Source: a virus
Virus record (IMG/VR): IMGVR_UViG_3300042260_001010
Location: 1-44,863 of that record
Reading direction: 5' to 3' (one strand)
DNA length: 44,863 nucleotides
The notes under the pieces are model-generated. The model searched no databases and had not been told where the DNA came from. It was given only the letters and a program-made list of their open reading frames with translations. The position numbers and the translations under genes were made by a program. This document shows, piece after piece, positions 1 through 44,863 of the stretch; position 1 is the first letter of the stretch, and the number at the start of each line of letters is the position of its first letter.

Positions 1-510
1 GCCCAAAGCGGGCATCCCACCCATCCAGATGCCACGCTTGCGTGAGGCAGCAATCTTGTCGCGCACCCGTTCACCTGACAACTCACGCTCAAACTGCGCA
101 AAGGACAGCAGGATGTTGAGCGTCAAACGCCCCATGGATGTGGTGGTGTTGAAGGACTGGGTGACCGAGACAAAGGTCACCTTGTACTGATCAAACAGTT
201 CGACCAGTTTGGCAAAGTCGGCAAGCGACCGTGACAACCGATCGATCTTGTAGACCACGATGGTGTTCACCAAGCCCTTACGGACGTCTTCGAGCAGGCG
301 CTTAATGGCCGGGCGCTCAAGCGTGCCGCCGGAGAAGCCACCGTCGTCGTAGCGGTCCTTAAGCATCATCCAGCCCTCAGACTTTTGGCTGGCAATGTAA
401 TTGGCGCAGGCGTCGTGCTGGGCGTCCAGCGAGTTGAAGTTTTGGTCCAAGCCTTCTTCGGTGGACTTGCGCGTGTAGATCGCGCACAGGACTTTAGGGG
501 TGGCGGTCAT
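1..510 (-). CDS. Large serine recombinase / phage integrase (5' part, runs off left edge)
   Basis: Site-specific DNA recombinase of the resolvase/invertase superfamily, the likely integrase of this prophage. The visible part is the first 170 residues. The N-terminus reads MTATPKVLCAIYTRKSTEEG, so the YTRKS motif supplies the nucleophilic serine near residue 16. It continues with DGGFSGGTLERPAI, the catalytic-core signature VYKIDRLSRSLADF and FAQFERELSGERVRDKI. These match the resolvase catalytic domain and the start of the long E helix. The zinc-ribbon and coiled-coil DNA-binding part lies beyond position 1. The ATG (508-510) shares one base with the TGA of the upstream DUF2924 gene, so the two are translationally coupled. 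An attP site would be expected beyond the missing 3' end. Family assignment is firm; the integrase role is inferred from the prophage context. Confidence 0.93.
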   Translation of the reverse strand, partial: MTATPKVLCAIYTRKSTEEGLDQNFNSLDAQHDACANYIASQKSEGWMMLKDRYDDGGFSGGTLERPAIKRLLEDVRKGLVNTIVVYKIDRLSRSLADFAKLVELFDQYKVTFVSVTQSFNTTTSMGRLTLNILLSFAQFERELSGERVRDKIAASRKRGIWMGGMPALG

Positions 511-953
511 CAGATGCTCCTTCCAGCAGACATGCCAAAGAAGGTCCAGCCGTTTCGGTTTGTGCCGGTGATCACCATGGCAATGCGCGAGATGGACTTG
601 TAGCGCTGGCCCGCGTACTCAAAGTCGTCGACGTGCACCACAACCTCGTGGCGCTGGCCATCCCACTCACGAATCAGGCGGGTTCCGGCAAGGGGCCTGC
701 CGTCAGTTCGGCGGCGGCGCACATCCGGTTTGCCACCGTCGAGTTGTTCGCCCAGTTTCTCCAGGCGCTTGATGGTCTCGCGCCGCAGCCCGCCAAGGGC
801 CAACTCCTGGATCCGGTAAGCCAGACGCGTTTCAAGGAAGCGCCGGTTAAACGGCGGTGGTTCGGTCAGAAACATTTCCCGCCACATCTGCTTGAGATCC
901 GGGGTGGGCGAGGTCTTGAGGGCTGCAACGCGTGCAACGAGTGAGTCATTCAT
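510..953 (-). CDS. DUF2924 family protein
   Basis: 147 residues, beginning MNDSLVARVAALKTSPTPDL and ending in a basic, beta-rich half (REWDGQRHEVVVHVDDFEYAGQ is part of it). This layout is the one I associate with DUF2924 proteins, which commonly sit immediately upstream of large serine recombinases in proteobacterial prophages. Its biochemical role is not known to me. The fixed neighbourhood suggests an accessory of recombination, possibly directionality or DNA binding, but that is inference. The ATG at 953 lies inside the end of the preceding small gene (8-base overlap), and its stop overlaps the recombinase start by one base. The three genes therefore form one compact minus-strand operon. 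Confidence 0.8.
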   Translation of the reverse strand: MNDSLVARVAALKTSPTPDLKQMWREMFLTEPPPFNRRFLETRLAYRIQELALGGLRRETIKRLEKLGEQLDGGKPDVRRRRTDGRPLAGTRLIREWDGQRHEVVVHVDDFEYAGQRYKSISRIAMVITGTNRNGWTFFGMSAGRSI

Positions 954-1140
954 GGGAGTTGTCCTTGGTAGTCAAAACACCTGCATGAACGCTCTCTTCA
1001 GTACGGTTAGCAAGTTGAGCTTCGCGCTTTTGGCGGTCCAGAAGGCGAATTGCGCCCTGGGCCAGGATTGCGCCGATGACGGCCATCGGGCTTGGCTCGG
1101 CTGGCGTGGTTGGTGTTGGGGTGCGTTTTGGGGCGGTCAT
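946..1140 (-). CDS. Small hypothetical protein upstream of DUF2924/recombinase
   Basis: 64-residue protein with a Pro/Thr-rich start (MTAPKRTPTPTTPAEPSP), then a short hydrophobic stretch (MAVIGAILAQGAIRLL) and a charged tail. It has no domain I recognise. Support comes from position: it is the first gene of the minus-strand lysogeny operon, its last 8 bases overlap the DUF2924 start, and it is read toward the recombinase. No convincing ribosome-binding site precedes the ATG at 1140, so an internal start (Met19, near 1086) is possible. Small genes next to integrases are candidate recombination directionality factors, but nothing in this sequence shows a winged helix or other DNA-binding fold. 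Confidence 0.5.
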   Translation of the reverse strand: MTAPKRTPTPTTPAEPSPMAVIGAILAQGAIRLLDRQKREAQLANRTEESVHAGVLTTKDNSHE

Positions 1141-1213
1141 GTAGGTTCATACCGCCGCAGGGGGGTGTTTTTCTCAGGGCACTCGCTGTCGGACCGGCAC
1201 GTTTACACCCCAC

Positions 1214-1257
1214 TTGCACAATCTTTTGCCGTTGCGTTATAATGCAACGACGTAACG
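1214..1257 (+). promoter_or_regulatory. Promoter with overlapping inverted-repeat operator for the repressor/ImmA operon
   Basis: A -35 box TTGCAC (1214-1219) and a perfect -10 box TATAAT (1238-1243) are separated by 18 bp. The inverted repeat CGTTGC (1230-1235) / GCAACG (1244-1249) is centred on the -10 box, and a further TAACG (1253-1257) follows. A repressor bound there would block RNA polymerase, as expected for autoregulation by the XRE protein encoded just downstream. The role as operator is inference. Confidence 0.7.
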
Positions 1258-1269
1258 ACTAGGACTTTC

Positions 1270-1548
1270 ATGAACCCATTTGGCACCTATGTGCGCACCA
1301 AGCGAGAGGAAGTCGGCATGACGCTGACCGAATTCGCTCGGCAACTGGAGATCAGTCCCGCCTACTGGTCTCGCATCGAAACGGGGCGTGAAAACCCCCC
1401 GAAAGATGAACTGATCAAAAAAGCAGCAACCATCCTTGGCTTGAGCGAGGATGAGTTGTTCATTGAGGCATCCCGTCTGCCCCCCGACATGCAAGAGGAA
1501 GTCGCCGAGGTCGTTCGTCTGTATCGTTCCATCAACAAGAAACCGTAA
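1270..1548 (+). CDS. XRE-family helix-turn-helix repressor
   Basis: 92-residue protein with a single Cro/C1-type HTH. Residues about 6-60 (VRTKREEVGMTLTEFARQLE ... AYWSRIETGRENPPKDEL) match the classic five-helix DNA-binding domain, followed by a short acidic helix. It has no C-terminal peptidase or dimerisation domain like the lambda repressor. The gene follows a strong promoter and is 9 bases upstream of an ImmA-type protease gene. The pair resembles ImmR/ImmA and DdrO/IrrE pairs, in which the protease cleaves the repressor during DNA damage or signalling. It is therefore the best candidate for the prophage master repressor. AGGACTT before the ATG is an acceptable ribosome-binding site. Confidence 0.88.
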   Translation: MNPFGTYVRTKREEVGMTLTEFARQLEISPAYWSRIETGRENPPKDELIKKAATILGLSEDELFIEASRLPPDMQEEVAEVVRLYRSINKKP

Positions 1549-1557
1549 GACCCGCCT

Positions 1558-2370
1558 ATGCCAGCCCTCAAACTGCACTACCGACATAACCACCGTTATG
1601 AGCCTCACTACACCAACCATGGAGACATCGAAAGGGTGGCTACTGAGGTTCGGAAGCAACTGGGGCTTTCAGACCGGCGCGCACTGACCATCGCAGACAT
1701 TGCTGCGATCCAAGAACTCAATGTCAATGGCGTGGCATACGATGTTTGGCTAGACCTTGAACACCAGGTTCATGACGAACAAAAAAATCCGGTGTTTGGG
1801 GTCTTTGAGTTCACCCCAATACATTCGGTCGATGCCGTGTCGGTGAGCGTATCCCCAGCGGGCTCAGGCATGAGCGAAGAACTGCGCTTATCAACTTTGG
1901 CGCATGAGATGGGTCATGCGATTTTTGATGGTCCAGCGCTTGTGTCGCATCATCAGAATCAGCCGCTGGCGGATTTGAGGCAAGAAGGTACCGTTCGCGC
2001 ATTCAGACTGGTGACGGAAACACAAACCCAATTGCAAAAAGCCGACAACCTTCTGCCATCCCATATTCGATTTGCAGAACTTCGCGCCAATGAATTCATG
2101 GGCTCGCTCCTTGTGCCTCGAGAATTGTTGTGGGACGCGGTGATGGAAGAAGCGCCCAAGCACGCGCTTGAAATCCGTTACGGTGAAGACACTCTGTTTG
2201 CAGAGACACCCGACGGTGAAAAAAAGATCGTCTGGTCTGAAGTCACCTACGACATGGACTGTTGGACGTTTACACGCGTCTTGGCTCCGCACTTTGGGGT
2301 CAGTCCAGCATTCATTGAAGTGCGCATGATGCGCTACGGAATGATTCCGTCGGAGAACAAGGCCAACTGA
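1558..2370 (+). CDS. ImmA/IrrE family metallo-endopeptidase
   Basis: 270-residue zinc protease. The HExxH motif is HEMGH at residues 116-120, within LSTLAHEMGHAIFDG, where the two His bind zinc and Glu is catalytic. Downstream, RANEFMGSLLVPRELL (about residues 179-194) matches the third-ligand helix of the ImmA family (ExxAN-F-xxxLLMP type). In ICEBs1 and phage systems such proteases cut the cognate XRE repressor and trigger induction. The partner is the gene just upstream, on the same transcript. A terminator follows 20 bases after the stop. The family call is strong; the repressor target is inferred from adjacency. Confidence 0.88.
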   Translation: MPALKLHYRHNHRYEPHYTNHGDIERVATEVRKQLGLSDRRALTIADIAAIQELNVNGVAYDVWLDLEHQVHDEQKNPVFGVFEFTPIHSVDAVSVSVSPAGSGMSEELRLSTLAHEMGHAIFDGPALVSHHQNQPLADLRQEGTVRAFRLVTETQTQLQKADNLLPSHIRFAELRANEFMGSLLVPRELLWDAVMEEAPKHALEIRYGEDTLFAETPDGEKKIVWSEVTYDMDCWTFTRVLAPHFGVSPAFIEVRMMRYGMIPSENKAN

Positions 2371-2389
2371 ACCGGGCCGAACAACAGCG

Positions 2390-2412
2390 GGCACCTGCGG
2401 GTGCCTTTTCTT
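2390..2412 (+). terminator. Intrinsic terminator after immA-like gene
   Basis: Perfect stem GGCACC (2390-2395) / GGTGCC (2400-2405) with a TGCG loop, followed by TTTTCTT. It closes the repressor/protease operon. Confidence 0.8.
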
Positions 2413-2458
2413 GAACTGTATCGTTAACCATTGACTAAACGCGCAAAGGCAAAAGAAG

Positions 2459-3034
2459 ATGAAAAAACAAACCATTGACCAAACCTACCTCAATGCCGCG
2501 CTGGCTGCAGCGGCAACCCGGACTTACCGCCTCGCAGCCCGCCTGGGACTTCCCAGCGCGGACAGGGAAGACATGCAGCAAGAGTTGCTGCTTGACTTGC
2601 TTGAACGGGCTCCAGATTTTGATCCGCAACGCGCCTGCGCCAATACGTACACCGGCGTTGTCTCCCAGCACCGCGCCGTCGAGGTGCTCGATGCGCTGAT
2701 GAAGGACCGCGCGCGCATGTGCTTCTTCTCGGGAGGCAGTGAAGCGGCCAATGACGCGCAGATGGGTGAACCTGATCAGAACTTAGACGACACCGTGGTG
2801 CCCATGTGGGCTGACGAAAAAGATTTGATTGGTGACCACATGGCTTTGCTGGATCTGGATAAAGCCCGCAAGTACATGAACGATGAGCAACTCGATTTTT
2901 TCGATTTGCTTGATGCCCACCTCGACCTGTCCAGTGCATGCAAAGCCAGTGGCGTATCCAGTGCCACGTTTTATCGCCGCGTCAATGAAATGCAAATGCA
3001 CCTTCGAATGTTCGGTTTCAGGTTGGCGGCGTAA
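2459..3034 (+). CDS. Sigma-70-like (ECF-type) phage transcription factor
   Basis: 191 residues. The segment AARLGLPSADREDMQQELLL followed by DLLERAPDFDPQRA (about residues 25-60) resembles sigma region 2, in which a DxxQE helix binds core polymerase. The C-terminal helices (SSACKASGVSSATFYRRVNE, about residues 157-176) look like a region-4 helix-turn-helix. The middle is acidic and variable. The gene opens the early operon after a terminator, which suggests it redirects host polymerase or controls a phage gene class. A resolvase-like or generic HTH protein is the alternative. AGAAG lies just before the ATG at 2459. A weak TTGAAC-like box lies at 2414, but no good promoter is visible. Confidence 0.65.
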   Translation: MKKQTIDQTYLNAALAAAATRTYRLAARLGLPSADREDMQQELLLDLLERAPDFDPQRACANTYTGVVSQHRAVEVLDALMKDRARMCFFSGGSEAANDAQMGEPDQNLDDTVVPMWADEKDLIGDHMALLDLDKARKYMNDEQLDFFDLLDAHLDLSSACKASGVSSATFYRRVNEMQMHLRMFGFRLAA

Positions 3035-3214
3035 GCCCAATGCCACAGGCCAAAGTGGCCTGAGAAAAAACATGACCTCGACCAGTAAGAACCTACATAT
3101 CGCGTGAAAAGCAACGAGCAGTGAGCTCCGCCATCAGCGCGATTCCAAGAGACGGCAGCACCACCCAGTCGGGTTGTGCAAGCCAATTGATCAACACGCT
3201 GATGGAGCCTGCAA

Positions 3215-3637
3215 TTGTTAGCACCTACAAAATTTCTCGAAATCACCCAGGCCCACCTGGGCCTGCCACCAGACCCAATGCCGCTCGTGCAAGAGCGCAA
3301 GGTTTACGTACCCACTATTTCCTTGAGTGAGGCAAACCTGTGCGACTGGATTGCCAGTGCATCTGTGGGGCAAGCCATTCTTTATCACGAGGGCTTGTTA
3401 CTGCGGGATCGCTCTGAGATTAGCAGTGACCGCTCCACCAAAGAGCGCGCACGCATTCATGCCGTCGCGCGCAGAGCCTGGATCGCATGCGAATTCGGTC
3501 TCGTGCATCTTTTTAGCCAGCGTATTTCAGATAGCAACTACCGGTATCTGGCCATACGAACGAGCAGTTCCCTAAAGCCACCAGAAATTCGCGCTCGATT
3601 GCGCACCGCACAACCCGCCCCCCGTAAAGCCCATTGA
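3215..3637 (+). CDS. Phage protein of unknown function (early region)
   Basis: 140 residues, not recognised. The central part (VYVPTISLSEANLCDWIASA, then IHAVARRAWIACEFGLVHLF) has clear coding character and looks helical and globular. The C-terminus is basic (RARLRTAQPAPRKAH). I chose the TTG at 3215 because GGAG (3204-3207) lies 7 bases upstream. An in-frame ATG at 3278 has no ribosome-binding site. The stop is 13 bases before the next gene. The preceding 180 bases hold only a short hairpin (CAGGCCA 3046-3052 / TGGCCTG 3056-3062) and a doubtful overlapping reading frame. Confidence 0.65.
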   Translation: MLAPTKFLEITQAHLGLPPDPMPLVQERKVYVPTISLSEANLCDWIASASVGQAILYHEGLLLRDRSEISSDRSTKERARIHAVARRAWIACEFGLVHLFSQRISDSNYRYLAIRTSSSLKPPEIRARLRTAQPAPRKAH

Positions 3638-3650
3638 AAGAGAGATACAG

Positions 3651-4175
3651 ATGATCGCCACCCCCGCCATCCTGGACGAAATCGGCCAGCTTTCCATGGC
3701 AGAGCTTGATGCTTTGCCACTTGCTGAACTGGACCACCTGATCAGGCAGGTCAGTGAAGTTCGTGATACCGCTCGACACTACGAAGCGGCGCTGCACTCA
3801 ACGCTGAACAATCGTTTTGCACAACAGGCCCAGCAGCTTCGCCAAGAGGCTGGCAAGTCTACCGGCACGGTGCGCTTTGAGGTTGACGGCTACTTGGTCG
3901 TCGCCGATTTGCCCAAGCGCCCTGAATACAACCAGGTCAAGCTCAAAGAAGCCGTGGAAGCCCTGCGCAAGTGGGGAGAGGACCCAGAGAACTACGTCGG
4001 CATCGAGATCAAAGTTGCCGAGTCCAAGTACACCGCCTGGCCTCCTGGTATCCGAGATTTATTCGAGCCTGCACGCACGCTCAAAACCGGCAAACCCAGC
4101 TACAAGCTCGAGCAAATCAAGTCCGGCGTCATTCCCGACGCTGCCAACGACAGTCACTTTGGCGGGGGTGTTTGA
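3651..4175 (+). CDS. Conserved phage protein upstream of annealing ATPase
   Basis: 174 residues. The N-terminal half is a predicted coiled coil (about residues 15-70, rich in Leu, Gln and Ala). The C-terminal half carries TVRFEVDGYLVVADLPKRPE and ALRKWGEDPENYVGIEIKVA, and then a positively charged end. The family is unknown to me, but its place before a Sak4-like ATPase and a DUF669 protein is typical of phage recombination operons. AGAGAGATACAG precedes the ATG. The TGA overlaps the next ATG by one base, so the two are translationally coupled. Confidence 0.75.
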   Translation: MIATPAILDEIGQLSMAELDALPLAELDHLIRQVSEVRDTARHYEAALHSTLNNRFAQQAQQLRQEAGKSTGTVRFEVDGYLVVADLPKRPEYNQVKLKEAVEALRKWGEDPENYVGIEIKVAESKYTAWPPGIRDLFEPARTLKTGKPSYKLEQIKSGVIPDAANDSHFGGGV

Positions 4176-4969
4176 TGGCCATCTCACTTGCACAACTCAC
4201 CCGCGCCAATGCGCCCAAGCCACCCCGCATCCTGATTCACGGTGTTGCTGGGGTTGGTAAAACCACCTTCGCCGCAGAAGCCAACAATCCTGTGTTCGTC
4301 CAAACGGAAGACGGCCTAGGAACAATTCCGGCAGCCAACTTCCCACTGGCCCGCACGTTTGAAGAAGTGCTGGAGTCACTGGCTTCGCTCTACACCGAAG
4401 ACCATGACTTCAAAACCGTGGTCATTGACAGCGTTGACTGGCTCGAGCCCCTGGTCTGGGGCAAGGCCTGCCGCGACAACGGCTGGGGATCGATTGAAGA
4501 CGCCGGGTACGGCAAAGGCTACGTGGCCGCTTTGAGCCTATGGCGTCAGTACATCGACGGCCTGAACGCACTGCGTGACGACCGTGGCATGACCGTTGTG
4601 CAAATCGCGCACACCGACATCAAGCGTTTTGACTCGCCAGAGCACGACCCCTACGACCGGTACGTCATCAAGTTGCACACCCGCGCAGCGGCGCTGATGC
4701 AGGAGCACTCCGACATCGTGCTCTTTGCCAACTACCGCATCTCCACCGTGAAGGCCGATGTCGGCTTCAACAAAAAAGTAAACCGCGCCATGGGCTCGGG
4801 CGAGCGGGTGATTCACACCGCCGAGCGCCCAGCCTTTTTGGCCAAGAACCGCTATGGCCTGCCCGAGACCCTGCCACTGGACTGGCAGTCCTTTGCCCAG
4901 GCCATGCCCGATGTGATCAAGCCCATGTTGATCGCCAACCCAGTCACCCCCACCAACCCAACCACCTGA
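4175..4969 (+). CDS. Sak4-like / phage nucleotide-binding protein (RecA-fold ATPase)
   Basis: 264 residues. The Walker A motif is HGVAGVGKTTFA at about residues 24-35, and the Walker B is FKTVVIDSVDW at about residues 77-87. The fold matches the AAA_24 / phage NTP-binding family, which includes the Sak4 single-strand annealing recombinases of temperate phages. These promote homologous recombination with a phage SSB. The neighbours support a recombination role: a DUF669 protein and an exonuclease-like PD-(D/E)XK protein follow. The start is the ATG at 4175, which overlaps the previous stop. A longer upstream reading frame exists but lacks a start signal. Confidence 0.82.
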   Translation: MAISLAQLTRANAPKPPRILIHGVAGVGKTTFAAEANNPVFVQTEDGLGTIPAANFPLARTFEEVLESLASLYTEDHDFKTVVIDSVDWLEPLVWGKACRDNGWGSIEDAGYGKGYVAALSLWRQYIDGLNALRDDRGMTVVQIAHTDIKRFDSPEHDPYDRYVIKLHTRAAALMQEHSDIVLFANYRISTVKADVGFNKKVNRAMGSGERVIHTAERPAFLAKNRYGLPETLPLDWQSFAQAMPDVIKPMLIANPVTPTNPTT

Positions 4970-4991
4970 AATTGAAATAGGAGAAATCACC

Positions 4992-5504
4992 ATGGCTTCA
5001 TTCGGACAAACTTTCGACGCATCCTCCATCGAGCCCAGCAGCGGCTACGACGTTCTGCCACCCGGCAAATACCTGGCCCAAATCGTTGCGAGCGAAATGC
5101 GCGCAACCAAGGACGGCCTGGGTCAGTACCTCTACCTTGAGGTTGACGTCATAGAGGGGCAGTACGCAGGGCGCAAGCTCTTTGACCGCCTGAACCTCAT
5201 CAACGCAAATGCGGATGCCGTGCAAATCGCACAGCGCACGCTTTCCTCCATCTGCCGTGCCGTGGGCAAGTTGCAGGTCGGTAATTCCGAGCAATTGCAC
5301 CTCATCCCCTTGATCGCGGATGTGCGTGTGAGACCTCCGAAGGGCATGTACGGCGAGAGCAACTCGGTCCGCTACCTGCCACGCGGCGGCCAGGCTGCAA
5401 ACGCACCGACATTCAGCACCGGGCCTGCCAACCCCTCAGCGCGTCCGCCCGTGGCTACGGCAACGCCCGCTGCCAACGGACTGCCCTGGAAGCGTCAGGC
5501 CTAA
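4992..5504 (+). CDS. DUF669 family protein, candidate single-strand DNA-binding partner
   Basis: 170 residues. The N-terminal 110 residues (including YDVLPPGKYLAQIVASEM, then FDRLNLINANADAVQIAQRT and SSICRAVGKLQ) are diagnostic of DUF669. This family is usually next to phage annealing ATPases and is thought to act as an SSB-like or recombination accessory protein. The C-terminus is a low-complexity Ala/Pro/Thr tail ending LPWKRQA. AGGAG lies 7 bases before the ATG. The SSB role is inference from neighbourhood and from the OB-like beta pattern. Confidence 0.82.
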   Translation: MASFGQTFDASSIEPSSGYDVLPPGKYLAQIVASEMRATKDGLGQYLYLEVDVIEGQYAGRKLFDRLNLINANADAVQIAQRTLSSICRAVGKLQVGNSEQLHLIPLIADVRVRPPKGMYGESNSVRYLPRGGQAANAPTFSTGPANPSARPPVATATPAANGLPWKRQA

Positions 5505-5515
5505 GGTCCAACTGC

Positions 5516-5917
5516 ATGCACGAACACTTCACATTGCATCAAGGTACGCCCGAGGCGGTGCACCTGCCGGACTCAGCGCAGGGCTGTCGAGAACGGATGG
5601 CAGCGCTGCAAGGCGAGATTGCCTCCATCCGCATCCAGATTGCCACAACCGATATTCGGCGGCAGTCGGAGAAGAAGACGCTTGACGCTGCCTGGTTCCA
5701 CCGCGCCAAAACCGCACTGCGCTTAAAGCAGCAGGAGCTGGCGCAGGTGATGGCGCATCTTGCGACCTTTGATAAACGCGCAGCGCCCAAGCACCGTGAT
5801 GCTTTCAAGGACACCTTGATTGAAGTGGTGCGGGAAAACTGCAATGACCAGGAGTGGGCGGGCTTGGTGCAACGTGCACGCGACCTGCACGCCAGCCAGG
5901 GAGAAAACCATGGCTGA
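5516..5917 (+). CDS. Coiled-coil phage protein of unknown function
   Basis: 133 residues, not recognised. Residues about 25-85 form a long amphipathic helix or coiled coil rich in Arg, Gln, Leu and Ala (ERMAALQGEIASIRIQIATT ... LRLKQQELAQVMAHLATF). A mixed C-terminal part follows. Its end overlaps the nuclease gene by 8 bases. The context (between the DUF669 gene and a PD-(D/E)XK gene) suggests a recombination or replication accessory, but nothing in the sequence fixes a function. Confidence 0.72.
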   Translation: MHEHFTLHQGTPEAVHLPDSAQGCRERMAALQGEIASIRIQIATTDIRRQSEKKTLDAAWFHRAKTALRLKQQELAQVMAHLATFDKRAAPKHRDAFKDTLIEVVRENCNDQEWAGLVQRARDLHASQGENHG

Positions 5918-6875
5918 ACTGCCCGCCATCACCAGCCTCACCCGCGAGGCGATCTTCTCTGGTTATGAAGCGGATGCCAGTAACGGGTTTCGCAGCCACC
6001 TTGGCGCGTCCCTCATCGGCAAGGAGTGCGAGCGAGCGCTTTGGTACGACTTTCGGTGGGTGACGCGCAGCAAGCACCCAGGACGGTTGTTGCGCTTATT
6101 TGAAACCGGCCAACTCGAGGAAGCACGTCTGGTGCTCAACCTGCGGCGCACCGGCGCGACCGTACTCGAAGTTGATCCCGAGACCGGGCGTCAGTTTCGG
6201 GTGCAGGCCCATGGCGGCCACTTTGGGGGCTCGCTTGACGGTCTTGCCATCAATTTGCTTGAAGCACCCAAAGCCTGGCATGTGCTGGAGTTCAAGACGC
6301 ACTCCAACAAGAGCTTTGGCGATCTGGTGGCCAAGAAGGTGCGCGAGTCCAAGCCGCAGCACTTTGCCCAGATGCAAATCTACATGCACCTGATGGGCAT
6401 TACCCGAGCGATGTACTTGGCTGTGAACAAGGACACCGATGACCTGTATGTCGAACGCGTGGAGGCAGATGTCACTTATGCGGAACTTCTTCTGGAAAAA
6501 GCCCGGCGAATCATCTTCGCCCAAACTCCACTGCCACGCATCAGCGAGGAGCCCAGTTGGTATCAGTGCCGCATGTGTGACCACGCACCGGTTTGCCATG
6601 CAAGCGGCAACAGCGTGGTGGCACCTGCGATCAATTGCCGTACTTGCCTGCACTCAACACCCGTGGATGGTGGTTGGCATTGCGACCGGCATCAAAAACG
6701 CCTGACCGAAGTAGATCAGCGCACTGGCTGTGAGCAGCACCTGTATTTGCCGCCACTTGTCCCTGCGACGCAAGTCGATGCAGGTGACGACTGGGTTGAC
6801 TACGAATTTACCAACGGTATTCGATGGCGCGATGCCGGTTTGAACAAGCACGCGGAAGGCGGACATGGCCAATAG
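5910..6875 (+). CDS. PD-(D/E)XK superfamily nuclease with C-terminal cysteine cluster
   Basis: 321 residues. The catalytic pattern is visible: GGSLDG supplies Asp110, and LEFKT supplies Glu127 and Lys129, followed by the QMQIYMHLMG helix (about residues 154-163), as in RecB/Cas4-like nucleases. A cysteine cluster (Cys220, Cys223, Cys229 and further Cys near 249-252) may bind an Fe-S cluster or zinc, as in Cas4/AddB-type proteins. It probably resects DNA ends for the annealing ATPase upstream. The ATG at 5910 is preceded by GGGAGAAAACC. A longer frame upstream lacks a start signal. The 3' end overlaps the inserted HNH gene by 11 bases. Confidence 0.85.
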   Translation: MAELPAITSLTREAIFSGYEADASNGFRSHLGASLIGKECERALWYDFRWVTRSKHPGRLLRLFETGQLEEARLVLNLRRTGATVLEVDPETGRQFRVQAHGGHFGGSLDGLAINLLEAPKAWHVLEFKTHSNKSFGDLVAKKVRESKPQHFAQMQIYMHLMGITRAMYLAVNKDTDDLYVERVEADVTYAELLLEKARRIIFAQTPLPRISEEPSWYQCRMCDHAPVCHASGNSVVAPAINCRTCLHSTPVDGGWHCDRHQKRLTEVDQRTGCEQHLYLPPLVPATQVDAGDDWVDYEFTNGIRWRDAGLNKHAEGGHGQ

Positions 6876-7467
6876 ATGTGACCTGACAGATTTTCGTGCT
6901 GGACGATTGCTCGTTCTCGGCGACAGCGGAAACCGTGCCAAGAGCGGCGACATCTTATGGGTCTGTATGTGCGACTGCGGAAATCTTCACTTGGCAGTTA
7001 AAGGCAACTTAAGGGCCCGTTCGGTTCAGTCCTGCGGTTGCTTGGCGCGCGAGTTGTCGTCACTGCGAATGCGCAGCGCAGCCAGGCCTGCCCAAAGGTG
7101 TCGACACGAGGGCTGCGAGCAAACGACTGAAAAAGGCGGTCTTGGCTATTGCGGGATGCATGCGCAGAGGCTGCGCAGATGGGGCGATCCTGCCTACGTG
7201 ACGCCAGAGGAAATTCGGCGGACCAATAACCGCGAGGCCCAGCGCCAGCGTTTTTCAACTGTCAAGCCATCGACCTACAGAAAACTCTTCGGCCGCCACG
7301 AGCACCGCGTCGTGGCGCAAAACATGTTGGGAAGGCCCTTGCGCAGTGACGAGCATGTCCATCACCTGGACGAGAACAAACACAACAACGCACCTGAAAA
7401 CCTCGCTGTCATGTCGGCCAGAGAACACCTGGCCCTGCATGCAAAGCAAAGGAGAAATGAAAAATGA
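6865..7467 (+). CDS. HNH endonuclease (homing-type) inserted between nuclease and helicase genes
   Basis: 200 residues. The N-terminus holds a zinc-knuckle-like CxCxN...SCGCL motif (CMCDCGN about residues 34-40, SCGCL about 56-60), typical of phage free-standing HNH enzymes. A second Cys/His group (CRHEGCEQ ... YCGMH) lies in the middle. The C-terminal HNH motif is EHVHHLDENKHNNAPENLAV, in which paired His, Asp/Glu and Asn coordinate metal. The gene overlaps its upstream neighbour by 11 bases and its downstream neighbour by 4 (ATGA). This suits a selfish element fitted into an operon without polarity. Its target is unknown. Confidence 0.85.
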   Translation: MANRCDLTDFRAGRLLVLGDSGNRAKSGDILWVCMCDCGNLHLAVKGNLRARSVQSCGCLARELSSLRMRSAARPAQRCRHEGCEQTTEKGGLGYCGMHAQRLRRWGDPAYVTPEEIRRTNNREAQRQRFSTVKPSTYRKLFGRHEHRVVAQNMLGRPLRSDEHVHHLDENKHNNAPENLAVMSAREHLALHAKQRRNEK

Positions 7468-9035
7468 TAACCCTGCGCCCCTACCAAACCGCCGCGATCG
7501 ATGCCATCTATCGTTACTACGAAGCACACGCCGGAAATTGCCTGATCACCATTCCGACCGCTGGCGGCAAGTCCATGGTCATGGCCACCTTTGTTGAAGG
7601 CGTGCTCAAAGCCTTTCCAGATCAGCGCATCCTGATCGTGACTCATGTGCGTGAGCTGATTGAACAGAACTTTGCCGAACTCAAAAAGCTTTGGCCGCAA
7701 GCCCCGGCAGGGATTTATTCAGCAGGACTTAAGAAGCGTGAGATCCGTGCGCAGATTTTGTTTGCTGGCATCCAGTCCATTCACAAGCGTGTGTATGACG
7801 TTCAGCAGTGCGATCTGGTGTTGATTGATGAAGCGCATTTGATTCCGCGCTCCTCAAACACGATGTACCGCAAGTTTCTTGATGGCTTGAAGCGCATTAA
7901 CCCCATGCTCAAAGTGATTGGTCTGACAGCCACGCCATACCGCCTTGACTCTGGGTTGTTGCATGAAGGTAGTGAGGCCATCTTCACTGACATCGCCTAC
8001 GAGGTTTCGGTGCGCGAGTTGATTGATGACCACTACCTTTCGCCACTGATCTCCAAACGCATGGCAACGCAAATTGACCTCACTGGTGTGGGCACACGCG
8101 GCGGTGAGTTCATCCCGAAGGATTTGGAAGCGGCCATTGACCAGGACGCGATCACACAAAGCGCAGTCAATGAAATCTTCTCGTACTCAAAAAACCGTAA
8201 AAGCTGGCTGATCTTCTGTGCTGGCGTGGACCATGCGTACCACGTGCGTGATGCGGTGCGCAGCAGAGGAGTGACCTGCGAGACGATTGTGGGCGATACG
8301 CCTAGCGCCCATCGCGAAGCGATCATCAATGACTTCAAGGCCGGACGAATTCAGTGCCTGACCAATGCCAATGTCTTGACGACAGGCTTTAACGCTCCTG
8401 CGGTAGACCTGATTGCCATGCTGCGCCCGACCAAGTCGGCTGGCTTGTATGTGCAGATCGTTGGTCGTGGCTGCCGTCTTGCACCGGGCAAGACCGACTG
8501 CTTGGTGCTCGACTTTGCCGGGAACATTGCGCGCCACGGACCCATTGACGCCATCAAGCCCAAGACACCCAAAGCGGGTGAAGACGGCGATGCGCCCACC
8601 AAAGCCTGCCCTGAGTGCGACAGCATCGTGCACGCGGCGGTACGTCAGTGCCCCGACTGTGGCCACATGTTTCCGGAGCCGCAAATCAAGATTGACGCCA
8701 AAGCCAGCACTTTGGACATCCTCTCTGGCGGTCCACCCGAGTGGGTGCCCGTGACACGGGTCAGCTATGCCCGGCACGACAAGACTGGTAAGCCGCCGTC
8801 ACTTCGAGTTGATTACTGGAGTGGACTGAGTTCCCACAGCGAATGGGTTTGCATTGAGCACCAGGGCTATGCGCGGCAAAAGGCTGCGAGCTGGTGGGCA
8901 AACCGAGCACCGGGGCTGCCACTTCCCCGTGGTGTTGATGAAGCTCTGGCCGTATCGCAGCGGCTCAAGTGCCCATCGCAGATCGCGGTGCGCCCGAGCG
9001 GGCGTTACACAGAAATCGTCGGCGCGCGCTTTTGA
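7464..9035 (+). CDS. DEAD/DEAH-box (superfamily 2) helicase
   Basis: 523 residues. Motifs in order: Q-like LRPYQTAAIDAI (4-15), Walker A PTAGGKS (31-37), DEAH (122-125), TATPYRLD (155-162), TTGFNAPAVDLI (306-317) and motif VI QIVGRGCRL (331-339). This is a RecG/RadD/type III Res-like SF2 translocase. A zinc ribbon with CPEC (382-385) and CPDC (396-399) follows the helicase core, and an additional C-terminal domain of about 110 residues comes after it. The nearest bacterial analogue by layout is RadD. It probably acts at replication or recombination forks with the adjacent nuclease and primase. The ATG overlaps the HNH stop (ATGA). Confidence 0.92.
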   Translation: MITLRPYQTAAIDAIYRYYEAHAGNCLITIPTAGGKSMVMATFVEGVLKAFPDQRILIVTHVRELIEQNFAELKKLWPQAPAGIYSAGLKKREIRAQILFAGIQSIHKRVYDVQQCDLVLIDEAHLIPRSSNTMYRKFLDGLKRINPMLKVIGLTATPYRLDSGLLHEGSEAIFTDIAYEVSVRELIDDHYLSPLISKRMATQIDLTGVGTRGGEFIPKDLEAAIDQDAITQSAVNEIFSYSKNRKSWLIFCAGVDHAYHVRDAVRSRGVTCETIVGDTPSAHREAIINDFKAGRIQCLTNANVLTTGFNAPAVDLIAMLRPTKSAGLYVQIVGRGCRLAPGKTDCLVLDFAGNIARHGPIDAIKPKTPKAGEDGDAPTKACPECDSIVHAAVRQCPDCGHMFPEPQIKIDAKASTLDILSGGPPEWVPVTRVSYARHDKTGKPPSLRVDYWSGLSSHSEWVCIEHQGYARQKAASWWANRAPGLPLPRGVDEALAVSQRLKCPSQIAVRPSGRYTEIVGARF

Positions 9036-9049
9036 TGTCGAGCGCATAA

Positions 9050-9373
9050 ATGATGTGCGCCATTTGCAGGCGCGATGCCCGAGGGTATGGGTTCGCGCCA
9101 TGTTTGATCCGTATTGATGCGCCGAGCGTGAAGTTGTGCTCTAGGCGCTGTCAAAACATTGCAGCAAGGCTAAAGGGAATGATTGATCCAAACCAACACG
9201 AAACCAACGCGCTGGCAGCGGCCTGCCAGACAGGGGGCGAGTACGTCGAGTCGCTCGCCAAAACAGATCTGACCAGTTTCACCGCAGTGGAGTGGTCAAC
9301 CTTGATTGATGTGGTCGTGACCGCGTTTCAAGACTCACTTCGTACTGCCTATGCAGATGACCCACCATTTTGA
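9050..9373 (+). CDS. DUF6511-like zinc-finger phage protein
   Basis: 107 residues. The N-terminus MMCAICRRDARGYGFAPCLI ... LCSRRCQ has two Cys pairs (CAIC and CSRRC) forming a probable zinc finger. The C-terminus is helical (SLAKTDLTSFTAVEWSTLID). The architecture is like the DUF6511 family found beside phage primases. ATG codons occur at 9050 and 9053. The TGA (9371-9373) is 8 bases before the primase start, so the genes are likely co-translated. Function is unknown. Confidence 0.78.
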   Translation: MMCAICRRDARGYGFAPCLIRIDAPSVKLCSRRCQNIAARLKGMIDPNQHETNALAAACQTGGEYVESLAKTDLTSFTAVEWSTLIDVVVTAFQDSLRTAYADDPPF

Positions 9374-9381
9374 AGGAACGC

Positions 9382-11691
9382 ATGAATCCAAACAATTACA
9401 TGGCCCATCTTGGGGCCACGCTCGTAGATCGCGGCTATGCCATTTTGCCGATCCAGCCTAGCACTAAGAAGCCGGGCATGTTTCGCCTGGGTGCCTGGCA
9501 GGACTATCCCAAGTGGAGCCGCCACTGTGAGCGCGACACGACTGAGAACGAAGTCGACATCTGGGGCGACTGGCCCGAGGCAGGCATTGGCATCGCCGCA
9601 GGCAAGGTGATTGGCATCGACATTGATGTGCTGCAGTCCAAAGACATCGCGGTTCAGATTGAGGGCTTGGCCAAGCGGCTTCTGGGCGACACACCTGCAG
9701 TTCGTATCGGCAACGCCCCCAAGCGATTGCTGGTGTACCGTGCGGCCCAGCCCTTCAGTGGCTTTAAGTTCCCGCCCATTGAGGTCTTGGGTGTGGGGCA
9801 GCAGTTCATCGCCTATGGCATTCACCCGGATACCGGCAAGCCCTACGAGTGGCCCGTGCAAACCTTGGCCGATCTGAAAATTGAGGAACTGCCCGTCATC
9901 ACCGAGGCGCAGGCACGCGAGTTTGCGCGCCAGGCCTACGAGATGGTCCCCGAATCCATGCGTCCCAAAAGTCTGGGCGTGGGTTTGAAGTCCCCCGTGG
10001 CGTTTGCCAATCTGCCCGAGCAGCGCGGCACGTTTGAAGCAGTGCAAGACGCGCTGCAGTACATCGCCAACCAGGATCTGGACTACGACAGTTGGGTGCG
10101 CATCGGCATGGCCATCAAAGGGGCACTTGCCGAAAAGGGCTGGCCACTCTTTGAGTCCTGGTCTGCGGCGTCCACCAAAAACGACGCCAAGACTACCGCC
10201 AAAAGCTGGGCCAGTTTTGCTCCCCAGCGCATTGGGGCGGGCACCATCTACAAGCTGGCGCTGGACAACGGCTGGATTCCGGATTCTGACCTGCAACTCA
10301 ACGGTGAGATTGTGATGAACGGACACCACCCGGCCAAGGGGTTGTTGCAAACGCTGCAAACATCAAACCCAATCACGATTGATGGATCAGGTGCACCTCC
10401 CGTGCTGCCACCACCCAAACCACTGCCGACGGGCTGGGACCAGGTGGGCGGCGTGATTGCCGACATGATGACGCTCATGGCGGCGACGGCCAAGCGTCCC
10501 CAGCCCGTGCTGGCGCTCGGAGCAAGCCTGTGTGCCATCGGCGCGCTGATGGGGCGCAAGTACCGCACCGAGAGCAATACGCGCTCAAACCTGTATGTCG
10601 TAGGCATCGCCGAGAGCGGCGCAGGCAAGAACCACAGCCGCGTGGTGATCAATGAGTTGTTTCGCAAAGCCGGGCTGCTGCAATACCTGGGCGGCAACAA
10701 GATCGCATCGGGTTCCGGTCTTTTGACGGCCATCCAGCGTCAGCCCGCCATTCTTTTTCAGCTAGATGAGTTCGGCATGTTTTTGTCTGCAGCCGCTGAC
10801 CGCAAACGCTCGCCTCGCTATGTGTGTGAAATCCTGGACCTGATGACCGAGCTGTACACCACCTCGGGTACGACTTACTTTGGTATTGAGTACGCAAGCA
10901 ACCAGCTCAACAACGCGCACCGGGCCATTCACCAGCCCTGCGCCTGCATCTACGGCACCACCACGCCGATTCACTTTTGGCAGGCGCTCCAAGCATCCAA
11001 TGTGGCCGACGGCTCTTTGGCGCGCTTTCTGATCCTGGAGAGCGAGGACGATTTCCCCGACAGCAACGAACTCTTTGGAACGATCGATCCACCGCAAGAC
11101 CTGATCGACCGACTGCTCCTGATCCACCAGGGCGGCGGGCAGTTGAGCGGGAACCTCACGGATGTGGGTGCGATTGATGAAGTGCTGGTTGATCCGCGTG
11201 TGGTGCCGATGACCGCGCAGGCACGAGACGCTTTTCGCGTGCTGGACCACGAGTTACTGGGGCGGCTTCGCTTGTCGAGAGGCACCGGTTTTTCATCGAT
11301 CCTGGCGCGCATTGAGGAGAACGCCACCAAACTGGCCCTGATTCGCGCCGTGTCGCGGGACGCGGTGACGCCGCAGATCGAGGACCACGATGCGCATTGG
11401 GGGATTGCGCTCTCGCGCCACTGCGCCGAACTGACAATCCGAGAAGCCACGGCGCGCGTCTCAGAAAACCAGGTCGAGTCCAACCATAAACGCGCCCTGC
11501 AAATCTTGCGTGATGGCGATGCCGCTGGAATGTCCAAGAGCGAGTTCACTCGGCGTACCCAGTTCATGGATCACCGCCAGCGGGACGGCGTGCTGCGCAC
11601 CTTGACGGATGCCCACCTGGTTGAGGTGTTCGCCAAGCCAACGGGCGGCAGGCCCAGCCAATGGGTCAAACTGGCTGACGCAGATGAGTAG
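9382..11691 (+). CDS. Primase-polymerase / DUF3987-type replicative helicase-primase
   Basis: 769 residues. An N-terminal Prim-Pol domain carries the acidic motif GIDID (Asp80, Asp82), then VRIGNAPKRLLVYR (107-120) and GVGQQFIAYGIHPDTGKPYE. A PriCT-2-like linker follows (ALQYIANQDLDYDSWVRIGM, about residues 220-240). The C-terminal half is an ATPase with Walker A IAESGAGKNHS. It resembles DUF3987 phage/plasmid replication proteins and is probably the key initiation and priming protein. I chose the ATG at 9382 because GAAGGA lies 5 bases upstream. A TTG at 9370 overlaps the previous stop and is less likely. The gap that follows contains a repeat array likely to be its substrate. Confidence 0.88.
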   Translation: MNPNNYMAHLGATLVDRGYAILPIQPSTKKPGMFRLGAWQDYPKWSRHCERDTTENEVDIWGDWPEAGIGIAAGKVIGIDIDVLQSKDIAVQIEGLAKRLLGDTPAVRIGNAPKRLLVYRAAQPFSGFKFPPIEVLGVGQQFIAYGIHPDTGKPYEWPVQTLADLKIEELPVITEAQAREFARQAYEMVPESMRPKSLGVGLKSPVAFANLPEQRGTFEAVQDALQYIANQDLDYDSWVRIGMAIKGALAEKGWPLFESWSAASTKNDAKTTAKSWASFAPQRIGAGTIYKLALDNGWIPDSDLQLNGEIVMNGHHPAKGLLQTLQTSNPITIDGSGAPPVLPPPKPLPTGWDQVGGVIADMMTLMAATAKRPQPVLALGASLCAIGALMGRKYRTESNTRSNLYVVGIAESGAGKNHSRVVINELFRKAGLLQYLGGNKIASGSGLLTAIQRQPAILFQLDEFGMFLSAAADRKRSPRYVCEILDLMTELYTTSGTTYFGIEYASNQLNNAHRAIHQPCACIYGTTTPIHFWQALQASNVADGSLARFLILESEDDFPDSNELFGTIDPPQDLIDRLLLIHQGGGQLSGNLTDVGAIDEVLVDPRVVPMTAQARDAFRVLDHELLGRLRLSRGTGFSSILARIEENATKLALIRAVSRDAVTPQIEDHDAHWGIALSRHCAELTIREATARVSENQVESNHKRALQILRDGDAAGMSKSEFTRRTQFMDHRQRDGVLRTLTDAHLVEVFAKPTGGRPSQWVKLADADE

Positions 11692-11703
11692 ACGGTTCAA
11701 TCA

Positions 11704-11976
11704 GACTCCACGTTTGAAAGATGAAGTATTGAAAGAAGCCCTCGCGGTGACTTCTTTCAATTACGACCTTCTTTCAATGGGGGTGCCTCTATATACAAAT
11801 AAATATTCGGGGGCCCTATACACACAAAAAATCCCTCGCGCGCGCGAAAACGTGCGCTCTGGTGGGGTCAGAGAGGGTAGACAGAGAAATATGTATATAT
11901 ATTGAAAGAAGAAGTATTGAAATAAGTACCTCCCAGACCCGGACTCCACCTTTGAAAGATGAAGTATTGAAGAAAG
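11704..11976 (+). repeat. Iteron-like array of an 11-mer (ATTGAAAGAAG); candidate replication origin
   Basis: The 455 bases between the primase and the RuvC-like gene hold no gene. They contain eight copies of an 11-mer close to ATTGAAAGAAG in four pairs. Direct pairs start at 11713/11728, 11901/11916 and 11951/11966, each with 15-bp spacing. One inverted pair starts at 11751 and 11768. The first and fourth pairs sit in a 29-bp direct repeat (11704-11732 and 11942-11970, one mismatch). Copy 11728-11738 and its inverse 11751-11761 form a perfect 11-bp stem. AT-rich tracts (11790-11805, 11889-11900) and a CGCGCGCG run (about 11837-11846) lie between them. Iterons beside a primase-helicase gene suggest an origin; a regulatory role is also possible. 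Confidence 0.72.
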
Positions 11977-12022
11977 TCCCCGTCACCTGTTGATGACTTT
12001 TTGCCAGCCCTGATAACCGCAT

Positions 12023-12039
12023 CCGATTGGACAAATCGG
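12023..12039. repeat. Small inverted repeat upstream of ruvC-like gene
   Basis: Perfect CCGATT (12023-12028) / AATCGG (12034-12039) with a 5-base loop, in the gene-free gap between the iteron-like array and the resolvase gene. There is no T-tract, so it is not an obvious terminator. It could be a protein-binding site. Confidence 0.4.
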
Positions 12040-12145
12040 CAATGACAGACATGAGGGAGCCGCACCCGCCCTGACACGGCCTTGGTGCCAGCGCTCCTCC
12101 AGGTCGCACAAGAACCCTTGTACGAACCCTTGGAGGAAATCCCTG

Positions 12146-12688
12146 ATGAATAACAAACCAACCCCACGCCTCGTCATCCTGGCTCTTGACCTGGGTACGA
12201 CCACCGGCTGGGCACTGCGCTCGGCAAACGGTCCTGTGGCGCATGGCTTCGTGAGCTTCAAGTCCCAGCGCTTTGAGGGCGGCGGCATGCGCTACCTGCG
12301 CTTTGGCCGGTGGCTCGCTGACATGCTGACCTTGAATGCGCCAAAGACTTGCGCACAGCCCAATTTAACGGGCATTGGAGCCGTTTACTTTGAAGAGGTG
12401 CGCCGTCACCTCGGCGTGGACGCCGCACACGTCTACGGCGGCCTGCTGGCCACGCTGACCGCCTGGTGCGAGCACCACCAGATCCCGTATCAGGGCGTGC
12501 CCGTGGGCACCATCAAACGCCATGCCACCGGCAAGGGCAACGCGGGCAAGGCAGAGGTGATTGCGGCCATGAAGGCGTTGGGCCACCCGGTCACCGACGA
12601 CAACGAAGCGGATGCGCTGGCACTCTTGCACTGGGCGCTGGCGCAGGGTGCGGATCCCGCCTGGGGCAAGGAGGTGCGCCATGGCTAA
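12146..12688 (+). CDS. RuvC-like Holliday junction resolvase
   Basis: 180 residues with an RNase H-like fold. The first strand LVILALDLGTTTGWAL carries the first catalytic Asp (about residue 14). VYFEEVRRHLG supplies the Glu (about residue 73). The C-terminal helix DDNEADALALLHWAL supplies the last acidic residues (about 152-157). This is the RuvC-type set used by phage crossover-junction endonucleases to resolve recombination intermediates before packaging. GGAGG lies 8 bases before the ATG. The last 8 bases overlap the next gene. Confidence 0.85.
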   Translation: MNNKPTPRLVILALDLGTTTGWALRSANGPVAHGFVSFKSQRFEGGGMRYLRFGRWLADMLTLNAPKTCAQPNLTGIGAVYFEEVRRHLGVDAAHVYGGLLATLTAWCEHHQIPYQGVPVGTIKRHATGKGNAGKAEVIAAMKALGHPVTDDNEADALALLHWALAQGADPAWGKEVRHG

Positions 12689-13202
12689 AAAGCAAGTTGC
12701 ACAGCCACTGACCCACGGCGCTCTGGTGAGCCTGCCCGGTGGTCGGGTTGGTGAGTGGGTGAGCGAGGCAGAGGAAGGCACCAGCTACCGCACCGAGCAT
12801 TTCCGGACCGTGGACTCGCTCGGACTTTTGATGCGCAATGGCGCGATCACAGCGCAAATGCACGACGCGGGGCAAGACTTCTCCCGTACCTTCGTGTTTG
12901 CGCAGCTAAGTTCTGCGGGCTCACCGCCGCTTGATCGCATCCCCGGCGGTCATTGGCAGGACACGATGACCGAGCGTTGTGCCTGGGCCAGAAAGCGCCT
13001 GGGCGAGGCGCTTGATGCGGTGGGCGGCATCGGCAGCCCCGGCGGCTGCGCAGTCTGGCATGTGGCAGGTTTGGGTCAGAGCGTGAGGGAGTGGTCTGCC
13101 CAGGAGGGGTGGAACGGACGCACACTCAACCAGTACGAGGCCAAGGGCATTTTGGTTGGCGCTTTGGGGGTGTTGGCGGTGCACTACGGGTACTCGCGGT
13201 AG
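12681..13202 (+). CDS. DUF6456-like phage protein
   Basis: 173 residues from the ATG at 12681. The C-terminal half has the pattern HDAGQDFSRTFVFAQL ... ERCAWARKRLGEALDAVGGI, then GCAVWHVAGLGQSVREWSAQ and GILVGALGVLAVHYG. I associate this with DUF6456, which in alphaproteobacteria is the C-terminal domain of an HTH regulator and here stands alone. The N-terminal part (GRVGEWVSEAEEGTSYRTEH) is less conserved in character. It is last in the replication operon and translationally coupled to the resolvase. A role in late-gene control is possible but only inference. Confidence 0.68.
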   Translation: MAKKQVAQPLTHGALVSLPGGRVGEWVSEAEEGTSYRTEHFRTVDSLGLLMRNGAITAQMHDAGQDFSRTFVFAQLSSAGSPPLDRIPGGHWQDTMTERCAWARKRLGEALDAVGGIGSPGGCAVWHVAGLGQSVREWSAQEGWNGRTLNQYEAKGILVGALGVLAVHYGYSR

Positions 13203-13217
13203 TTGCTTGCGCTGTTA

Positions 13218-13246
13218 TTGCCTTGTGTCAACATAATATTTACACT
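13218..13246 (+). promoter_or_regulatory. Candidate promoter for HigA-like gene
   Basis: TTGCCT (13218-13223) and TACACT (13241-13246) with a 17-bp spacer in an AT-rich patch. Each box matches consensus at four of six positions. It lies 37 bases before the antitoxin-like start. Confidence 0.45.
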
Positions 13247-13282
13247 ATTTCCAACAAATTATTGATTGCCTGGAGGTGTAGA

Positions 13283-13588
13283 TTGAATGGTCGTATTCCA
13301 ACTCACCCCGGTGCTGTTTTACGGGAAGATGTACTCCCCAACCTAAAGGGCATAACCAAAGGCGAATTCGCCAAAATGTTGGGTGTCTCAAGACAGACGC
13401 TTTATTTACTGCTGGCTGAGCGAACCGGGGTATCGGCAGAGGCGGCGTTGCGCCTGGGAACGCTGCTTGGCAACGGCGCGCAACACTGGCTGGACATGCA
13501 GTCTCAATTTGACCTGTGGCAAGCAAAGACCAAACTGGGCGATGAACTGAACAAGATGAAGCCGCTGAACTATGTGGCAAAGGGTTGA
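13283..13588 (+). CDS. HigA-family antitoxin / XRE regulator without a visible HigB
   Basis: 101 residues starting at TTG (13283); GGAGG is 6 bases upstream. The start NGRIPTHPGAVLREDVLP, then GEFAKMLGVSRQTLYLLLAE (HTH) and AALRLGTLLGNGAQHWLDMQ, is the standard HigA/VapA profile. HigB-type toxins normally lie just upstream, but here that space ends in the DUF6456-like gene, so this antitoxin is an orphan. It might protect the host against a chromosomal HigB or act as a plain regulator. A second small regulator fragment follows 30 bases later. Confidence 0.82.
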   Translation: MNGRIPTHPGAVLREDVLPNLKGITKGEFAKMLGVSRQTLYLLLAERTGVSAEAALRLGTLLGNGAQHWLDMQSQFDLWQAKTKLGDELNKMKPLNYVAKG

Positions 13589-13618
13589 GCCCGTAGCCAT
13601 GAATTTGAAAGGTGTTTG

Positions 13619-13789
13619 ATGAAGAACTTCGTGAAAATTGGCATTGCCCCGCAAGAGAAAATTCGTGAGCGGGTTTTAGCGATCGCCAAAGGTGAAATTA
13701 AGCCCAAACCATCTGACCCAAAGATCTGGTTTACCTCTGAGAAATCCGTGTTGAAGGCCTTATTCAAAAATCGTACGAAAACCCCTTGA
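13619..13789 (+). CDS. Short (truncated) antitoxin-type regulator, 56 aa
   Basis: 56 residues: MKNFVKIGIAPQEKIRERVL, then AIAKGEIKPKPSDPKIWFTS and a short basic end. The KIGI...RxLAIAKGExKP..PKIWF pattern matches the N-terminal module of roughly 100-residue antitoxin/regulator proteins that end in a winged helix. Here the frame stops before any HTH, so it is probably a truncated copy, though it has a good AAGGTG ribosome-binding site. No toxin partner is adjacent. A strong terminator follows. Confidence 0.6.
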   Translation: MKNFVKIGIAPQEKIRERVLAIAKGEIKPKPSDPKIWFTSEKSVLKALFKNRTKTP

Positions 13790-13835
13790 CGGTGTATATA
13801 TCCAAGCGGTAGCATTCTGCTAATCACTCAAATTG

Positions 13836-13867
13836 CGCCCACACGGTTCCCGCCTTGTGGGCGTTTT
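13836..13867 (+). terminator. Intrinsic terminator closing the rightward early operon
   Basis: Perfect 8-bp stem CGCCCACA (13836-13843) / TGTGGGCG (13856-13863), a 12-base loop and then TTTTGTTT. It separates the rightward early genes from the leftward yoeB/yefM pair. Confidence 0.82.
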
Positions 13868-13886
13868 GTTTGGCGCTTGGCCTGTC

Positions 13887-14156
13887 TCAGTAGTGGTAGC
13901 GGCCTTGCAAGAACTCAACCCGGTCGGACTTGATCAGGTAAACACAGCGATGCTCCTGCGTGATGCGCCGGGACCAAACATCAGGACCCAAATATTTCAG
14001 CGGTTCGGGCTTGCCGATTCCATCGAAGGGGTCGCGCAAAATGGCTTGAACCAACTCCAGCAGCCTCTTTGCTGTGCGGCGGTCCGTCTCAACCCAGTGC
14101 TGCAGGTCCTCTAAAAACTCCGGGTGGCAGACAGCGACTCGATCGCCTTTAGGCAT
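13887..14156 (-). CDS. yoeB: YoeB-type mRNA interferase toxin
   Basis: 89 residues from ATG 14156, with GGTGGG upstream; a GTG at 14162 is in frame. Txe/YoeB hallmarks are present: FLEDLQHWVETDRRTAKRLL, DPFDGIGKPEPLKYL with the catalytic Glu, WSRRITQEHRCVYLI with conserved Arg/His, and the terminal YHY with the catalytic His near the C-terminus. YoeB cuts mRNA at the ribosomal A site. The gene overlaps the end of the YefM-type antitoxin gene by 8 bases and is transcribed against the phage direction. Confidence 0.93.
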   Translation of the reverse strand: MPKGDRVAVCHPEFLEDLQHWVETDRRTAKRLLELVQAILRDPFDGIGKPEPLKYLGPDVWSRRITQEHRCVYLIKSDRVEFLQGRYHY

Positions 14157-14430
14157 CGACACCCACCAGTTTGCTCAGGTGAGTCATGGTTGTGGGTGCA
14201 ATGTTTTTTGAGCGTGCACGCGAGAGCGCTGAAAGCAGCCGCTCAGCGTTCTTCTCAGAGCGCAGCAGGTGCGCAGTCTCCACCAGGCTCTCGAGTTCAT
14301 CGGCAGCAATCATGGCCACATCGCCCCCTGTGCGACGGCGCACCACGATGACCTCCCGGTCGTCGACGGCGCGATCCATGAGCGACTTCAACTGCTCCCT
14401 GGCCTGGCTGTAAGTGGTTTCAATGGTCAT
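14149..14430 (-). CDS. yefM: YefM/Phd-type antitoxin
   Basis: 93 residues. The N-terminal Phd/YefM fold (TTYSQAREQLKSLMDRAVDD, then REVIVVRRRTGGDVAMIAAD) binds DNA. The C-terminal part (residues about 60-93) should wrap the toxin. It forms a standard module with the overlapping yoeB gene. A TTGTACAA palindrome 30 bases upstream matches the TGTACA core expected of a YefM operator, so the pair is probably autoregulated. Confidence 0.92.
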   Translation of the reverse strand: MTIETTYSQAREQLKSLMDRAVDDREVIVVRRRTGGDVAMIAADELESLVETAHLLRSEKNAERLLSALSRARSKNIAPTTMTHLSKLVGVDA

Positions 14431-14459
14431 GGTGGGCTTTCTCTAATTGGACAGGAACA

Positions 14460-14467
14460 TTGTACAA
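14460..14467. promoter_or_regulatory. TGTACA-type operator between yefM and the methyltransferase gene
   Basis: The palindrome TTGTACAA contains the TGTACA core recognised by YefM proteins. It lies in the 38-bp divergent gap and nearly touches the methyltransferase start, so repression could affect both genes. Confidence 0.5.
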
Positions 14468-14468
14468 C

Positions 14469-15761
14469 ATGATGACTCAAAATTGGTTAATCAGTAAAGT
14501 CGAGCAGTGGCCAACGGCCAAGCTGTTGCCCTATGCCCGCAATGCGCGCACCCACTCTGAGGCCCAGGTCGGACAGATTGCCGCCTCCATCAAGGAGTTC
14601 GGCTTTACCAACCCCATTTTGGCGGGCGCTGATGGCGTGATCGTCGCAGGGCATGGACGCTTGGCTGCAGCCCAGCACCTGGGTCTGGAATCGGTTCCCG
14701 TGATCGTGTTGGACCACCTGAGTGCAACGCAAAGGCGCGCTCTGGTGCTGGCCGACAACCGCATCGCTGCCAATGCTGGCTGGGACGAGGAGTTGCTGAA
14801 ACTTGAAATCACCGAACTCGATGAGGCCGACTTCAATCTGGATCTGATGGGCTTTGGTGACGAAGAACTCGAGCGTTTGCTCAATGGCGAGGGCGACACC
14901 ACGGGCCTGACAGATGACGATGCAGTACCCGATATGCCAGCTGACCCTGTCTCCAAAACAGGTGATGTGTGGGTCTTGGGTCAGCACCGTTTGCTGTGTG
15001 GTGACTCCACAGTGCTCTCCGATGTGGAGCGCCTTATGAACGGTCAGCTCGCAGACATGGCGTTTACTGATCCACCCTACAACGTGGACTACGGCAACAA
15101 CGCCAAAGACAAGATGCGCGGCAAGGACCGCCGCATCATGAACGATGCGCTTGGTGACGGGTTCTACAAGTTCCTCTACGACGCCTGCGTCAACTTGTTG
15201 GTGGTGACCAAAGGTGCTTGCTACGTGTGCATGAGTTCCTCTGAGTTGCACACCCTGCAAAAGGCCTGGCTGGATGCCGGTGGCAAGTGGTCCACGTTTG
15301 TGATCTGGGCCAAGAACACTTTTACGCTTGGTCGCGCCGACTACCAGCGCCAGTACGAGCCCATCCTGTACGGATGGAAGGAAGGCGCAAAACACTTCTG
15401 GTGTGGCGATCGTGACCAGTCGGATATCTGGAACTACAAAAAGCCCCATGTCAACGACCTGCACCCGACGATGAAGCCGGTGGAGTTGGTCGAGCGTGCC
15501 ATTAAGAACTCATCCAAGACGCGCGACATCGTGATCGACTTGTTTGGCGGCTCTGGCACAACGCTCATTGCTTGCGAGAAAACCAATCGCCAGGCGCGCC
15601 TCTTGGAGATGGACCCCAAGTACGTGGACGTGATCGTCAAGCGTTGGCAAGACTTCACGGGTCAGCAAGCGGTGCGTGAGGACGATCAAATCAAGTTTGA
15701 CGACATGCACCCGGCATTGTCCGAGGTCAAAAATGCTGAAGTGGCCAGTGCGCCACTTTGA
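14469..15761 (+). CDS. ParB-like nuclease domain fused to adenine DNA methyltransferase
   Basis: 430 residues. Residues about 15-100 are a ParB/Srx-like domain (LLPYARNARTHSEAQVGQIA ... GVIVAGHGRLAAAQHLGL). Residues about 165-405 form an N4/N6 methyltransferase with DPPY (201-204) before FGGSGT (359-364), so it is beta class. It methylates adenine (or N4-cytosine) in DNA. No restriction enzyme is adjacent, so it is an orphan, possibly protecting phage DNA from host restriction or marking it for packaging. ATG codons occur at 14469 and 14472. AGGAA lies at 14453-14457; a TTG at 14460 is too close to it. Confidence 0.92.
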   Translation: MMTQNWLISKVEQWPTAKLLPYARNARTHSEAQVGQIAASIKEFGFTNPILAGADGVIVAGHGRLAAAQHLGLESVPVIVLDHLSATQRRALVLADNRIAANAGWDEELLKLEITELDEADFNLDLMGFGDEELERLLNGEGDTTGLTDDDAVPDMPADPVSKTGDVWVLGQHRLLCGDSTVLSDVERLMNGQLADMAFTDPPYNVDYGNNAKDKMRGKDRRIMNDALGDGFYKFLYDACVNLLVVTKGACYVCMSSSELHTLQKAWLDAGGKWSTFVIWAKNTFTLGRADYQRQYEPILYGWKEGAKHFWCGDRDQSDIWNYKKPHVNDLHPTMKPVELVERAIKNSSKTRDIVIDLFGGSGTTLIACEKTNRQARLLEMDPKYVDVIVKRWQDFTGQQAVREDDQIKFDDMHPALSEVKNAEVASAPL

Positions 15762-15770
15762 TTGGCGGGA

Positions 15771-15923
15771 TTAGCTCGCCGGTTTATCGCCTGCTGCGGG
15801 CTTGGCAGATTCCCCGTCATTTGCCTCTGGCTTGTGATCGCCAATCACCTCTTTGAGAGGGCAAAAGCCGACAGCGGGGCACTTGTTGCAGGTTGCCATT
15901 AAGGCAATTGGGCACAGAGTCAT
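15771..15923 (-). CDS. Small cysteine-rich protein (50 aa)
   Basis: 50 residues from ATG 15923, preceded by AAGGGGG. The N-terminus MTLCPIALMATCNKCPAVGF continues CPLKEVIGDHK, giving four Cys (Cys4, Cys12, Cys15, Cys21) that could bind zinc or an Fe-S cluster. The tail is low-complexity and rich in Lys, Pro and Ala. I have the impression of similar short proteins in other beta-proteobacteria but know no function. A longer frame upstream starts at 15962 without a ribosome-binding site. It is convergent with the methyltransferase gene. Confidence 0.65.
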   Translation of the reverse strand: MTLCPIALMATCNKCPAVGFCPLKEVIGDHKPEANDGESAKPAAGDKPAS

Positions 15924-16012
15924 AGGACCCCCTTGTTGTGATGACCAAACAAAAACACGCATCTGTACTTTATCGCCGAAGCGGCGCGAGCGCCACAGGC
16001 GTGACCCTGGCC

Positions 16013-16291
16013 TCAGTCATCTAGCCGTTTGAGGTCCCGGTAAAAGTTTTCATGTGCCCCCAGCGTGAGAAGCTTGAGGCTTTGCTCGTCCAATATCCGG
16101 TAGCCCAACAGGCACAGTTGATTGGAGATGCGGAACTTATAAACGCGAATGCCCGCCAGGTCGCCGACTTTGGCGTCACCCACCGAGGGGTCGGCGCTTA
16201 TAGCGCGCAGCGCTGCATCGAGCTCAAGTTTTTGTGGCGCATGCAGCCGCTTGGTGGCCCGCACAAACGAGGGCGTAACAAGCAGTCGCAT
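16013..16291 (-). CDS. RelE/ParE-family toxin
   Basis: 92 residues starting at ATG 16291. The profile MRLLVTPSFVRATKRLHAPQ, then DAALRAISADPSVGDAKVGD, LAGIRVYKFRISNQLCLLGY and LTLGAHENFYRDLKR is typical of RelE/ParE toxins, which cleave ribosome-bound mRNA or poison gyrase. The ATG overlaps the antitoxin TAA by one base (TAATG), so the pair is translationally coupled. The reading frame continues upstream through the antitoxin region, but that part is not coding. Confidence 0.88.
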   Translation of the reverse strand: MRLLVTPSFVRATKRLHAPQKLELDAALRAISADPSVGDAKVGDLAGIRVYKFRISNQLCLLGYRILDEQSLKLLTLGAHENFYRDLKRLDD

Positions 16292-16500
16292 TAGCTGAAG
16301 GTGTACTCGCCGACCACGGCCTCCTGGTCCGCCACCAAGAGGTCGCGGATCATAGAGAACGGCAGATCCGGGTTCTCCTCGGCAATCTTGCCGATCTGGG
16401 ACCAATACTCGATCTGCTTGGGAGTAGAGCGGTGCTGCACTTGGGCACAACTTCTGGCCTGCTCGACCAATTTGTCCGAAAGTTTGACGTTGACAGTCAT
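16291..16500 (-). CDS. ParD-like antitoxin
   Basis: 69 residues. TVNVKLSDKLVEQARSCAQV (N-terminal ribbon-helix-helix) followed by STPKQIEYWSQIGKIAEENP matches the ParD-like family. AAGGAT is 7 bases before the ATG at 16500. GGTTCC boxes just upstream are the likely autoregulatory operator. It is the first gene of the antitoxin-toxin operon. Confidence 0.85.
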   Translation of the reverse strand: MTVNVKLSDKLVEQARSCAQVQHRSTPKQIEYWSQIGKIAEENPDLPFSMIRDLLVADQEAVVGEYTFS

Positions 16501-16518
16501 GCTGGATCCTTATGAAGT

Positions 16519-16555
16519 GGTTCCATGATAGCGCAAAAGGTTCCAAAAAGGAACC
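16519..16555 (-). promoter_or_regulatory. GGTTCC-box operator/promoter of the ParD-like/RelE pair
   Basis: A perfect inverted repeat GGTTCC (16539-16544) / GGAACC (16550-16555) with a 5-base AAAAA spacer, plus a third GGTTCC (16519-16524). A minus-strand -10-like TATCAT (16530-16525) lies between the boxes. The layout suits an RHH antitoxin autorepressing its promoter; no clear -35 box is seen. Confidence 0.55.
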
Positions 16556-16609
16556 TCTGTTTTTGACCGTTACGCCCGTTCGAATCAGGTGCCAAGACAC
16601 CTGGCCAGA

Positions 16610-17074
16610 TCAACTTGAGGTGGGGAGCGAGCTGGAGGGTGAGACCCTGTAGACCCGCTCACCACCGCTGTCCTTGACGGAGTCGATGGTCAGGCCCAGT
16701 TTCTTTTTCAAAGTCCCGGCCATACAGCCGCGCACCGTGTGCGCCTGCCAACCGGTGGCTTGCACCATTTGCGCAAGGGTTGCACCCTCGGGGCGTTTCA
16801 TCAACTCGATGAGCACCGACTGCTTGCTCCCTACGCGTTTGGATTTGGCGGGTGGCTCAATGCCGATGGCCTGCAACCCTGCGACGGTGATAGCAAAGCG
16901 GGTCGAGCCCGCAGCGCCTTTGCTGTGCGGTCGGATCAGACCTTCATTGCCAAGGCTGGTCAGCACCTTGATCAACGCGCCACCTTTGAGGTTGGGCGGA
17001 AAGTCGGTTAGCAATTGCTGAGGGTGGATGGCAGCGGCGTTGAGAAGCAAGGTTTGGCTGGGTGTGAGTTTCAT
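16610..17074 (-). CDS. DUF3489 domain protein
   Basis: 154 residues from ATG 17074, with GGAG 7 bases upstream. The N-terminal half resembles a winged helix (TPSQTLLLNAAAIHPQQLLT ... GGALIKVLTSLGNEGLI). The C-terminal DUF3489 signature is QSVLIELMKRPEGATLAQMV, then QATGWQAHTVRGCMAGTLKK and KLGLTIDSVKD, a second HTH-like domain common in proteobacterial mobile elements. It is probably a DNA-binding protein. It is the third gene of a minus-strand operon with two small proteins. Confidence 0.85.
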   Translation of the reverse strand: MKLTPSQTLLLNAAAIHPQQLLTDFPPNLKGGALIKVLTSLGNEGLIRPHSKGAAGSTRFAITVAGLQAIGIEPPAKSKRVGSKQSVLIELMKRPEGATLAQMVQATGWQAHTVRGCMAGTLKKKLGLTIDSVKDSGGERVYRVSPSSSLPTSS

Positions 17075-17088
17075 GTTGATCTCCGGTA

Positions 17089-17277
17089 TCAGGTTGCTTG
17101 GTTTGTTTGTTTGGATTGCTGGCCAGCCGTGAAGGCAGCTTGCAGGGCTTCTTTGAGGCCCCAGACGCTGACTTCGTGAAAATCCAGGCGGTCGCTGTTG
17201 CGTGTTGCCAGCGTGTCGATGTGCAGATGCTCTGCGGCGATTTGGTTGAGCAGACACTCCAGTTGCTTAGCGTCCAT
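17089..17277 (-). CDS. DUF6900-like small protein
   Basis: 62 residues from ATG 17277, which overlaps the previous TGA by one base. The sequence LLNQIAAEHLHIDTLATRNS, then DFHEVSVWGLKEALQAAFTAG matches the short DUF6900 family that often accompanies DUF3489 proteins on mobile elements. Function unknown. Confidence 0.75.
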   Translation of the reverse strand: MDAKQLECLLNQIAAEHLHIDTLATRNSDRLDFHEVSVWGLKEALQAAFTAGQQSKQTNQAT

Positions 17278-17483
17278 CACTTGGCTCCCCGCACCTGGTG
17301 GATCTGCCGGGCGCGGTTAAAGCCGACCCACTCGCCTTGGGTGTCAAGGCCGCGTGAGGCCAGCTCTTCGCGGGCCAGCAGGTTGAGGTCAAGCTCACCG
17401 CGTGCGGCGGCTGCCAGCACCTTGGTGAGCGCGATCTGGATGAACCCGACCTCGTCGACGGTGAACTGTGTGGTGTAGGTCAT
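17277..17483 (-). CDS. Small hypothetical protein, first gene of DUF3489 operon
   Basis: 68 residues from ATG 17483, with AGGAG upstream. MTYTTQFTVDEVGFIQIALT followed by KVLAAAARGELDLNLLAREE suggests an alpha-helical fold. I do not recognise the family. It shares one base with the DUF6900-like start, so the three minus-strand genes form one unit. The ORF could extend to 17546, but only without a ribosome-binding site. Confidence 0.68.
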   Translation of the reverse strand: MTYTTQFTVDEVGFIQIALTKVLAAAARGELDLNLLAREELASRGLDTQGEWVGFNRARQIHQVRGAK

Positions 17484-17612
17484 TTGCAAAGCTCCTGGGG
17501 TTGTTGATGACGTTCCTATGAACGCTCTGAACCCCAATGAAGCCAAGCTTTATCTGCATCAATTGCGATTAGTTTTTTGATTGAGTTGCTTACACGCCAA
17601 TACCGAGCCGCT

Positions 17613-17978
17613 ATGCCCCGCAGTGCCCCGACACCATGCCGTCACCCCGCCTGCGCGTTGGTGCTGGACAAGCCCGGCTACTGCGAGCAGCACCGCCCCA
17701 AGGTGCACCGGGACTACGGGCGTGCCAGGCGTGGCTTTGATACCGAGGTGGGCTTCTACCAGTCGGTGCGCTGGCGTGAGGTGCGCGCGGCTTTCCTGCG
17801 TGAACACCCGCTGTGTGTGGCGTGCAAGGGAGCGGGTCTGGTGGTGGCAGCCAAGGTTGCCGATCACATCAGGCCGCTCAAGGACGGCGGCGAGCGCTTT
17901 GACTGGGTCAATCTGCAGGGGCTGTGCGTCTCATGTCACAACCGAAAGACGGCGCGTGAGACGGCAATCAAGCGTTAG
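17613..17978 (+). CDS. HNH endonuclease of the packaging region
   Basis: 121 residues. CRHPACALVLDKPGYCEQHR (N-terminal zinc finger), FYQSVRWREVRAAFLREHPL, CVACKGAG, the HNH core VADHIRPLKDGGERFDWVNL, and CVSCHNRKTARE match the small HNH nucleases that lie just before P27-type terminase genes in cos phages, where the nuclease assists genome cutting. The small terminase gene is about 1.1 kb downstream, with a toxin-antitoxin pair between them. The ATG at 17613 is chosen; a TTG at 17577 is in frame. Its 3' end overlaps the convergent antitoxin gene by 11 bases. Confidence 0.88.
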   Translation: MPRSAPTPCRHPACALVLDKPGYCEQHRPKVHRDYGRARRGFDTEVGFYQSVRWREVRAAFLREHPLCVACKGAGLVVAAKVADHIRPLKDGGERFDWVNLQGLCVSCHNRKTARETAIKR

Positions 17979-18270
17979 GCGCAGCTTGAGCGTGCAGACG
18001 GATGCCCAGTGCTGAGGTGACTTTGAGAATGGTTGCAAAACTCGGATTACCCTCTCCCGACAAGGCTTTGTAAAGGCTTTCTCGCCCCAAGCCAGTGTCG
18101 CGTGACAGCTGAGACATGCCTTTGGCACGAGCGATGTTGCCTAGTGCCTTCGCAAGGAAAGCGGCATCATCTCCTGCCTCTTGTAGGCAGGCTTCAAGGT
18201 AGAGCGCCATGTCCTCATCTGTTTTAAGGTGCTCGGCGCTGTCCCATTTACGAATCTTGAGATTGCTCAT
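17968..18270 (-). CDS. Addiction-module antidote protein (HTH antitoxin)
   Basis: 100 residues. The C-terminal HTH (KALGNIARAKGMSQLSRDTG, then LGRESLYKALSGEGNPSFAT) matches the putative addiction-module antidote family (the TIGR02684 type). The start MSNLKIRKWDSAEHLKTDED is also typical. Its SD (AAGGAG) overlaps the toxin stop; the gap is 3 bases. Unusually for type II modules the toxin comes first, as is normal for this family. Confidence 0.88.
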   Translation of the reverse strand: MSNLKIRKWDSAEHLKTDEDMALYLEACLQEAGDDAAFLAKALGNIARAKGMSQLSRDTGLGRESLYKALSGEGNPSFATILKVTSALGIRLHAQAAPNA

Positions 18271-18273
18271 TGT

Positions 18274-18546
18274 TTACTCCTTAAGTTTTTGTGCCAAACC
18301 AATGGCGGTCTTAATGTCTTTGGCCTGAGTGGCTTTGTCGCCGCCTGCGAGCAAGATGACGATCTCCAAACCGCGCTGCGCAAAATAGACACGGTAGCCC
18401 GGCCCGGCGTGAATGCGCATTTCTGAAACGCCATCACCAACCGGTGTGCAATCGCCAAAGTTACCTTCTTCCGCACGGTCGATCCGTGCCTGGATGCACC
18501 TAGCCGCTTGTTTGTCGCGTAATTGCTCGAACCAAGCATCGAACAC
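18274..18546 (-). CDS. RelE/ParE-like addiction-module killer protein; start codon anomalous
   Basis: 90 residues if started at GTG 18546. DAWFEQLRDKQAARCIQARI, then AEEGNFGDCTPVGDGVSEMR and IHAGPGYRVYFAQRGLEIVI is the toxin family that pairs with the downstream antidote. The frame continues upstream as IKSIYTTD, which looks like the missing family N-terminus, but its first codon is ATC (18570-18568) rather than ATG. The GTG lacks a Shine-Dalgarno. The real start is therefore unclear: a non-AUG leaderless start, internal GTG initiation, or loss of the start codon. Confidence 0.82.
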   Translation of the reverse strand: MFDAWFEQLRDKQAARCIQARIDRAEEGNFGDCTPVGDGVSEMRIHAGPGYRVYFAQRGLEIVILLAGGDKATQAKDIKTAIGLAQKLKE

Positions 18547-18576
18547 ATCGGTGGTGTAGATCGATTTGATGCAAGC

Positions 18577-18605
18577 AGTGTATCAAATAGGATACAGTCT
18601 GTCAA
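18577..18605 (-). promoter_or_regulatory. Promoter/operator of the killer-antidote module
   Basis: A perfect -35 TTGACA (18605-18600), 17-bp spacer and -10 TACACT (18582-18577). A perfect inverted repeat GTATC (18580-18584) / GATAC (18591-18595) overlaps the -10. Transcription should begin near 18570, exactly at the ATC codon described for the toxin. Confidence 0.75.
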
Positions 18606-18607
18606 GT

Positions 18608-18649
18608 CGGAGGTTCCTAAGCGGAGGGCTCTAAGCGGAGGCCCCTAAG
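18608..18649. repeat. Three tandem 14-bp repeats (CGGAGGNNNNTAAG type)
   Basis: Three consecutive 14-mers at 18608-18621, 18622-18635 and 18636-18649 share CGGAGG, a variable tetranucleotide and YTAAG/TAAG ends. They are followed by a run of C then G (18651-18664). The 190-bp stretch from 18606 to 18794 has no gene. Its place before the small terminase gene makes it a candidate for the cos or terminase-binding region; this is inference. Confidence 0.55.
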
Positions 18650-18794
18650 GCCCCCCCGGGGGGTCTCAATCTCTACAGACGGCGGCCTGAGATGCGTGCG
18701 CCTGCCAAGATTTTTGCGCGTGCAAATTGAAACCTAGGGGGGTTGCCCAAAGGCAGCATAATGCTGGGCCTCGCCGGTCGGGGCTAAGAGCCGA

Positions 18795-19022
18795 TCAGTT
18801 GAGATCGGCGATGAACTTTTCGATGTTGATCGCTTTGGATTTCCCCACCGAGCGAATGATGGAGTTGGCGACGTTTTCTTCAACGACGCTGTTCCATTTG
18901 GAAAAGCTTTTGTCCGTCACGCTCTTGTCAAACGCAGATCGAACCGCCTCACGCCCAGCTTTCAGATCAGCCGCCAGAGCGGACTGAACGAGGCATTTTG
19001 CGATGACGTCGGCTTTGCGCAC
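18795..19022 (-). CDS. Small hypothetical protein, start uncertain
   Basis: 75 residues from GTG 19022, containing KADVIAKCLVQSALAADLKA, then GREAVRSAFDKSVTDKSFSK and IIRSVGKSKAINIEKFIADL. The composition looks like real protein (helical, mixed charge) but the family is unknown. The frame stays open upstream (GGFKPTGKLP) to a TAA at about 19058 with no start codon; a GGAGG sequence and an ATG there are in another frame. This may indicate a 5' frameshift or a wrongly assigned start. An inverted repeat CCGATC/GATCGG (18791-18808) covers its 3' end. Confidence 0.42.
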   Translation of the reverse strand: MRKADVIAKCLVQSALAADLKAGREAVRSAFDKSVTDKSFSKWNSVVEENVANSIIRSVGKSKAINIEKFIADLN

Positions 19023-19082
19023 TGGGAGTTTTCCGGTGGGTTTGAAGCCTCCATGTTAACGATTACCAACGACTGAACCCAG

Positions 19083-19541
19083 ATGGCCGGAAGAAAACCA
19101 CTCCCCACGGAGATTAAAAAGCTCAGGGGAACCCTGCAAAAGTGCAGAACCAACCCGCATGAGCCACAGCCCCAAGGGGATTTGGTTGCGCCGCCAGAGT
19201 ACATGTCTGACGGTGCCAAGCAGGCTTGGCGCTATGCCATTGAGAGCGCGCCAGAGCATTTGCTGCGCAAGCTCGATATGTCGGTGCTGGAGGTTTGGTC
19301 CTGCGCCGCTGACCTATACCGCAAGGCCCAGATCGGAATCACCAAGACGGGTTTGCTGATCAAAGCGCCGAACACCGGTGTGCCGATGCAGTCGCCGTAC
19401 CTGGCCATCGCCAACAAGCAGGCCCAGATCATGACCAAGGCAGCGGTGGAGATGGGATTTACGCCAGCGTCGCGCTCGCGCATCACGCAGCCCACAGATA
19501 CCCAGATCGATCTCGATCCTTGGGCGGATATTGCGGGCTGA
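19083..19541 (+). CDS. Terminase small subunit, P27 family
   Basis: 152 residues. The start MAGRKPLPTEIKKLRGTLQK (a basic HTH-like region) and the sequence QAWRYAIESAPEHLLRKLDM, MQSPYLAIANKQAQIMTKAA and MGFTPASRSRI are standard for P27-type small terminases, which recognise the packaging site and recruit the large subunit. It is separated from the large subunit by 960 bases of antisense toxin-antitoxin genes, although the two are normally adjacent. Confidence 0.92.
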   Translation: MAGRKPLPTEIKKLRGTLQKCRTNPHEPQPQGDLVAPPEYMSDGAKQAWRYAIESAPEHLLRKLDMSVLEVWSCAADLYRKAQIGITKTGLLIKAPNTGVPMQSPYLAIANKQAQIMTKAAVEMGFTPASRSRITQPTDTQIDLDPWADIAG

Positions 19542-19558
19542 AGTCAGCCTGTTGCTGA

Positions 19559-19750
19559 TCAGCGTTGAACCGTTTTTTGTTCCCAAAGCGATGGGGTGGA
19601 CATTAGTTTGGCCAACTTGGGTTTGTCCGCCGGTGGGGCATCTAAAAGCGCTATGAACTTTTGCATTTGTTCCTCGTCCATCGTGAGTCGCACTTGATCC
19701 AGGCAGTCCTGAGCCACAGCAGTTGGATTGATGTCTGGTGTGCTGGTCAT
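19559..19750 (-). CDS. C-terminal part of a DUF1778/TacA-like antitoxin (orphan fragment)
   Basis: 63 residues. The sequence DQVRLTMDEEQMQKFIALLD, then APPADKPKLAKLMSTPSLWE matches the toxin-binding C-terminus of DUF1778 (TacA-type) antitoxins. The ribbon-helix-helix N-terminal domain and the GNAT toxin are missing. It is either a degraded module or a small protein that could still neutralise a host TacT-like toxin. It is convergent with the small terminase gene. Confidence 0.6.
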   Translation of the reverse strand: MTSTPDINPTAVAQDCLDQVRLTMDEEQMQKFIALLDAPPADKPKLAKLMSTPSLWEQKTVQR

Positions 19751-19796
19751 GAAAGTGGCCTTATGAAATGGTGGATTGGGTCAAAGAGAGTTGATC

Positions 19797-20210
19797 TCAG
19801 TGGTTGCTGACCCAGTTTTCAACACGCAGTCCGGCATAGTTCACAAAGTCTGCTTCGTTGTTGGTGACCAGTGTCACCCCTAGAGCGACTGCATGAGATG
19901 CGATGAGTTTGTCCAGAGCATCGCGGTTGCGATCCTTGTAGGCTGCGCGGATGGGGCCATAGGCTTTGGCAGCTTGTGCATCAAAAGGCGCAACCATGAT
20001 GTCGTCGAGCAAGCTCTCCATTGCCAACCGGTTCGATTGCTGTGCCGCAGTGCTTGAGCACGCGATACCAAATTCAAGCTCAGCCAAAGTCACCGCAGAA
20101 ATCACCACGTCGCCCACAAAGCACTGGGCGAATCGCTCGCGCACCTCAGGCGGCTGGTGCTTCATGAGGTAGATGCAGATGTTGGTGTCGAGCATGTACT
20201 TTGGATTCAT
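19797..20210 (-). CDS. vapC: VapC-type PIN-domain ribonuclease toxin
   Basis: 137 residues. PIN acidic residues are all present: Asp8 in YMLDTNICIYLMK, Glu44 in VTLAELEFGI, Asp100 in RDALDKLIASHA and Asp121 in NNEADF. VapC toxins cut tRNA or rRNA. The ATG overlaps the VapB TGA (ATGA). Read leftward, against the surrounding phage genes. Confidence 0.94.
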   Translation of the reverse strand: MNPKYMLDTNICIYLMKHQPPEVRERFAQCFVGDVVISAVTLAELEFGIACSSTAAQQSNRLAMESLLDDIMVAPFDAQAAKAYGPIRAAYKDRNRDALDKLIASHAVALGVTLVTNNEADFVNYAGLRVENWVSNH

Positions 20211-20443
20211 AAAGCTTCGCGTTCGCCCTCGACGTTTTCGCCTCGGCCCTGGGCCATGAAGTCTGGTGAGAACTTGGCAAGTTTGCCCAGCACATCGCCC
20301 ATGCGGCGCTGCGCCGGACGAATGCGCAACTCGTCTCCTTGGCGCTCGATGACCAGATCAACGTCCCACGTGCTGTAGGCAAGTTCGGCAGGGATGCGAA
20401 CGGCCTGCGAGTTGCCGTTCTTGAAAAGTTTGGTATTGGCCAT
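20207..20443 (-). CDS. vapB: VapB-type (SpoVT-AbrB) antitoxin
   Basis: 78 residues. The N-terminal swapped-hairpin domain TKLFKNGNSQAVRIPAELAY is diagnostic of VapB/AbrB-type antitoxins. The C-terminal part (DVLGKLAKFSPDFMAQGRGE) binds VapC. AAAGGATT is upstream of the ATG at 20443. A palindromic operator lies 15 bases further upstream. Confidence 0.92.
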   Translation of the reverse strand: MANTKLFKNGNSQAVRIPAELAYSTWDVDLVIERQGDELRIRPAQRRMGDVLGKLAKFSPDFMAQGRGENVEGEREAL

Positions 20444-20458
20444 GGCGAATCCTTTTTG

Positions 20459-20500
20459 GATGTACATGTACATCTTAGCCCAAGAAGAAATGAATGTAAA
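20459..20500 (-). promoter_or_regulatory. vapBC promoter with palindromic operator, abutting the terL start
   Basis: Minus-strand -35 TTTACA (20500-20495), 17-bp spacer and -10 TAAGAT (20477-20472). A 16-bp perfect palindrome (GATGTACATGTACATC, 20459-20474) overlaps the -10, and another GATGTACA half site lies at 20507-20514, inside terL. It suits VapBC autorepression and would sit directly before the terL ATG at 20504. Confidence 0.72.
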
Positions 20501-20503
20501 CAC

Positions 20504-22234
20504 ATGGATGTACAGGGTCAAGGTCGGCAGCAAAGCTACGCAGCAGTTGCCCGCAAGTATGCGCAGGCAGTCGTTGCCGGTGACATCCTGACCTGCAAAT
20601 GGGTCCAGCGAGCATGCCAACGGCAGTTGAACGATTTGGCAAAGTTCAAGGGCAAGGCAAGTCCCTACCAGTTCAACCCAAAGCTTGCCGACAAGGACGG
20701 GCGGGAGTTCCATCCCGCCGACAACCTGTGCGCGTTCATTGAGCGGCTGCCCCACGTCAAAGGGCCGCTGGCAGGTGAGACGATTAAGCTGGAACCATGG
20801 CAGGTGTTCATCCTGACCACCGTGTTCGGCTGGGTCAAGCCCGACGGTAACCGTCGCTTTCGGCGCTCGTACATTGAGGTGCCACGTGGCAACGCTAAGT
20901 CGACCCTGTCGTCTGCGCTTGCGCTGTACATGCTGGCCGCCGATGGTGAAGGTGGTGCAGAGGTTTACTCTCTGGCCACCACCCGCGACCAGGCGCGCAT
21001 TGTGTTTGGTGATGCGCAGACCATGGCGCGCAGGTCTCAAGGCTTTCGCAGCCGGTTTTCTGTCAACGTCGGTGCGCACAACATGAACGTGCTGCAGACG
21101 GGATCGAAGTTTGAAGCGCTCTCGGCGGAAGGCTCAACGCTCGATGGCCTGAACATTCACTTTGGCTGCATTGATGAATTGCACGCCCATAAGACCCGCA
21201 CCGTCTACGACGTGGTCGAGACCGGTACCGGTAAACGAGACAACTCACTTCTGTGGGTGATCACTACTGCAGGCAGCAACCGCTCAGGTATTTGCTACGA
21301 GGTGCGAACCTTTGTGACTCGGCTGCTCGATGGCGTGTTCGAGGATGACAGTCAGTTTGGCATCGTCTACGGGCTGGACGATGGGGACGACTGGACCAGC
21401 GAAGACTCGCTGATGAAGGCTAACCCCAACTGGGGTATCTCGGTGCGTCCGGAAATTCTGGGACCGCTGCAGGCCAAGGCCATGCAACTGCCCAGTGCGA
21501 TGAACAACTTCAAGACCAAGCACTTGAACGAGTGGGTCAATGCCGACACCGCATGGATGGACATGCGCTCCTGGGACGCCTGTGCTGATCAGGACCTGGA
21601 CATCGAGTCCTTTGTGGGCCAACCCTGCTGGGTGGGTCTGGACTTGGCCAGCAAGACGGACATAGCCGCTTTGGTGATTGTTTTTGTCCATCCCGAGATT
21701 GCTGACGCATTCGCAGTTTTTGGAAAGTACTACCTGCCGGAGGACACGGTGAACGCCAACGGCAACAGTCAGTACCCCGGTTGGATGCACACCGGACGCC
21801 TCACCGTGACGCCGGGCAATGTGATTGATTTCAGTTGGATCGAAGCGGATCTGAATGATCTGTCCTCTCGCTTTGCTGTTCAGGCAGTCGCGTTTGATCC
21901 GTTTCAGGCGACGCAACTCTCGACCCGAATGTTGAGTGAGGGGCTGCCCATGATTGAAGTGCGTCCGACGGTGCTGAATTTCTCAGAACCGATGAAGACG
22001 CTTGAAGCCCTGGTGCTTCAAAAGAAATTGGTTCACGACGGCGACCCGGTGCTCGGCTGGATGGTCAGCAACGTGGTGGCCCACCTGGACGCCAAAGACA
22101 ACATTTATCCACGCAAGGAGCGAGCAGAAAACAAGATCGACGGCATCGTGGCACTGATCATGGCCCTTTCAAGGGCAATCAAACCGGGGGACTCGGTGGT
22201 GCTGGGATCCGACTACGAGTTGATGTTGCTCTGA
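20504..22234 (+). CDS. Terminase large subunit
   Basis: 576 residues from ATG 20504. The Walker A-like motif PRGNAKST (127-134) and Walker B HFGCIDELH (219-227) form the packaging ATPase. The C-terminal RNase H-like nuclease shows VGLDLASKTDIAALV, QAVAFDPFQATQL and ENKIDGIVALIMAL, which carry the metal-binding Asp residues. It translocates DNA into the prohead and cuts it. The start is near the vapB promoter, so their expression may interfere. Four bases separate it from the portal gene. Confidence 0.95.
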   Translation: MDVQGQGRQQSYAAVARKYAQAVVAGDILTCKWVQRACQRQLNDLAKFKGKASPYQFNPKLADKDGREFHPADNLCAFIERLPHVKGPLAGETIKLEPWQVFILTTVFGWVKPDGNRRFRRSYIEVPRGNAKSTLSSALALYMLAADGEGGAEVYSLATTRDQARIVFGDAQTMARRSQGFRSRFSVNVGAHNMNVLQTGSKFEALSAEGSTLDGLNIHFGCIDELHAHKTRTVYDVVETGTGKRDNSLLWVITTAGSNRSGICYEVRTFVTRLLDGVFEDDSQFGIVYGLDDGDDWTSEDSLMKANPNWGISVRPEILGPLQAKAMQLPSAMNNFKTKHLNEWVNADTAWMDMRSWDACADQDLDIESFVGQPCWVGLDLASKTDIAALVIVFVHPEIADAFAVFGKYYLPEDTVNANGNSQYPGWMHTGRLTVTPGNVIDFSWIEADLNDLSSRFAVQAVAFDPFQATQLSTRMLSEGLPMIEVRPTVLNFSEPMKTLEALVLQKKLVHDGDPVLGWMVSNVVAHLDAKDNIYPRKERAENKIDGIVALIMALSRAIKPGDSVVLGSDYELMLL

Positions 22235-22238
22235 ACTG

Positions 22239-23756
22239 ATGGGACTGTTTACCTTTTTTGATCGCTTTCGCGGATCTGGTAGCTCCAACGCCTCAGGTGG
22301 AGATCGTTCGCCATGGGGTGACTTTTCATTTGAGTCGATATCTGCGCGTACCAGCAGTGGTATGCGTGTCTCGCCCGATAGCGCGCTGCGCCTAGCTGCT
22401 GTGTATGCCTGTGTGCGGATACTGGCCGAAACAATTGCATCACTGCCTTTGGTGGTTTACCAGCGCCGCCCTGACGGCGGCAAGGACAGGGTCACGGATC
22501 ACTGGCTTTACCGCTTAATGGCCAAGCGGCCGAACCGGTTTCAAAATCCTTTTGAGTGGCGCGAGATGCTGCAAGGACACCTGGCTTTGCGCGGTAACGC
22601 CTTTAACCAGATCATCACCAACCCGCGCGGCGAGATCATCGAACTCATGCCGATCCACCCGGACCGGGTCAAGATTGAGTTGTTGCCCTCAGGTGAATAC
22701 CGCTACCGAATTAGCGACCGCTCTGGCACTGAGGTGATCTTGCCAAGAGGGGAGGTCTGGCATTTGCGTGGCCTGTCCTCGGACGGCTTGATGGGTATGA
22801 GCCCGATTGAGCTTGCCCGGGAGAATCTGGGTACTGCACTAGCAGCCCAAGGCTATGGCGCACGTTTCTTTGCCAATGACGCCAAGCCCACAGGAGGGTG
22901 GATTGAATTCCCTGGCTCGTTCAAGGACTCCGAGGCCAAGAAGGTGTTTCGTGAGTCTTATCAGCAGGCGCAGTCCGGCTCCAACCGGGGCAAGGTCCTG
23001 GTGTTGGAAAACGGCATGAAGTTTCACGAAGTGGGCGTCACAAACAAAGACGCCCAGTTTCTGGAACTGCGCAAGTTTCAGATCACCGACGTGGCCCGGC
23101 TCTTTCGTGTGCCACCGCACATGATTGCTGATCTTGATAGAGCGACCTTCTCCAACATCGAGCAGCAGAGTCTGGAGTTCGTCATGCACACCATGACGCC
23201 CTGGGCTGAGCGCTGGGAGGCCAGCATTCAATCTGAGTTACTTCTTGAGAGTGACGATATAGAAATTGAGTTTGATTTCGCCAATCTGATGCGCGGCGAT
23301 GCGTCCAGCCGCTCAAGCTACTACCAAAGCGGAATTCAGAACGGCTGGCTCACCCGCAACGAAGCACGCATTGCAGAAAACCTCAATCCCATTGACGGAC
23401 TTGATCAGCCACTACGACCACTCAATATGGTCGAGGAGGACGCGGCAGAGGATTTGGAAATCGATACACAAGCAGAAGCAGCAGAGTCACCGGAGCAAAA
23501 AGCGATCGAGCCTGCGGAGGATGAGAGTGTTGCCCGTCTCAATGGGCGATTTAACGCACTTGTTCAAACGACCTCTGAGCGACTTGCTCGCCGAATTGGC
23601 CGGTCAGGTCATTTGGCAGAAAAAGACATCCTGTTGATCTCCCAAGCCTTGGCCGTACCGCTTGACCGAGTTCAGCTTTGGTCAAACCAGATAGCCGAGC
23701 CACTAGATCAAAAAAGACTCACCGAATCACTTATCACTCTCGGACAGAATTTATGA
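22239..23756 (+). CDS. Portal protein (HK97 family)
   Basis: 505 residues. The HK97-type portal core is clear: SALRLAAVYACVRILAETIA (about residues 44-63), SLPLVVYQRRPDGGKDRVTD, HWLYRLMAKRPNRFQNPFEW and LFRVPPHMIADLDRATFSNI (about residues 289-308). It forms the dodecameric DNA channel and connector. The C-terminal 100 residues are acidic and variable. The stop overlaps the protease ATG (ATGA). Confidence 0.94.
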   Translation: MGLFTFFDRFRGSGSSNASGGDRSPWGDFSFESISARTSSGMRVSPDSALRLAAVYACVRILAETIASLPLVVYQRRPDGGKDRVTDHWLYRLMAKRPNRFQNPFEWREMLQGHLALRGNAFNQIITNPRGEIIELMPIHPDRVKIELLPSGEYRYRISDRSGTEVILPRGEVWHLRGLSSDGLMGMSPIELARENLGTALAAQGYGARFFANDAKPTGGWIEFPGSFKDSEAKKVFRESYQQAQSGSNRGKVLVLENGMKFHEVGVTNKDAQFLELRKFQITDVARLFRVPPHMIADLDRATFSNIEQQSLEFVMHTMTPWAERWEASIQSELLLESDDIEIEFDFANLMRGDASSRSSYYQSGIQNGWLTRNEARIAENLNPIDGLDQPLRPLNMVEEDAAEDLEIDTQAEAAESPEQKAIEPAEDESVARLNGRFNALVQTTSERLARRIGRSGHLAEKDILLISQALAVPLDRVQLWSNQIAEPLDQKRLTESLITLGQNL

Positions 23757-24697
23757 AAAACCAACTTTTAGTGGCTGAATTTTTGGCAACGCCTTGGGCC
23801 TTGATGCCTGAGCGTTTAAGTGCTCTGGCCACCGTCATTTCCCGGTGGACACAAGGCGCGCCTGCCAGCGACGCTGCCATGTTTCAGGTCCAAACAGACC
23901 GTGTGCTGCGAGACACCCGCAGACAGACCTCTGCTGCCATTTCGGGTGGCGGCATTGCCGTCATCCCTATTTACGGCGTCATCACACAGCGTGGAAATAT
24001 GGTGGATGACGTCTCCGGCCCTGGCATGGTCAGCACCCAGATCGTCACGCAAATGCTCAGACAAGCCGTCGCCGATGACGCGGTCAGTCAGATATTGCTG
24101 GACATTGATAGCCCTGGCGGCAGCGTCTACGGCGTTTCTGAACTGGGTGATGCTATTTTGAGTGCTCGTGCCCAAAAGCCGGTGGTGGCCATCGCTAACA
24201 GTCTGGCAGCTTCGGCTGCTTACTGGGTCGGTTCCCAGGCCAGTGAGTTCTACGTCACCGCCGGTGGCGAAGTCGGCTCAATTGGCGTGTGGCAGGCGCA
24301 CCAGGACTACAGCAAAGCCATGGATGAAGCTGGCGTTAAGACGACGCTCATATCGGCGGGCAAGTTCAAAGTCGAGGGCAATCCCTATGCACCACTGGAC
24401 GAAGAAGCGCAAGGATTTATGCAGTCCCGCGTAGATGACTATTACGCCGCATTTACCAAGGCTGTTGCCAAGGGGCGTGGTGTGCCCATTACTCAGGTCC
24501 GCGATGGCATGGGTCAAGGCCGTGTCTTGGGGGCTGATGCAGCCTTGGCTCAAAACATGGTGGACGGCATCGCCAGCTTTGATCAGGTCTTGAGCAAGAT
24601 GCAAAAAGAAGCAGCGTCAAGTGCTAAGTCCAGTCCACCTGTCAAACCCAAAACTTCCCGATTGGCCCAAGCCCGCTCAGAGCTTGGGATTCTGTAA
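23753..24697 (+). CDS. S49-family (SppA-like) head maturation protease
   Basis: 314 residues. IPIYGVITQRG (71-81), the loop DIDSPGGSVYG (117-127), Ser154 in SLAASAAYW as nucleophile and GKFKVEGNPY (203-212) with the catalytic Lys match S49/ClpP-fold prohead proteases. It is likely to cleave the N-terminal scaffold-like region of the capsid protein. The C-terminus (AKSSPPVKPKTSRLAQARSE) is linker-like. It overlaps the portal stop by four bases. Confidence 0.92.
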   Translation: MKNQLLVAEFLATPWALMPERLSALATVISRWTQGAPASDAAMFQVQTDRVLRDTRRQTSAAISGGGIAVIPIYGVITQRGNMVDDVSGPGMVSTQIVTQMLRQAVADDAVSQILLDIDSPGGSVYGVSELGDAILSARAQKPVVAIANSLAASAAYWVGSQASEFYVTAGGEVGSIGVWQAHQDYSKAMDEAGVKTTLISAGKFKVEGNPYAPLDEEAQGFMQSRVDDYYAAFTKAVAKGRGVPITQVRDGMGQGRVLGADAALAQNMVDGIASFDQVLSKMQKEAASSAKSSPPVKPKTSRLAQARSELGIL

Positions 24698-24760
24698 TTT
24701 GGACTGCTCCAGAGTTGCTCCGTTGAGCACCTCCAGTCCGAAAGGCGACCCGTAGGTCGC
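24698..24760 (+). ncRNA. Structured leader RNA upstream of the capsid gene (candidate)
   Basis: Two consecutive hairpins lie between the protease and capsid genes. The first has GGACTG (24701-24706) pairing with CAGTCC (24734-24739), extendable by TTT/GAA, and contains an inner hairpin TGCTC (24716-24720) CGTT GAGCA (24725-24729). The second is GCGACC (24745-24750) CGTA GGTCGC (24755-24760). An intrinsic terminator follows at 24811. Together they suggest an RNA control element, but this is inference from pairing alone. Confidence 0.5.
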
Positions 24761-24810
24761 AACCCTCATGCGTGACTAGCTTCGCGCAGTTTTTCAATCT
24801 TTTCAATCCC

Positions 24811-24833
24811 GCCACCCAAGAGGTGGCTTTTTT
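24811..24833 (+). terminator. Intrinsic terminator just before the major capsid gene
   Basis: Perfect stem GCCACC (24811-24816) / GGTGGC (24822-24827) with a CAAGA loop and TTTTTT (24828-24833). It lies 18 bases before the capsid ATG, so it would separate or attenuate head transcription. Confidence 0.75.
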
Positions 24834-24851
24834 ACGTCTGGAGAAACCCAA

Positions 24852-26189
24852 ATGAGTAAGCAATTGCGCGAGTTTCAAGCTCGCAAGTCTGATCTTGTCA
24901 AAGAGGCGCGTGCCTTAACAGACATCGCCGCCCAAGAAAACCGTGATCTGTCGGATGAGGAGGTGATCAAGTTCAATGCACTCAAGAGTCGAATTGAAAC
25001 CGCTTCGGCGGCAATTGACCGCGAGTCGGCCTTGATTTCCGAAGAGGTTCAGATGGGGGCGCATGTAGGCAACCACTCTGGTGTTGGTCATGGTTCGGTA
25101 TTCCCAAGCGTCGTGGTAAGCGACAACCGCGAACTCGACCCTAAACATGGCTTTCAAAGCTTGGGCGACTTCTTGCAAAACGTCTGCCATGCGCAAAAGC
25201 CAGGCAACCCGATTGACGATCGCCTGCTGATTGGCAGTGGTCGTGGTGCTGCCGCTCCAGCCACCTTTGGCAGTGAAGGCTCCGGTCAGGACGGTGGCTT
25301 CTTTGTCCCGCCACAGTTCTCCAAGGAGATTTTTCAGCTGTCTTTGGGCGAGGACTCATTGCTGCCACTTACTGACAACGTGGAGATCAGCGGAAACACC
25401 ATGGCGTTTCCCAAGGATGAAACCACGCCCTGGGGCACCAACGGCATTCGCGCTTACTGGCAAGGAGAAGCAGCCCCATCCGTGACCACCAAGCCCGTGT
25501 TGGGACTGTCTACTTTGCGGCTCAAAAAGCTGATGGCTCTGGTGCCAACAACCGATGAGTTGTTGGAAGACGCCAATGCCTTGTCGACCTATCTGCCCGA
25601 GAAAATTGCACACTCCATTCGCTGGAAAACCAATGAATCCATCTTGTTCGGCTCGGGCTCTGGCGTACCGGTAGGTGCACTCAATGCTGGCGCTACGGTC
25701 AGTGTGGCCAAGGAGACTGGGCAATTGACGCAAACGCTGCTTCCGCAAAACCTGGCCAAGATGATTGCGCGACTTCCCTCGGGCAGCCTGGCCAATGCGG
25801 TGTGGATCGTCAACAACGACGTGCTGCCAGCATTGTTCACCTTGACCTTGGGGAACTACCCGATCTACCTGCCAACCGGATTGAACGTTGGCGGCATGCA
25901 GGTCTCTCCTTACGGCACGCTGCTGGGTCGCCCGGTGTTTGTGTCTCAGCACGCCAACACCTTCTCGGCCCAAGGGGACATCTTGCTGGTGGACCTGAAG
26001 TACTACCAGACCATCACCAAAGCGGGTGGCATGCAGACCGCCACGTCGATGCACCTGTACTTCGATGCCGATCTCACGGCGTTTCGAACCACCTTCCGTA
26101 TGGATGGTCAGTCGAAGATTTCCACAGCGATCACGCCTGCCAAAGGCAGCGCAACGATGTCGCCCTTCATCCAACTCGGCGCGCGCTAA
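24852..26189 (+). CDS. Major capsid protein (HK97 fold, with N-terminal scaffold-like helix)
   Basis: 445 residues. Residues 1-65 are a coiled-coil delta-like domain (LREFQARKSDLVKEARALTD ... NALKSRIETASAAIDRES). The core begins near GQDGGFFVPPQFSKEIFQLS (about residues 145-164). VPTTDELLEDANALSTYLPE, RWKTNESILFGSGSG and YGTLLGRPVFVSQHANTFSA are standard HK97-fold capsid landmarks. Cleavage by the S49 protease would remove the N-terminal part. AGGAG-like GGAGAAA lies before the ATG. Confidence 0.95.
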   Translation: MSKQLREFQARKSDLVKEARALTDIAAQENRDLSDEEVIKFNALKSRIETASAAIDRESALISEEVQMGAHVGNHSGVGHGSVFPSVVVSDNRELDPKHGFQSLGDFLQNVCHAQKPGNPIDDRLLIGSGRGAAAPATFGSEGSGQDGGFFVPPQFSKEIFQLSLGEDSLLPLTDNVEISGNTMAFPKDETTPWGTNGIRAYWQGEAAPSVTTKPVLGLSTLRLKKLMALVPTTDELLEDANALSTYLPEKIAHSIRWKTNESILFGSGSGVPVGALNAGATVSVAKETGQLTQTLLPQNLAKMIARLPSGSLANAVWIVNNDVLPALFTLTLGNYPIYLPTGLNVGGMQVSPYGTLLGRPVFVSQHANTFSAQGDILLVDLKYYQTITKAGGMQTATSMHLYFDADLTAFRTTFRMDGQSKISTAITPAKGSATMSPFIQLGAR

Positions 26190-26215
26190 GCAGCCCCAAA
26201 CCTTAGGAGAAAACC

Positions 26216-26662
26216 ATGTTTCCCAACGCAAAAGGCAGCGAACTGCTGTCCGTTCTCGCCACCATCGACCCTGCCGCGCAAGCGGCAGGAACTGTCACTA
26301 CAGGCTGGATTTCTGTGGCCAACCACCACGGATTCCTCTCCTTGGTTCAGACCGGAGTGCTGGGTACCAGTGCCACCGTAGACGCCAAGTTGCAGCAAGC
26401 AGTAGATTCCACTGGCACCAGTGCCAAGGACATCACCGGCAAAGCGATCACCCAGTTCGTCAAAGCCACAGGTGATAACAAGCAGGCGTTGATCAACGTC
26501 AAGCCCGAAGAACTCGATACGGTGAACGGCTTTGGCTTTGTTCGCCTGTCGGTCACGGTGGGTGTGGCAGCAAGCCAGACCTCCGCTCAGGTGCTTGGCC
26601 TCAATCCGCGTTTTGCACCTGCGGATGCTTCTAATCAAGCGGCTGTGCTGCAGGTCATCTAA
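26216..26662 (+). CDS. Putative head protein (decoration or accessory)
   Basis: 148 residues between capsid and connector genes, preceded by AGGAGAAAACC. It is rich in Ala, Thr and Val (SVLATIDPAAQAAGTVTTGW ... RLSVTVGVAASQTSAQVLGL) with no recognised domain. Position and beta-rich composition suggest a capsid-associated protein. Its TAA directly abuts the next ATG. Confidence 0.7.
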   Translation: MFPNAKGSELLSVLATIDPAAQAAGTVTTGWISVANHHGFLSLVQTGVLGTSATVDAKLQQAVDSTGTSAKDITGKAITQFVKATGDNKQALINVKPEELDTVNGFGFVRLSVTVGVAASQTSAQVLGLNPRFAPADASNQAAVLQVI

Positions 26663-27286
26663 ATGCCCATCCAAATCGTCACGCCACCCACAGAGGAGCC
26701 GGTGTCGCTGCTTGAGGCCAAGCTGCATCTGCGGGTGGACTTTGACGAAGATGACATGCTGATCGCCTCGCTCATCACTGCGGCCCGGCAAGCAGCCGAG
26801 ACACTGACCGGCAGGCAGCTCACCACTGCCCGCTGGAAGCAAGTGATCGACTGCTTCCCTGGACCGTCGCTGATGTGTGTGCCTGCAGGGCAGACTTTCA
26901 CTTTGCCCGGTCATGCGATTTTGTTGGCCAAGGCACCCGTGCAATCGGTGGTGTCGATCAATTACCTGGACATGGGGTCTGTGAATCAGACCATGCCTGC
27001 TTTGACCTACACGGTCGATACCGCCTGTGAACCCGCGCGAATCACGCCGGTGTTCGGGCAGACCTGGCCGATTTGCTTGCCGCAGATCGGCACTGTGTCG
27101 GTCACCTTTGACGCCGGGTACGGCAGCGCCGCGCAAGTGCCAGAGGGAATCAAGAGCTGGATCAAGTTGCGTGTCGGCAGCCTGTATGCGCACCGCGAAG
27201 AGGTGGCTGCGCTCTCGCGCGGACGCATCGAGTCATTACCCTTCATTGATGGGCTACTCGATCCGTACAAGGTTGTGACGGTATGA
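26663..27286 (+). CDS. Head-tail connector (gp6/phiE125 gp8-like)
   Basis: 207 residues. The N-terminal helices PTEEPVSLLEAKLHLRVDFD, then DMLIASLITAARQAAETLTG and RQLTTARWKQVID are the signature of the phage gp6-like head-tail adaptor. It docks under the portal. The stop overlaps the next gene by four bases. Confidence 0.88.
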   Translation: MPIQIVTPPTEEPVSLLEAKLHLRVDFDEDDMLIASLITAARQAAETLTGRQLTTARWKQVIDCFPGPSLMCVPAGQTFTLPGHAILLAKAPVQSVVSINYLDMGSVNQTMPALTYTVDTACEPARITPVFGQTWPICLPQIGTVSVTFDAGYGSAAQVPEGIKSWIKLRVGSLYAHREEVAALSRGRIESLPFIDGLLDPYKVVTV

Positions 27287-27627
27287 ATCCGGTTCGCTCT
27301 GGTCAGTTGAACCGGCGCATCACCTTGCAGCGGCAAAGCACGGCGCAGGACAGTTACGGCGGGCCTGTTCGAACATGGACTGACTTGGGCACCTTTTGGG
27401 CTGAGATTCAACCCTTGAGTGGCCGGGAGTTGGAAAGTGCGCAGCGCATGGCAAGCGAGGTCTCACACCAAATCGTTGTGCGCTACCAAGCCATCTTTGC
27501 TGACACGCGTCAGGTGGCTGGCTACCGGGCTCTGTACCGATCGCGGATTTTCAACATCCACGCGGCCCTCAATGATGAAGAGCGCAACGTGCTGGTCACG
27601 CTACTGGCCTCTGAGGGTCTGGATTGA
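27283..27627 (+). CDS. Head closure protein (SPP1 gp16-like)
   Basis: 114 residues. SGQLNRRITLQRQSTAQDSY, then GGPVRTWTDLGTFWAEIQPL and SGRELESAQRMASEVSHQIV match head-closure (adaptor stopper) proteins. It closes the portal channel after packaging. ATG overlaps the upstream stop; the TGA abuts the next ATG. Confidence 0.9.
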   Translation: MNPVRSGQLNRRITLQRQSTAQDSYGGPVRTWTDLGTFWAEIQPLSGRELESAQRMASEVSHQIVVRYQAIFADTRQVAGYRALYRSRIFNIHAALNDEERNVLVTLLASEGLD

Positions 27628-28113
27628 ATGGCTAAGTTCGAAAGCGTTCAGATTCAGGGCCTTGATGCTTTGGCCAAGGCTTTGAAAGAGTTGCCTGATC
27701 GCGTGGCCAAGAACGGCTTGCGTGCAGCGGTCTATGCCGGAGCCAAAGTGATCCGCGATGAAGCCAAGTTGCAAGCTCCTGTTGCCACGGGCGATCTGGG
27801 ACCCAACCAGCCGCCACCCGGCACTTTGAAGCGCTCGGTGATTTTGAAACAGATCCCAGAGTTGTCGAACAAGAACAAGCAGACCTTCTTTGTCACGGTT
27901 CGGCATGGCAAGAAGTACCGCAAGCAAGGCAAGAAGGGCAACCTCTCGCAGGACGCCTGGTACTGGCGCTTTGTGGAGTTCGGGACCGTAAAGATGTCCG
28001 CGCGCCCATTTCTGCGGCCTGCTTTTGACATGAAGAAGAACGATGCGCTAACGGCCATCAAGACCCGGCTTGCTGAGCGCATCGAGCAAGCCGCCCGCGA
28101 AATAAAAAAATGA
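27628..28113 (+). CDS. HK97 gp10-like neck protein
   Basis: 161 residues. VQIQGLDALAKALKELPDRV and AVYAGAKVIRDEAKLQAPVA, with later KTRLAERIEQAAREIKK, match HK97-gp10 family neck or tail-completion proteins. The stop overlaps the next gene (ATGA). Confidence 0.88.
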   Translation: MAKFESVQIQGLDALAKALKELPDRVAKNGLRAAVYAGAKVIRDEAKLQAPVATGDLGPNQPPPGTLKRSVILKQIPELSNKNKQTFFVTVRHGKKYRKQGKKGNLSQDAWYWRFVEFGTVKMSARPFLRPAFDMKKNDALTAIKTRLAERIEQAAREIKK

Positions 28114-28448
28114 TTCAACAAGACCTATTTGCGGCCCTCGCAGGTGTGGCCGGGGGAAGGGTATTTCCGAGCGTTGCGCCCAACAACGTGCAAAAGCCCT
28201 ACGTGGTCTATGCCCGCGTGTCCAGCGCACCAGAAAACACCCTGGCCGACGGCGCACCCGTTGAAAACACCCGACTGCAGGTGGACTGCTTTGACACCAC
28301 CTACGCCGCTGCAGTTGCTTTAGCCGAGACGGTCAAGGCCGCCATGAAAAGCAGCGCCATCACCCACGTTTTGCTCCTTGAGCAAGACCAATTCGAACCC
28401 GAGGCATTGCTGCACCGGGTGATTTTGGATTTTTCGATCTGGAATTAA
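28110..28448 (+). CDS. DUF3168 tail terminator protein
   Basis: 112 residues. QQDLFAALAGVAGGRVFPSV, KPYVVYARVSSAPENTL and the end LHRVILDFSIWN match DUF3168, the tail terminator (gpU-like) family that caps the tail tube. It is coupled to the preceding gene. Confidence 0.88.
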   Translation: MIQQDLFAALAGVAGGRVFPSVAPNNVQKPYVVYARVSSAPENTLADGAPVENTRLQVDCFDTTYAAAVALAETVKAAMKSSAITHVLLLEQDQFEPEALLHRVILDFSIWN

Positions 28449-28478
28449 TTAACAGGCCATAACTTTTAGGAGAACTCT

Positions 28479-29126
28479 ATGCCAAGCACCGCCATCTCAG
28501 CCCAAGGCTCCACGGTCAGTATCGGCACGACCACCGGGTCGGCGCTCACCATCACTGCCGTCTCGCTCACCAACCCTTGCCGGGTCACGCTTTCAGCGGT
28601 CACCGCATTGAACAAAGGTGATGTGATCACTGTCGCTGGTGTCGTTGGCACCACGCAGCTCAACGGCAACAGCTTCGTTGTTCAGTACATCGAACCTACG
28701 ACCAAGATCGTGACCCTCGCTGGACTGGACGCGACGGGTTATACGACCTACACCAGCGGCGGTACTGCAACCCCTGTGCAGTGGACCAAGATTTCCAACG
28801 TCAAAAGCTACAGCGGCTTTGACGGCTCAGCCTCCGAGATTGAGCGAACCAACTTTGACTCGACCGCCAAGGAGTTCATTCTGGGTCTCTTTGATCCGGG
28901 TGCATTTGCCATTGAGGTCGACCAGGACAACAGCGATGCGGGCCAACTGGCCCTGATGACCGCGCTGGTGACCGGTGTGGCCAAGAACTTCAAGTTGATT
29001 TTGCCCAACGGCAACACCGCAACTTTCACTGCCTACGTGAAGAAATTCAACAGCCAGGGCGCGGTGGATCAGGCGATCCGGCGCTCGGCTGAGCTGCGCA
29101 TCTCTGGCTCAATCACCTGGGCTTAA
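28479..29126 (+). CDS. Major tail tube protein
   Basis: 215 residues. It contains SYSGFDGSASEIERTNFDST and AKEFILGLFDPGAFAIEVDQ, the usual lambda V-like tail tube landmarks. An Ig-like beta segment precedes them (about residues 20-90). TAGGAG lies 8 bases before the ATG. This is the expected highest-expressed tail gene. A toxin-antitoxin pair has been inserted downstream. Confidence 0.9.
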   Translation: MPSTAISAQGSTVSIGTTTGSALTITAVSLTNPCRVTLSAVTALNKGDVITVAGVVGTTQLNGNSFVVQYIEPTTKIVTLAGLDATGYTTYTSGGTATPVQWTKISNVKSYSGFDGSASEIERTNFDSTAKEFILGLFDPGAFAIEVDQDNSDAGQLALMTALVTGVAKNFKLILPNGNTATFTAYVKKFNSQGAVDQAIRRSAELRISGSITWA

Positions 29127-29171
29127 ATACCTGGTCCTGAGGGCTCTTGCTAAGGGAAGAAGCCGTCCGCC

Positions 29172-29200
29172 TTGACCTTTGGCTTTGTGAAGTGGATAAT
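29172..29200 (+). promoter_or_regulatory. Promoter of the ParD/RelE module
   Basis: -35 TTGACC (29172-29177), 17-bp spacer and -10 GATAAT (29195-29200). It gives the pair its own transcription, independent of the late operon. Confidence 0.75.
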
Positions 29201-29234
29201 GCACTGTATTACACATGCACAGGAGTGTTACGCC

Positions 29235-29471
29235 ATGACCGCCAGAACCATCAACGTACGCCTGCCCGAGGCGCTTTACAACCAGATCGAAGAGTTGGCC
29301 AAAGCGACCGCACGGACCAAAAGCTTTTTGGCCATCGATGCGCTGACCACCTATGTGCAAAGTGAATCCTGGCAGATTCGTGACATTCACGAAGGCATCA
29401 AGGAGGCCGATGCAGGCGAATTCGCAACCGACAAGCAGGTCAAAGCGGTGTTCGCCAAATACGGCGCTTGA
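29235..29471 (+). CDS. ParD/CopG-type antitoxin
   Basis: 78 residues from ATG 29235, with AGGAG 9 bases upstream. The N-terminal ribbon-helix-helix TARTINVRLPEALYNQIEEL, then TARTKSFLAIDALTTYVQSE, and an acidic C-terminal helix are standard. It is followed after 3 bases by a RelE/ParE toxin. Confidence 0.9.
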   Translation: MTARTINVRLPEALYNQIEELAKATARTKSFLAIDALTTYVQSESWQIRDIHEGIKEADAGEFATDKQVKAVFAKYGA

Positions 29472-29474
29472 TCC

Positions 29475-29744
29475 ATGTTGATCAAGTGGACTAGGGCGGC
29501 GCTCGCGTCTGTAGATGAAATCGCTGGCTTCATCGCCAAAGACAACCCGACCCGTGCCACCAGCTTTGTGCTGGAGCTGCAGGCCGCTGTGACCAAACTT
29601 CAGGCCCATCCAGGCATGGGCCGGGCTGGCCGCGTCCCCGGCACGCGCGAGTTGGTCCTGCACAAGAACTACATCGCCATTTACCGCGTGCGTGGCGATG
29701 ATGTTGAAATTTTGAGGTTGCATCACGCAGCCCGAAATCTATGA
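29475..29744 (+). CDS. RelE/ParE-family toxin in the tail module
   Basis: 89 residues. WTRAALASVDEIAGFIAKDN, LQAHPGMGRAGRVPGTRELV and YIAIYRVRGDDVEILRLHHA with a terminal AARNL match ParE/RelE toxins. The Pro-Gly and Arg-Glu-Leu residues are the usual conserved core. It is the fifth complete toxin-antitoxin pair in the window and the only one on the phage strand. Confidence 0.9.
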   Translation: MLIKWTRAALASVDEIAGFIAKDNPTRATSFVLELQAAVTKLQAHPGMGRAGRVPGTRELVLHKNYIAIYRVRGDDVEILRLHHAARNL

Positions 29745-29786
29745 CGAACTGGGTCAGCCCCTGAAGCTGACCTTTGACCGCAAACC

Positions 29787-29821
29787 AACCCGCCTCAGGC
29801 TAAAACCTCGGCGGGTTTTTT
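29787..29821 (+). terminator. Intrinsic terminator before the tail chaperone gene
   Basis: Stem AACCCGCC (29787-29794) / GGCGGGTT (29810-29817) with a 15-base loop, then TTTT. It would reduce read-through from the tail tube and toxin genes into the chaperone gene. Confidence 0.78.
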
Positions 29822-29837
29822 CATTTCTGGAGTACCT

Positions 29838-30281
29838 ATGACATTACTTTCTAAATCCGCCATCCTTTGCGCAAACGACCTTCAAACAGAGGACGTCGAT
29901 GTCCCCGAATGGGGTGGTGCCGTGCGCGTGCGCAGCTTTACCGGTCGCGAGCGTGATGCGTTTGAGGCCAGCATGGTCCGTGGCGAGGGCAAGGACCGCA
30001 AGGTCGATCTCACCAATATGCGTGCTCGTCTGGTGGGCCTGACTGTGATTGATGAAGGTGGCCAGCGTCTGTTCACCGACGAGGAAGTTGATCTGCTCGG
30101 TGCCAAATCTGGCACGGCGCTGGACCGGGTGTTTGCCATTGCGCAAAAGCTCAATGGCTTGTCTGGTGCAGATGTGGAGGAACTCACAAAAAACTCCAGC
30201 GGCGTCCCGAGCGCCGTTTCTACTTCCGACTCTGCCTTGCCCTTGGATTCCAACACCCTGACCATCTCCTCGCAAACCTGA
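29838..30281 (+). CDS. Tail assembly chaperone (gpG-like)
   Basis: 147 residues. The sequence WGGAVRVRSFTGRERDAFEA and RARLVGLTVIDEGGQRLFTD is typical of gpG-type tail chaperones, which coat the tape measure during assembly. It contains a slippery heptamer at 30188-30194 that links it by a -1 frameshift to the downstream T-like reading frame. TGGAG precedes the ATG. Confidence 0.88.
   Translation: MTLLSKSAILCANDLQTEDVDVPEWGGAVRVRSFTGRERDAFEASMVRGEGKDRKVDLTNMRARLVGLTVIDEGGQRLFTDEEVDLLGAKSGTALDRVFAIAQKLNGLSGADVEELTKNSSGVPSAVSTSDSALPLDSNTLTISSQT
30188..30194 (+). promoter_or_regulatory. Programmed -1 ribosomal frameshift site (A AAA AAC)
   Basis: In the gpG frame the codons are ACA AAA AAC, giving the canonical slippery heptamer A_AAA_AAC at 30188-30194. 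A shift of -1 enters the T-like frame, which stays open to 30551. Confidence 0.85.
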
Positions 30282-30553
30282 GTTCGCAGCAGGTTGCGGA
30301 GTGGATGGCATTTGCCTCTCTGGAAGGCCTGCCGGACATGCGGGCGGACTTTGGCTTTGGCCAGGTCTGCGCCACGCTGGCCAATGTCCACCGCCGCGAA
30401 GGTCAGGACGCGTACCAAGCCGATGACTTCATGCCGGGACTGCGAACTGCAGAGCATGCCGCTACCAAGGATGCCGATGCGCCGCCCGATGAAGTCTTTG
30501 ATGTTGAGGCGCACAGCCGTTTGATCTCAGCCCTCTTGGGCAAAAAGGAATAA
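30194..30553 (+). CDS. T-like extension of the tail chaperone (made as a gpGT fusion by -1 frameshift)
   Basis: In the -1 frame after the slippery site the protein continues with about 119 residues: RRFYFRLCLALGF, then LLANLSSQQVAEWMAFASLE and a charged end. This is the recognisable gpT motif (helical, ending EWMAF). No independent start or ribosome-binding site is visible at the beginning. The full fusion (29838-30194 joined to 30194-30553) would be 238 residues. It ends 7 bases before the tape measure gene. Confidence 0.82.
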   Translation, partial: LQRRPERRFYFRLCLALGFQHPDHLLANLSSQQVAEWMAFASLEGLPDMRADFGFGQVCATLANVHRREGQDAYQADDFMPGLRTAEHAATKDADAPPDEVFDVEAHSRLISALLGKKE

Positions 30554-30560
30554 CTCCCCC

Positions 30561-33359
30561 ATGGCAACCCTCGCCAGTCTCGTGGTCAGCCTCGAGGCCA
30601 ATGTCGCTCGCTTTGAATCCGACCTGAATAAGGCCGAGTTCATGGCCAAAAAAGCCATGGACACCATCGGCAATGTGTCGGAAACCGCCATGAAGGCGGT
30701 CAAAGGCGCAGTGATGGCCATGGCGGCGGCATACACCTTTGATGCCTTTGCCGACGGCATCAAGGGGGCGATTGCGTCGGCGGGCGAACTCGACCAGATG
30801 GCCAAGAAGACAGGTGCCACGGTGGAAGCCCTCTCAGGCTTGAAGTCGGCAGCCAAACTCTCGGGTACCAGTTTGGAAGAGGTCGGTGGTGGGCTGCAAA
30901 AACTATCTAAAGCCATGTTCGAAGCGGCAGGCGGCAGCCAAAAGCAGTCTGACTTGTTCAAATCGCTCGGCGTTGAGGTGACCGATTCTTCTGGCAAGTT
31001 GCGCGACTCGGGTGAAGTCATGTTGGATCTGGCTAAAAAGCTTGACTCCATGGACAGCAGCACCCAGGCGGTGGCCACTGCCCAGATGCTGCTCGGCAAG
31101 CGAGGCGCTGAACTGCTGCCCTTCATGCAGGACTTGGCAGAAATCGGCGAACTCAACGCCAAGGTCACCTCCGAGATGGCGGCAGAAGCAGACCTGTACG
31201 AAAAGAACCTGGTGCGCCTGGAGGGCAGGAAAAAATCCCTTTACAACACCATTGCCTCGGCATTGCTACCGGTCATGCGTGACTTCACCGACGCCTTGCT
31301 GGATTCAGGCAGCATGACCGAGCGGCTCAACGACACGGCCAAGCAACTCAAGCAAGACAACGTGATCGAGACCTGGGCGCGGGAAGGCATGCGCGCGGTG
31401 GCGGCTTTCATTGATATCTTTGACGCCATCATTCGCGTGGTGCGAATCGTGGGCAACTCCTTTGCAGCGGTCGCCGCCGATATCGTCTCGGTGCTTGCCT
31501 TCATGGACGGCATTGGCGCGGAGATGATCAGTGAAAAGTCAATCGATCCGGTCAAGCGCCGCTTTGCAACGTTGACCGCTGACCTCAAGAGCCACGCCGA
31601 GTCCTTCAACCAGGACATGGTCAAGATTTGGACCGCGCCGCTGTTTCTCACCAAACTCGACGAGCAGTTTGCCCAGCGTGATGCGGGTCTGAAAAAGCCC
31701 GTCGAATCAGCCAAGCGCTCGTTTGCCATTCCAGACCAGCGGCCTGACAAAACCAGCCCGTTCGATTCGTACCTGGACTCGCTCAATGTCGAATCCATCA
31801 AAGACAAACTGGGCAAGTACGAGGCCATGATCGAGAAAGGCCGCCTGCTGGCGGTCAAGGAAGGCCGTCTGGGTGACATGGCCAAGGTGACGGCCACTGT
31901 CTCAAGCATCCAGTCCATTGATGAAGGCAAGCGCATCGATGCCTTCGCCCACAGCCTGGATGTGGCCAACCAACAGTATGTGTTTCAAAACACCTTGATT
32001 GGACTGAACGCCCGAGACCAAGCACTGGCCACCGAGGGCCGCAAGAACTTCTTGGCCGTTGAGCAGCAAATATGGGATGCAGAAAAGAACGGCTCCAAGT
32101 TGTCTGCAGAGGCGCAGCAGAGATTGCGCGCCGAGGCTAGCAAGTCCACAGCCGCCTTGGTGCAGGCCGTCAATGAGCGTTTCGATGCGCAGCAGAAGTT
32201 CGATGAGTCCAAGCAGATCAATGCCTTCACCCGCAGCCTGGAGCAGGCCAACGAACAGTACCAATTTCAGAACACGCTGATTGGCCAAAATGCCCGCGAT
32301 CAGGCACTGGCCACCGAGGGCCGTAAAAACCTCTTGGCTGTTGAACAGCAAATCTGGGATGCAGAAAAGAGCGGTACCAAATTGTCCGTTGAGGCTCAGC
32401 AACGCCTTCGTTCTGAGGCGATCAAGTCGACTTCCACTTTGGTGCAGGCGGTGAATGATCGTTTTGATGCCCAGCAAAAGTTTGATGAGACCAAGCGCAT
32501 CAATGCCTTCACCTACAGCTTGGAGCAGGCCAACGATCAGTACATCTTCCAGACCAAGCTGATTGGCTTGAACGCCCAGGCGCAAGAGATTGCCAACGTC
32601 AAGCGTAAGAACTTCCTCGCCGTTGAGCAGCAGATCTGGGATGCCGAGCAAAGCGGCACCAAATTAACAGCAGATACCCAGCAGCGCCTGCGCGATGAGG
32701 CCGTCAAATCCACGGCAGTCATGATCAAAGCGATTGAAGCCCGGTGGGATGCTGAGCGCTCGTGGGAGACGGGCGTTACCAAGGCGCTGAACAACTACAT
32801 CGACACCGTCTCTAACGCTGCAGCCCAGTCCGAGCGGCTATTTACCAATGCGTTCAAGGGCATGGAGGACGCGCTGGTGAGCTTTGTGCAGACCGGCAAG
32901 CTCGACTTCAAGAGCCTTGCCAATTCCATCATCGCGGACCTGATTCGCATCCAGATTCAAAACAGCATCATGAAACCACTGGCGCAAGCGACCAGCGGTA
33001 TGTCGCTCTCAGGAATGTTCAGCAGTGCCGGGAACTTTCTGTCAGGCCTGTTCAAGGCTGATGGCGGCCCGGTCGCCGGTGGCCAGCCCTACATCGTGGG
33101 CGAGCAAGGCCCGGAATGGTTCGTGCCCAACGGTGCAGGAACGATCGTCCCCAACGGGAAGTCGGCTGGCACAACATCATCACCCGGCAGCAGCGACAGC
33201 AGTACGGCCACAGCCCAAGCGCCAATCAACATCAATTTCTCGGTGCGTGCCATGGATGCACGCAGTTTCCAGTCCGCCATGGTGCAAAACAAGGCCGTGG
33301 TGGTGGGCATCGTGAACCAGGCGCTCAACATGCGCGGGCGCTACGGAATCACGGGATAA
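30561..33359 (+). CDS. Tail tape measure protein
   Basis: 932 residues, mostly helical. The N-terminal part (VSLEANVARFESDLNKAEFM, then KKTGATVEALSGLKSAAKLS) and a hydrophobic region near the middle (VVRIVGNSFAAVAADIVSVL, about residues 293-312) are usual. Residues about 460-741 are three tandem 94-residue repeats. The C-terminus has the lambda-family end ADGGPVAGGQPYIVGEQGPE and WFVPNGAGTIVPNG. It sets tail length and forms a DNA-injection conduit. Confidence 0.94.
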   Translation: MATLASLVVSLEANVARFESDLNKAEFMAKKAMDTIGNVSETAMKAVKGAVMAMAAAYTFDAFADGIKGAIASAGELDQMAKKTGATVEALSGLKSAAKLSGTSLEEVGGGLQKLSKAMFEAAGGSQKQSDLFKSLGVEVTDSSGKLRDSGEVMLDLAKKLDSMDSSTQAVATAQMLLGKRGAELLPFMQDLAEIGELNAKVTSEMAAEADLYEKNLVRLEGRKKSLYNTIASALLPVMRDFTDALLDSGSMTERLNDTAKQLKQDNVIETWAREGMRAVAAFIDIFDAIIRVVRIVGNSFAAVAADIVSVLAFMDGIGAEMISEKSIDPVKRRFATLTADLKSHAESFNQDMVKIWTAPLFLTKLDEQFAQRDAGLKKPVESAKRSFAIPDQRPDKTSPFDSYLDSLNVESIKDKLGKYEAMIEKGRLLAVKEGRLGDMAKVTATVSSIQSIDEGKRIDAFAHSLDVANQQYVFQNTLIGLNARDQALATEGRKNFLAVEQQIWDAEKNGSKLSAEAQQRLRAEASKSTAALVQAVNERFDAQQKFDESKQINAFTRSLEQANEQYQFQNTLIGQNARDQALATEGRKNLLAVEQQIWDAEKSGTKLSVEAQQRLRSEAIKSTSTLVQAVNDRFDAQQKFDETKRINAFTYSLEQANDQYIFQTKLIGLNAQAQEIANVKRKNFLAVEQQIWDAEQSGTKLTADTQQRLRDEAVKSTAVMIKAIEARWDAERSWETGVTKALNNYIDTVSNAAAQSERLFTNAFKGMEDALVSFVQTGKLDFKSLANSIIADLIRIQIQNSIMKPLAQATSGMSLSGMFSSAGNFLSGLFKADGGPVAGGQPYIVGEQGPEWFVPNGAGTIVPNGKSAGTTSSPGSSDSSTATAQAPININFSVRAMDARSFQSAMVQNKAVVVGIVNQALNMRGRYGITG
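31939..32784 (+). repeat. Three tandem 282-bp repeats in the tape measure gene
   Basis: Repeat units begin at 31939, 32221 and 32503, a regular 282-bp period (94 codons). Each unit contains a version of the pattern NQQYVFQNTLIGLNARDQAL and NFLAVEQQIWDAEKNGSKL. The first two units are most alike; the third has diverged most. Confidence 0.92.
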
Positions 33360-33362
33360 GTC

Positions 33363-33962
33363 ATGAGCGGAACATTTCCTCTGACCCCCGCGCCCAGCGC
33401 CATCAAGATTCAGTCCTACCAACCCACGCGCGTGTCGATCTCACACAACCTGCGCCGCAGTGTTCGTACCAACGGCGCGCAGCGCTGGGTGATCACTGCT
33501 GATTGGGTGGGTTTGACCCGTGCTCAATTCGCGCCGATTCAGGCCTTTGTTGTCGCCCAGCGCGGCCAGTGGGACAGCTTCACCGCTGTGCTGCCTGCGC
33601 ACAAACTGCCTCGAGGGGCGGCTACCGGCACACCGCAGATCAACGGAGCTAACCAGCAAGGCAGAAGCATCTCCACGCGCGGCTGGACGGCAGGTCTTTC
33701 CGGCGCACTTAAAGCGGGTGACTTCATTGGCGTTACTGGCCAGACCAAGGTTTACATGGTCACTGCTGATGTGAATGCCGATGCCTTTGGCCTGGCTACC
33801 GTGGCGATTGAGCCTGCCTTACTGGCTGTTCCTGCCGACGGCGCAGTGATTACCGTGCGCAACGTGGCGTTCACGCTGGCTTTGGGTACGGACACGATGG
33901 AGTCTGCCGTGGCTCCGGGGTCGATTTACAACTTCAGCTTGCAGTTGGTGGAGGCCTTTTAA
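33363..33962 (+). CDS. Minor tail protein (distal tail region)
   Basis: 199 residues, unclassified by me. It is beta-rich, with RTNGAQRWVITADWVGLTRA and a C-terminal segment EPALLAVPADGAVITVRNVA. Position after the tape measure and before a DUF2163-like gene suggests a distal-tail or M-like protein. TCATGAG: the ATG at 33363 follows the tape measure stop by 3 bases. Confidence 0.72.
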   Translation: MSGTFPLTPAPSAIKIQSYQPTRVSISHNLRRSVRTNGAQRWVITADWVGLTRAQFAPIQAFVVAQRGQWDSFTAVLPAHKLPRGAATGTPQINGANQQGRSISTRGWTAGLSGALKAGDFIGVTGQTKVYMVTADVNADAFGLATVAIEPALLAVPADGAVITVRNVAFTLALGTDTMESAVAPGSIYNFSLQLVEAF

Positions 33963-33973
33963 GGTCAATTTTT

Positions 33974-34537
33974 ATGGATCGTGGAGCAAGTTCAGAGTTC
34001 ATCGCCGAGATCCTCAAGTCAAGCAACCAGCCTGTCTATTTGGTTGAGGCCTGGTTTGACGACGGCACCATCCGTATGACGGACGCCTGGATCAACGTGC
34101 TGTGGAGCACCAATACCTACACGGCAAACGGTCACTTTCTCGGGTTCTCCGGCCTGTCAGAGACCAGTGACATGAGTATCCCCAATGTCACGGTGCAAGT
34201 CTCGGCAGTGGATCAGACCTGGATTTCGATTGCACTGTCCAAGCCTTATATCGACCGGCGCATCGCCATCTACAAGGCTTTTCTGGATTACCGCCTGGCC
34301 ATCATCAGCAACCCTTTACTGGTGTTCGATGGACGGATTGACAGCATGGAAATCTCCGACGACCCAAACAACGGCACCTGCACGATCGCAGTGACTGCCA
34401 GCTCGCAATGGGTGGATTTCCAGCGCACGCCTGGCAGGCACACCAACGACCCGGAAGAGCAGATCTGGTTTCCGGGTGACCGGGGCTTTCAGTTCATCAC
34501 CAACATCAACCGCGAAATCAAGTGGGGATCACTGTGA
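33974..34537 (+). CDS. DUF2163-like minor tail protein
   Basis: 187 residues. VYLVEAWFDDGTIRMTDAWI, GLSETSDMSIPNVTVQVSAV and LLVFDGRIDSMEISDDPNNG point to a tail-tip protein that resembles the lambda L / DUF2163 group. The end WVDFQRTPGRHTNDPEEQIW followed by a GDRGFQFI motif is also seen in such proteins. Its TGA overlaps the next GTG. Confidence 0.72.
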   Translation: MDRGASSEFIAEILKSSNQPVYLVEAWFDDGTIRMTDAWINVLWSTNTYTANGHFLGFSGLSETSDMSIPNVTVQVSAVDQTWISIALSKPYIDRRIAIYKAFLDYRLAIISNPLLVFDGRIDSMEISDDPNNGTCTIAVTASSQWVDFQRTPGRHTNDPEEQIWFPGDRGFQFITNINREIKWGSL

Positions 34538-35016
34538 ATAGCGGACGATCTTTCTACACGTATGCGCGCATCCCCATCGGCATGGCTACGAAAGAACTTC
34601 AAGCATTGGCCGAACGCGAGTACGAGGAAGTCGGCCAGAAGGATCTCGATCGTCTGAACGTTGACTGGGCTCGCTACGGCGAACTCGATGCTGCCGGAAA
34701 GCTTGCCACCTTCATCGCCAAACGTGATGGCGTGATTGTGGGCTACGCCGCATTCATCGTGCAGACCCACATCCATTACCAGGACGCACTGGTCGCCGCT
34801 AACAGCGCTGTGTATGCCGTACCCGAGGTAAGGGCCGGGCGTGTCGTTCTGAAACTGCTGCGCTTTGCCGAAATGGGTCTCAAAGCCCAGGGCGTGCAGA
34901 AAATTTATTACCACGTCAAACAGACCAAAGACTTCGGTCGCCTGCTCGAACACCTGGGCTACCAGGATGTTGAGCGTATGTACGCGAAGGTAGTTCGGCA
35001 CAGGGAAGTCGGGTAA
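34534..35016 (+). CDS. GNAT-fold acetyltransferase-like protein in the tail module
   Basis: 160 residues from GTG 34534, which overlaps the previous TGA (GTGA); another GTG at 34522 is possible. LATFIAKRDGVIVGYAAFIV (beta strands), AVYAVPEVRAGRVVLKLLRF (the acetyl-CoA pyrophosphate loop) and YYHVKQTKDFGRLLEHLGYQ match the GNAT core. The usual NlpC/P60 peptidase (lambda K) is absent at this position. The enzyme might modify a tail or host-surface component, but that is inference. The stop overlaps the next ATG (TAATG). Confidence 0.78.
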   Translation: MNSGRSFYTYARIPIGMATKELQALAEREYEEVGQKDLDRLNVDWARYGELDAAGKLATFIAKRDGVIVGYAAFIVQTHIHYQDALVAANSAVYAVPEVRAGRVVLKLLRFAEMGLKAQGVQKIYYHVKQTKDFGRLLEHLGYQDVERMYAKVVRHREVG

Positions 35017-37985
35017 TGGCAGGCATCGTCATTGGAGCCATCGTTGGATCGGTGGTGTCTGAGGCCGTGGGTGCGGTGGTGGCTGATGCTGTACTTGGCA
35101 TGGTCATTGAGTCCGGCATCACGGCTGCAGCGGCTGACGTTCTTGGCGCATCGCTTGCCACTGCCAGTTTCATCGGCGGTGCGACCGGTCTTGTCGCTGG
35201 GGGTGTTGCCAATCTGGCTGTGCAGTCACTGATCGGCTCGAACTCGCCCTCAAGCGCCCAGTCGGCGCTGTCTTCGGCCCAGGCGCAGGGCATCCTGATC
35301 AACTCTCAGAGCAATGTCGACCCGATCCCAGTGATTTACGGTCGCCGCCGGGTGGGTGGCACACGGGTTTTCATTGAGGTCTCCGGCAGCAGCAACGAAT
35401 ACCTGCATCTGGTGCTGGTGCTCTCAGAAGGCCCAGTGACCGCGATCGACAACGTGTATCTGGACGATGTGCTGTCAACGGACGCCAAGTTCACGGGGCT
35501 GCTCACTGTCACCAGGCATCTGGGTACACCCGGTGAAGCAGCCGATGCAGCACTAACCGCTGATGTGCCCAAGTGGACCAGCGCCTGCAAACTTTCCAAC
35601 TGCGCCTACCTGTACGTCAAGCTCAAATATGACCGCAACGCTTTCTCTGGCCTCCCCACAATCACCGCCGATGTGCGTGGCAGGACTTTGTACGACCCAC
35701 GCGACGGCCAGACCCGGTACTCCAACAATCCGGCACTCGTCATCCGGGACTACTTGAGCAACGCCATTTACGGTCGTGGTATTGCGTCCAGCGCAATCGA
35801 TGACACGAGCATTGCAGCAGCTGCGAACGCCTGCGATATTCGGATAACGGCTCCAAGTTTCTCTGACATCTTTACTGTCAGCACCACCACTGAAGCGCTG
35901 ACTTTCGCCCAGCCGATACCTATCGACACAGGGGATGGCGTCAAGGTGAGCAGTACCGCCACCGTGCCCAGCCCGTTGGTGGCAGGGACAACTTATTACG
36001 CGATCAAGGCAACTGACACCAGCTACCAACTCGCCACCACGCTGGCCAATGCTTACGCAGGTGTGGCCATCGATCTGACTTCAGCAGGGTCTGGGCAGCA
36101 CACGCTCGCCCAGGTGAACTACGCGGCTTACGCCTGCGACGGAACGATCGACACGAACCAGACCGCGTATGACAATGTGCGCGCTTTGCTTACCGCGTGC
36201 CGGGGCATGCTGGTTTTTAGCGGCGGCAAGTACCGGTTGGTGCTTGACGTTGCCACCACGGCCTCAAGCTTTGGGTTTACTGAGAGCAACATTACCGGCT
36301 CTTGGGTCATAAGCCAGGCCGGTAAACGCGCCAAGTACAACCGGGTCACCGCAGGGTTTTACAACCCAGCCAAAAAGTGGCAGCCTGATCTGGCGATGGT
36401 CGAGTCCACAGCTTTGCGTGCTACCGATAACGGCCTCATTCTGGAGGCCAAGATTGATCTGCCGTTCACGGCCAATAGCTACCGTGCGCAAAACATCGGT
36501 CAGTTGACCCTAAACCAAAGCCGCTACGGCTTGGTGGTGAAGTTCTCCGCTTTTCAGGAAGGCTTGCGCTGCGAGGTTGGGGACGTAGTGCCGATCACGC
36601 ATTCAACGCCGGGCTGGAGCGCCAAGCTGTTTCGGATCATGCAGATCGAGATTAAGGACAACGACGAGGTCTATGTGGTGGCCCGTGAATACAGCGCCAG
36701 TGTTTACACGCAAGCAGTTCTGTCTCCTGCCGCCGTCATCGCTCAGTCCAATTTGCCAGACCCGTTCAGCGTGCCTGCCGTGTTGGGTCTCACCCTGGCC
36801 TCCGGCACATCTGAATTACTGCGACTGGCTGATGGCTCTGTCATTTCCCGCATCCGCGTGGGCTGGACGGCACCTACCGAGGCCTACGCACAGAAGGGGC
36901 AGGTCGAAGTTCAGACCCAAGCTACGACCGACCTGGGATGGTCGCCTGTGGACGTTGTTGCTGCCGAACTGGGTGTGGCTTGGGTGTCACCTGTGCAAGA
37001 CGGAGCCAGCTACAACGTGCGCATTCGTGCAATCAACTCGATCGGCGTACGCGGAGCATGGAGCCAGGGGACTGTTCAGGTGGTGGGTAAAACTGCACCA
37101 CCGTCCGATGTCCCGTGGCTGCGCCTGGACGGCGAGCGCCTAACCTGGGGGCCAGTTACCGACATCGATCTTGCCGGTTACCGCGTGCGCTGGCAGCCGG
37201 GTGGCAGTCGCTCCTGGTCTGACGCGCTGGAATTGCACACCGGCCTGCTGGCAGTCTCGCCCTGGGATCTGGTCACGATTCCCTATGGAGCCGGTCAGAT
37301 TCTGATCAAGGCGGTCGACACCACCGGCAATGAGAGTCTGACCGTCACTGCCATTGCGTGCAACTTAGGTGATGCGCCGGTGGAGAACGTGTTTGCAAGC
37401 TACACGCTCAACACGACGCCGGTGGTGGCACCCGACTCATCGCGCATGTGGAGCAACGACACGGCGCAGTTGTGGACCAACACCACAGCCGTGTTTCTGG
37501 TTCCTCAGTACCAGGCCATTTTCTGGACCGGTAGCGTCACATTCACCGAGAGTGGAAGCCTCACGATCGCTGCCACCGTCAGTGGATATGCCTGGAAGAT
37601 CACATGGAAGAAGTCCTCGGACGTGGCCTATGTGCCATTCCCGGGTCGGGCTTGGGCTGACGCAGGAACGACCTACCAGTTCCGCATCGATGTAGATCAG
37701 AGCAATTTGCAGGGCTTGATTGGCTCGGTGGTGGCGCAAATCGATGTGCCGGATAAAACGATTCGCCTGCCGGATGTACAGATTGCAACGGGCGGTTCGC
37801 GTTTGTCGATTGGCACCGGCTGGCGAAACGTGGTGATCGTGAGTCTCACTTTGCATTCTGACGGTGGCTCTGCCACCACGGCCCGCGTGGTCGATAAATC
37901 AATTTCGGGTCCCCTTATCCAGTGTTTCAACGCCAGCGGCGCTGCTACCGCTGGGACGGTGGACGCCTACGTTCAAGGATATTGA
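35016..37985 (+). CDS. Tail tip / host-specificity protein (J-like)
   Basis: 989 residues. The start is strongly hydrophobic (VIGAIVGSVVSEAVGAVVAD and IGGATGLVAGGVANL), likely the base of the tip. The phage-tail core has SNVDPIPVIYGRRRVGGTRV and GRTLYDPRDGQTRYSNNPAL. A fibronectin-III-like part follows from about residue 590. It forms the tail tip that contacts the receptor. Codon periodicity is good across the whole gene. The ATG overlaps the GNAT stop. Confidence 0.9.
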   Translation: MAGIVIGAIVGSVVSEAVGAVVADAVLGMVIESGITAAAADVLGASLATASFIGGATGLVAGGVANLAVQSLIGSNSPSSAQSALSSAQAQGILINSQSNVDPIPVIYGRRRVGGTRVFIEVSGSSNEYLHLVLVLSEGPVTAIDNVYLDDVLSTDAKFTGLLTVTRHLGTPGEAADAALTADVPKWTSACKLSNCAYLYVKLKYDRNAFSGLPTITADVRGRTLYDPRDGQTRYSNNPALVIRDYLSNAIYGRGIASSAIDDTSIAAAANACDIRITAPSFSDIFTVSTTTEALTFAQPIPIDTGDGVKVSSTATVPSPLVAGTTYYAIKATDTSYQLATTLANAYAGVAIDLTSAGSGQHTLAQVNYAAYACDGTIDTNQTAYDNVRALLTACRGMLVFSGGKYRLVLDVATTASSFGFTESNITGSWVISQAGKRAKYNRVTAGFYNPAKKWQPDLAMVESTALRATDNGLILEAKIDLPFTANSYRAQNIGQLTLNQSRYGLVVKFSAFQEGLRCEVGDVVPITHSTPGWSAKLFRIMQIEIKDNDEVYVVAREYSASVYTQAVLSPAAVIAQSNLPDPFSVPAVLGLTLASGTSELLRLADGSVISRIRVGWTAPTEAYAQKGQVEVQTQATTDLGWSPVDVVAAELGVAWVSPVQDGASYNVRIRAINSIGVRGAWSQGTVQVVGKTAPPSDVPWLRLDGERLTWGPVTDIDLAGYRVRWQPGGSRSWSDALELHTGLLAVSPWDLVTIPYGAGQILIKAVDTTGNESLTVTAIACNLGDAPVENVFASYTLNTTPVVAPDSSRMWSNDTAQLWTNTTAVFLVPQYQAIFWTGSVTFTESGSLTIAATVSGYAWKITWKKSSDVAYVPFPGRAWADAGTTYQFRIDVDQSNLQGLIGSVVAQIDVPDKTIRLPDVQIATGGSRLSIGTGWRNVVIVSLTLHSDGGSATTARVVDKSISGPLIQCFNASGAATAGTVDAYVQGY

Positions 37986-37986
37986 G

Positions 37987-38340
37987 ATGACTTCACAAAC
38001 AACGCTCCCCCAAACAACTCCTCCATTTAAGCGGGGCGATACCTTCGCTTTGTCTGGCGTTTACCGCATCAACGGTGTGGCGAGCCAGTTGACCAACCAA
38101 ACCATTCGATCCCAACTGCGCACCAGCGTTGGAGGTTTGGTTGCCAATCTGTCGGCGGCGATCGATCCCGACCAGACCGTGAACCCTGGCCGCTTTTACC
38201 TTTCGCTGGTCGATCCGGCGCAGTCTGCCACCTTCCCGGCACCCGCCAATCTGTACTGCGATGTCGAAGTGCATGGCGGCGGAACGGTCCGATCGACCGA
38301 AACATTCATCGTGCCGGTCGTGCCCGATGTGAGCCAGTAA
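37987..38340 (+). CDS. Small tail-associated protein of unknown function
   Basis: 117 residues. The sequence RGDTFALSGVYRINGVASQL, LYCDVEVHGGGTVRSTETFI suggests a beta-sandwich baseplate-like protein. The gene starts one base after the J-like stop. No known domain is evident, though similar short genes are common beside tail-tip genes. ATTGAG precedes the ATG. Confidence 0.7.
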   Translation: MTSQTTLPQTTPPFKRGDTFALSGVYRINGVASQLTNQTIRSQLRTSVGGLVANLSAAIDPDQTVNPGRFYLSLVDPAQSATFPAPANLYCDVEVHGGGTVRSTETFIVPVVPDVSQ

Positions 38341-38354
38341 ATGGAGGCCGATCC

Positions 38355-38543
38355 ATGACCACAACGATTGCAGCCACCACAGAAGTCAGCCTCACCCTGC
38401 AGCCGCAATGGGACAGCACCTCGGTCGAAGTCACGCTCACCGTTCCCGGACCTCAAGGTCCAAAGGGCGACCAAGGTGCGGTCGGCCCGCCGGGTCCTTT
38501 GCCTGATGTCAGCACCTTGGCCCTGGACGCGGGCTATTTCTAA
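38355..38543 (+). CDS. Short collagen-like tail protein
   Basis: 62 residues. A beta-like start (TEVSLTLQPQWDSTSVEVTL) precedes a short collagen-type Gly-X-Y stretch, GPQGPKGDQGAVGPPGP, which can form a triple helix. It is probably a trimeric linker in the fibre apparatus. GGAG lies upstream of the ATG. Confidence 0.75.
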   Translation: MTTTIAATTEVSLTLQPQWDSTSVEVTLTVPGPQGPKGDQGAVGPPGPLPDVSTLALDAGYF

Positions 38544-38561
38544 ATTCCAACGGAGAACCTT

Positions 38562-40007
38562 ATGCCCAACCTCATTCAAATCAAACGATCCGCCACCACC
38601 GCTACGCCGCCCACGCTGGCAGTGGGGGAACTGGCCTGGTCCGAAGTCAGCAAGACGCTGTTCATCGGCGAGTCCGGCAGTGTTGTCACTGCCGCCGCTG
38701 GCTCGGGGGTCTTTGCCAAGAAGGCTGACAGCTTCGCAGTCAGTGGCGATGCAACTGGCACCGGCACGCTGTCGGGTGGCGTGGTGCTGGCCCTGGCGGC
38801 CAGTGGCGTTGGCGCAGGTAGCTATTCCAACGTCACCGTGGACGCCAAGGGACGCGTGACTGGCGGCTCAAATCCGGGTTACCTCACTGCGAACCAGAAC
38901 ATCACGGTGTCTGGTGATGCAACGGGTTCAGGCACAACAGCGATTGCACTGACTCTGGCCAGCAGCGGTGTTACGGCGGGGACTTACAACAACGGCGTCA
39001 CGGCGCAGACGCCATTCACTGTTGATGCAAAAGGCCGCATTACCGCCATCGGTACAGCCGTAACAGTGACGCCCGCCTGGGCCAGTGTCACCGGCAAGCC
39101 AACTACGCTGTCTGGCTACGGGATCACCGACGCACTGGCGCTCACCGGTGGCACGCTCACTGGCGCTTTGACTTTAGCGGCGGACCCCACCAACGCACTC
39201 CACGCAGCAACCAAGCAGTACGTGGACAACGCCATCACCGGACTGGACTTCAAAGCATCGGTTCGCGCGGCCACCACAGCCAACATCACGCTCTCTGGAA
39301 CACAGACGATTGATGGTGTAGCGCTCATCGCAGGTGACAGAGTGCTGGTCAAAGACCAGACGACTCCAAGCCAGAACGGTTTGTATTTAGTGGCCGCAGG
39401 CGCATGGACACGCACTGCAGACGCCGACAACTCTCCTGCAGGCGAGGTCTCCTCCGGGCTGTACACCTTTATTGAGGAAGGGACTACCTACGCTGATTCA
39501 GGTTGGGTGCTTGCCAGCAACAACCCGATCACCATAGGCACTACCGCGTTGACGTTTCAGCAATTCAACGGTCTGGGACAACTCACTGCGGGCACAGGCC
39601 TGACCAAGTCCGGCAATACGCTGTCAATGACCTCCTCGGGCGTTACGGCTGGAACCTATTCCAGCATGACGGTGGATGTCACCGGACGGGTCACTGCGGG
39701 CACCAACCCGGGCTACATCACAGCCAACCAAAACATCACGGTCTCAGGCGATGTCACTGGTTCGGGAACAACATCGATGGCGCTCACCCTGGCTGCCAGC
39801 GGCGTGACGGCGGGCACATACAACAATTCAGCCACGGCGCATACGCCATTCACCGTTGATGCCAAAGGCAGAGTCACAGCCATTGGTGCGGCTGTCACGG
39901 TCACGCCTGCATGGACCAGCGTCAGTGGCAAACCTACAACCCTGTCTGGCTTTGGTATCACGGACGCCTTGTCCACCAGCGCCACGATTGACGGAGGCTC
40001 GTTCTAA
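38562..40007 (+). CDS. Tail fibre protein with duplicated repeat
   Basis: 481 residues, rich in Gly, Ser and Thr. The head (MPNLIQIKRSATTATPPTLA, then VGELAWSEVSKTLFIGESGS) is a common fibre-attachment module. A long copy of the repeat (SGVTAGTY..., VDAKGRIT, VTGKPTTLSGYGITDAL) occurs twice. Between them is a typical fibre segment with AATKQYVDNAITGLDFKASV and VALIAGDRVLVKDQTTPSQN. The gene probably encodes a trimeric host-recognition fibre. Confidence 0.88.
   Translation: MPNLIQIKRSATTATPPTLAVGELAWSEVSKTLFIGESGSVVTAAAGSGVFAKKADSFAVSGDATGTGTLSGGVVLALAASGVGAGSYSNVTVDAKGRVTGGSNPGYLTANQNITVSGDATGSGTTAIALTLASSGVTAGTYNNGVTAQTPFTVDAKGRITAIGTAVTVTPAWASVTGKPTTLSGYGITDALALTGGTLTGALTLAADPTNALHAATKQYVDNAITGLDFKASVRAATTANITLSGTQTIDGVALIAGDRVLVKDQTTPSQNGLYLVAAGAWTRTADADNSPAGEVSSGLYTFIEEGTTYADSGWVLASNNPITIGTTALTFQQFNGLGQLTAGTGLTKSGNTLSMTSSGVTAGTYSSMTVDVTGRVTAGTNPGYITANQNITVSGDVTGSGTTSMALTLAASGVTAGTYNNSATAHTPFTVDAKGRVTAIGAAVTVTPAWTSVSGKPTTLSGFGITDALSTSATIDGGSF
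38865..39971 (+). repeat. Two 273-bp repeats inside the tail fibre gene
   Basis: Copies at 38865-39137 and 39699-39971, each 91 codons, share GxNPGYxTANQNITVSGDxT, ALTLAxSGVTAGTYNN, PFTVDAKGRxTAIG and VTPAWxSVxGKPTTLSG. They are separated by about 560 bases. Recombination between them could remove or multiply fibre segments. Confidence 0.9.
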
Positions 40008-40009
40008 CC

Positions 40010-40204
40010 ATGCCCAACACCATCCTGCACAAGCGCAGCAGTACGGCAGCCGCTGTGCCCACCGCTGCGCAAGTCACGCTGGGTGAGTTGGTACTCAACG
40101 TGGCGGACGGAAAAATTTATCTCAAACGCGCAGACGGCGTGATCGTTACCTTTGAGCCGGGCTATGTGCCGGGCCAGGGGAACTCCGCGCCCATGTGGAA
40201 ATAA
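40010..40204 (+). CDS. Small fibre-head-like protein
   Basis: 64 residues. MPNTILHKRSSTAAAVPTAA, then LGELVLNVADGKIYLKRADG resembles the N-terminal module of the large fibre (MPN-I--KRS ... GEL). It may be a stand-alone copy that lost its shaft. It starts 3 bases after the fibre stop and precedes the Cys-tail fibre gene. Confidence 0.72.
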   Translation: MPNTILHKRSSTAAAVPTAAQVTLGELVLNVADGKIYLKRADGVIVTFEPGYVPGQGNSAPMWK

Positions 40205-40216
40205 CCGGAGGCATTC

Positions 40217-40828
40217 ATGGCAGCTATTCCATCCAAGGCCAGTTTTACTGGCACTACCGTAACCCAAGGGCAGTTCAAGACTGCCCTTGATTCTTTAAAC
40301 GACTACCTTACGGGTTTGCTGGGCTCAGACGGTACAGCAGCGACAGCGCGAACGGCATTGGGCGTGATCAATGCGACAGCGCCGACCTATGCGCAGGTGA
40401 TTGCCGCACTCGGTTTCACGCCTCCGCAGCCCGGTGGCACCGGTGCATCAGGGACCTGGCCTATCAGCGTAAGCGGCAATGCGGCCACCGCATCCAAACT
40501 CAATTCAACGGCGGGCGCTGGCACGTACAACTGGACGGGGCAGTCCGGTCAGCCGACCTGGGTTTGGGGTGGTAACGACGGGACCAATTTCTATGTCTAC
40601 AACCCGTCTAACTTCTCGGTGAACTACGCGGGTAGCGCAGGCACTGTGCCCTGGACTGGCGTGAGTGGACGCCCCACTGCGGTTGCAGATTTTCAGTACA
40701 GCGGAAACGTTGGTGACGGCATCGGAGGTGCGTTAGCTGTCAGCGCACTGGTTCAAGTCGCAACAGATAACACGGTACGCATTTATCGAAACACGAACTG
40801 CAATTGCGACTGTGCTTGCTGCTGCTAA
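40217..40828 (+). CDS. Fibre-like protein with six-cysteine C-terminal tail (candidate modification substrate)
   Basis: 203 residues. The body is fibre-like and Gly/Thr/Ala-rich (GTGASGTWPISVSGNAATAS, TYNWTGQSGQPTWVWGGNDG, VPWTGVSGRPTAVADF). There is no Cys in residues 1-194. The last residues are NTNCNCDCACCC, with Cys at 195, 197, 199, 201, 202 and 203. Such a tail would be strange as an ordinary fibre end and looks like a substrate tag for cross-linking, metal binding or Cys chemistry. The downstream genes encode a 2OG-oxygenase-like and a radical SAM enzyme. GGAGG precedes the ATG. Confidence 0.82.
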   Translation: MAAIPSKASFTGTTVTQGQFKTALDSLNDYLTGLLGSDGTAATARTALGVINATAPTYAQVIAALGFTPPQPGGTGASGTWPISVSGNAATASKLNSTAGAGTYNWTGQSGQPTWVWGGNDGTNFYVYNPSNFSVNYAGSAGTVPWTGVSGRPTAVADFQYSGNVGDGIGGALAVSALVQVATDNTVRIYRNTNCNCDCACCC

Positions 40829-40839
40829 GGACCCACAAC

Positions 40840-41631
40840 ATGAAAATCATTGCAGTGCGAAACGCAAAAATTCATCCCCAGTTTCAACCAACCGTTCATC
40901 TCGGTTTCGACCCTGTCACGAGCGACCTGAGTGTGTCCCTGTATCTGCCATCGCTTGCGATAGAGGAGGCGGCTACGGGTATCGCTGGCTTGACGTTGAT
41001 TGAGTCGGTGGTCGTCAACGTTGGTGACCTGCGCAAGCGCTACGACTGGTGCGATCACCAGACCTACTTTGTGGCTGTTCATGCCGGGGCGTTTCTTCCT
41101 GTCTTTGCGCTGTACCCAGAGACACTCCCCAATCGCGAGACAGCGGTCGATTACGCCCAACGCCTCAAGAGAAATCTGCTGGTGGGCATCAACGTGCCAT
41201 TCGCAGCGGCCAGTGACGATGAGTTGTTCATCACGGTGAACCTCAACGCGCAGGCGACGGATGCCAACATTCAGGTCGATGAGCACTGCGCGTTGGTCTG
41301 GAGCGATGCGGCCAGCAGCGGCGCTGTTCGTACCATGGCGTTTCCGTTCATTCATGTGCAAGCGCCTGCCAGTGTTGCAGCAGGCGGCAGTGCCTTGATC
41401 GAATTGCGCATCGAGGATGTAGCTGGTCAACTGCTTGACCGGGAGGCTGTTGTCTACCTGGAAGCTGTGAGTGGACTGGTGCCTTTTGCACGCGTGCGTG
41501 CGTCTCATGGTTTGGCTTCGGTTCCCGTCTCGGCGGCAGCCATGTCTGCTGGAGATGAAATCCGGGTGAAGTTCGGCTGGAAGTATTTTCCAGGCGCAGA
41601 GGATGCGCGGATTGCGGTGGTGGCTGCATGA
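40840..41631 (+). CDS. Unknown protein with Ig-like C-terminal part, first partner in the modification cassette
   Basis: 263 residues from ATG 40840, 11 bases after the Cys-tail gene stop, with AAGGACC upstream. Residues 1-160 are mixed (YDWCDHQTYFVAVHAGAFLP, ETAVDYAQRLKRNLLVGINV). Residues about 175-263 resemble a bacterial Ig-like repeat (PASVAAGGSALIELRIEDVA, GLASVPVSAAAMSAGDEIRV). No enzyme motif is seen. It may be a virion protein, a chaperone or a scaffold for the downstream enzymes. Its TGA overlaps the next ATG by four bases (ATGA). Confidence 0.75.
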   Translation: MKIIAVRNAKIHPQFQPTVHLGFDPVTSDLSVSLYLPSLAIEEAATGIAGLTLIESVVVNVGDLRKRYDWCDHQTYFVAVHAGAFLPVFALYPETLPNRETAVDYAQRLKRNLLVGINVPFAAASDDELFITVNLNAQATDANIQVDEHCALVWSDAASSGAVRTMAFPFIHVQAPASVAAGGSALIELRIEDVAGQLLDREAVVYLEAVSGLVPFARVRASHGLASVPVSAAAMSAGDEIRVKFGWKYFPGAEDARIAVVAA

Positions 41632-42185
41632 TGCAACTGCTTTTCCCAACTCCGGTGTTTCGCACCCAACTTGGATTGACAGACGAAGAGCGTCAAGTCC
41701 TCAAAGAAAAGACGCTCGCGGTCTATGGCGAACTTAACCCCGATAGAAAACCTTGGAGCCGCTCGACCCGTGAGTCACTCGAATCCATGGACCCTGCATT
41801 TGCAGACCTGTTCGCACGAATCAAAGCCGTGACCAGCGAGGCTTTCGGTATTGGCATCGCATCCATCACCGGCAGGGAAGTGGTTCAGTTCAAAGGTGAT
41901 TTCGTACCGCCCCATGTGGAGTCGGCCCATTTGTCTGCCATCTACTGGATTGATGGTGACACCCACCCCGACCCTGAGCGCGGCGAGTACGACGGCGCAT
42001 TGGTCTTGCAAAGCCCGATCGGCCCCTATGGCAGCAAGGCGCTGCCTGGTGAAAAGCGCGTGTCCATGATCAACCCTCAGCCGGATTTGCTGCTGGTGTT
42101 TCCGAGCCACTTGCTTCATTTCGGGCATGTTTACCTGGGCGAGCGTCCCAGCGTTGAAATCCACATTGAGATGGAGGTGCTCTGA
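41628..42185 (+). CDS. 2OG-Fe(II) oxygenase-like protein
   Basis: 185 residues. The family start LLFPTPVFRTQLGLTDEERQ and the cupin-like core VPPHVESAHLSAIYWI, then LLLVFPSHLLHFGHVYLGER resemble the PF13759-type 2OG-Fe(II) oxygenase. Candidate ligands are His96, Glu98 (HxE form), His164 and the 2-oxoglutarate-binding Arg173. Such enzymes hydroxylate proteins or small molecules. The HxE in place of HxD is unusual but tolerated in some families. It is coupled at both ends (ATGA; TGATG), so it should be made in balance with the radical SAM enzyme. Confidence 0.75.
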   Translation: MMQLLFPTPVFRTQLGLTDEERQVLKEKTLAVYGELNPDRKPWSRSTRESLESMDPAFADLFARIKAVTSEAFGIGIASITGREVVQFKGDFVPPHVESAHLSAIYWIDGDTHPDPERGEYDGALVLQSPIGPYGSKALPGEKRVSMINPQPDLLLVFPSHLLHFGHVYLGERPSVEIHIEMEVL

Positions 42186-43552
42186 TGGCCCAGTTCAAGA
42201 TCAAGCTCATTGCGCCGGACAACACTGAGCGCGAGTTGCATTACGACAACCAGACCAGCAGCCTGACTTGGGGAGCGGATGGGTTTGGCTCCCCGGTACT
42301 GGAAGTCAATCCCAAAACGTTTCAGGATGCCACGGTCGTGAGCACTACCCAGCCAGGCCGAAAAGGCCTGATCAAGACTCTCAAAATCAGCCTAGGTTTG
42401 TCCTGCAACTACGAGTGCAACTACTGCAGCCAGCGCTTTGTGCCCCACGCTGAAAGCACGAATCCTGAGGATGTGGAGGACTTCCTGCAGCAGTTGACCA
42501 CCAGCCTGAGCCAGGCTCCCGAGCGCATTGAATTTTGGGGCGGTGAACCACTGGTGTACATCAAGACCTTGAAGCCTTTGGCTGAGCGCCTGCGAGTGCT
42601 GTACCCGGATGCTGAGTTCCTGATCATCACCAACGGCTCATTGCTCAGTCTTGAGACCAACGAGTGGCTGGACCGAATGGGCTTCGTCGTCGGGCTCTCC
42701 CACGATGGACCTGGCTACCACGCACGCGGGGCAGACCCGCTAGACGACCCGCAGCAGCGCGCCGCCATCATGGATTTGTACGCGCGCCTCCAACCGCAGG
42801 GCCGCATCAGCATCAACGCGATGATCAGCAGCCAAAATCCGAGCAGGGCAGCGGTGCAGCTTTGGCTGCAAGAACGCTTCGGGGCCGATGTTCAGATTGG
42901 TGAAGGCGCATTCATCGACCCCTACGATGAAGGCGGCCTGGCCGCCACCTTCAAGACCACCGCTGAGCACGCACAGTTTCGCAGGCAAGGGTTTGGTGAA
43001 GTCCGCACTGGCCTTACCAGTCGCTTTGACCTCACCAACCAGAAGATTCAAGACTTCATCGATTCCATTCGCTACCAGCGCCCAGCCTCTGCGCTTGGGC
43101 AAAAGTGCGGCATGGACCGCAGCCACAACCTGGCTGTGGATCTCAAGGGCAATGTCGTGACCTGCCAGAACGTGAGCGCTGCTGCCTTGGCTCCCAATGG
43201 ACAGAGTCATCTGATTGGCCAGTTGTCAGACCTGTCCGCTGTGCGCATGAAAAGCGCCACGCACTGGAGCCAGCGCCAAGGCTGCTCATCTTGCCCAGTA
43301 CTGCAAATGTGCAAGGGCTCGTGCATGTTTTTAGAAGGTCCGCTTTGGGAAGCTGGGTGCGACGCCGCCTATTCGGACAACTTGGTGTTCTTTGCGGTGG
43401 CCATTGAGTTTCTGACGGGTTGCATGCCTGTCTTTATCGACGGCGATCTGCCGCCGGAGCGCAAGGACATCTTTGGCCTGGCCAAAAGTACTGTGGAGTC
43501 GCCGCCAGTAAGGCGCGTGATTCCGATCATTGCAGCGCAGCAAACAGCCTAA
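42185..43552 (+). CDS. Radical SAM/SPASM peptide or protein-modifying enzyme
   Basis: 455 residues. The radical SAM motif CNYECNYC is at Cys74, Cys78 and Cys81; GGEPL at about 119-123 binds SAM. A SPASM-type C-terminal domain contains Cys308, Cys327, Cys367, Cys370, Cys376, Cys380 and Cys392 (CSSCPVLQMCKGSC pattern), which hold extra 4Fe-4S clusters. SPASM enzymes include sulfatase maturases and RiPP thioether or epimerase enzymes. The N-terminal 60 residues are a beta-rich extra part. The gene is the last of a coupled cassette; a terminator follows 28 bases later. Modification of the Cys-tail protein is inference. Confidence 0.92.
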   Translation: MAQFKIKLIAPDNTERELHYDNQTSSLTWGADGFGSPVLEVNPKTFQDATVVSTTQPGRKGLIKTLKISLGLSCNYECNYCSQRFVPHAESTNPEDVEDFLQQLTTSLSQAPERIEFWGGEPLVYIKTLKPLAERLRVLYPDAEFLIITNGSLLSLETNEWLDRMGFVVGLSHDGPGYHARGADPLDDPQQRAAIMDLYARLQPQGRISINAMISSQNPSRAAVQLWLQERFGADVQIGEGAFIDPYDEGGLAATFKTTAEHAQFRRQGFGEVRTGLTSRFDLTNQKIQDFIDSIRYQRPASALGQKCGMDRSHNLAVDLKGNVVTCQNVSAAALAPNGQSHLIGQLSDLSAVRMKSATHWSQRQGCSSCPVLQMCKGSCMFLEGPLWEAGCDAAYSDNLVFFAVAIEFLTGCMPVFIDGDLPPERKDIFGLAKSTVESPPVRRVIPIIAAQQTA

Positions 43553-43579
43553 GCCACACAACAAACCGTTTCATCAATT

Positions 43580-43628
43580 GCCCGCCTGGTTCACCTTTTG
43601 TGTGTGCCAGTGCGGGCTTTTTCTTTTT
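43580..43628 (+). terminator. Intrinsic terminator closing the tail/modification operon
   Basis: Stem GCCCGCCTGG (43580-43589) pairs with CCAG (43607-43610), a bulged T, and GCGGGC (43612-43617), followed by TTTTTCTTTTT. It separates the cassette from the lysis genes. Confidence 0.85.
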
Positions 43629-43638
43629 GGAGATGCCC

Positions 43639-43938
43639 ATGACAGAAGAATCCACCAGCAACCACAGCGCTGACATCCTGAACCTGCGCCCTGAGGACCT
43701 TGATGAGTTGCTCACCCGGGCAGCCGAGCGAGGGGCCGAGCGTGCGTTGGCTTGCCTTGGCCTTGAAAACGGCCACGCCGCCGCTGACATCCGCGACCTG
43801 CGGGGTCTCATCGATGCGTGGCGGGAAGCGCGCCGAACGGCCTGGCAAACCACTGTCAAGGTGTTGACCACCGGCGTGTTGGCTGCACTGCTGGTCGGCA
43901 TCGCCATCAAGTTACGGCTGATGGGAGGTCCCCAATGA
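43639..43938 (+). CDS. DUF6127-like small membrane protein
   Basis: 99 residues from ATG 43639, with GGAG 6 bases upstream. An acidic N-terminal half (SADILNLRPEDLDELLTRAA) leads to one predicted transmembrane segment (TVKVLTTGVLAALLVGIAIK, about residues 71-90). The type resembles DUF6127 proteins of lysis cassettes. It could be a holin partner or antiholin. The stop overlaps the next gene by 3-4 bases (ATGA). Confidence 0.72.
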   Translation: MTEESTSNHSADILNLRPEDLDELLTRAAERGAERALACLGLENGHAAADIRDLRGLIDAWREARRTAWQTTVKVLTTGVLAALLVGIAIKLRLMGGPQ

Positions 43939-44411
43939 TCGAGACACTGTTGGGTGGCTTGCTGGGCGGCGCGTTTCGCCTGGCTCCTGAGGTCCTGAAA
44001 TGGTTCGACCGTCAAGGCGAGCGTGGACATGAATTGGCCATGCAGGACAAGGCGCTCGAGTTTGAAAAACTGCGCGGTGCCCAGCGCATGTCCGAGATCG
44101 GCGCGGCTGCTGACGGCGCATGGAACACCGGCGCAATAGAAACCCTGCGCGATGCCGTGCGTGCCCAGGGCGAAAAAACCGGGGTGGCGTGGGCAGATGC
44201 GCTCTCCAGCACGGTGCGCCCGGTGATCACTTACTGGTTCATGGCGCTGTACTGTGCGGCAAAGACTGCGGCATTCGCGGCGGCACTTTCTGCAGGTGCT
44301 GATTGGGGCACAGCAGTTCTGCACGCATGGACTGAAGCTGACCAGGCTCTTTGGGCCGGTGTGCTGAACTTCTGGTTTTTGGGCCGCGTGTTTGACAAGG
44401 TACGGCCATGA
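43935..44411 (+). CDS. Candidate holin-like membrane protein
   Basis: 158 residues. Hydrophobic segments occur around residues 3-18 (ETLLGGLLGGAFRLAP), 90-118 (SSTVRPVITYWFMALYCAAK onward) and 135-150. The amphipathic middle is charged. I see this type between DUF6127-like and lysozyme genes, which fits a holin or pinholin. A precise family is not recognised. It overlaps the upstream TGA and the endolysin ATG. Confidence 0.65.
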   Translation: MIETLLGGLLGGAFRLAPEVLKWFDRQGERGHELAMQDKALEFEKLRGAQRMSEIGAAADGAWNTGAIETLRDAVRAQGEKTGVAWADALSSTVRPVITYWFMALYCAAKTAAFAAALSAGADWGTAVLHAWTEADQALWAGVLNFWFLGRVFDKVRP

Positions 44412-44863
44412 TCGAAGTGCCCAAGGCGGCGATCGATTTGGCCAAGCGGTTCGAAGGGTTCTGCCGGGTGCCCAAGTCAGACCCTGACCGCGCTTATCCG
44501 TATGTCTGTCCGGCAGGGTTTTGGACCATCGGGTACGGCCATCTTTGCGATGCCAAGCACCCGCCGATCACTATGGAAGAGGGCGAGGCTTATCTTGCTG
44601 CTGACATGGCTGACGCGCTGAGGGCCACATTGCGCTACTGCCCGGTACTGGCCAATGAGCCAGAGGGGCGGCTTGCGGCAATTGTTGATTTCACATTCAA
44701 CCTTGGTGCTGGCCGGTTGCAGGCGTCTACGCTTCGACGGCGTGTCAATCAGCGGGATTGGGCGGGTACGGCGCTGGAGTTGCGCAGGTGGATTTACGGC
44801 GGCGGCAAAGTGCTGCCTGGGTTGGTACTAAGGCGAGAGGCTGAGATTTTGCTAATTTTTTGA
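44408..44863 (+). CDS. Endolysin, GH24 lysozyme
   Basis: 151 residues. The catalytic Glu16 lies in LAKRFEGF, and the WTIGYGH motif holds Thr40. The usual Asp of the E-D-T triad is Cys34 (YVCPAGFWTIGYG), a known E-C-T variant. The spacing between Glu16 and Cys34 is longer than usual owing to an insert (VPKSDPDRA). There is no signal peptide or SAR anchor, so a holin is needed for release. The gene ends at the last base of the window, so a spanin pair may lie beyond. Confidence 0.92.
   Translation: MIEVPKAAIDLAKRFEGFCRVPKSDPDRAYPYVCPAGFWTIGYGHLCDAKHPPITMEEGEAYLAADMADALRATLRYCPVLANEPEGRLAAIVDFTFNLGAGRLQASTLRRRVNQRDWAGTALELRRWIYGGGKVLPGLVLRREAEILLIF

Follow-up and report, generated by a model that had tools for sequence, protein, structure and literature searches.

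We propose that an array of short repeats lying directly behind a primase-helicase gene is the replication origin of a tailed phage, and that it is bound by the winged helix of the phage's own Prim-Pol/AAA+ initiator, a reading to which we give a probability of roughly 0.86. Comparison of sequences makes it very likely that DNA copying starts at the array, whose repeats covary, across about 200 related phages and prophages, with single residues of the enzyme's predicted DNA-binding tail. An earlier note on this DNA had suggested an origin bound by the adjacent Prim-Pol/helicase. The conservation of the array and its covariation with the winged helix support this suggestion, and from them we infer origin activity.

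The array behind the primase gene

The stretch of DNA analyzed here, called the window, comprises the 44,863 b of the IMG/VR virus record IMGVR_UViG_3300042260_001010. A direct similarity search with the window gave no DNA-level match to known phages; its relatives occur as prophages in Limnohabitans and in other proteobacteria. The proposed initiator is encoded on the plus strand at 9370-11691 (stop codon included, TTG start as listed). It is a primase-helicase of 773 amino acids with Pfam matches to Prim-Pol (1.9e-12), PriCT_2 (1e-15), and DUF3987 (2.6e-12), the last being its AAA+ part, and it matches phrog_3022, DNA primase (1.5e-75); phmmer against the PDB found no convincing relative. 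The next conserved gene encodes a RuvC-like resolvase and starts with an ATG at 12146. The gap between the primase stop at 11691 and this ATG, described previously as gene-free and 455 bp long, measures 454 bp; it contains no conserved gene and holds the array.

The iteron array after the primase gene is real. All eight near-identical 11-mers of the earlier note are present, with zero to two mismatches to ATTGAAAGAAG. The leftmost pair consists of TTTGAAAGATG at 11713-11723 (plus strand), which leads into a degenerate unit, TGAAGTA, at 11722, and of ATTGAAAGAAG at 11728-11738 (plus). Two minus-strand copies of ATTGAAAGAAG, at 11751-11761 and 11768-11778, make up the conserved left (inverted) block. 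On the right, all on the plus strand, ATTGAAAGAAG at 11901-11911 and ATTGAAATAAG at 11916-11926 form the conserved inner block, and TTTGAAAGATG at 11951-11961 and ATTGAAGAAAG at 11966-11976 the outer one. Exact TTGAAAGA occurs 8 times in the 44.9-kb window, against 1.45 ± 1.16 times in shuffled sequences (none of 100 shuffles reaches 8), and six of the eight copies lie inside 246 bp (11714-11777 and 11902-11959). When up to two mismatches to the 11-mer are allowed, there are 16 matches in the whole window, against 8.5 after shuffling, and 1 of 100 shuffles reaches 16, so that the 11-mer is not very rare at this scale; half of these matches fall in the 264-bp stretch of the array.

The repeat unit is better read as one of 8 bp, with a TGA core every 7-9 bp and two blocks facing apart. 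The 15-bp spacing reported for the pairs holds for those on the same strand, whereas the two members of the inverted pair are 17 bp apart. Most 15-bp pairs are in fact triplets of 7-8-bp units whose middle member is degenerate (TGA at 11715, 11722, and 11730, and again at 11953, 11960, and 11968). Hence, the real period is 7-8 bp. The idea that a 15-bp spacing may turn the pairs to different faces of the helix does not stand, since this spacing conceals the 8-bp unit, and the helical-face argument must be redone.

Some features of the window are recent. The 29-bp direct repeat seen previously is present as part of a 41-bp repeat (11704-11744 and 11942-11982, 88% identical), whose left copy, on the plus strand, carries the lineage-specific leftmost iteron pair. 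This duplication added the left plus-strand pair and thereby created the perfect 11-bp stem (11728-11738 with 11751-11761), which does exist in the window. Both the stem and the leftmost plus-strand pair are absent from L011 and L017, two relatives that are 96-97% identical, which places the duplication outside the basic design of the array. The AT-rich core also had to be redrawn: instead of one core there are two AT-rich blocks, at 11790-11809 (85% AT, adjoining the left iterons) and at 11886-11902 (88% AT, adjoining the right iterons), which flank a GC-rich CGCGCGCGCG stretch and are candidate unwinding elements. The region 11779-11900 is 52% AT overall, compared with 43% for the window, and is not uniformly AT-rich. 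The cumulative GC skew has its minimum at ~5-11 kb and rises after ~12 kb; this weak signal, confounded by gene orientation, is consistent with an origin at the array.

Other kinds of elements were considered for the gap. A CRISPR repeat array was rejected, since a period of 7-9 bp in two orientations is not a series of identical repeats with unique spacers. The Rfam search gave no match at the gathering score and only sub-threshold matches in the gap, including CRISPR-DR6, rejected with 17.6 bits against a cut-off of 39. A terminator scan for which 0.8 matches were expected returned two terminator-like ones, both on the minus strand; the non-conserved 11-bp stem is one of them. An origin of the lambdoid O type, with iterons within the initiator gene, was discarded because all copies fall after the stop codon at 11691.

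Conservation of the array among relatives

The comparison covered 222 distinct gaps from IMG/VR and GTDB genomes, each lying behind a gene for a related primase (about 48-100% identity). They come from Limnohabitans, other Betaproteobacteria, Alphaproteobacteria, and Magnetococcales. In GTDB, the identity of the primase is 97-98% in Limnohabitans isolates and MAGs, 86% in Zwartia, 68-69% in Accumulibacter, near 53% in Rhodobacteraceae and others, and 48-51% in Magnetococcales. Nearly all relatives share one cassette order, i.e., SF2 helicase, small gene, Prim-Pol, non-coding gap, and RuvC-like gene, and the gap is mostly 290-500 bp long. The HTH and DUF6456 genes near the array of the window are not kept across relatives while the cassette is, so that the protein binding the array should be one of the cassette.

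The conservation, layout, and period of the array, like its covariation with the winged helix, emerge from this comparison. The earlier note would have been refuted by relatives with the primase but without the array and with no loss of replication; instead, wherever the primase is retained, an array is almost always present as well, in the same place and with the same layout. The inverted array is retained even though the flanking sequence diverges. In 20 gaps of the Betaproteobacteria type, TTGAA occurs 89 times, against 15.4 ± 3.8 in shuffles (maximum, 25) and 5 in coding controls; nine more distant gaps contain 40 copies, against 8.4 ± 2.8 in shuffles and none in coding controls. These are enrichments over shuffles of about six- and five-fold, respectively. 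The minus-strand copies occupy the first ~90-120 bp and the plus-strand copies the next ~150 bp. The spacing of TGA[ACG] on the same strand in representatives peaks at 8 bp (57 cases at 8, 22 at 7, and 21 at 9), whereas coding controls about twice as long give 4, 1, and 2 cases, respectively. The conserved plan is a minus-strand left block, a spacer, and then one or two plus-strand right blocks. The left block is often shorter than the right one, or different from it, and the spacer has AT-rich patches at the inner edges of the blocks and often a CGCGCG run. A test of 6-mer enrichment per locus was passed by 62 of 141 loci and is weak when taken alone. Nor could gaps be told from coding DNA by a general inverted-array statistic, for which controls were equal or higher in 14 of 30 cases.

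The CGCGCGCGCG run, at 11836-11847 in the window, lies between the blocks in most, but not all, gaps of the Beta- and Alphaproteobacteria types; it is missing from L045, L057, L079, L145, and L208. Three loci with primases ~79% identical (L065, L069, and L205) retain no more than a remnant of the TTGAA repeats, their place being taken by long T-rich and GT-rich tracts; the array may have decayed there, or the origin may have moved elsewhere. In L152, L448, and L450, the tblastn match of the primase runs ~700 bp past its usual length, in L152 into the RuvC-like gene. These long matches are probably two neighboring matches joined together, not a fusion.

Covariation with the winged helix of the primase

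The last 83 residues of the primase (691-773, encoded at 11440-11688, plus strand) are predicted to form a C-terminal winged-helix domain, which we propose as the one binding the iterons. Its AlphaFold2 model (pLDDT 84) has the order helix-strand-helix-helix-strand-strand, and its structural matches are winged helices, with Z up to 9.7. The Foldseek matches of the domain include the Orc1-DNA complex of Aeropyrum, and a model of the helicase with the winged helix matches ORC/MCM chains with E values of 2.5e-5 to 1e-3 and low TM. The VIA-align matches are generic winged helices and single out no initiator, which speaks neither for nor against the proposal. The primase is thus predicted, from these models, to have an AAA+ helicase followed by a C-terminal DNA-binding winged helix.

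Our strongest evidence is that residue 724 of this domain covaries with the fourth base of TTGAn. Among the callable loci of the 222 distinct gaps, Ser goes with A in 169 of 170 cases, Thr with A in 7 of 8, Arg with C in 6 of 6, and Asn with G or C in 7 of 8. Over 72 dereplicated loci, this residue ranks first of 747 primase columns, and ranks 2 and 3 are taken by residues 735 and 711, both within the winged-helix domain. In the window, Ser724 (codon at 11539-11541, plus strand) is at the start of helix 2, and the predicted recognition helix begins with His735 (codon at 11572-11574, plus strand). These two places often contact DNA in winged helices. The rule pairing Arg with C was written down before further relatives were fetched, and the two newly fetched loci with Arg, L375 and L444, obey it, the array of L444 being mixed. 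The exceptions are L450 (Asn with A), L155 (Thr with G), and L210 (Ser with mostly G), and some 20 loci with Ser were uncallable because their iteron copies are too few or too mixed.

To take shared ancestry into account, we used a quick tree of the helicase columns that leaves out the winged helix and has some long branches. It requires no fewer than 9 changes of the iteron base and 12 of the residue. Of nine independent pairs with unlike base classes, 6-7 are concordant and none is opposed (p 0.016-0.031), although these contrasts are few. L146 (Arg724, TTGAC) and L374 (Ser724, TTGAA) are near sisters on the tree and have identical recognition helices. Their domains differ at about a dozen other positions, and hence residue 724 is not proven to be the sole cause of the switch. 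As far as covariation goes, the C-terminal domain would set the specificity for the iterons.

Could the array be the site of some other protein, e.g., for ParB-like partition, for the product of the HTH antitoxin-like gene, or for a host factor? Genes of the first two kinds do lie downstream of the array (HTH at 13091-13588, ParB-like/methyltransferase at 14460-15761). Yet, hardly any of the more distant relatives has the HTH gene beside the array, the ParB-like gene is neither at a constant distance nor of constant identity, and no column of five other cassette proteins equals residue 724. The top corrected MI is 0.22-0.29 bits in RuvC, the small gene, the SF2 helicase, and the Cas4-like protein, compared with 0.50-0.55 for the primase on the same rows. 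For SSB it is 0.38 against 0.41 for the primase, a close result from only 37 rows, which are too few to separate them. Residue 724 thus stands above every column of the five neighboring proteins, with SSB close behind, and we see hardly any chance that the array is the site of another protein.

If the array is the origin, the primase-helicase encoded just upstream would act as its own initiator. The C-terminal winged helix would read the 8-bp iterons, TTGAARKA, in the two opposed blocks. By analogy with known initiators, AAA+ rings could form at either block, open the AT-rich patches of the inner edges, and load onto the strands thus exposed, which the Prim-Pol domain would prime. Since the blocks are inverted, the two rings would point in opposite directions and give two divergent forks. 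Covariation supports the specificity of the binding; the physical binding itself, melting, priming, and the bidirectional start are inferred.

Many iteron initiators also autoregulate. The binding of the primase at the array could equally serve autoregulation, and the array may be an operator and no origin at all, with the winged helix controlling transcription across the gap toward the RuvC-like gene and the operon beyond it. The array sits between two genes of one apparent operon, and covariation speaks of association, not of replication. Still, such an operator seems improbable as the whole explanation. No sigma-70-like promoter turned up when 11600-12200 was scanned for the consensus. Of the 8 exact TTGAAAGA copies, 2 lie outside the gap, a number expected by chance, which leaves no regulon. 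Inverted blocks with AT-rich inner edges exceed the needs of a repressor, and a position 3' of the binder's own gene is the usual place of the origin in SaPI and SCCmec (PMC7581432).

Known systems, a possible wider family, and a leader

The SaPI Rep and SCCmec Cch2 initiators bind, with their C-terminal domain, iterons directly downstream of their own genes, and these helicases are proposed to act as two hexamers (PMC7581432). Like them, the phage has an AAA+ helicase with short iterons directly 3' of its own gene, to which binding is here predicted. It differs in three respects: its helicase is a DUF3987 fused to an archaeo-eukaryotic Prim-Pol and PriCT-2, its iterons are inverted blocks of 8-bp TTGAn units, and it is a tailed phage, whereas the others are a satellite and a cassette. 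The order of domains is the one of the PrimQH-type primases of mobile elements, i.e., primase, PriCT-1/2, P-loop ATPase (DUF3987 among them), and winged helix (PMC5862659). Origin recognition by this winged helix was suggested without cognate DNA sites (PMC5862659), and the phage locus supplies candidates for such sites. The alpha protein of phage P4, likened here from its description in PMC4234260, primes, unwinds, and binds origin repeats via a winged helix, all in one protein, as we propose for this phage; it is a TOPRIM-type primase, whereas ours is a Prim-Pol.

The ORF904 of pRN1 and the protein of phages BPP-1/BIP-1 resemble the phage initiator in having Prim-Pol, helicase, and C-terminal winged helix, with an origin on the 3' side that in our case is a putative one. 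Such a position of the origin was shown for pRN1, where it lies directly 3' of the Prim-Pol gene and functions when relocated, and was proposed for BIP-1; in both, a stem-loop was described, but no iterons, and the helicase was assigned to SF3 (PMC4234260). The proposal of Berkner et al. for these two replicons, backed by deletion data in pRN1 (PMC4234260), offers another reading of our array, in which its inverted repeats form a large hairpin or cruciform and are not double-stranded sites for a protein. As single-stranded DNA, the array of the window does fold slightly better than shuffles (z -2.2), and inverted repeats other than the perfect stem remain in it. But this stem is not conserved, the left block is often shorter than or unlike the right one, a hairpin does not require an 8-bp tandem periodicity of the TGA core, and the identity of the iteron base tracks a residue of the winged helix. 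We thus find a stem-loop origin very improbable here, and favor an origin made of iterons bound by the winged helix.

The stem-loops of BPP-1 and pRN1 may themselves be inverted iterons. In Bordetella phage BPP-1, which is near-identical to BIP-1, the arms carry two tandem 9-bp ACGAGGCAA units per side, and each arm of pRN1 holds two TGTCCA units 9 bp apart. Neither set of repeats is individually significant in the general inverted-array test; hence, we offer this as a hypothesis, for which the repeats are suggestive only. Among distant Prim-Pol phages, a similar plan with other repeats is found in Rhizobium phage RHph_TM3_3_14B and Sinorhizobium phage AP-16-3 (AATTCCAAA) and in Synechococcus phage Ssp-JY40 (GCTAACCGAC), whereas no such array was seen directly behind the primase in Vibrio 1.005.O, Roseobacter CRP-902, Pseudoalteromonas C7, and Escherichia KS_W4. 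It is conceivable, with a chance somewhat short of even, that the Prim-Pol/AAA+/winged-helix initiators of phages and plasmids, including those of pRN1 and BPP-1, share opposed blocks of tandem 8-10-bp iterons 3' of their genes, and that a few winged-helix residues (724 and 735) determine specificity, switching with single iteron bases. If true, this would be a readable protein-DNA code for replicon compatibility. The origins of Prim-Pol phages are mostly unknown, and here the initiator, its sites, and its apparent specificity residues can be read from the sequence in about 200 phages and prophages. Natural pairs such as L146 and L374 make origin recognition directly testable, as they do the sharing of origins, or the interference with them, among phages and satellites. 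The stem-loop reading of the pRN1 and BPP-1 origins, which may really be inverted iterons, is thereby open to question again.

Finally, the gap contains a second element, separate from the iteron array. A structured leader occupies 12049-12145 on the plus strand, with a core at 12049-12106 followed by a hairpin over the GGAGG ribosome site. No Rfam family matched it, and its RNA fold has a z of -4.1. It has three nested stems with compensatory changes and a possible GACC/GGTC pseudoknot; in 42 relatives, both partners of a pair had changed in 31 cells, whereas shuffles gave 8.5 ± 2.5 such cells and slid controls no more than 6. All 47 testable copies precede a RuvC-like gene, and the leader is a candidate translational control element of this resolvase. 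The alphaproteobacterial loci L157-L214 have a leader of other sequence and similar shape (GGCGAGACCGCAGCCTTCACCGGCCAGCCCTCTCGCC) before GAGGAGGTC and the RuvC-like gene, e.g., in L162, where it lies ~254 bp past the primase stop.

Follow-up and report, generated by a model that had tools for sequence, protein, structure and literature searches.

A cysteine-rich string at the C-terminus of a phage fibre protein and a radical SAM/SPASM enzyme encoded in the same cassette are very probably linked in function, and it is probable that together they make up a tail-tip maturation cassette, in which the adjacent enzyme modifies the Cys tail of the fibre. The cassette lies in IMG/VR virus record IMGVR_UViG_3300042260_001010, a stretch of 44,863 nucleotides referred to here as the window. 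Alternating Asn-Cys fibre ends with an adjacent enzyme reach well beyond this one phage, across many bacterial viruses.

A four-gene cassette closing the tail operon

The window comes from a tailed phage, with genes for a lambda-like tail protein J, tape measure, terminase, portal, and endolysin. Its plus strand encodes, in order, a Cys-tail fibre protein (40217..40828, 203 aa), an Ig-like protein (40840..41631, 263 aa), a 2OG-Fe(II) oxygenase (41628..42185, 185 aa), and a radical SAM/SPASM enzyme (42185..43552, 455 aa), followed by an intrinsic terminator (43580..43628) that closes the operon. An earlier interpretation made from the sequence alone (the sequence-only reading) had described four tightly packed consecutive genes ending at a strong terminator, and both descriptions hold: 11 bases lie between the first two ORFs, the second and third overlap in ATGA, and the third and fourth in TGATG, and the stem at 43580-43617 has a folding energy of −26.4 kcal/mol (z = −5.4) with a T run downstream. 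A consensus terminator scan made no call at this stem.

The fibre protein matched no Pfam or PHROG family in profile searches. It ends in NTNCNCDCACCC, and all six of its Cys fall within CNCDCACCC, in agreement with the earlier statement that Cys is restricted to the last 9 residues. The proposed substrate, NCNCDCACCC (40796..40825, plus strand), is encoded by AAC TGC AAT TGC GAC TGT GCT TGC TGC TGC. Synonyms are mixed in these codons, as are synonymous Asn or Cys codons in 188 of 224 tails, and a DNA microsatellite was therefore ruled out as the origin of the motif. Other tails found upstream of the enzyme include NCNCDCRC, NCNCNCNC, and NCNCCGC; the tails hold 3 to 9 Cys each, interspersed with N (250 occurrences), A (43), D (34), and G (26). 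The proteins that carry them belong to very different fibre types of about 65 to 690 aa. Small tail proteins of 80 to 170 aa occur that resemble short fibres or Cys-rich structural proteins, and in some phages (such as L075 and L077) three successive proteins of 90 to 100 aa each have an NC-repeat end.

Near-obligatory co-occurrence of tail and enzyme

The association between tail and enzyme was examined from both directions. Scanning viral contigs with the radical SAM protein yielded 423 relatives, from which 80 loci were taken initially; nearly all of these that had upstream sequence encode a protein ending in NC repeats 0.9 to 3.1 kb upstream. Under a strict rule, applied to 94 phage-type clusters (85% identity) from all loci collected afterwards with scores of at least 550 bits and at least 4 kb of upstream sequence, a tail was present on the same strand in 81 of the 94 and on the antisense strand in 3. 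The 13 misses include internal NC runs (L312, L325, L332, L333, and L207), a looser tail (L053), a tail at −6 kb (L265), and a cut locus (L050); L196 and L285 seem to be genuine exceptions, with an enzyme and no tail. Several distant enzyme homologs scoring below 550 bits do not adjoin any Cys-tail fibre.

The reverse scan searched viral contigs for codons of NCNC(N/D)CxC-stop and used no information on the enzyme. It returned 94 stretches, 93 of them new loci, and these are counts of contigs rather than of independent events because the contigs are partly redundant. A radical SAM gene is present on the contig at 70 of the 93 (63, plus L086 and L168, plus five further contigs), in 2 cases as a remnant only: in L390 and L391, from the same contigs as L098 and L120, the tail is kept and the radical SAM gene is deleted to a remnant. 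At 6 loci the contig ends within 1.5 kb on the side where the gene is expected. The other 17 matches fall out of frame with respect to an ORF end, and a radical SAM gene is absent from all of their contigs. Remnants aside, the viral-contig tail scan thus contained no in-frame tail without an enzyme where neighboring sequence was available. The absence of the enzyme beside out-of-frame matches rules out chance co-occurrence, and redundancy among close strains cannot be the sole cause, as the enzymes met through the tail scan fall to 38% identity with that of the window. Gene order varies among loci, with the Cys protein before or after the enzyme. The co-occurrence test posed by the sequence-only reading therefore leaves its radical SAM link standing in both directions (81/94 from the enzyme; 70 versus 0 from the tail).

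The nearest bacterial copies of the enzyme (96%) are in Limnohabitans/Comamonadaceae genomes. Repeats of the form (AACTGC)n/(GACTGC)n have many matches in 399 Limnohabitans-order genomes, and those inspected were rejected as tails, being internal, out of frame, or low-complexity. Four genomes of this set (G001, G080, G149, and G130) have a terminal or Hint-type tail, and all four have the enzyme.

Replacement of the cassette as a unit in sister phages

Four sister phages (L395, L397, L398, and L399) share the N-terminal part of the window fibre, their first 91 residues being 83% to 88% the same as in the window, and end in a C-terminus without Cys. No radical SAM, oxygenase, or Ig-like gene was found in the available sequence of these four. 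In L398 and L399, DNA homology to the window ends inside the fibre gene at 40466 and returns at 43612-43615, with flanks of 82% to 89% identity on both sides. The fibre C-terminus, helper, oxygenase, and radical SAM gene have thus been replaced together (40467..43611), and another fibre end and two small genes stand in their place. A further phage, L401, has part of the window fibre N-terminus joined to a different body, and it has both an NC tail and the enzyme. The enzyme therefore tracks the tail and not the fibre body, since fibres of the same body without a tail lack it in the available sequence and different bodies with a tail have it.

Self-cleaving domains at the border of the tail

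Of the isolates in the phage collection, only Achromobacter phages JWF and 2-1 encode the enzyme. JWF gp030 and the window enzyme are both assigned to phrog_1802, by score or annotation, and the NC tail of JWF is found in gp028, where a Hint domain beginning CFPAGT (Pfam Hom_end_hint, 47.5 bits against a cut-off of 32.1, from residue 308) comes immediately behind NCNCDCNCNCS. JWF differs from the window in this Hint domain behind the tail, in a coiled-coil helper that replaces the Ig-like one, and in having no adjacent oxygenase. A Hint domain also starts at the Cys right behind the tail in L203, L304, L065, L313, L286, L243, and L298, with weaker scores than in JWF. Behind the tail of L323, NCNCDCNCDCFW, comes SDDTLK, which opens a Peptidase_S74 domain. 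Hint and S74 domains detach themselves by self-cleavage, so that the abutting tail would become the mature C-terminus. That two unrelated self-cleaving domains border the tail suggests that the virion requires a tail with a free end.

The radical SAM/SPASM enzyme and known maturases

Gene 4 matches Radical_SAM (PF04055) above its cut-off, phrog_1802 (E = 8e-60), and the SPASM domain model TIGR04085 (34.1 bits against a cut-off of 27). Its catalytic motifs are intact: the cysteines of C74-x3-C78-x2-C81 (42404..42427, plus strand) and WGGEP, which mark the radical SAM superfamily, are invariant in a 39-sequence alignment, as are all seven Cys of the SPASM motif, which have SPASM spacings (C308-x13-G-x4-C327 ... 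C367-x2-C370-x5-C376-x3-C380 ... C392; 43106..43360, plus strand). The AF2 model (pLDDT 90.6) has anSMEcpe as its closest solved fold, along with CteB, ChlB, SuiB, and SkfB. These five are protein or peptide maturases, and CteB makes a thioether.

Membership in the PapB, SCIFF, or sulfatase maturase families was considered and rejected, as the curated cut-offs were missed. The PapB thioether-maturase model (NF047865) is matched by 39 of 39 relatives, and the window enzyme scores 51.9 bits against a curated cut-off of 340. The system shares with PapB/PapA a radical SAM enzyme with SPASM and a Cys/Asp-rich substrate, but here a large virion protein without a leader would be modified at its C-terminus, where N, D, or A (mainly N) alternates with Cys in place of the Cys-X3-Asp/Glu array of PapB substrates. 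PapB joins Cys to Asp/Glu, linking the Cys sulphur to the Asp beta carbon in Cys-Xn-Asp with n = 0-6 and little sequence preference (PMC9413430). Against the PapB analogy, PapB requires the Cys to precede Asp, and here Asn would be the acceptor in most cases. CteB, the SCIFF maturase (PDB 5wgg), has a similar fold (TM 0.58 by query length), SPASM, and a Cys-rich substrate, whereas SCIFF is a small conserved peptide and the sequence identity is about 15%.

The anaerobic sulfatase maturase model gave 39.5 bits against a cut-off of 349.45, and the window tail has no CxPxR/SxPxR sulfatase target motif. The QhpD-type model TIGR03906 is likewise matched by 39 of 39 relatives, below its curated cut-off. 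Both anSME and QhpD are radical SAM/SPASM enzymes that act on full-size proteins, showing that SPASM enzymes can work on proteins and not just short peptides; their target motifs and products differ from what is proposed here. No RiPP recognition element was found in the AF2 model of the enzyme, whose N-terminal 60 residues form three short strands and no winged helix, and in place of a short precursor with an N-terminal leader and a released core the proposed substrate is a fibre of 203 aa in the window, with forms of as many as 686 aa at other loci. The system resembles a RiPP-type maturase/substrate pair, but it falls outside the named RiPP maturase families and the leader-directed RiPPs.

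A near-constant helper and an optional oxygenase

The Ig-like helper encoded by gene 2 is predicted with high confidence (AF2, pLDDT 95.7) to have an Ig-like domain at its C-terminus. For its N-terminal domain, PDB and viral fold searches returned unnamed phage proteins only, with no solved relative. Of 103 non-redundant loci at which tail and enzyme are both present, 78 have an Ig-like helper and 13 a coiled-coil helper, including JWF gp029; the two kinds never occur together, and a few loci are without any helper. An SKIIC domain was considered as a marker of the system and set aside as not specific to it, because a matching protein in cyanophage SynMITS9220M01 has no NC run.

Gene 3 matches the phrog_81 2OG oxygenase (E = 1.6e-12). 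Pfam PF13759 (2OG-FeII_Oxy_5) scores 20.2 on it, under the gathering score of 27, and 40.3 on the oxygenase of a relative (L022), over that cut-off. The iron ligands of 2OG oxygenases are present as H96-x-E98 and H164, with both His invariant in 21 sequences. The profile searches have in this way upheld the identities first suggested for the oxygenase and the radical SAM/SPASM enzyme. An oxygenase is present at 65 of the 103 non-redundant loci (about 63%) and missing from 38, and 15 have two or more. What stays constant beside the tail is the radical SAM enzyme, and the oxygenase is optional. As a few loci also do without a helper, the minimal unit is the tail plus the radical SAM enzyme.

A model for tail-tip maturation and its alternatives

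The sequence-only reading took it as the simplest inference, by analogy with RiPP maturation, that the virion appendage is modified post-translationally by the two enzymes. Its radical SAM part is strengthened by co-occurrence in both directions and by the same-body fibres, its oxygenase part survives only as an option, and modification as such is something we infer. Under the model proposed here, the radical SAM enzyme would abstract hydrogens from residues of the alternating (Asn/Asp/Ala)-Cys tail, which ends the fibre at its C-terminus, as a rule the distal tip. It would do so inside the infected cell, either ahead of tail assembly or in the course of it. A string in which 3 to 9 Cys alternate with Asn, Asp, and Ala could plausibly serve as a thioether substrate, and by analogy with known maturases a thioether is our tentative preference for the chemistry. 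Cys sulphurs would then most likely be joined to nearby carbons in thioethers of the sactionine or ranthionine type, each costing 2 Da. The Ig-like protein, or the coiled-coil protein of other phages, would assist at nearly every locus, probably by partnering or chaperoning the fibre, and the phages with an oxygenase probably use it to hydroxylate fibre residues, Asn/Asp or others. The mature tip would then be rigid and oxidation-proof, might link the fibre trimer, and would serve in touching the host surface. The C-terminus of a fibre is usually its distal, host-facing end, which makes adsorption or tip stability a natural guess for the role of the modified tail. In a bolder and rather doubtful form of the model, which would amount to a new class of viral post-translational modification, cross-links made by the radical SAM enzyme would weld the C-termini of a fibre trimer into a single covalent cysteine-thioether tip, laid bare by Hint or S74 self-cleavage where needed and used for host contact across many Proteobacteria phages.

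The enzyme could also act on the tail and yield something other than a thioether, such as formylglycine from Cys, which is what anSME makes, epimerization, decarboxylation, or C-C cross-links. This possibility, itself on the doubtful side, competes with the preferred chemistry and not with the enzyme-tail link. The SPASM fold does not fix the chemistry, and the top structural match, anSMEcpe, acts on Cys; formylglycine, however, is at odds with the missing CxPxR motif and the low sulfatase maturase score, and the retention of 3 to 9 Cys per tail suits sulphur-based links. A more distant reading, which we consider unlikely, leaves the NC tail unmodified as a metal- or Fe-S-binding or disulphide tip and has the enzyme act elsewhere in the module. 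CxC repeats are typical metal-binding sequences and iron is found in the needle tips of some phage spikes, but an unmodified tip does not explain why the enzyme follows the tail rather than the fibre body, and SPASM enzymes of near fold act on proteins and peptides.

It is very improbable that both enzymes are cargo of the tail operon that modifies host molecules (lipopolysaccharide, superinfection exclusion), an alternative named in the sequence-only reading. Host-recognition islands of pelagimyophages do have radical SAM cassettes beside glycosyltransferases (PMC7029224), but such cargo leaves unexplained both the tail co-occurrence (70 versus 0) and the Hint and S74 domains bordering the tail. 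Mere linkage within a transferred tail module, with no function behind the co-occurrence, has the slimmest chance of all. Linkage would predict that sister phages exchange the cassette in one block, as they do; yet the pairing persists across enzymes only 38% identical, survives changed gene order, different helpers, and different fibres, and is broken, as regards tails without an intact enzyme, by the two deletion remnants only.

Relation to previous observations and significance

PHROGs describes phrog_1802 as a "radical SAM domain-containing protein" and names no function or partner; its link to the tail is new here. In the open-access literature we found side mentions only and no description of the tail or of its link to the enzyme. 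Radical SAM cassettes have been noted, without explanation, in the host-recognition cluster of pelagimyophages (PMC7029224), and they are consistent with the tail-enzyme system described in this study.

We know of no radical SAM enzyme shown to modify a virion protein. If the maturation model is true, it would give a function to phrog_1802 and to the odd oxygenases and Ig-like proteins near phage fibres, and the 423 relatives from one viral-contig scan would form a very large natural set of enzyme-substrate pairs. With a short NC string at the C-terminus as the substrate tag, these pairs would be attractive for protein engineering. For the phages themselves it would mean new chemistry at their receptor-facing end, and the system suggests an undescribed way to harden or equip the tip with which a virus touches its host.

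Variation among cassettes and other features of the window

Behind the Cys-less fibre of the sister phages L395 and L399, which have no radical SAM gene in the sequence available, lies an alternative cassette (L399, 1539-2183; L395, 5814-6426) encoding proteins of 81-83 aa and 126 aa; the larger one carries an HKH motif and, judged by eye, may be cupin-like. Additional genes are found inside other cassettes: at two loci the helper and SPASM enzyme are separated by a second, distinct radical SAM gene (L228, 4361-5431; L215, 7894-8982), and in a phage cassette on L171 a gene for DctP, a TRAP-transporter-type solute-binding protein (2859-3800, 174 bits), is placed between the enzyme and tail genes.

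In contigs L390 and L391, the radical SAM gene is reduced to residues 89-140 (6971-7126), with a deletion on either side, while the tail, helper, and oxygenase are retained in both. Lysis-side sequence is also missing from these contigs; either the cassette has decayed or the losses are an artefact of assembly.

Cys-rich proteins with alternating Asn-Cys (NC) runs adjoin the enzyme on its downstream side in L312, L319, L325, L327, L332, and L333, and share a C-terminal domain, SKIICxKLY...GYxxWA, that also occurs in a cyanophage, there without NC runs.

Within the window itself, two stretches of the upstream 481-aa fibre, each about 320 bases long (38814-39133 and 39657-39973), are related to each other and cross-match in relatives, and a DNA methyltransferase fused with a ParB-like nuclease domain is encoded at 14460-15761 (phrog_498, 550 bits).

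Enzyme homologues outside Cys-tail phage loci

Enzyme homologues (about 478 bits) occur without a Cys-tail fibre on Sulfuritalea and Gallionellaceae contigs (L214 and L253); in L253 the nearby genes may be flagellar, judging from their start. Another homologue, in L247, has a bacterial, non-phage-looking setting and is followed by a 62-aa peptide (10777-10965; C-terminal end SAGACACACGGPCY) that looks like a classic small precursor. This arrangement may reflect a cellular origin of the system.

Follow-up and report, generated by a model that had tools for sequence, protein, structure and literature searches.

The window, that is, the whole stretch of DNA analysed here, is a 44.9-kb virus record whose tail-gene order ends in lysis genes. 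The genes for a tail-fibre protein, a protein designated X, an oxygenase-like protein and a radical SAM enzyme are tightly packed on one strand and are followed by DUF6127, a holin-like gene and a lysozyme gene. The features concerned are the following:

40217-40828, plus strand: tail-fibre protein, 203 aa, bearing the Cys tail; tail-less relatives share residues 1 to about 83-91.
40796-40825, plus strand: (Asn/Asp)-Cys tail, the NTNCNCDCACCC region, proposed core peptide and substrate of the radical SAM enzyme.
40840-41631, plus strand: protein X, 263 aa, fast-evolving, with a C-terminal invasin-like Ig domain (residues ~168-263).
41628-42185, plus strand: 2OG-Fe(II) oxygenase-like protein, 185 aa (phrog_81, E 1.6e-12).
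42185-43552, plus strand: radical SAM/SPASM enzyme, 455 aa, proposed Cys-tail maturase, 1.4 kb downstream of the tail.
40467-43611, plus strand: exchangeable block of 3.1 kb with the Cys tail, X, oxygenase and radical SAM genes.

The fibre gene lies directly 3' of two other fibre genes (38562-40007 and 40010-40204), the first of which contains internally repeated segments (AGTYNN...FTVDAKGR). Inspection by eye also revealed a VapC-like PIN-domain protein with a VapB-like partner between the terminase genes on the opposite strand (19797-20434, minus strand), and a RelE/ParE-like protein, another possible toxin-antitoxin component, at 16013-16600 (minus strand). The closest prophage copies of the radical SAM enzyme (96% identical) reside in Limnohabitans genomes, which makes a betaproteobacterium from fresh water the likely host.

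Part of the body of the 203-aa protein is similar to phage tail-fibre proteins; its comparison by sequence with solved structures gave no useful match, and a search of a plasmid collection gave no relevant one. The protein ends in TNCNCDCACCC (...RIYRNTNCNCDCACCC), and its only cysteines are residues 195, 197, 199, 201, 202 and 203, six within the last nine residues, which agrees in positions and count with the first-pass annotation. Six randomly placed cysteines would all fall in the last nine of 203 residues with p = 9e-10, and among 2,453 other ORFs of 100 aa or more in related loci, only 5 have at least four cysteines in the last 14 residues. The same annotation had considered a frame artefact unlikely, given a next gene only 11 bases on, and both points hold: the stop codon (40826-40828) is separated from the next ATG (40840) by 11 bases, and near relatives keep the tail in frame with synonymous codon changes, which rules out a frame artefact or resequencing error. 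An accident of low-complexity DNA was ruled out as well, since both Cys and both Asn codons are mixed across tails and since out-of-frame matches to the pattern lack the enzyme.

Comparison of homologues, named beforehand as the test on which the cysteine cluster should stand or fall, revealed a widely kept Cys pattern rather than unrelated ends. Near relatives of the window gain or lose whole Asn-Cys units (NCNCDCCC, NCNCNCDCCC, NCNCNCDCACCC, NCNCNCNCGC), and among 138 distinct tails the run consists of 3 to 10 x-Cys units in which Cys is the more constant half. The residue preceding Cys in these tails is Asn in 72%, Asp in 13% and Ala in 9% of cases; Asn or Asp thus precede 85% of cysteines versus a background of 10% (Asn 5.8%, Asp 3.9%). 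The run lies at most nine residues from the C-terminus in 121 of the 138 tails and is exactly terminal in 49 of those. In about 12 other tails a Hint domain stands at the run or a few residues behind it, with PF05203 at 3e-12 in Achromobacter phage JWF, above cut-off in L144 too and weaker elsewhere, and in L148 a Peptidase_S74 domain begins two residues behind the run. The window's own fibre protein has neither domain. Hint and Peptidase_S74 domains self-cleave in known proteins, so all three arrangements would leave the same free Cys terminus, and the autoprocessing domain in about 13 tails would expose the run. Loci with a Hint domain directly or a few residues after the run include L112 (9844-11295, JWF gp28), L259, L289-L291, L294, L303, L196, L179 and L144; JWF gp28 and the Burkholderia relative of this protein show a further match, to PF04917 (PilV shufflon N-terminal region). 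By blastp, the approximately 95 residues preceding the run sort into 12 groups with no similarity to one another, that is, the tail is carried by unrelated fibre domains, which suggests convergence.

In some systems small proteins of 65-134 aa with NC-repeat ends replace the long fibre (e.g. L173 and L149). Three tandem small proteins of this kind precede one radical SAM gene in L173 (about 5900-7114), L200 (4251-5182) and L209, and they resemble multiple RiPP precursors. In L263 (7497-7952), L266 (7519-7914) and L149, short proteins carry the motif WLQxNCNCxCTYNC ... NC repeats, and their genes end 20-50 bases or less from the radical SAM start.

The association of the tail with the radical SAM gene holds in both directions. 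When the radical SAM protein was the sole query, 117 loci with 4.5 kb or more of upstream sequence were obtained; a same-strand (N/D)C motif was present in 102 (median distance 1.46 kb), and in 53 of 65 after enzymes more than 85% alike were removed. Conversely, a search by DNA pattern only gave at least 120 stretches, 105 in-frame and 15 out-of-frame, of a family that is larger; among the matches listed, the enzyme lies within the stretch for 84 of the 105 in-frame motifs and elsewhere in the record for 9 more. An enzyme is thus present in the same record for 93/105 in-frame versus 1/15 out-of-frame matches listed (Fisher p 2e-10), where the counts in both samples overstate the number of independent cases, as the sampled loci are mutually related and neither sample is phylogenetically independent. 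Several of the 12 in-frame matches listed without the enzyme are contigs cut near the fibre gene or non-tail motifs (plainly so in L165, L192, L217 and L232). Taken together, the Cys tail and the radical SAM enzyme are strongly linked.

The motif-free loci in the enzyme-retrieved sample belong mainly to a chromosomal, apparently non-phage branch (L284, L286, L288, L293, L295, L300), others being broken or rearranged (L252, L031) or bearing a weak tail (TACNCAGGACDCG in L052). The chromosomal branch, from Variovorax, Ramlibacter and others, has a gene of ~770 aa and an ATP-grasp-like gene adjoining the enzyme (around 7800-9300) and appears to be a different system; as some relatives are tail-less, the enzyme lineage also serves other substrates. 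In the stretches read from Campylobacter, Thermus, Fusobacterium and Vibrio phages with distant radical SAM proteins the (N/D)C tail is absent, and these phages were left out of the linkage counts. Among cultured phages, a close enzyme was found at the protein level only in JWF and its relative 2-1. Two human faecal records, MT835702 and MT835472, in which a SCIFF-like peptide adjoins the enzyme, look bacterial and were rejected. Seven loci (L124, L181, L184, L154, L155, L136, L273) contain two to three different radical SAM genes each, mostly with an NC-tailed protein.

Near relatives of the window show the tail and the enzymes being replaced jointly. In L095, L097, L098 and L099 the upstream 64-aa gene is common with the window and the fibre is 83-88% identical over approximately its first 91 residues; in all four the fibre end is without a Cys run, and the X, oxygenase and radical SAM genes are absent. 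The flanks of L097 and L099 align to the window at 82-83% and 88-89% identity and are joined by approximately 1.25 kb, in which the fibre ends in the ordinary way and a few small genes occur. As the flanks match and the block differs, the tail and the enzymes were replaced as one unit.

The linkage and the block swap bear on two explanations in which the tail is not modified. A disulfide-bonded trimer cap, one of the roles suggested in the first-pass annotation, would make the neighbouring enzymes unrelated passengers. Cys-rich ends can lock trimers and fibres are mostly trimeric, but neither the two-way linkage nor the block swap would be expected of passengers, and 3-10 alternating cysteines with a strong Asn/Asp preference exceed the needs of a cap, which renders this explanation highly improbable; as the partner genes, which the annotation does not mention, are linked to the tail, enzymatic modification is favoured over an unmodified cap. 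Alternatively, the tail may form an unmodified metal-binding needle, in which the alternating cysteines of the trimer hold metal or Fe-S along the axis and the radical SAM enzyme acts elsewhere. The Cys run is confined to the tip, and xCxCxC resembles the HxH logic of metal-holding tips, in which iron sites are documented (PMC11705849). The tail fibres with such sites (T4 gp37, Alteromonas phage R22Y) share alternating ligand residues with the tail described here, which differs in having Cys in place of His, in being strictly terminal and in being tied to modifying enzymes; the 203-aa fibre protein contains no His, and HxH motifs are thus absent from it. The needle would, however, leave unexplained both why the tail is linked in two directions to a peptide-maturase fold of the radical SAM/SPASM type and why the two are replaced jointly, and the 65-134 aa NC-repeat-ended proteins near the enzyme (L173, L149) look like precursors, hence it seems quite unlikely as a full account. 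A metal site, which had been suggested earlier, may coexist with modification.

The best explanation, with a probability of about 0.78, is that the phage encodes in its radical SAM/SPASM enzyme a maturase for its own Cys tail, which would act in a RiPP-like modification of the fibre tip, much as SPASM maturases elsewhere do on Cys-rich RiPP precursors. This reading draws on the two-way linkage, the block swap, the 12 unrelated domain groups and the free end of the tail.

The enzyme scores above cut-off as a radical SAM protein (PF04055, 31.3 bits, cut-off 29.5) and for the SPASM domain (TIGR04085, 34.1, cut-off 27), and matches phrog_1802 (8e-60). In an alignment of 30 sequences comprising the window and locus proteins, with JWF left out, the CX3CX2C motif (C74/C78/C81) and seven SPASM cysteines (C308, C327, C367, C370, C376, C380, C392) are invariant, and an eighth conserved SPASM Cys was not found. 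The spacing of the seven (C308 X13 G322 X4 C327; C367 X2 C370 X5 C376 X3 C380; C392) conforms to the motif CX9-15GX4C-gap-CX2CX5CX3C-gap-C. Scores far below the cut-offs for PapB (NF047865, 51.9 versus 340 bits) and for anSME (TIGR03942, 39.5 versus 349.45 bits) place the enzyme outside every curated functional family tested. Residues 1-55, a small part rich in strands, can be aligned with the beginning of CteB but match no RRE family. With an AlphaFold2 model (mean pLDDT 88), Foldseek ranked anSMEcpe first, followed by CteB, ChlB, SuiB, TigE and SkfB, whereas a second structural comparison placed CteB first (Z 24.8, 369 residues, 4.2 A), ahead of ChlB (Z 22), anSMEcpe (21) and TigE (18.6).

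These structural matches leave room for a different chemistry, also among the roles suggested earlier, in which formylglycine or a related aldehyde is made from Cys as by anSME, and the carbonyls could capture the receptor covalently. Here anSMEcpe is the top Foldseek match and reaches Z 21 in the second comparison, the fold is that of a radical SAM/SPASM enzyme, Cys is the natural anSME substrate, and the JWF homologue is annotated as a sulfatase-maturating enzyme. Against this, the sulfatase-maturation motif C/S-x-P-x-R (CxPxR) is absent from the tail NTNCNCDCACCC, no sulfatase was seen nearby, CteB outscores anSMEcpe in the second comparison, and the anSME family score (39.5 versus 349) is far below cut-off. 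Four Cys complete the ligation of the Aux I cluster in anSME; the cluster in CteB has an open site, which a substrate Cys occupies (PMC6231123). The eighth SPASM Cys, which anSME uses on Aux I (PMC6231123), is not conserved in the enzymes aligned here. With seven SPASM Cys and no eighth, a CteB-like enzyme appears the better fit, a non-Cys ligand being possible, and the count is compatible with an open site on Aux I. Formylglycine is accordingly the weaker of the two enzymatic options raised in the first-pass annotation and is improbable, and thioether rings, as a chemistry that we infer, are favoured.

If the tail is modified, thioethers are the leading guess for the bonds formed, at approximately even odds, considering the best match to CteB, the seven SPASM Cys and the Asn/Asp preceding Cys together with the precedent of PapB, which accepts Cys-Xn-Asp with n = 0-6 (PMC9413430). 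In enteropeptins, moreover, a ring is formed between neighbouring Cys and N-methylornithine (PMC12973295). Several results argue against such a maturation of the tail: seven SPASM Cys fit several chemistries, anSME is structurally close (Z 21), the score against the curated thioether family tested is far below its cut-off (PapB, 52 versus 340 bits), an RRE family match is lacking, and some relatives of the enzyme occur without a tail. The enzyme may instead act on Asn/Asp, by epimerisation or formation of a carbon-carbon bond, with the cysteines serving as metal or disulfide ligands in the product. Asn or Asp partners Cys in 85% of units, EpeE is an epimerase, and TvgB makes cyclopropylglycine on a repeat peptide (PMC9062424); since thioethers are what the best structural match forms and Cys varies less than its partner in the unit, there appears to be little chance that Asn/Asp rather than Cys is the primary target.

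Under modification of the tail by the radical SAM enzyme, the fibre protein would be translated with its tail, which the enzyme would then bind, cross-linking Cys to carbons of neighbouring residues, for which Asn/Asp are the obvious acceptors. Where the oxygenase is encoded, in about half of the systems, Asn/Asp or the product may also be hydroxylated, the oxygenase thereby presumably acting on the same peptide. In the case of TvgB, which works along its repeat peptide, a dioxygenase gene is paired (PMC9062424). The modified protein would be assembled as the fibre tip, so that the end in contact with the receptor would bear a rigid, cross-linked cap that possibly binds metal. Such a cap may serve adsorption, and it would be compatible with roles in stiffness, protease resistance, metal binding and receptor contact.

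The two genes between the tail and the enzyme are less constant. Relatives of the oxygenase-like protein occur in 49 of 87 representative loci; its score against PF13759 (20.2 bits) is below the cut-off of 27, and its match to phrog_81 and an H-x-E ... H ... R pattern suggest that it likely works as a 2OG oxygenase. Relatives of protein X are located near the radical SAM gene in 62 of the 87 loci. In the model of X (mean pLDDT 94), the Ig domain is similar to GH2, invasin and intimin Ig domains (Z 10-12.6) and to the neck protein of phage Chi (Z 10.9), and residues 1-167 have no match in two structural comparisons. Protein X may be a second surface component or an adaptor.

Among known systems, CteA/CteB, PapA/PapB and SCIFF likewise have a radical SAM/SPASM gene close to a protein with a Cys-rich stretch, and the general criterion for sactipeptides and ranthipeptides, a Cys-rich substrate near a radical SAM/SPASM gene and kept across relatives, describes the present locus. 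CteB is the nearest solved structure in the second comparison, and the seven SPASM Cys are as in CteB/AlbA-type enzymes. The substrate there is a small exported peptide, whereas here it is a virion fibre tip, often of 200-700 aa, with alternating (N/D)C, sometimes with Hint or S74 domains behind the run, no transporter or bacteriocin context, and scores below the family cut-offs. Autoprocessing domains behind a fibre body are familiar from Peptidase_S74/Hint fibre processing; here a minority of systems carry them where the Cys run stops, a position from which they would expose it. The system differs from anSME in the absence of CxPxR and of a conserved eighth SPASM Cys. The closest precedent in the papers searched, the uncharacterised cluster 59 of Kostenko et al. 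2022, consists of a recombinase, a radical SAM enzyme and a peptide with Asp-Cys up to six times (PMC9062424). It shares with the fibre-tail systems a radical SAM enzyme and a repeated acidic/amide-Cys dipeptide and differs in having three genes and a small peptide, with phages and tail fibres unmentioned; as judged by description only (PMC9062424), the two may be related. A text search of open-access papers found no radical SAM enzyme from a phage that acts on a virion protein.

Phage fibre tips set host range and are regarded as folded polypeptide, at most metal-binding. A more far-reaching possibility, which we put forward tentatively and consider rather doubtful in its full form, is that a widespread class of phage receptor-binding tips are ribosomal natural products, in which phage-encoded radical SAM enzymes, by chemistry so far undescribed, convert the (Asn/Asp)-Cys tails of non-homologous fibre proteins into a cross-linked cap, perhaps loaded with metal; a stop codon, Hint or S74 would expose this cap, which may dock on host metal-uptake receptors. 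If true, a tip-rewriting phage radical SAM enzyme would join phage receptor binding and RiPP chemistry, would add a large new set of radical SAM enzymes working on a very simple repeated dipeptide, and would offer a route to attach stable cross-linked caps to trimeric proteins. Cultured sources of the system are Achromobacter phage JWF and prophages in Limnohabitans and Burkholderia genomes. The pairing of tail and enzyme in a wide range of phages suggests that the tip of the fibre undergoes chemical rebuilding akin to that of a peptide natural product.
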